Positions 1 through 20,333 of a stretch of DNA of 20,333 bases are shown one piece after another (position 1 is the stretch's first letter; each line of letters begins with the position of its first letter). The position numbers and the translations under genes were made by a program. Origin of the DNA: a virus. A model generated the notes under the pieces. It saw only the letters and a list, made by a program, of their open reading frames with translations, had not been told where the DNA came from and ran no database searches. The stretch spans positions 1-20,333 of IMG/VR virus record IMGVR_UViG_3300021137_000527. One strand, written 5' to 3'.

Positions 1-1575
1 TAACCAATCTTTGAGAATATAATCGGGCCAGGTAGGTAATAGACTTTTAACATATTGAAAGAGTCTATCTCTGTATTCAGTTATAGTGTTATTGCTTTCC
101 GCCACACCTTGCTGTGGTTGGTCAATCTCAGCCAACTTAGCACGAATCATATCAATCAATTTAGTATGGGTACCTGACAAAGCACGATGCTTTTCAATGT
201 AATCTAAGATGTGATTAGTTTCAGTTGCATATTTGTGTCTCCATTCAGGAGTCTTAGCAGTAGTGATATCTTTGACATTATCTAATCTATCAGCAAGTTT
301 GATAACTAGTGCATAGCTACTCATTGCAGCCATTTTGTGTGCTAGATATTGAGCCTTACCCATCTTTTTAATTTGTTCTGGATCGCTTGTAAGTTCCATT
401 ACAAGACTAGCAACTAATCCGCCAAACAAATCGTGTAAGATTTCTTGTGTTGTGTCAGTATCTTCAATTGTATCATGTAAGTATGCTGCACTAATTAATG
501 CATCTAGGTTATGTGATTTTTTAAATTGCTTGATATGATTAGCTACACGAACTGGGTGACTGATATATGGATCACCACCTGAACGAGTTTGCCCAGCATG
601 TGCTTTAGTTGCATATTGTAATGCTTCTTCTGAACCTTCATCAAACTGACTGGTGCTCACTGTATATTGTGAGGGATCAGCAGGACGAACTTCAACATCA
701 TCCATGTGAATGTCAATGTTCTTTTTAACTTTCAATGCATGTAATAGTTTCTCAACTAAATCATAAGGGATGTTTTTTGCTAACTTATGACGATCGCCAT
801 TAGGGGAAACATAATATACATTGACCAATGACTTTGGATTAAAGATACGTGTTTCTTCTAAACTATCTTTGTATTCTTTGAGCATGTTGAATATTTTTGT
901 TTTTTGCTCTGGTGATGCTTCACTAAGTAATGGTTTTACTTTTTCAACAAACTCTTTAATTTTCTTTTTCTTAGCAACTGAACCCATCAATCGTGCTTCA
1001 GCTTTATGCATCAAATCCATGACTTCTTTATCACCTAGCGCATCAGGCATAGCATCACGCCATACTTTGAATTTCTGTTCTTCAGTTGCTTCTGGGTGTA
1101 ATAGTATCTCACGCATTGGTGTAGCACGTGGACCTTCTAACTTAGCACTACTATCACCTGTTTCTTGTCTACTGATAACTTTCAGTTGTTTCAAACCCAT
1201 TGATTGATAGATAGGAACACCCTCTTTGTTTGGGCGCTCTAAGTATTTGAATGCTTCTTTTTGATCTGCACCAACAACTAATACTACACCTTGATATCCA
1301 TCTTCTGCCAACTCAGTTAATGCTTGATTTAAGTTACCTTGTGGTTGAAAAATCTTAGCATTTTGAGGGAACACTTTTTGATAGATTTTTACTTTTTCTT
1401 CTGGAAATAAAGGATCATCTTTACCAACTGTTTTGCTGATAAAGAAGTACGGATCTGCACCCATCAATTGTGCTTTAGTAATGACTGAACTAGCCAAGTA
1501 CATGTGACCTTTGTGTCCCATGCCACGACCCCATCCTACTACTGCGACTTTTTTATTTCCTGTGCGTTGTATCAT
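1..1575 (-). CDS. HxGH nucleotidylyltransferase fused to RelA/SpoT-type HD hydrolase (3' end outside window)
   Basis: The frame is open for 525 codons from ATG at 1575 to the window edge, so the C-terminus is missing. Residues 14-24 read GWGRGMGHKGH, the phosphate-binding HxGH loop of the NMN-adenylyltransferase/cytidylyltransferase superfamily. ATPMR at 151-155 fits the second nucleotide-binding motif (usually ISxTxxR). After a Lys-rich linker, residues about 310-490 match the (p)ppGpp-hydrolase HD domain of SpoT/MESH1: YISHPVRVA with H340, LHDTIEDT with H367-D368 and E371-D372, and LADRLDN with D429. The metal ligands and their spacing look intact, and no synthetase domain is seen. The start overlaps the upstream ligase-like gene by ATGA, so translation is probably coupled. 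Expected activities are nucleotidyl transfer (possibly NAD-related) and removal of a 3'-pyrophosphate from an alarmone. Both substrates are inferred. The segment beyond about residue 490 is unrecognised. Confidence 0.8.
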   Translation of the reverse strand, partial: MIQRTGNKKVAVVGWGRGMGHKGHMYLASSVITKAQLMGADPYFFISKTVGKDDPLFPEEKVKIYQKVFPQNAKIFQPQGNLNQALTELAEDGYQGVVLVVGADQKEAFKYLERPNKEGVPIYQSMGLKQLKVISRQETGDSSAKLEGPRATPMREILLHPEATEEQKFKVWRDAMPDALGDKEVMDLMHKAEARLMGSVAKKKKIKEFVEKVKPLLSEASPEQKTKIFNMLKEYKDSLEETRIFNPKSLVNVYYVSPNGDRHKLAKNIPYDLVEKLLHALKVKKNIDIHMDDVEVRPADPSQYTVSTSQFDEGSEEALQYATKAHAGQTRSGGDPYISHPVRVANHIKQFKKSHNLDALISAAYLHDTIEDTDTTQEILHDLFGGLVASLVMELTSDPEQIKKMGKAQYLAHKMAAMSSYALVIKLADRLDNVKDITTAKTPEWRHKYATETNHILDYIEKHRALSGTHTKLIDMIRAKLAEIDQPQQGVAESNNTITEYRDRLFQYVKSLLPTWPDYILKDWL

Positions 1576-2723
1576 AATTTTCTTGGTGCCCAATTACCTT
1601 GGTCAATCATCTTAACAAATTGATCTGGAATATCATTCTTAAACTTAGCACCCGGGTGTGCTTGTGCATACCCTTCAGGTTTAGTTTGCTTAATGCCACC
1701 ATGTAAGCCTTGACTAAGAATATTTATTATTTTTTGTTTTTCATTACCTAGTGCTTCAACTGCACCAAGTGTTGCTTTCAATCCTTGCGTATCTTGTAGC
1801 ATTACTGATGATTGACCGGAGCTTAAATTACTTTGTGCCCATGCTGGGAAATCTTTTAGCAATCCCTTGATACGCAAATGCTGGTTCAAATATGTGTATA
1901 ATATGCCACCTGGTTTACTAACACCTTTCTTAGGAGCTAGATAATTATCAATTAACTGTGCATTCTTTTGAATGAATTGACTTAATTTCTGTAACCCTGC
2001 ATCATCGGCACTAACTGGTTCTTCAACATATGTTGTACCTTGCACTAATATACTCGATTGGCTTAGTTTTTCAATTCCAGGATAACGTGTCTCATCACTA
2101 TCCATTGTAGGATAATAACCTGTTGCGGCTACCATCATTTTAGCATGTTGAATCTTTTGACCTAACTTACTATCTACTGGTACATGAAATGATGTGATGT
2201 TAGGAGTAAAGTCATATGTGTTCATTTCTTTGTTGAACACTGGCATTGCTGATTCACCGTCAGGTTTAGTACCAGGATAGAACAACAATCCACCTTCAAT
2301 GTATCCTTTATCAGGACTAATCTTTTCAAACATTGGCCATAGTTGTGCTAGTTGTCTAGCAAATCCTGAACGTCCTGCACTATCATCAGAACCAGTACCC
2401 ATAACAAACTTCATCACATCTTCTGGACTGTTAGGTAATGTAGGTGCACCACTTTTAGTTTGCATTTGACCACGCTTGATATATGCCCAAGCATTTTTAG
2501 GTATCATTCTAAAGACACCTTTTTCATCACGACCCCAATATACAACAGGCATGCCGTCCCATTTCAATTCAATGTGACCACCTTCTTGTCCCATGTGATG
2601 CATACGTTCAATTGCGTGAAAACCACCTTTGCTGCCGTGACTTAGTACTAGGTCTTCAATGTGTTGATATTTACGACCAATACTAGGTGCTGCTGCTTCG
2701 GTTAATATTTCATTGATTTTCAT
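1572..2723 (-). CDS. KxDG ligase-like nucleotidyltransferase with possible capsid-targeting N-terminus
   Basis: This 383-residue protein carries IELKWDGMPVVYW at 51-63. K54-W55-D56-G57 matches motif I (KxDG) of ATP-dependent DNA/RNA ligases and capping enzymes, in which the lysine is adenylylated. EGGLLFYPG at 143-151 fits the later EG motif (motif IV). No OB-fold or DNA-ligase C-terminal domain is obvious, and the rest is unfamiliar. RNA-end or nucleic-acid joining, or another lysine-AMP reaction, is possible. The N-terminus MKINEILTEA resembles the capsid-targeting peptides of T4 internal proteins, and LTE fits the LxE rule of the T4 gp21 prohead protease, so packaging into the head is conceivable. 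It overlaps both neighbours by ATGA. Family assignment rests on motifs only. Confidence 0.65.
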   Translation of the reverse strand: MKINEILTEAAAPSIGRKYQHIEDLVLSHGSKGGFHAIERMHHMGQEGGHIELKWDGMPVVYWGRDEKGVFRMIPKNAWAYIKRGQMQTKSGAPTLPNSPEDVMKFVMGTGSDDSAGRSGFARQLAQLWPMFEKISPDKGYIEGGLLFYPGTKPDGESAMPVFNKEMNTYDFTPNITSFHVPVDSKLGQKIQHAKMMVAATGYYPTMDSDETRYPGIEKLSQSSILVQGTTYVEEPVSADDAGLQKLSQFIQKNAQLIDNYLAPKKGVSKPGGILYTYLNQHLRIKGLLKDFPAWAQSNLSSGQSSVMLQDTQGLKATLGAVEALGNEKQKIINILSQGLHGGIKQTKPEGYAQAHPGAKFKNDIPDQFVKMIDQGNWAPRKL

Positions 2724-3439
2724 TTTAACATGTCCAATGTATTACGGAACCATTCTTGTACAGTTGGAGTACCAAAATATTTCTCTTTGATTGCGTTGTA
2801 CTTGTCAGGATACTGTTGCAATGCTTTCATCATCTTTGTTGGGTTACCCATATCATCTGCGCTTGCTGTGGGTCCAATGATGATTTTAGCAATTTGATCC
2901 TTATTGTTAGTTACTAGTTCTTTAGTTGCTCTATCAACTAGTCCCTTATAAGGACTCATCATTAAACTAGGATGACCTTCAACATGACTCATGTTGGCTA
3001 AATCTGCCCACATCGCATGTAATGTTCCACCTTTCATAGTTGGATCAGTGTAATCGTGAGTATGTAATGGCTGTGCCGCGTTAGCGTTTTCAACTGCCAT
3101 CAAGTCAACTTGAACAATCTCGTTACCTACTCCAGTTGGTACACCAACGTGAACGCTTACACCAGTACGTGCGGCAAATAAGCCTTTGTCTTTTAGATAA
3201 TCTTCTAATGCTTTACGACTTAGTTTTAATTCTTTTGCAGGGAAAACTGTCATTAGTTCACCGGCATCAATCAACGCATCAATGTCAGAACTAACTTCCT
3301 TGTGTCCTGCACTACCAATTGGATATAGATGTATTCCTTTAGGTAAAATACTCTGTAGGTTTGCAACAGCCCTAGGAAAGTTTTCTTTCTTAATTGCTAC
3401 TGCATTTGGTACAACGTTTCCGCCTTCAAACAGTTTCAT
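2720..3439 (-). CDS. Pol-beta-fold nucleotidyltransferase
   Basis: This 239-residue protein has the signature of the polymerase-beta nucleotidyltransferase superfamily: IGS at 41-43, SSDIDALID at 50-58 supplying metal-binding D52 and D54, and IVQVDLM at 108-114 supplying the third carboxylate D112. Such enzymes transfer NMP to RNA ends, small molecules or proteins. The substrate cannot be read from the sequence. The C-terminal half (about 120-239) has no motif I recognise; it contains HTHDYTDP and could form the substrate-binding part. The stop overlaps the start of the ligase-like gene by ATGA, and the upstream structural-like gene ends one base before its ATG. The Shine-Dalgarno sequence is weak, so translation may depend on coupling. 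It heads a run of three nucleotidyl-transfer genes. Confidence 0.72.
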   Translation of the reverse strand: MKLFEGGNVVPNAVAIKKENFPRAVANLQSILPKGIHLYPIGSAGHKEVSSDIDALIDAGELMTVFPAKELKLSRKALEDYLKDKGLFAARTGVSVHVGVPTGVGNEIVQVDLMAVENANAAQPLHTHDYTDPTMKGGTLHAMWADLANMSHVEGHPSLMMSPYKGLVDRATKELVTNNKDQIAKIIIGPTASADDMGNPTKMMKALQQYPDKYNAIKEKYFGTPTVQEWFRNTLDMLK

Positions 3440-3440
3440 A

Positions 3441-3791
3441 TTAATAACTCACTTTAATATGTTGAATAATACCTACATTGAAACCCGATACTATTGCTCT
3501 CATGTAAACAAAATTACCTTGAATGTTAGTATAGCTTAGTTGAGTAAGTGTATTGCAGCTTATATTATAAACAGTAAACCAATCGTTTTCTGTTGGATTT
3601 TCAGCCAATGTTGCTTGAATTGATATGAGTGCAGTTACCCCTATTAAATTCCAAGTTACTGTTTGCCAATCTTTATTACCCATGTAATAAGATGCAGCTT
3701 GTTGTTGATCTCCGGTGACAGCTCCAGAAACAACAGAATTGCTATTGTATGCTACTTCGGGAAGTAACAATAGTGTAGTCGCTTGTGCCAT
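3441..3791 (-). CDS. Hypothetical beta-rich small protein, possibly virion-associated
   Basis: This 116-residue protein is not recognised. It is rich in Thr, Ser, Asn and Val, has alternating hydrophobic residues, and carries no charged catalytic cluster, membrane segment or signal peptide. Segments such as GNFVYMRAIVSGF near the C-terminus look like strands of a beta-sandwich, typical of phage decoration, neck or baseplate proteins. The start ATG at 3791 overlaps the stop of the upstream small gene as TAATG, and one base separates its stop from the nucleotidyltransferase ATG, so the genes form one transcription unit. A virion role is inferred from composition only. Confidence 0.6.
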   Translation of the reverse strand: MAQATTLLLLPEVAYNSNSVVSGAVTGDQQQAASYYMGNKDWQTVTWNLIGVTALISIQATLAENPTENDWFTVYNISCNTLTQLSYTNIQGNFVYMRAIVSGFNVGIIQHIKVSY

Positions 3792-3952
3792 TATGCTCGT
3801 TCCACTTCTACAATCACAGATTCACCCAATAATTCTTGAGCTACTTGTTCTAACGCTTGCTGGGTTTCTTGGGGAATCAGATTCTCATCCATTCCGTCCT
3901 TGACTAGTTTACTGACTTTAACGACTAGTACATTCTCTATAATCTTTGCCAT
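3791..3952 (-). CDS. Small hypothetical protein (53 aa)
   Basis: The preferred start is the ATG at 3952, giving MAKIIENVLVVKVSKLVKDG at the N-terminus. The frame is open further upstream to 4045, but that extension overlaps the neighbouring gene and the late-promoter-like octamer at 3978-3985. The protein looks like a compact alpha/beta fold: a Val-rich strand, then a Gln/Glu-rich helix (about 24-42), then an ESVIVEVERA strand. No function is recognised. It is the first gene after the promoter-like site and overlaps the next gene by TAATG. The ribosome-binding site is weak (AGGG about 8 bases before the start). Confidence 0.6.
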   Translation of the reverse strand: MAKIIENVLVVKVSKLVKDGMDENLIPQETQQALEQVAQELLGESVIVEVERA

Positions 3953-3977
3953 GGTAAATACCCTATATGTAATAGAG

Positions 3978-3985
3978 TATTTATC
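3978..3985 (-). promoter_or_regulatory. T4-like late promoter octamer GATAAATA
   Basis: On the minus strand this reads GATAAATA, one mismatch from the T4 late-promoter consensus TATAAATA. It sits in the 37-base gap between the gene ending at 3990 and the start at 3952, in the correct orientation to transcribe 3952 down through the nucleotidyltransferase genes. Initiation 6-7 bases downstream would leave a leader of about 20 bases. Comparable octamers lie at 7814, 9835 and 15391. Confidence 0.45.
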
Positions 3986-3989
3986 AAGG

Positions 3990-4709
3990 TTAGACGATAT
4001 CGGCTCGCTTTTGTAATTTATACTTTCTACCCAGCATACCGTCATACATTAGTGCCAAATAGCTGAGATAACTCTCGTCATTATAGTCAATAAAGTAACT
4101 GCTAGAAAGGTATCGTAAGTTCCAATACCATTGACTATCTTCTTTCTGATACAACCACATTTTAAGAGCAGGGCTTGGTCTCAATTGTGTGTTAGTAGTT
4201 AAGATTTTCTTCAATCCATCTTTGAAGTCTTCTGGGATTCGTTTGCTTTTGAAATAAATTCTATAATTGTGTTTAGGTTCATTCGCAAAAGTTTTGACCC
4301 CTGAATACCCGGTAGTAACGGCCTCAGTGAAGTCAACACACACATCTGTTAGTTTATCAAAATTATCATGTAGTGATTGTAGGTCATTACTGAATACAGA
4401 GATAGTATCATATTCACCGCGAACTTTGCTAGACTTGTTCTTTTTACTATCAATTCTATACTGCAATACTGTTTTGATGCTAGGTAAGTGGTGAATAAGA
4501 ATATCTCTTTCATCCTGTTCTATTCTAATGATTTTTTTACTCTTACCTAATACCATTTGTTCAAATTCATCTGGTGCATAGTATTGTGCTCTACGAAAGT
4601 GAGGTATTGTGATCCTGCAACGGTACTGATATTGACTATAGTACAACTCGTCACGATACTCTTGCAGGTCAACACCCGGTGAATTAGTTGCTGACTTTAA
4701 TAATGCCAT
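3990..4709 (-). CDS. Hypothetical phage protein (239 aa)
   Basis: No family is recognised. The protein is soluble, mixed alpha/beta, and rich in Tyr, Lys and Arg: an aromatic N-terminal stretch (YYSQYQYRCRITIPHFRRAQ at 23-42), a basic middle with DSKKNKSSKVRGEYD, and a C-terminus rich in Tyr and Ser ending in LGRKYKLQKRADIV. The basic, aromatic character would suit a nucleic-acid-binding or small structural protein, which is inference. The ATG at 4709 lies inside the end of the ClpA-like gene (26-base overlap), with AGG about 7 bases upstream, so expression is tied to the chaperone operon. A promoter-like octamer follows its stop codon. Confidence 0.65.
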   Translation of the reverse strand: MALLKSATNSPGVDLQEYRDELYYSQYQYRCRITIPHFRRAQYYAPDEFEQMVLGKSKKIIRIEQDERDILIHHLPSIKTVLQYRIDSKKNKSSKVRGEYDTISVFSNDLQSLHDNFDKLTDVCVDFTEAVTTGYSGVKTFANEPKHNYRIYFKSKRIPEDFKDGLKKILTTNTQLRPSPALKMWLYQKEDSQWYWNLRYLSSSYFIDYNDESYLSYLALMYDGMLGRKYKLQKRADIV

Positions 4710-6957
4710 CTTCGCCTACTTCTACAATCATTTTTTGATGTACTTCAAAATCAACTTTACCGTCATTCATCACTACAGTAATATTTGCACTTCTAATACG
4801 TTCAAAAAGAATCTTCTTACTCAATGGAACACGAATTAGTTCATCAATTTTACGTGCAAGAGGACGTGCGCCCATCTTACTATCGTAGCCCTGTTCTGCT
4901 AAGTAATCAATGACTGGTTCACTTAATGCCATTGAAATGTCGTGCGTATCTTTCAGTGACTTTTTCAAATCATCAGTGAACTTAACCACAATCTTCTTGA
5001 TAGCGAGGCTGTCAAGTTTTTTGAACTTACAAATCAAGTCAATCCGATTTCTAAATTCTGGTTTGAAAAATTCTTTCAATGCTTTATCGTCTTCACCTGT
5101 ACGCTCTGTGCTACCGAACCCAATAACTGATTTCTCACTATCAGCACTACCCAAGTTACTTGTCATAATTACAATACAGTTTTTAGCATTGACTTCTTTG
5201 CCATTACTACCAGTAATTTTACCTTCATCAAGCAATTGCAAGAAGATGTTGAAGATATCTGGATGTGCTTTTTCAACTTCATCAAATAACAAGATACTAT
5301 GTGGGTTCTTGCTCAAATCATTGAGTAGTCGTCCGCCACCTAAGTTACCTTCACCGAAGCCAACATAGCCAGGGGGTGCGCCGATCAAACTACTGACACT
5401 AAACTTTTCACCGTATTCACTCATATCATACTTGAGTAATGGCATATCTAAGTTTTTGCTCAATAACCGTGCTAGTTCAGTTTTACCCGTACCAGTTGGA
5501 CCCAAGAACAGGAAACTTGCCATTGGTTTAGTCGTATTACCAATACCCGCAAAACTAACATAGACACGATCTAGTACTTGGTCAACTGTTTCTGATTGTC
5601 CATACAACTTATCTTTGATGTTTGTATCTAAGTTTTGGATACGTTCATAGTTATTATCTTTGAGTTTATCTGCCGGAACACCTGCAATACGTTCAACTTG
5701 GTCAAAAATCAAGTCTTTAGTAATGACTGCACCCTCGTTACCTGCAACACGTTGTTTGGCACATGCAGCGTCTAACAAATCAATACTCTTATCTGGGTTT
5801 TTACGGTCATGAATATATCTAGTGGAACAATCAACTGCTGCTGTAATCGCTTCATCAGTAATTTTAACATTATGGAAGTCATCTAGTCGTTCACTCAATC
5901 CACTCAAAATGCGAATAGTTGAATCATAACTTGGCTCATCAACTGAAACTTTATAAAAACGGCGCATTAACGCACGATCCTTTTCAAAACTTTCGTAGAA
6001 TTCTTCCCATGTTGTACTAGCAATAACTTTCAAGTTACCTTTAGTAATTGCTGGTTTAATCATGTTGGCAAAGTCTGGACCACTTTGACTGCTCGATCCT
6101 GCGCCGCGCATTGTATGTGCTTCGTCAATGAAAAGAATTGCTTTCTTTTTAGTAGTTAGTGCGTCAATAATTGCTTTGACCTTTTCTTCAAAATCACCGC
6201 GATATTTACTTCCTGCAACCAATGAACCAATTTCTAAACTGTATACATCATGTCCGACTAAGAATTCAGGAACGTCACCTAATGCAATTTGCTGTGTAAT
6301 ACCCTCAACAATAGCAGTCTTACCTACACCAGGATCTCCAACCATCAATACGTTACTTTTGAATCGCTTTGCTAATACGTTAACAATATCATCAACTTCT
6401 TTGCTACGACCAATCATGGGTTCTAGTTTACCATTTCTAGCAAGATTAGTTAGATTGGTTGTATATTCTTCTAGGATTTCGTCTGCTTGCTCGTCACTGA
6501 GCTTAACAATTGCATTCTCACCCTTATAAGTTTTTTGCCAGAATGGCAAGAATTCTTGTTTGTTAATACCATATTTCAACAAGAAATAATGTGCATGACT
6601 ATTTCCTTCTGCTGCGATACTTAGATACAAGTCAATAGTTGTAACTTGTTTACGACCAGTAAACAAAACTTGCGTGACTGAACGATTCATAACTCGTTCT
6701 AAAACATTTGTTTTACGAGGTTGAACAGTTTCTCCTGGTTCAACATTCATTCTGATAGCATGTAGACTATCAACATACTGTGTCACTTCCTTAATCATTA
6801 AGTTAGTATCAATACCATAGTTCTCTAAACATTTTTTGAATGGAGAATGTGTGATTAATGACAACAATAAATGTTCTACAGTGCAATATTCGTGATTGCG
6901 ATCTTTTGCAAAGCCAATGGCATGTTCAATAATTGACTCAATTTCTGGTGAATGCAC
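4684..6957 (-). CDS. clpA: ClpA-like double AAA+ unfoldase with ClpP-docking IGF loop
   Basis: This 757-residue protein has the full ClpA layout: an N-terminal Clp repeat domain (about 1-140), AAA+ module 1 with Walker A GDPGVGKT (207-214) and Walker B LFIDEA (275-280), and module 2 with Walker A GPTGTGKT (486-493), pore loop GYVG (530-533), Walker B ILLFDE (555-560) and sensor-2 GARPL (696-700). It lacks the coiled-coil middle domain of ClpB/ClpC. VIGFGS (611-616) lies where ClpA carries its IGL loop, the tripeptide that docks ClpP. That placement implies it can feed substrates to a host ClpP rather than only disaggregate them. The start is GTG at 6957 with an AAGGA ribosome-binding site; no ATG fits the N-terminal domain better. 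The gene follows dnaJ by 11 bases. Confidence 0.93.
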   Translation of the reverse strand: MHSPEIESIIEHAIGFAKDRNHEYCTVEHLLLSLITHSPFKKCLENYGIDTNLMIKEVTQYVDSLHAIRMNVEPGETVQPRKTNVLERVMNRSVTQVLFTGRKQVTTIDLYLSIAAEGNSHAHYFLLKYGINKQEFLPFWQKTYKGENAIVKLSDEQADEILEEYTTNLTNLARNGKLEPMIGRSKEVDDIVNVLAKRFKSNVLMVGDPGVGKTAIVEGITQQIALGDVPEFLVGHDVYSLEIGSLVAGSKYRGDFEEKVKAIIDALTTKKKAILFIDEAHTMRGAGSSSQSGPDFANMIKPAITKGNLKVIASTTWEEFYESFEKDRALMRRFYKVSVDEPSYDSTIRILSGLSERLDDFHNVKITDEAITAAVDCSTRYIHDRKNPDKSIDLLDAACAKQRVAGNEGAVITKDLIFDQVERIAGVPADKLKDNNYERIQNLDTNIKDKLYGQSETVDQVLDRVYVSFAGIGNTTKPMASFLFLGPTGTGKTELARLLSKNLDMPLLKYDMSEYGEKFSVSSLIGAPPGYVGFGEGNLGGGRLLNDLSKNPHSILLFDEVEKAHPDIFNIFLQLLDEGKITGSNGKEVNAKNCIVIMTSNLGSADSEKSVIGFGSTERTGEDDKALKEFFKPEFRNRIDLICKFKKLDSLAIKKIVVKFTDDLKKSLKDTHDISMALSEPVIDYLAEQGYDSKMGARPLARKIDELIRVPLSKKILFERIRSANITVVMNDGKVDFEVHQKMIVEVGEDGIIKVSN

Positions 6958-6968
6958 GGTTGTTTTCC

Positions 6969-7775
6969 TTAGTTACGATATTGCGTGATTGCATCTTTGA
7001 TGCGTGAATCTATTGTAGCAGGGATAAATGGTTTCATCAATATCATTTGGTCACCAAATCCGTTATTAATCGGTAAGCCCTTTCCTACTAAACGTAAATT
7101 TGATCCAGGTTGTGTATTGGGAGGGATAGTTACTTCAACTTTATCACCAGAAACAGTAGTAAACTCAAACTTACCACCAACGATCAAATCCAAAACACTT
7201 ACATCCTGCACCGAATGCAGGTGCGGACCATTACGTTGATACTTAGCATTTGGATACACTCTGAATTCTACGATTAGTATACCATCTTTGATGAGGTTAT
7301 CATATCGCATAGTTTGTCCATCATCAACACCACGCGGAATATCAATCTTAATTGGATTAGATTGTCCCTGCATCTGTAATAGTTGTTCGCCACCATTGTA
7401 TACCTGTTCTATGCTTACCCAAACAACTGTGCGATAACTAGGTTGTTGTGGACGACCACGTTGTCCCGGATGACCAAACATTTGGCTAAAGATATCATCC
7501 ATACCAAATCCACCCATTTGGAAACTAAATCCACCGGGGAATCCTTGTTGGAATCCACCGGGCATTTGCCCGTTACCGAATGGATTTGGATTATCGTATT
7601 GTTGTCGTTTTTGTGGATCAGAGAGGGTTTCGTATGCCTCTTGAACTTTTTGAAACTGGGCAGTATCACCGCCCTTGTCTGGATGGTGAATGCCAGCCAT
7701 TTTACGATATGCTTTTTTAATGTCTTCAGGGGTAGCATTGTTAGCTACCCCAAGAGTTTGATAATAGTCAGTCAT
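6969..7775 (-). CDS. dnaJ: DnaJ/CbpA-type (class B) J-domain co-chaperone
   Basis: From ATG 7775 the protein is 268 residues. An in-frame ATG at 7796 would add seven residues but lies inside the promoter-like sequence and breaks the canonical J-domain N-terminus (DYYQTLGV). The J domain occupies 1-60 with HPD at 31-33, the motif that stimulates DnaK ATPase. A Gly/Phe-rich linker (about 62-105) follows, then a two-part beta-sandwich substrate-binding region (about 115-255, VYNGGEQ, IDIPRGVDDGQ, PPNTQPGSNLRL). There are no CxxCxGxG repeats, so it is a zinc-free class B Hsp40. No phage DnaK is present in the window, so the partner is presumably the host's. It is the first gene of a dnaJ-clpA unit. 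No good Shine-Dalgarno is seen. Confidence 0.93.
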   Translation of the reverse strand: MTDYYQTLGVANNATPEDIKKAYRKMAGIHHPDKGGDTAQFQKVQEAYETLSDPQKRQQYDNPNPFGNGQMPGGFQQGFPGGFSFQMGGFGMDDIFSQMFGHPGQRGRPQQPSYRTVVWVSIEQVYNGGEQLLQMQGQSNPIKIDIPRGVDDGQTMRYDNLIKDGILIVEFRVYPNAKYQRNGPHLHSVQDVSVLDLIVGGKFEFTTVSGDKVEVTIPPNTQPGSNLRLVGKGLPINNGFGDQMILMKPFIPATIDSRIKDAITQYRN

Positions 7776-7784
7776 AATATTGAT

Positions 7785-7813
7785 AGTATAGCACATTAGG
7801 TGCTAGTCGTCAA
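7785..7813 (-). promoter_or_regulatory. Sigma70-like promoter upstream of dnaJ
   Basis: On the minus strand TTGACG (7808-7813) and TATACT (7785-7790) are separated by exactly 17 bases, a near-consensus housekeeping promoter. Only nine bases separate the -10 box from the dnaJ ATG, so the transcript would have almost no leader, which agrees with the missing Shine-Dalgarno. It overlaps the late-type octamer just upstream. Confidence 0.5.
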
Positions 7814-7821
7814 TATTTATG
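7814..7821 (-). promoter_or_regulatory. Late-promoter-like octamer CATAAATA upstream of dnaJ
   Basis: The minus strand reads CATAAATA, one mismatch from TATAAATA. It includes the stop codon of the holin-like gene and abuts the sigma70-like -35 box, so dnaJ-clpA might be transcribed both by host polymerase early and by a late phage-modified polymerase. Placement at a gene junction supports it; the short motif in AT-rich DNA weakens it. Confidence 0.35.
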
Positions 7822-8557
7822 AAGCTACGCCGGCAACCTTTTCTTTTGTTCTACCGTATGCTGCGATACCTAGAACTGCACCCATTGCAATGTGATACAA
7901 TCCGGCACCCTGTAATGTCAATGGTTGCCATTGACTAGTTACGTTACCATGTGTCATTGCTTGTAACACTGACCATAAGATCGGGAACAATACAAAGTCG
8001 CAAGTACATGTCAACATGTAGATCCAACCCATCATCGGGCGCATCTTTTTGTTAATCCAGTCAGTAGCATCTTTGTCTAATTTAACAGTAGATTCGCCGC
8101 CTTCACTCATTGCGCCGCCACCTGACTTTAATGATTCACCTTGATTTTGAACTGATTGGAAAGAACTTTGTTGCATTCCACCACTCATCCCACCTGACGC
8201 GCCGAAACCTGTTGATCCAGTTGAAGCTGCTCCAAATCCAGGTGAAGCTCCGAAACCGCCTGCTGTTGCTGACGTTGATGCTCCGAAAGAGTTGGACGTT
8301 GCTGAACCGAAACCTGAGGAGCTGCCAAAGCCTCCTGCTGAACTTGTACTTGTTGTTGATCCGAATCCACTTGAAGACCCTCCGAATGTACTTGTGCTTG
8401 CTGCTGTAGTAGATGTAGCTGGCGTTGTTGAACCAAATGCACTTCCTGATGGAAATGCACTAACTGTGGGATCACTTGCTAATACATCATGGTGATCGTC
8501 ACTCTTTGCTATCGCATTGTCAGTTGTACCTGACTTCTGTGCTAGTAATGTTGCCAT
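7817..8557 (-). CDS. Holin-like membrane protein with FG-repeat N-terminal region
   Basis: This 246-residue protein has two contrasting halves. Residues about 35-125 are a Gly/Ser/Thr/Ala/Phe low-complexity region with nine FG dipeptides (seven after residue 60, as in SSSGFGS and GGFGAS), resembling FG nucleoporin repeats. After a polar linker, residues 164-246 form a small membrane domain: basic WINKKMRP, a hydrophobic segment at about 177-200, TSQWQPLTLQGAG, a second hydrophobic segment at about 214-234, and a basic end. This C-terminal pattern resembles holins of the gene-transfer-agent/T4-like marine phage type, which form lysis pores in the inner membrane. GCAGGAT lies just before ATG 8557. 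It sits far from the endolysin. A virion membrane role cannot be excluded. Confidence 0.6.
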   Translation of the reverse strand: MATLLAQKSGTTDNAIAKSDDHHDVLASDPTVSAFPSGSAFGSTTPATSTTAASTSTFGGSSSGFGSTTSTSSAGGFGSSSGFGSATSNSFGASTSATAGGFGASPGFGAASTGSTGFGASGGMSGGMQQSSFQSVQNQGESLKSGGGAMSEGGESTVKLDKDATDWINKKMRPMMGWIYMLTCTCDFVLFPILWSVLQAMTHGNVTSQWQPLTLQGAGLYHIAMGAVLGIAAYGRTKEKVAGVAS

Positions 8558-8558
8558 T

Positions 8559-9137
8559 TTATAATCCTGCCTTTGCTAAGTAACCCTGTAATATGCTATC
8601 TTTTTTACCAGTGTATTTCTTTGGTAATTCTAAACCTGCTTGAATACGCATTTCACTTAATTTATTATCTTTTTCTGTTTCAGAATCTTCTGCATCTTCT
8701 TCAGGAAACTGTTCACGATATAAATGTGGGCTTTGAATGATGTGAGGTCCTATTTCTTCTTCAACTGCTGCATATTCTTTATCATCAATTTCAATAGTCC
8801 ATTCTTCACTATCTAAATCAGTTAGTGTTTCTAAATCTTCAATCAGTTCAATAATTCTTTTGGGTGCGCTTGTTCTACGATTAATTTCAACAAACACTAG
8901 ATATTTGCCAGGACTAACTTCACCTTCGCTAATTTGTGCATCTACAATCCAATCATAGCCATGATAGAACCAATCTACTAAATCTTCTGCTGCTTGTTTA
9001 CTTTTTAGAGTAAATGCTAATGTAATTAAGTTAGCATCACTCCCTGATTTAGCAGAATATTCATCTATTGTTAACATTGGTTGAATTTGATTTACCATGT
9101 CTTTGTGGTCAAGACCTTCGTTCAATATTTTTTTCAT
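8559..9137 (-). CDS. Hypothetical acidic phage protein (192 aa)
   Basis: No family is recognised. The N-terminal two thirds (1-125) look like a mixed alpha/beta domain, with strands such as LITLAFTLKS and YLVFVEIN. The last third is strongly acidic (FPEEDAEDSETEKDN) and ends in a basic Lys-rich tail (ELPKKYTGKKDS). MKKILNEGL is a common style of start in T4-like phage head proteins, but no protease site is clear. It has a near-perfect ribosome-binding site (AAGGAGG) and its ATG overlaps the upstream stop as TAATG, so high expression is expected. It lies between an unknown gene and the holin-like gene, one base before the latter. Confidence 0.65.
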   Translation of the reverse strand: MKKILNEGLDHKDMVNQIQPMLTIDEYSAKSGSDANLITLAFTLKSKQAAEDLVDWFYHGYDWIVDAQISEGEVSPGKYLVFVEINRRTSAPKRIIELIEDLETLTDLDSEEWTIEIDDKEYAAVEEEIGPHIIQSPHLYREQFPEEDAEDSETEKDNKLSEMRIQAGLELPKKYTGKKDSILQGYLAKAGL

Positions 9138-9790
9138 TAAAAACCTCCTTGACCCACTGGATTGCCCATAACGTTAGCTCCGGCTCCCTGAGGTGTTGCC
9201 CCCATTCCTAAATCAGGCATTTGATTTTGCGCCTGATTATTATCATCTTCTTGATTACCCTCTTGATCCAAATCATCTTCATACGCTGAATCTAAATCTT
9301 CTAAATCAATGTTTTGTCCTGCTAAGTCAATTGATCCTTCACGGATATCGTTCATTAATTGCTTAGGCATTTCAATATAAACTAACCAAACTTCACGCTC
9401 AATCATTTTAGGGAAGTGAGTTCCGGGCTTATAATCTCCTGAGTTTTTGATCTTTACAGGAACTTTGATTGAAGTCTTTTTAAACTTGATGTTGCATCCC
9501 ACTTTAAGTAAGCGTTTTGCTCCTCTAGGGTTAGGCATAAGTTTATGTGGATACATGAATACACAACTTATAGCGTATCTTTTGATACTAGGACCTGACA
9601 CTAATTCACCAATATCCCAGTTACGGAATGCATATAAGTCACAGTCATCTAAGACACGCTCAAAATCTAATAGTGTGCTCATGGAACCGTCACTGGTATA
9701 GATACCCTTGATGTTATCAATGATATTCTTGTAATCAATGTTTTTGAAAAATTCGTCTGATGGATTGCTCATATTATTATTTATCATCAT
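9137..9790 (-). CDS. Hypothetical phage protein with disordered Gln/Asn/Gly tail (217 aa)
   Basis: No family is recognised. Residues about 10-160 look folded (ERVLDDCDLYAFRNWDIGEL, then a basic strand-rich part with NIKFKKTSIKVPVKI). Residues from about 160 on are acidic (DLEDLDSAYEDDLDQEGNQE), then Gln/Asn-rich, then Gly-rich, ending VGQGGF, and are probably disordered. Two adjacent ATGs (9790, 9787) and a third at 9772 could start it; none has a convincing Shine-Dalgarno, so the longest is given. It is the first gene of the leftward unit facing PhoH, with a late-type octamer at 9835-9842 about 45 bases upstream. Confidence 0.65.
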   Translation of the reverse strand: MMINNNMSNPSDEFFKNIDYKNIIDNIKGIYTSDGSMSTLLDFERVLDDCDLYAFRNWDIGELVSGPSIKRYAISCVFMYPHKLMPNPRGAKRLLKVGCNIKFKKTSIKVPVKIKNSGDYKPGTHFPKMIEREVWLVYIEMPKQLMNDIREGSIDLAGQNIDLEDLDSAYEDDLDQEGNQEDDNNQAQNQMPDLGMGATPQGAGANVMGNPVGQGGF

Positions 9791-9801
9791 TGCAACGATA
9801 A

Positions 9802-9834
9802 TGAGCCTAAAAGAAAAAATAGAGCTGAGCCTAA
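9802..9834. repeat. Direct repeat of TGAGCCTAA in the divergent gap
   Basis: TGAGCCTAA occurs at 9802-9810 and again at 9826-9834, 24 bases apart, in the 153-base gap between the two divergent genes. The second copy abuts the late-promoter-like octamer, and the first lies between it and the leftward start codon. The arrangement would suit a regulator-binding site or an RNA element in the leader; no known operator is recognised. Confidence 0.45.
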
Positions 9835-9842
9835 TATTTATC
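9835..9842 (-). promoter_or_regulatory. Late-promoter-like octamer GATAAATA
   Basis: The minus strand reads GATAAATA, identical to the octamer at 3978. It faces the leftward unit starting at 9790 and would give a leader of about 40 bases containing one copy of the TGAGCCTAA repeat. A second GATAAATA at 9778-9785 falls inside the start region of the gene and is probably coincidental. Confidence 0.4.
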
Positions 9843-9930
9843 TAAAAAATCTCTTTTTAAAGTACGCTACTATCACGCAATCAAATGCCTTTAAATATAT
9901 CTGAGTTTTATGAGAACTCACTACCTCAAC

Positions 9931-9936
9931 AGGAGA
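9931..9936 (+). promoter_or_regulatory. Ribosome-binding site that fixes the TTG start of phoH
   Basis: AGGAGA lies seven bases before TTG 9944. It is the only strong Shine-Dalgarno in the gap and decides the non-ATG start, because the next in-frame ATG lies beyond the Walker A motif. Confidence 0.7.
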
Positions 9937-9943
9937 AAGCATT

Positions 9944-10729
9944 TTGAGCAAAAGAAAAACTGGCGCACTGCGTCAACAAGAGCAAGATACTAGATACTCA
10001 CACAGTAAAAAACAGGACATACAAACATTTTATACAAAGGAAACAAAAACAATCAATTTCGACCAAGCACGTATTAAGTTAGACAGACGTCCTATTACAC
10101 TCGTGCCCAAGTCCGTCAATCAAGAAAAATACATCCTAGCACTACTTGATGAGGATACAGATATTGTAGTCGTCGGTGGACCAGCAGGAACAGGTAAAAC
10201 TTACTTAGCGATGTTAGCTGCTATCAAAGCACTCAAAGCAGGTGAAACTGACCGTATTATTCTAACTAGACCAGCAGTTACAGTGGATGATGAACAGCAT
10301 GGATTTTTACCAGGTGATATCAATCAGAAAATGGAACCATGGACTAGACCATTACTTGATGTTTTACGTGAGTATTACACAGCTACAGAAATCGCCCACA
10401 TGTTAGAAGAACAGATAGTCGAGATAGCGCCCCTAGCATTTTGTCGAGGTCGAAACTTTAAGAATAGCTGGATAATATTAGATGAAGCGCAAAACGCAAC
10501 TCCAGGTCAACTCAAAATGATTATGACCAGAATCGGCGTCAACAGTAAGATTGTAATTACAGGTGACATTGAACAAGCCGATCGCAGAACAGCCGACAAC
10601 GGGCTATTAGACTTACAAAATAAGTTGAGGAAGGGGGTGATTCCGGGTCTCAAACAGTGCCACTTTGATTTAAAAGATGTGCAGAGACACAGAATCATTG
10701 AACACGTACTGAGGTTGTACGCTAACTAA
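9944..10729 (+). CDS. phoH: PhoH-like P-loop ATPase
   Basis: This is the only plus-strand gene. The 261-residue protein has the PhoH core: Walker A GPAGTGKT at 79-86, RPAVTVDDEQHGFLPGD (109-125), Walker B IILDEAQN at 177-184, sensor-like ITGDIEQ at 205-211 and a final Arg-rich helix (DVQRHRIIEHVL). The N-terminal 45 residues are basic and polar, and may be disordered. The PhoH/RNase-adjacent ATPase family is widespread in marine phages; the substrate is unproven, with RNA metabolism or a phosphate-stress link usually suggested. Translation begins at TTG 9944, supported by AGGAGA at 9931-9936 with seven-base spacing; no in-frame ATG precedes the Walker A motif. It ends in a bidirectional terminator. 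Confidence 0.93.
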   Translation: MSKRKTGALRQQEQDTRYSHSKKQDIQTFYTKETKTINFDQARIKLDRRPITLVPKSVNQEKYILALLDEDTDIVVVGGPAGTGKTYLAMLAAIKALKAGETDRIILTRPAVTVDDEQHGFLPGDINQKMEPWTRPLLDVLREYYTATEIAHMLEEQIVEIAPLAFCRGRNFKNSWIILDEAQNATPGQLKMIMTRIGVNSKIVITGDIEQADRRTADNGLLDLQNKLRKGVIPGLKQCHFDLKDVQRHRIIEHVLRLYAN

Positions 10730-10754
10730 AAAAGGGGCATTAAGCCCCTTTTTT
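10728..10754. terminator. Bidirectional rho-independent terminator between convergent genes
   Basis: A perfect 11-bp stem (AAAAAAGGGGC pairing with GCCCCTTTTTT) with a five-base loop spans 10728-10738 and 10744-10754. Both strands read a GC-rich stem into a T run, so it can stop phoH transcription rightward and the clamp-loader unit leftward. It overlaps the phoH stop codon and the stop codon of the 84-residue gene. Confidence 0.92.
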
Positions 10755-11007
10755 ATTCCTGTGAAGCCTCTGCTTCTAATCGTTCAATGATTGAAGTATA
10801 AATAGGTTGGTAGTATCCATATAATCTATCCCAATCTTTATTCAGAATCAACCCGTCAACAACACACTTGTTAACTACTTTATCTTTAAAGTCCATAATG
10901 ACATTGCAAGTGGTAATGTCTCGTTCACGAATCTTTTTACTAACTTCTACTTGTTCGTCAATTTGACCATTTGGTTTTCTAATATATGTTATAAGTAAAT
11001 ATCTCAT
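10753..11007 (-). CDS. Small protein downstream of the clamp loader (84 aa)
   Basis: This protein starts MRYLLITYIRKPNGQIDEQV and has a mixed alpha/beta look with a central CNVIMDFKDKVVNKCVV strand pair and a C-terminal amphipathic helix (IIERLEAEASQE). Small proteins of this style occur in T4-like marine phages beside replication genes, but I cannot give a function. It takes the place where T4 has gp62, the small clamp-loader subunit, yet is less than half gp62's length and shows no motif to identify it. It overlaps the gp44-like gene by ATGA and ends in the shared terminator, so it is the last gene of the unit. Confidence 0.7.
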   Translation of the reverse strand: MRYLLITYIRKPNGQIDEQVEVSKKIRERDITTCNVIMDFKDKVVNKCVVDGLILNKDWDRLYGYYQPIYTSIIERLEAEASQE

Positions 11008-11930
11008 GTTGTTAACTCTATAAGTGTTGCTGCTAGTGATATCTCTGGGATACCAACTAGGCTTAAGTTTGCCAATCCATTACGAATAGTAATGATACTA
11101 GCGTCTTTCTGTTCTTGTGTGCTACCCCACAATGCTAAATTATTATACATCCACTTGTACACATCTTCAATGCGACTTGGATACAAACTCAAATATTGTA
11201 ACAGTTGTTGACGACCGTCAAGTACTTTACCATTCTTGAATAGTTGTGTTGCTTCAATTAACAAATCGTGCTCACTACTTGTTTGATTTGCGGGTGCTAT
11301 TAATGTACCTGTACTACTATTTACTTGAAGTTGATTCAAACACTTACGTAAGTCTGGATAACTACCACCAACATATGTGTCAAGTACATCTAACTCAAAG
11401 TCAATGTTTTCACTTACTAATACAGTTGCTGCCCGTGCAGTAAACTCAGTTTTATCTGGTTTGGCAATATGTAGTTTGTGACAGCGACTTTCACGCAATG
11501 CAGGAATTACACGATGTTCATAGTTACAAGTAAGAATGAATCGTGCGGTCATACTATATGCTTCCATATCATTACGCAATGCTGCTTGACCTGCTGGACT
11601 TAGATAATCAGCCTCGTCTAACAATACGATTTTGAATCTACCAAAAGGCATTGTTTGAACAAACCCATTGATTTTATCTCTAACAGTATCAACACTATTC
11701 TCACGACTTGCGTTGATTTCCATTACGTCATATTCATCAATACCCAATTCTTTAATAAGAACTTTAGCAAGTGTTGTTTTACCAGTACCCGGTTCACCGC
11801 TCAATAACAAGTGAGGGATCTCACCTTGCTTGATCCAACTTTCTACTTGTTCTTTTTGACGTTGGTCAACAAATACGTAACCATCAATACTGTTCGGGCG
11901 ATGTTTCTCGACCCACATGTTGTTTTTCAT
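11004..11930 (-). CDS. 44: Sliding-clamp loader large subunit (T4 gp44-like)
   Basis: This 308-residue AAA+ ATPase matches the RFC/gp44 clamp-loader ATPase: MWVEKHRP at the N-terminus, Walker A GEPGTGKT at 45-52, Walker B LLDEAD with DEAD at 105-108, sensor-1 LTCN (133-136) and the arginine-finger motif SRC at 148-150. The C-terminal collar region (about 230-308) is helical. In T4, four gp44 with one gp62 load the gp45 clamp onto DNA, which also activates late transcription. No gp45 or gp62 homologue is recognised in this window. Met5 (MWVEKHRP) is an alternative start; the longer form is kept because its ATG overlaps the upstream stop as ATGA. Confidence 0.93.
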   Translation of the reverse strand: MKNNMWVEKHRPNSIDGYVFVDQRQKEQVESWIKQGEIPHLLLSGEPGTGKTTLAKVLIKELGIDEYDVMEINASRENSVDTVRDKINGFVQTMPFGRFKIVLLDEADYLSPAGQAALRNDMEAYSMTARFILTCNYEHRVIPALRESRCHKLHIAKPDKTEFTARAATVLVSENIDFELDVLDTYVGGSYPDLRKCLNQLQVNSSTGTLIAPANQTSSEHDLLIEATQLFKNGKVLDGRQQLLQYLSLYPSRIEDVYKWMYNNLALWGSTQEQKDASIITIRNGLANLSLVGIPEISLAATLIELTT

Positions 11931-12301
11931 CGTTTCAATGCTTCCAAAGTCATAATTTTAGCAAGTTCTGTGCCTAAGTCAAGATCACTTGGGATAAGAT
12001 GTAATGCTTGATCGTGTGTGTCTTTCTTTTCATTGTAGTACATATATTCCACAATGTGTCCACCTGTTGCTGGGTAGATTTTGAAATGCATTGGATTTGC
12101 ATTTAAATTTACACTAGTGTCATCGGGGTTAACCTTTTGACCTGCAGTAGTAAAACGTCTTGAGGGTTTTGGACTTACTAGTCCAATATGTATACCACTT
12201 GCTGCTTTACGTTGTTCCCTGTCAACAGTATCTTCTTCTTCCCGTTTTTGTTGTTGAGCTTGGTGTAAGCCATTAAAAATCCAATTAAAAAACCATTTCA
12301 T
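11927..12301 (-). CDS. Hypothetical phage protein (124 aa)
   Basis: The frame is open to 12436, but the extra residues overlap the co-chaperonin gene and look like noise. ATG 12301 has TAAGG about nine bases upstream and begins right after the co-chaperonin stop, giving MKWFFNWIFNGLHQAQQQ. The N-terminus is a short aromatic amphipathic helix (1-15) that could touch membrane, followed by a charged Gln/Glu/Lys region (15-35) and a strand-rich C-terminal domain (MHFKIYPATGGHIVEYMYYN) with a His/Asp-rich end. No family is recognised. It overlaps the clamp loader by ATGA. Confidence 0.65.
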   Translation of the reverse strand: MKWFFNWIFNGLHQAQQQKREEEDTVDREQRKAASGIHIGLVSPKPSRRFTTAGQKVNPDDTSVNLNANPMHFKIYPATGGHIVEYMYYNEKKDTHDQALHLIPSDLDLGTELAKIMTLEALKR

Positions 12302-12302
12302 G

Positions 12303-12671
12303 TTATGCCTTATCTGATATTGTTTCATCATCCATCGGTTCATCCGATACAATGAGTATATCATTAGGATCCACTCTACGCAATGTCTTTTTACCCTCTT
12401 CGTCTTCAATATCAATACCACGAGTCCAACGACCATGACTTACCAAAATGTATTGACCTTCTTGCAAATCACCCGTATACTCAGGACCAAACTTGTAGAT
12501 TTTACACCAACGCGGTCTGATACCTGCACTCTTGGCATCATCTTTAAGCAAAATTAATCCTGAACGAGTTCTACGTTCATCAAATTTCATTTCGGTAACT
12601 ACAATCCAATCTTTGATTGGTTTAAGTTCGTCTTTATTGACCTTATGAGGTTCAAATGCTAATTTTGTCAT
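12303..12671 (-). CDS. GroES/gp31-like co-chaperonin
   Basis: This 122-residue protein fits the GroES fold used by phage co-chaperonins such as T4 gp31. DWIVVTEMKF (21-30) matches the first strand. ERRTRSGLILLKDDAKSAG (32-50) takes the position of the mobile loop, whose hydrophobic tip (GLILL, compare GGIVL in GroES) binds GroEL. CKIYKFGPEYTGDLQEGQYILV (56-77) matches the VxxVGxG...VkxGD part. The C-terminus is acidic. T4 gp31 replaces GroES for folding the major capsid protein, so the same role with a host GroEL is likely. It overlaps the upstream gene by ATGA and precedes the 124-residue gene by one base. Confidence 0.75.
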   Translation of the reverse strand: MTKLAFEPHKVNKDELKPIKDWIVVTEMKFDERRTRSGLILLKDDAKSAGIRPRWCKIYKFGPEYTGDLQEGQYILVSHGRWTRGIDIEDEEGKKTLRRVDPNDILIVSDEPMDDETISDKA

Positions 12672-12988
12672 TTCTTTTTAGTTTCCTTAACTACTGGTTT
12701 GACTGGTTCTTCCTGATCCAAATCTTCAAACATTTGTTGTTCTTCTTTGGATAAATCTGCTTCCAACGGTGGTTGTGTTTGTTGCATGTGAGAAGGAGTA
12801 TATTGCTTAACCGTTCTATTATATGCTCCAGCAACACTAGCATTTCTGTTCTGAATAACTTTGTTATTGCTATCTACCACGTCGCCACGAGCATTAACAC
12901 CCATGTTACCTACTGCTCTAACCTGTTCATTCTTTTTGACAAGAACGGACATGTCCACCATTTTACCCTGTGCTGATCTGTATGCCAT
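12668..12988 (-). CDS. Hypothetical phage protein, basic N-terminus and acidic C-terminus (106 aa)
   Basis: The protein opens MAYRSAQGKMVDMSVLVKKN, followed by VRAVGNMGVNARGDVVDS, a pattern I associate with a small conserved protein of T4-like marine phages, though I cannot name it. The middle is Gln/Thr/Pro-rich and probably disordered; the end is acidic (KEEQQMFEDLDQEEP) then Lys-rich. No enzymatic motif is seen. TAGGAG five bases before ATG 12988 is a good ribosome-binding site and includes the stop codon of the DnaE-like gene. Its stop overlaps the co-chaperonin start by ATGA. Confidence 0.68.
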   Translation of the reverse strand: MAYRSAQGKMVDMSVLVKKNEQVRAVGNMGVNARGDVVDSNNKVIQNRNASVAGAYNRTVKQYTPSHMQQTQPPLEADLSKEEQQMFEDLDQEEPVKPVVKETKKK

Positions 12989-12996
12989 ACTAACTC

Positions 12997-13503
12997 CTAT
13001 TTTAAAAATTCATCTATGCTTAAGTCATAGAATATACTATTTACTCGGTGTATGCCTATCAGATACAATACATAACTGGCTACACTAGACCCTCTACCTA
13101 CACCCCAAACAATGTTATTTTTACGCATTGTATCAACGAGGTATTTACAGTAACAAAGTAATGAGAATAAGTCACGATCCTGATACAATAGTAATTCTTC
13201 TCCCACACGCTGAAGTTCATAATCTTCTTTACATTGAGCAAGAACCCATGCAGCAATATCCATGTTCTTATATTCAGTGGGCATGTACCAATTGTCTTGG
13301 TTTATCTTGTCAAATTCTTCAACAGTGATGTCCAAACTATGGTATTTATTTAGTATAGGTATGTTCTCAAGTTCAAGTATTGGGTCAAACTTGATTTCTT
13401 TTTCAATCAATGCGTTATTGATTTTGAAGTCTGGATCACGAAGGAATGCTAAGAAAATGTCTTCTTCGCTTAAAATTTGTCTACCATAGATATCATTCTT
13501 CAT
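12997..13503 (-). CDS. Stand-alone DnaE-like GRGS palm fragment (168 aa)
   Basis: Residues about 110-168 match the region of bacterial DNA polymerase III alpha around its nucleotide-binding loop: LFSLLCYCKYLVDTMRKNNI, then GVGRGSSVASYVLYLIGI (134-151) and FYDLSIDEFLK (158-168). These correspond to the helix before VGPGRGSAAGS and the YDLLFERFL segment in DnaE. The protein stops before the position of the catalytic DxD aspartates and has no PHP domain, so polymerase activity is unlikely. It may be a regulator or a domain reused in replication. The first 100 residues are acidic and unfamiliar. The stop is clean TAG and I see no continuation in another frame nearby, so it looks like an intact small protein. 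ATG 13503 has no Shine-Dalgarno. Confidence 0.75.
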   Translation of the reverse strand: MKNDIYGRQILSEEDIFLAFLRDPDFKINNALIEKEIKFDPILELENIPILNKYHSLDITVEEFDKINQDNWYMPTEYKNMDIAAWVLAQCKEDYELQRVGEELLLYQDRDLFSLLCYCKYLVDTMRKNNIVWGVGRGSSVASYVLYLIGIHRVNSIFYDLSIDEFLK

Positions 13504-13509
13504 TCAGTT

Positions 13510-13538
13510 ATTATACATGAATGCAAGCAAGAAAGCAA
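13510..13538 (-). promoter_or_regulatory. Possible sigma70-like promoter before the DnaE-like gene
   Basis: A perfect -10 box TATAAT (13510-13515) has a weak -35 match TTGCTT (13533-13538) at 17-base spacing on the minus strand, in the 38-base gap between two genes. Only six bases separate the -10 box from ATG 13503, so transcripts would be nearly leaderless, matching the absence of a Shine-Dalgarno. Confidence 0.35.
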
Positions 13539-13541
13539 TAG

Positions 13542-14141
13542 TTATTTGTCCAGTTTGTCAAAGTTTACAAACACAACTTCACTTTTATTTTTTGTTTTGG
13601 GTTTGTCATTCCATTCCAAATCAAACTCTGTCCATTCAAAGTTCTTTTTAGTTATCTTGATGACTTTTTTGTTTTTCAATTTAACGTCAGTTAGTATAGG
13701 ACTGTTGTCGTCCCACCATCCACCCACGTTGAATGGGCCTATATTATCTTCTAATGTATGGAAACAAGTTACACCATCACTTAATCTACTAGTGATAGAT
13801 ATGTCAGTGATGACCAATCTACCCTCTGCAATTGCATTGAGTTTCTGCATCAACATGATACCAATAATTTGGTCATACGGATCTTCCGGCAATGTACAAA
13901 CACGCAAGTCTGCATCAATCAATTTATCAATTGTTTTGGTATCTGTTTCACATACAAAAATACAATGCTGGAGGCAATAATCTAAAAAGTATTTGATGCG
14001 TTCTAGTGCTATGTTTTGTTCTTCAATAGATTCTGTTTCTACATTTAAGTAGGCATCAAATTCATATAGATTTGAATAGAACTCTGAACCAAAGTGTACT
14101 CCGGCTAAAAAGTCAAAACTTCGTTGAATCTTAGCTGTCAT
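13542..14141 (-). CDS. Hypothetical phage protein (199 aa)
   Basis: No family is recognised. The N-terminal half combines helices and strands with several Cys (YCLQHCIFVCETD, LRVCTLPEDP). The middle has GPFNVGGWWDDNSPILTD at about 134-151, a Gly/Trp/Asp-rich loop that may bind a ligand. The C-terminal part is Lys-rich and alternates basic and aromatic residues. No membrane segment is seen. ATG 14141 overlaps the upstream stop by ATGA. It precedes the DnaE-like gene by 38 bases, with a possible promoter between. Confidence 0.65.
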   Translation of the reverse strand: MTAKIQRSFDFLAGVHFGSEFYSNLYEFDAYLNVETESIEEQNIALERIKYFLDYCLQHCIFVCETDTKTIDKLIDADLRVCTLPEDPYDQIIGIMLMQKLNAIAEGRLVITDISITSRLSDGVTCFHTLEDNIGPFNVGGWWDDNSPILTDVKLKNKKVIKITKKNFEWTEFDLEWNDKPKTKNKSEVVFVNFDKLDK

Positions 14142-14377
14142 ATTTCATCACTCTTTTCAATTTTAATACGGTCTTTGATGTTTTGTTTTTTATACATTGC
14201 ATCAAGGCGTTTGGTTGCTTCTGCTTTATATGATTCTATAGCCATTTGCATTTGACCAGCAAGATGGCTATTACCAGTTCTATATATGTAAGATAAGTTT
14301 TTGGTAAGCTGGGAAATTTTCTCTTGAACCTCGTCAAGAGAAAGTTCGGATAAATCGCCAATGAAAGGATGTTGCAT
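14138..14377 (-). CDS. Small helical hypothetical protein (79 aa)
   Basis: The protein begins MQHPFIGDLSELSLDEVQEK and is almost entirely predicted helix, with heptad-like leucines and charged residues through QMQMAIESYKAEATKRLDAMYK, so a helical hairpin or coiled coil is likely. Small proteins of this style occur in T4-like marine phages near replication and structural genes. The function is unknown to me. No good Shine-Dalgarno precedes ATG 14377; a weak late-type octamer (ATTAAATA, 14383-14390) lies six bases upstream. It overlaps the next gene by ATGA and begins a transcription unit after the fibre genes. Confidence 0.66.
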   Translation of the reverse strand: MQHPFIGDLSELSLDEVQEKISQLTKNLSYIYRTGNSHLAGQMQMAIESYKAEATKRLDAMYKKQNIKDRIKIEKSDEI

Positions 14378-14413
14378 TGAGATATTTAATTGAGTTTTTA
14401 GATACTCAAATTT

Positions 14414-15373
14414 TTATGAGAGCGGTGTTAATACTACACCTTTCCAAACGTAGTAGTAACCCAATGAGTTATAATTAGTAGTGCCGTCGCCCAATTTAAA
14501 ATGTCCAGTATCGGTTTCTTTAGCAAAGTAGCCCAAATTAATAACAGAGTTAGCCGATATTAAATTAGCCTGTGTGTTTGAATATTGAATCAATGATGAA
14601 TTAGTTGGGTATGTGTTGCTGCAAATATAAAAATTAATACCATCAGTTAGCATTGCACCCTTAACATCACCAGGTTGACCAACTGCTAACGGAGTACCAA
14701 CTTCAACTTGATTTACACTTATCGTAGAAGTAATAGCACGTGCATCTAATGTGGTTCCACAATCATCACTGAATACTGCAAAGTTTAATTCACGAGTACC
14801 GTTTGCTATACGTAGATAGTTATTCATGGTAGTAGCAGTGATAGGGATTTGTACAACTTTCTCAATTGAATTGACTGTGTTCTTAAAACCAGAAACTACA
14901 TTACCGGTACTAGAGTTAAATGTAGTATAAGGTAATGTGATAACGGTATTTGCATAGTCGAAGGACCCAGTATCAAATTGAAGTTTAAGTTGAACTTCTC
15001 CGCGGGTACCTGAAGGCATCCAGCTACCAAAATTAATAGTAGTGTTACCTGAAATAATACCGTATTGAACATCGCCCTTTGTTACATCAATCAAAACATT
15101 ACCAGATAAGTTACTACCCAAATCGTACATGCTTGCTCTGAAACTGCGAGTTACAGCGTTACTAATAGTGGTATTAGCCATGTCATTGTTTAATGTGACT
15201 CCATTCAATGCTGATTTGACAATGACCTTATTCTGTAGGTCTGTAATTTCATTACTTGCAGTGTCTAGGTTATTTTTAATAGCAGTAAAGTTATCTCTGA
15301 AACCCTGAGTATTGTTATTAGTCCCTGGTACAGGATAAGTTGTGTTGATTCCGTTAGTGTTAATGTTGCTCAT
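14414..15373 (-). CDS. Tail fibre-like virion protein (319 aa)
   Basis: This Asn/Thr/Ser/Gly-rich, beta-rich protein starts with PVPGTNNNTQGFRDNF (15-30) and a short coiled coil (NNLDTASNEITDLQNKV), a pattern seen at the N-terminus of tail-associated proteins in marine myoviruses. GYFAKETDTGHFKLGDGTTN at about 281-300 matches the small beta-motif (GE...TDTGRFKIGDGTTxW) found in many phage fibre and receptor-binding proteins. It probably belongs to the distal tail or fibre. No enzyme motif is seen. It is the last of the fibre genes, with a late-promoter-like CATAAATA 17 bases before the ATG and a weak GGAAAA ribosome-binding site. Confidence 0.75.
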   Translation of the reverse strand: MSNINTNGINTTYPVPGTNNNTQGFRDNFTAIKNNLDTASNEITDLQNKVIVKSALNGVTLNNDMANTTISNAVTRSFRASMYDLGSNLSGNVLIDVTKGDVQYGIISGNTTINFGSWMPSGTRGEVQLKLQFDTGSFDYANTVITLPYTTFNSSTGNVVSGFKNTVNSIEKVVQIPITATTMNNYLRIANGTRELNFAVFSDDCGTTLDARAITSTISVNQVEVGTPLAVGQPGDVKGAMLTDGINFYICSNTYPTNSSLIQYSNTQANLISANSVINLGYFAKETDTGHFKLGDGTTNYNSLGYYYVWKGVVLTPLS

Positions 15374-15390
15374 ATTTGTTTTCCGTTAAC

Positions 15391-15398
15391 TATTTATG
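15391..15398 (-). promoter_or_regulatory. Late-promoter-like octamer CATAAATA
   Basis: The minus strand reads CATAAATA at the junction of two virion genes, overlapping the upstream stop codon. It faces the 319-residue fibre-like gene. The predicted leader is very short (about 11 bases). Confidence 0.4.
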
Positions 15399-17547
15399 TG
15401 TTAAGAGTTGATATAATTGTTTCTTGTGGGAACAACACAACTATATCATGTGCTCCTAAAACTGATGGCTGTGGATAGGCACTGGGTAGTGAAATCCAAG
15501 ATGGTCTTTTTAGGTTAGTATTCCAATTATATGTTCCTGATTTATCAATGTAATATCTGTCAATTTGAAAATCAATTTCATTAAATGTATATTTCCAGTT
15601 GTTAACAATGTTGACAGCGATGGGAAATGAGTACCCCGGTAACGTATAACATAAAACCCAAACCGGTATGTACCCCAATGTATCGCCATTTGGTTGTTGA
15701 CTTGTCATCCATGTTGGTAACAATGATTGATCCGTGTAGTTTGGCATAGCACTTCTAATTTGGTTACGCATATTAACTAAACTATTAGGATATACGTTAT
15801 CAATCTGATTTGGTGAATAACTGGTATAACCTATCGTTTCACTGGTGTTATCATCACTATTTGTTGTTATCCAATTGTTATCATATAACTTGATAGGCTC
15901 TTTCCAATTAATTGATTGTGGTACTGAGGTTCCAGATTGTGTTGATAAATCGTCAATCACCGGACAATACACTACCTCATAGATAACATTGTTATTATTA
16001 TCTTTAGCTACTGCTGTGTGAAGAGGTCCCAAAACAACTCGTTTAGTATAATGATTTGTTACCATTGCACTCACATATTGGTCGTTTGTAGCAGCATACA
16101 TTCCAAACAAGTGTGCAATACGAATATCAGTTGCTTTTCCAAAATTAGAATCTTCTGGTCTATACAGATATTCGTTTGGCATTAACGTTGGATCTGTCAA
16201 CAGTAAATTAAGAATCTTTTTACTTGAAATATCAGGGTATGCTTTCAGATAAACAGTATCATATGGGTATTCATATTTTTGATATACGTTCAAAGTAAAT
16301 GTACGATTTACTAAATCTAACGGAGCCAATGGGTTAAACGCACTGATAGTAAAAGTAAAAGTAGTTGTAGTTCCTACAGGCAATGATGTAGTAGTTGGTT
16401 GAAATGGGATTCTTCCTATAAGTTTACCACTTGAAGAAAGTATAATGTTAGGTGGTAATTTACCGTCTACTACATTATATTGTAATGTGTTTACTGACGT
16501 AGCCAAAACAAACATTTCAGAAATATCACCATTGTTGACTGTGCCCAAATTACTAGGGGTAGTCCAAACTATATCTCTCACGACACCGTTGTTAATTAGT
16601 AATGAATATAATTGTGGTACACTTTTAATAATAGGATTATCTTTTTTATAAACACTCACAGTAAAAGTAAAGATACTTAATGTCCCGAAGGATACTACCG
16701 GTGTACCTGCGATCCATCCTGTATTACCGTTACCACTGAGTCCAGGAGGCATTGCTGAGAACTCATAACCTATATCGTTGTTATCAAAGTCATATCCAAT
16801 AATCTTAAATGTGTAATTTTCCCCTGATACAGCATCAGGTAAACGATTGTCAGTTAAGTAATAAAGAGAGAAAACATCAATGTGTGGGTCAATGACTTCT
16901 AATGGTTTATTATTAAGTATTGCAGGTACTCGTGAATTATGTGGATTAGTTAATGAGAAATTTCTAACAGTAATTGAATATACTACTGAATCTCTTCCTA
17001 AATCACTAGTCAAAGCAACTGCAAAAGAATAAGAGGTCGTTGAGGGTATTGAAGAATTAAAAGATGTAGGAGGTTGTGACCATCCTGAAATAATACCATC
17101 ACTTGATAATGCTAAACCTGCTGGCAATGAACCAGATGAGATTGAGAGAATAACATTGTTTGATGTTACTGGATTATTATACTGTATTTGATAGTTAATA
17201 TAAATGCTATCATATGTATCTATAATAGTACCGGCAGGAGTAGTAATCTTAACTCCAAGTCTATCAAATATATCAATACCAAATGTCCTATCTCTAATAT
17301 TGCCTAAACCGTCAGATAGTCTAATAGTAAATGTATATGTAGTTTGTGTCACTACTGATACTGGGTATCCGCTTATTATGCCTGTACTAGGATCTAACGT
17401 AATTCCAGGTGGCAGTGTACCATTCAAAAAATTATATGTTATAATGGGAGAGGCAGATGACCCACCATTCAATTGAATGTATAATAAATCTTGTGCTGGG
17501 TAGACACCCAACGAACCTGCGTTAGTATTCCAGTATGGTAATGCCAT
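15394..17547 (-). CDS. Large virion protein with four putative Ig-like (He_PIG) repeats
   Basis: ATG 17547 is chosen because AAGGAT precedes it by six bases and the upstream extension to 17619 overlaps the endolysin gene; the product is 717 residues, MALPYWNTNAG at the start. Four copies of the He_PIG-type signature LPxGhxLxxxxGhIxG occur at 45-60 (LPPGITLDPSTGIISG), 141-156, 266-281 and 364-379, each followed by a strand-rich stretch. Such domains are common on phage tails and can bind carbohydrate. Residues about 430-717 form a different, Tyr/Asn/Trp-rich region (PTWMTSQQPNGDTLGYIPVW) probably anchoring or assembling the structure. A tail or baseplate-fibre role is likely; the exact position is unknown. 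Confidence 0.82.
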   Translation of the reverse strand: MALPYWNTNAGSLGVYPAQDLLYIQLNGGSSASPIITYNFLNGTLPPGITLDPSTGIISGYPVSVVTQTTYTFTIRLSDGLGNIRDRTFGIDIFDRLGVKITTPAGTIIDTYDSIYINYQIQYNNPVTSNNVILSISSGSLPAGLALSSDGIISGWSQPPTSFNSSIPSTTSYSFAVALTSDLGRDSVVYSITVRNFSLTNPHNSRVPAILNNKPLEVIDPHIDVFSLYYLTDNRLPDAVSGENYTFKIIGYDFDNNDIGYEFSAMPPGLSGNGNTGWIAGTPVVSFGTLSIFTFTVSVYKKDNPIIKSVPQLYSLLINNGVVRDIVWTTPSNLGTVNNGDISEMFVLATSVNTLQYNVVDGKLPPNIILSSSGKLIGRIPFQPTTTSLPVGTTTTFTFTISAFNPLAPLDLVNRTFTLNVYQKYEYPYDTVYLKAYPDISSKKILNLLLTDPTLMPNEYLYRPEDSNFGKATDIRIAHLFGMYAATNDQYVSAMVTNHYTKRVVLGPLHTAVAKDNNNNVIYEVVYCPVIDDLSTQSGTSVPQSINWKEPIKLYDNNWITTNSDDNTSETIGYTSYSPNQIDNVYPNSLVNMRNQIRSAMPNYTDQSLLPTWMTSQQPNGDTLGYIPVWVLCYTLPGYSFPIAVNIVNNWKYTFNEIDFQIDRYYIDKSGTYNWNTNLKRPSWISLPSAYPQPSVLGAHDIVVLFPQETIISTLNT

Positions 17548-17548
17548 A

Positions 17549-18169
17549 TTATCCTTGTAACAACTGTATTGCTTGCTCCGAAAGTCTTTGTCTATCTTCA
17601 ATACCAATAGTTCCACCATTAATACGTTTTGTTAATGTAACAAAGTCATCACTATCGCAGTATTGGTTCAAGTTGTTATTGTCCCAAAACCAACCAGCAC
17701 TACTTACAGCACCTTCAGGTGTTTCCATGTATGTTACACAGTCGTCAACACTGATACCTAAATCTTGTGCAAACTTAGTATAGTTAGTACGACCTGTTAA
17801 TTGAATAAGCCCACGACCACAGAAACGATATCCATCACCTGACTCTTCAGGGCCATTACCCATACGATTAGCATAAACACGATTAGCAATCTTTTCAGGT
17901 TTTTTTGCATATTCTTGTGCAATACTTGCATCCAAAAAATATTTGTGAAATATTTTTTGCAGACCATCTGCTGAGTAGTTTAAGTTCTCTTTCACAAAAT
18001 TAAAACCACCTGATTCGTGTGCTGTTTGTGCTACAAACGCTGCTGCACGTTTCATGTTGTCATACATGTTGTAGTATTGAGCTACTTCATGCATAGGTGT
18101 TGCATATAGTTGCAACGTCTGTACTTTTGTTTTTGGACAAAGTTTTTGTAATATCTCTAAAGTAATCAT
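17549..18169 (-). CDS. GH19 chitinase-like endolysin
   Basis: This 206-residue protein matches the glycoside hydrolase family 19 lysozymes of phages. FVAQTAHESGGF (45-56) holds the general-acid E52, and KENLNYS (60-66) holds the second acidic residue E61. GRGLIQLTGRTNY (118-130) is the family's substrate-cleft signature, and GWFWDNNNLN (158-167) fits the helix near the active site. The family cleaves the beta-1,4 glycan of peptidoglycan. There is no signal peptide, so release needs a holin, although it could also act on the virion. The gene is sandwiched between two tail-fibre genes: its ATG overlaps the fibre stop by ATGA with GAGGTG upstream. No separate cell-wall binding domain is present. 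Confidence 0.9.
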   Translation of the reverse strand: MITLEILQKLCPKTKVQTLQLYATPMHEVAQYYNMYDNMKRAAAFVAQTAHESGGFNFVKENLNYSADGLQKIFHKYFLDASIAQEYAKKPEKIANRVYANRMGNGPEESGDGYRFCGRGLIQLTGRTNYTKFAQDLGISVDDCVTYMETPEGAVSSAGWFWDNNNLNQYCDSDDFVTLTKRINGGTIGIEDRQRLSEQAIQLLQG

Positions 18170-20333
18170 TCTTCACCTCTGATTTGTTGTTTAAGTTGTT
18201 TAACTTCTTCTCTTAACTCAGCGATAGCCGCAAAAGCTACTGCACTTAGTTTTTCATAATCAACTGCAAGTGATCCATCTTCACGTTGACGCACAGCAAT
18301 TGGGAATACTTTTAGTAAGTCTTGGGCGACAACACCAAAATCTTGTTTACGTACAAAGTATCCATCTTCACCACCGTGACTAGTAATATAATCATCTGTC
18401 CAATCAAATGTTTTACCACCGACGGATGACGCAATATCTAATGCATTGTTAATAGGTTTAATATTTTCTTTAAACTTACTATCTGAGCTATAAAATGCAG
18501 TTACGTTATTTGCAGCACGAATTTCACCAGAAACACCTGAAGCACCGGTTCCTACACCCAATGAGTAAAACTGAACGTTGTTACTAGTACCAACTGCTTG
18601 TCCAATACTAAAGGTTACTGCCCCAGTAGAACTTGACACACTGACACCAGTTCCAGCTACTGCTGATGTAACTGCACTTGACAAATAGTTATACCCAGCA
18701 AGAGTAGTTTGTGTTACATAAGTACTTGATGCTGCTGATGTAGTCAGATAACCAAGACCAGTAACATATGTAGTCATGTTGTTATAAGTTTGATAGTTAG
18801 CATCGTTGGTAAATTTACTTACGTTTGGTACAGTACCTGTAATATTACCCCATGCAACAGCATTTGCGGTATCAGCAACAGTTGCATGACTTGCATTAGT
18901 TGCATTAGTTGCATTAGTTGCACTAGAAACAGTACCGGTAACGTTAGATGCGTTAATATTAGTAATAGTGTAACCATTACCATAGAAATTACCACTTAGA
19001 TTAGCAGCGGCTAGATTACCAGCAGTAGTGTTGATTGTAATAGTAGTACCAAAAGAAGCAATATTTGGTAGGCTTGTGATGTTAGCTTGCGTAGAACTAA
19101 CAACTGAGCTTGCTGTACCAACTGTTCCTACAATACTTGTATTAGGAATATTAGTCAATAACGCACCGTTACCACTAAACAAATTAGCAATGATACTTCC
19201 TGTTGGAACATTGATTGCATTAGCAGAAACACTATTAGCAGAAACACTATTAGCAAGTAGTCCGCCTGAGTTTGCATATAAGTTACCAGTAACATTAACG
19301 TGGATTGAGTTCACGTTGCCTGAATTAGCATATAAACTACCAGAAGTAGCATATAAATTACCCGACAAGTTAACGTGAATTGAGTTGACATTACCTGATG
19401 TAGCGTTGATGTTACCTGATGTAGCGTTAACATTACCATTTGTTGCAGTAATGTTATTATTACTTGAGATATTTGACAAACTATTTAAATAGTTAGCATA
19501 AACATATCCTGAGTTAGCATACACATTACCAGATGCTGTGATTAAGTGGCCTGAATTCGCGGAGATGTTTCCTACACCTGTTGCAGATATATTAGAAGCT
19601 GCAATAATATTACCCAAACTATTCAATACGTTACCAAATACAGTACCTGTATTAGCATACACATTACCTGAAAGTTTAGCAGTATTAGCATTTACCGCCC
19701 CTGCATTAGCGTTAATATTTCCTGCTACTGAGTTAATACTACCGGCATTGGCTTGAATATTACCTGTATTTGAATAGATATGTGTTGCAACATATGCCAT
19801 GTTACTTAGCATGTTACCTGAATTGGCATACAAGTTACCTGTAAGTGTGGTATCGACACTAAACATTGATCCAGTGTTGGCATAAAGATTACCCGTTGCA
19901 TAAACGTGCAGGGTGCCTAAGTTAGCAACGTTTGCATTACCTTGAATACTTGCAGTGCCTGATGTAGTGATATTACCGTTTTGTATAATTGTATTGCTGC
20001 TACTTGATCCAAATACAGAGAAGACACCGGTAGAGTTAACATTCGCTGTGTTAGCGTCAGCTAAACGCAAGAATCCAGTAACACTTACATTTGAACCAGT
20101 AAACGAAACATTTCCATTAGCATTAATATTAGCAGTAGTGATACCTGAATTAGCAGTAATGTTTGGAGCTAATAAACCATATGTAATCCCCAAATTTGCA
20201 GCAGACAATAACCCAGTGACATTTGCATTACCCGAAGTAATATTTGCACTAACCACCAAAGTATTAGATGAGATTGATGTGTTAACTGTTAATCCGTTAG
20301 CAGTAATACCTGCACTAGTAGTCAATGATTTAG
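18166..20333 (-). CDS. Repeat-rich tail fibre with S74 intramolecular chaperone (5' end outside window)
   Basis: The frame is open to the right edge, so the true start lies outside; the first in-window TTG (20325) is not taken as a start. Numbering from it, residues 1-360 are repeats of GNLYANSGN / GNVNATSGN type, rich in Asn, Ser, Ala and Gly, fitting a trimeric beta-helix shaft. A Thr/Ser/Asn-rich head region follows (about 360-610). Residues 613-719 are the peptidase S74 chaperone: SSDSKFKENI, FGVVAQDLLKVFP, DGSLAVDYEKLSAVA and a final coiled coil ELREEVKQLKQQI. S74 domains drive trimer folding and then cut themselves off; the serine of SD(S)KFK is the expected site. It probably recognises the host surface. 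Confidence 0.9.
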   Translation of the reverse strand, partial: KSLTTSAGITANGLTVNTSISSNTLVVSANITSGNANVTGLLSAANLGITYGLLAPNITANSGITTANINANGNVSFTGSNVSVTGFLRLADANTANVNSTGVFSVFGSSSSNTIIQNGNITTSGTASIQGNANVANLGTLHVYATGNLYANTGSMFSVDTTLTGNLYANSGNMLSNMAYVATHIYSNTGNIQANAGSINSVAGNINANAGAVNANTAKLSGNVYANTGTVFGNVLNSLGNIIAASNISATGVGNISANSGHLITASGNVYANSGYVYANYLNSLSNISSNNNITATNGNVNATSGNINATSGNVNSIHVNLSGNLYATSGSLYANSGNVNSIHVNVTGNLYANSGGLLANSVSANSVSANAINVPTGSIIANLFSGNGALLTNIPNTSIVGTVGTASSVVSSTQANITSLPNIASFGTTITINTTAGNLAAANLSGNFYGNGYTITNINASNVTGTVSSATNATNATNASHATVADTANAVAWGNITGTVPNVSKFTNDANYQTYNNMTTYVTGLGYLTTSAASSTYVTQTTLAGYNYLSSAVTSAVAGTGVSVSSSTGAVTFSIGQAVGTSNNVQFYSLGVGTGASGVSGEIRAANNVTAFYSSDSKFKENIKPINNALDIASSVGGKTFDWTDDYITSHGGEDGYFVRKQDFGVVAQDLLKVFPIAVRQREDGSLAVDYEKLSAVAFAAIAELREEVKQLKQQIRGEE
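18891..18926. repeat. Tandem 9-base repeat (TTGCATTAG x3 plus TTGCACTAG)
   Basis: Four consecutive 9-base units lie inside the fibre gene and encode (Ala-Thr-Asn)n on the minus strand. In-frame units of this size can gain or lose copies by slippage without a frameshift. Confidence 0.85.
19219..19248. repeat. Two identical 15-base units in the fibre gene
   Basis: ATTAGCAGAAACACT is repeated head to tail (19219-19233 and 19234-19248), followed by a partial third copy. On the minus strand it encodes SVSAN repeats. It marks the edge of the YANSG repeat field. Confidence 0.8.
19255..19905. repeat. Degenerate repeat field encoding GNxYANSG units
   Basis: Many short imperfect repeats of about 24-36 bases, built on the TTAGCATA / ATTACC words, encode GNLYANSG, GNVYANTG, GNINATSG and similar units. 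Two copies of GNVNSIHVN are almost identical at the DNA level. The period and residue pattern fit stacked turns of a beta-helix. Confidence 0.75.

What the first reader, a model, noticed from the sequence alone, without database searches (positions are those of the whole stretch)
12997..13503. Small protein built from only the GRGS palm segment of bacterial DnaE
GVGRGSSVASY and the flanking helices align in motif order with the alpha subunit of Pol III, but the protein ends before the catalytic aspartates. A stand-alone, apparently intact piece of a C-family polymerase in a phage with T4-type replication genes is odd: it might bind NTP, compete with the host polymerase, or be a relic.
Basis: partly seen in the sequence, partly recalled or inferred. 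Interest (0 to 1): 0.65.

Follow-up and report, generated by a model that had tools for sequence, protein, structure and literature searches.

The report
Half of a split phage DNA polymerase
This small phage protein is not a leftover: it is one half of a miniature bacterial-type DNA polymerase whose other half, carrying the metal-binding catalytic residues, is encoded by a separate gene elsewhere in the genomes of related giant phages, an arrangement already proposed in 2021 but, as far as I found, never tested in the lab.

Summary
The 168-aa ORF at 12997-13503 (-) matches the DnaE palm segment (PF07733, E 6e-9; phrog_11127, E 2e-38), keeps the GRGS loop and stops just before the catalytic aspartates.

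"Stand-alone" is wrong. Large genomes with this gene also carry a second gene (phrog_11778, ~190-215 aa) that begins at the missing DxDxD and adds the third catalytic Asp (KxDxL), RPxK and the K-x-H fingers helix. On E. coli DnaE the N-half ends at residue 393 and the C-half's first Asp falls on D401. Both halves occur together in at least 60 phage records (one C-only record, partial) and in 16 of 22 large metagenomic contigs; the other six end before the usual partner position. The C-half usually lies 30-60 kb upstream on the same strand. Both genes are under purifying selection, and both AlphaFold models match bacterial Pol III alpha best. No fusion was seen.

Iyer et al. 2021 (PMC7824862) already proposed this split minimal Pol III alpha for "group 2.2" jumbo phages. 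The window is a new member of that kind, with sharper evidence. It is too short to contain its own C-half. Enzymatic activity is untested.

The parts
12997..13503 (-). N-half (NTP-binding subunit) of a split minimal Pol III alpha, 168 aa, phrog_11127
   Evidence: PF07733 E 6.2e-9; phrog_11127 E 1.6e-38; length and end conserved in about 112 loci
13084..13107 (-). WGVGRGSS loop (residues 133-140), equivalent to E. coli DnaE GRGS 361-364; predicted triphosphate-binding loop
   Evidence: GRGS invariant in alignments A3 and A5; mapping; the block of residues 131-140 has the lowest AlphaFold confidence (64), as would fit a strand that needs a partner
13000..13011 (-). C-terminal EFLK, equivalent to E. 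coli DnaE ERFLN ending at 393; the split point lies directly after it
   Evidence: maps to 390-393; family members end here
13429..13482 (-). Residues 8-25, tentatively equivalent to E. coli DnaE from 238 on (EEEMCELFADIPEA)
   Evidence: hhalign with A5, E 8e-6 for the whole alignment; this stretch alone is weak and not recovered with A3
12668..12988 (-). Conserved downstream neighbour, phrog_14844, function unknown; syntenic in Paride, Atu_ph07 and GAP32; does not supply the missing palm
   Evidence: E 3.3e-8; synteny; no DxDxD downstream
12303..12671 (-). gp31/GroES-like co-chaperonin, syntenic neighbour
   Evidence: phrog_931 E 3.4e-13
11004..11930 (-). gp44-type clamp loader ATPase, syntenic replication neighbour
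   Evidence: phrog_168 E 1.3e-69
13542..14141 (-). Upstream neighbour (199 aa), no family hit; a gene of similar size lies here in Atu_ph07 and Paride

Best explanation
The ORF encodes the N-terminal subunit of a two-gene, minimal C-family (Pol III alpha / DnaE-type) polymerase of group 2.2 jumbo phages. It supplies the first part of the palm with the GRGS triphosphate-binding loop. A second protein of about 190-215 aa, encoded usually 30-60 kb upstream in related phages, starts at the catalytic DxD and supplies all three catalytic aspartates and a reduced fingers region. The two would assemble non-covalently so that the active site sits at their interface. Shown: homology of both pieces, complementarity of the split, conserved catalytic residues, co-occurrence, selection. 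Inferred: physical assembly, polymerase activity, and the presence of the C-half in this particular phage. Most likely role (inferred): a secondary polymerase working beside the family-B enzyme, for example extending primers or filling gaps, since the C-half gene lies next to primase and exonuclease genes and the N-half gene next to the clamp loader.
For: N-half. C-half found with the Pfam fingers model and confirmed in 9 of 12 N-bearing records at E 1e-61 to 1e-89. C-half motifs: DxDxD in 176 of 176 loci, KxDxL in 175, RPxK in 176, [KR][KR]xH in 173; GRGS in none; no fusion. C-half hits phage DnaE phrog_405 at positions 577-682 for one member, after the N-half's 365-429. Collinear in M. tuberculosis DnaE1 (5lew): N-half match ends at 406, C-half starts at 413. 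E. coli mapping: N-half ends at 393; C-half Asp 6, 8 and 71 match D401, D403 and D555 (and motif alignment). Co-occurrence: 60 phage records seen by accession to have both; the one C-only record (W12-3, 109.5 kb) is partial. Reverse test: 10 of 13 C-bearing contigs have the N-half. Purifying selection: closest pairs dN/dS about 0.05-0.1 for both. Foldseek: the nine best PDB matches of the N-model and the nine best of the C-model are all bacterial Pol III alpha, top probability 0.97-0.99. Genomic setting: C-half next to a primase, a DexA/Rv2179c-type 3'-5' exonuclease or a DnaB helicase; N-half next to gp44.
Against: The window (20.3 kb) does not contain the C-half, so the partner is assigned from relatives, the nearest at 66% N-half identity. 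The C-half scores below the Pfam gathering threshold (best E 3.3e-5), and Foldseek E-values are weak (0.01-0.4). DnaE thumb, much of the fingers, PHP, HhH, OB and clamp-binding parts are missing, so polymerase activity is not assured. No physical interaction has been shown or modelled.
Confidence: 0.82

Rival explanations
1. Decayed relic of an acquired DnaE gene without function.
For: The product lacks catalytic aspartates and most of DnaE.
Against: Same length and end in over 100 loci, invariant GRGS, dN/dS about 0.05-0.1 for the closest pairs, conserved synteny across PA5oct-, RaK2- and Atu_ph07-like phages, and a complementary gene in the same genomes.
Confidence: 0.02
2. Inhibitor or decoy that binds the host Pol III (for example its C-terminal palm, clamp or clamp loader) and shuts down or hijacks host replication.
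For: It resembles one face of the host palm. The phages have their own family-B polymerase, so host replication could be dispensable to them.
Against: The phages encode the exact complement with a full catalytic set, always in the same genomes; a decoy would not need it. N-half genes lie in replication clusters conserved across phages of unrelated hosts (Pseudomonas, Agrobacterium, enterobacteria, Vibrio).
Confidence: 0.06
3. Both halves assemble, but the enzyme is not a templated DNA polymerase: a nucleotidyltransferase with another job (template-independent addition, primer synthesis, nucleotide sensing).
For: All metal- and triphosphate-binding residues are retained, while thumb and most fingers, the template-handling parts, are collapsed: about 25 residues replace roughly 110 between the RP motif and KSH.
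Against: The fingers K-S-H-A-x-x-Y helix and the RP motif are kept; gene neighbours are replisome genes. A separate primase is encoded next to the C-half.
Confidence: 0.2

Closest known systems
Split minimal Pol III alpha of group 2.2 jumbo phages (Iyer et al. 2021, PMC7824862; phrog_11127 + phrog_11778; CBB_328, Atu_ph07 gp316, GAP32_323)
   Same: Same N-half family, same end before the DxD, partner encoded at a distance, family-B polymerase also present.
   Different: The window is from an uncultivated phage, about 42% identical to the nearest cultured relative in the collection searched (Paride). Added here: exact split point, co-occurrence counts, gene order, and structure matches for both halves.
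Bacterial DnaE / Pol III alpha (E. coli DnaE, Taq 2hpi/3e0d, M. tuberculosis DnaE1 5lew)
   Same: Palm with GRGS, three catalytic aspartates, RP and KSH motifs when both halves are read together.
   Different: About 360 aa in two proteins instead of about 1,160 aa in one; no PHP, thumb, most of the fingers, HhH or OB parts in the two halves.
Cyanobacterial split DnaE (trans-splicing split intein), from memory
   Same: DnaE encoded by two distant genes.
   Different: That split is in the fingers and is rejoined by a split intein; here the split is inside the palm and there is no room for an intein at either end.
Split T4-type family-B polymerase gp43A/gp43B of some Aeromonas phages, from memory
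   Same: A phage replicative polymerase made of two non-covalently assembled products.
   Different: Family B and a different fold; in general such split genes are neighbours.

Membership tests
Split phage Pol III alpha, N-terminal subunit (phrog_11127) | Sequence match over the family, with GRGS loop | tested here: met
   E 1.6e-38; GRGS invariant
Split phage Pol III alpha, N-terminal subunit (phrog_11127) | Ends before the catalytic DxD | tested here: met
Split phage Pol III alpha, N-terminal subunit (phrog_11127) | C-terminal subunit encoded in the same genome | tested here: inconclusive
   Met in all large relatives where the expected place is covered; the window is too short to test it for this phage
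Split phage Pol III alpha, N-terminal subunit (phrog_11127) | Family-B polymerase in the same genome | tested here: inconclusive
   Present in 11 of 12 relatives; not covered by the window
Split phage Pol III alpha, N-terminal subunit (phrog_11127) | Syntenic with gp31-like and gp44 genes | tested here: met
Full-length bacterial-type DnaE/PolC | Three catalytic aspartates in the same protein | tested here: not met
   ORF ends before DxD
Full-length bacterial-type DnaE/PolC | PHP domain and full fingers in the same protein | tested here: not met
   Only PF07733 23-94/260 is matched
Split-intein DnaE | Intein halves at the break | tested here: not met
   N-halves end 0-4 residues after EFLK; C-halves start within about 20 residues of DxD
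Active C-family DNA polymerase | Template-directed DNA synthesis | not testable with these tools
   Catalytic residues conserved; no assay

The most novel reading that the evidence does not exclude
A functional C-family polymerase whose active site is assembled from two separately encoded proteins, triphosphate loop on one and all metal ligands on the other, acting as a dedicated second polymerase beside a T4-type family-B replicase, possibly to extend primers, and the smallest known working version of the bacterial replicase fold.
Probability: 0.45. Interest if true: 0.75.

Novelty: new member of a known kind. Interest (0 to 1): 0.45.

Why it matters
If the pair is active, it is a C-family polymerase reduced to about 360 residues with the active site split between two proteins. 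That would show what the bacterial replicase core needs, would bear on whether the minimal form is ancestral (as Iyer et al. suggest) or reduced, and would mean that a large, widespread group of giant phages replicates with two unrelated polymerase families. In several GenBank records the second half is annotated as a hypothetical or membrane protein (for example GAP32, CBB, 7t3), so the pair is easily missed.

Tried and rejected
Single-sequence phmmer of the ORF against PDB gave nothing; profiles were needed. A DxD supplied by neighbours or by frameshift/read-through was rejected: no DxDxD in any frame within 600 nt downstream. A second weak PF07733 match in GAP32 (W03:56579, E 0.008) and a weak fingers match at W03:201372 are chance: they lie in a dCMP deaminase-like and a terminase-like ORF by their sequence. 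Rossellomorea phage phiT1 and other weak hits (E 1e-6 to 1e-2) were not counted as family members; phiT1 carries larger DnaE-type genes. No fused N+C gene was found. A C-half from the window's own sample (3300013093) was not among the listed loci (lists capped at 80). No DnaE-like sliding clamp (PF00712) was found in eight relatives. A deep DnaE/PolC tree to ask 'ancestral or reduced' was not attempted: too few shared columns and no balanced bacterial set at hand.

Full report
The ORF. Window 12997-13503 (-) encodes 168 aa from an ATG. It hits Pfam DNA_pol3_alpha (PF07733, E 6.2e-9, above the curated cut-off) over residues 96-167 and phrog_11127 'DNA polymerase', a 171-aa phage family (E 1.6e-38).

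The short form is the normal form. tblastn against 50,697 phage records finds 69 with a match, almost all jumbo phages: PA5oct/Paride, RaK2/GAP32/CBB/121Q-like, Atu_ph07, Phosso, SCTP-2, Vibrio 2.275, XacN1, CM1. The weakest hits are full DnaE-type genes in unrelated phages. IMG/VR gives at least 80 loci. Of 113 untruncated N-half loci (partly overlapping), 100 end exactly at EF[LIFM][KRENH]; all keep GRGS; the only one with a DxDxD is the unrelated phiT1 gene. Closest pairs have dN/dS near 0.05-0.1, with a median of 0.14 over pairs with finite dS. A relic is excluded. Gene order is shared with Paride, Atu_ph07 and GAP32: DnaE piece, phrog_14844-position gene, gp31-like gene, gp44 clamp loader.

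The missing half. Iyer et al. [quoted passage not shown] The CBB paper had noted the N-half as a truncated Pol III alpha. I looked for the second piece independently with the Pfam fingers model and found about 190-217-aa ORFs in Atu_ph07, GAP32 and a 385-kb IMG/VR contig. They begin at or just before DIDID, then carry KxDxL, RPxK and [KR][KR]xHaxxY. They match phrog_11778 and, more weakly, DnaE phrog_405; one member matches phrog_405 at 577-682, downstream of the N-half's 365-429. In 176 untruncated C-half loci DxDxD is present in all, KxDxL in 175, RPxK in 176 and [KR][KR]xH in 173; none contains GRGS.

Exactness of the split. On E. coli DnaE (L208) the N-half ends at residue 393 and the C-half's first aspartate aligns with D401 (the C-half alignment to a single sequence is weak by itself, P 0.0018, and the D401 assignment rests on the DxDxD motif). 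On M. tuberculosis DnaE1 (5lew) the N-half profile ends at 406 and the C-half starts at 413. The pieces are collinear, do not overlap, and together hold the catalytic residues named for DnaE from general knowledge: GRGS, D401, D403, D555. Reduced are the thumb region and the fingers between RP and KSH.

Co-occurrence. Comparing the listed accessions, 60 phage records hold both genes (59 in the two main lists plus RAS14). Alishewanella phage Slicko01 holds the N-half, and the tally counts two Alishewanella records with the C-half. The only C-only record, Klebsiella W12-3 (109.5 kb), is partial. Among IMG/VR contigs, 6 of 9 N-bearing contigs hold the C-half and 10 of 13 C-bearing contigs hold the N-half. 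In the six exceptions the contig ends before the place predicted from the usual spacing. The C-half lies upstream of the N-half on the same strand in the IMG/VR contigs, 13-59 kb apart (mostly 35-59), and 30-44 kb in Paride, GAP32 and Vibrio 2.275; the order differs in XacN1 and CM1, and the distance is over 100 kb in SCTP-2, Atu_ph07 and Phosso. The window's close relatives (G002, G003, G004, G005, G008; N-half 58-66% identical) all have it. The window itself has only about 7 kb on that side, so absence there means nothing.

Structure. AlphaFold models of the window N-half (mean pLDDT 89; 64 in the block of residues 131-140 that holds the GRGS loop) and of the G004 C-half (mean 92) were compared with PDB. 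The nine best matches of each are bacterial Pol III alpha chains (top probabilities 0.97-0.99, E 0.13-0.95 for N and 0.01-0.63 for C). The E-values are weak, but two independent queries converging on one protein family, with no other family near, is informative. The complex could not be modelled with the tools given.

Setting and role. A family-B polymerase is present in 11 of 12 relatives. The C-half gene sits with a Toprim primase and, in the window's clade (L210), directly downstream of a DexA/Rv2179c-like 3'-5' exonuclease; DnaB helicase and primase follow in Paride and XaC1. The N-half sits with the clamp loader. I infer a replisome component used beside the family-B enzyme, for example for primer extension or gap filling; this step is not shown. 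A non-templated nucleotidyltransferase remains possible because the template-handling parts are much reduced.

Verdict. Real, conserved, and already described in outline. I found no experimental test in the open-access library searched, which lacks most subscription papers.

Noticed in passing
W02 (Atu_ph07) 212336-213688 (-) and W01 (Paride) 88906-92683 (+): The family-B polymerase match is spread over two separate frames in both phages (418+578 aa; 825+379 aa), so the gp43-type polymerase may be split or intron-interrupted there too.
   Followed up: no
L210:3557-3979 (-) and same place in L099, L101, L102, L103-L107: A 120-140-aa protein with a WWW motif (phrog_11637, unknown function) lies convergent to the C-half gene, overlapping or abutting its 3' end, in nearly all genomes seen.
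   Followed up: partly
GenBank records of GAP32, CBB, 7t3, Muenster, SNUABM_47 and others: The C-half is annotated as 'putative membrane protein' or hypothetical protein, which hides the polymerase pair.
   Followed up: no
G007 (IMGVR_UViG_3300032288_004815) 22766 (+) and 94662 (-): The N-half gene occurs twice in opposite orientation with the same score on a 117.7-kb contig; probably a palindromic assembly artefact.
   Followed up: no
window 7817-8557 (-): A 246-aa protein rich in FG/GS/TS repeats with a hydrophobic C-terminal part.
   Followed up: no
window 11927-12436 and 12303-12671 (-): Two same-strand ORFs overlap by 134 nt; the start of the first is probably further downstream than listed.
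   Followed up: no
window 10753-11007 (-): An 84-aa ORF directly after gp44 with no confident family match may be the small clamp-loader subunit (gp62 position); CBB was reported to lack gp62.
   Followed up: no
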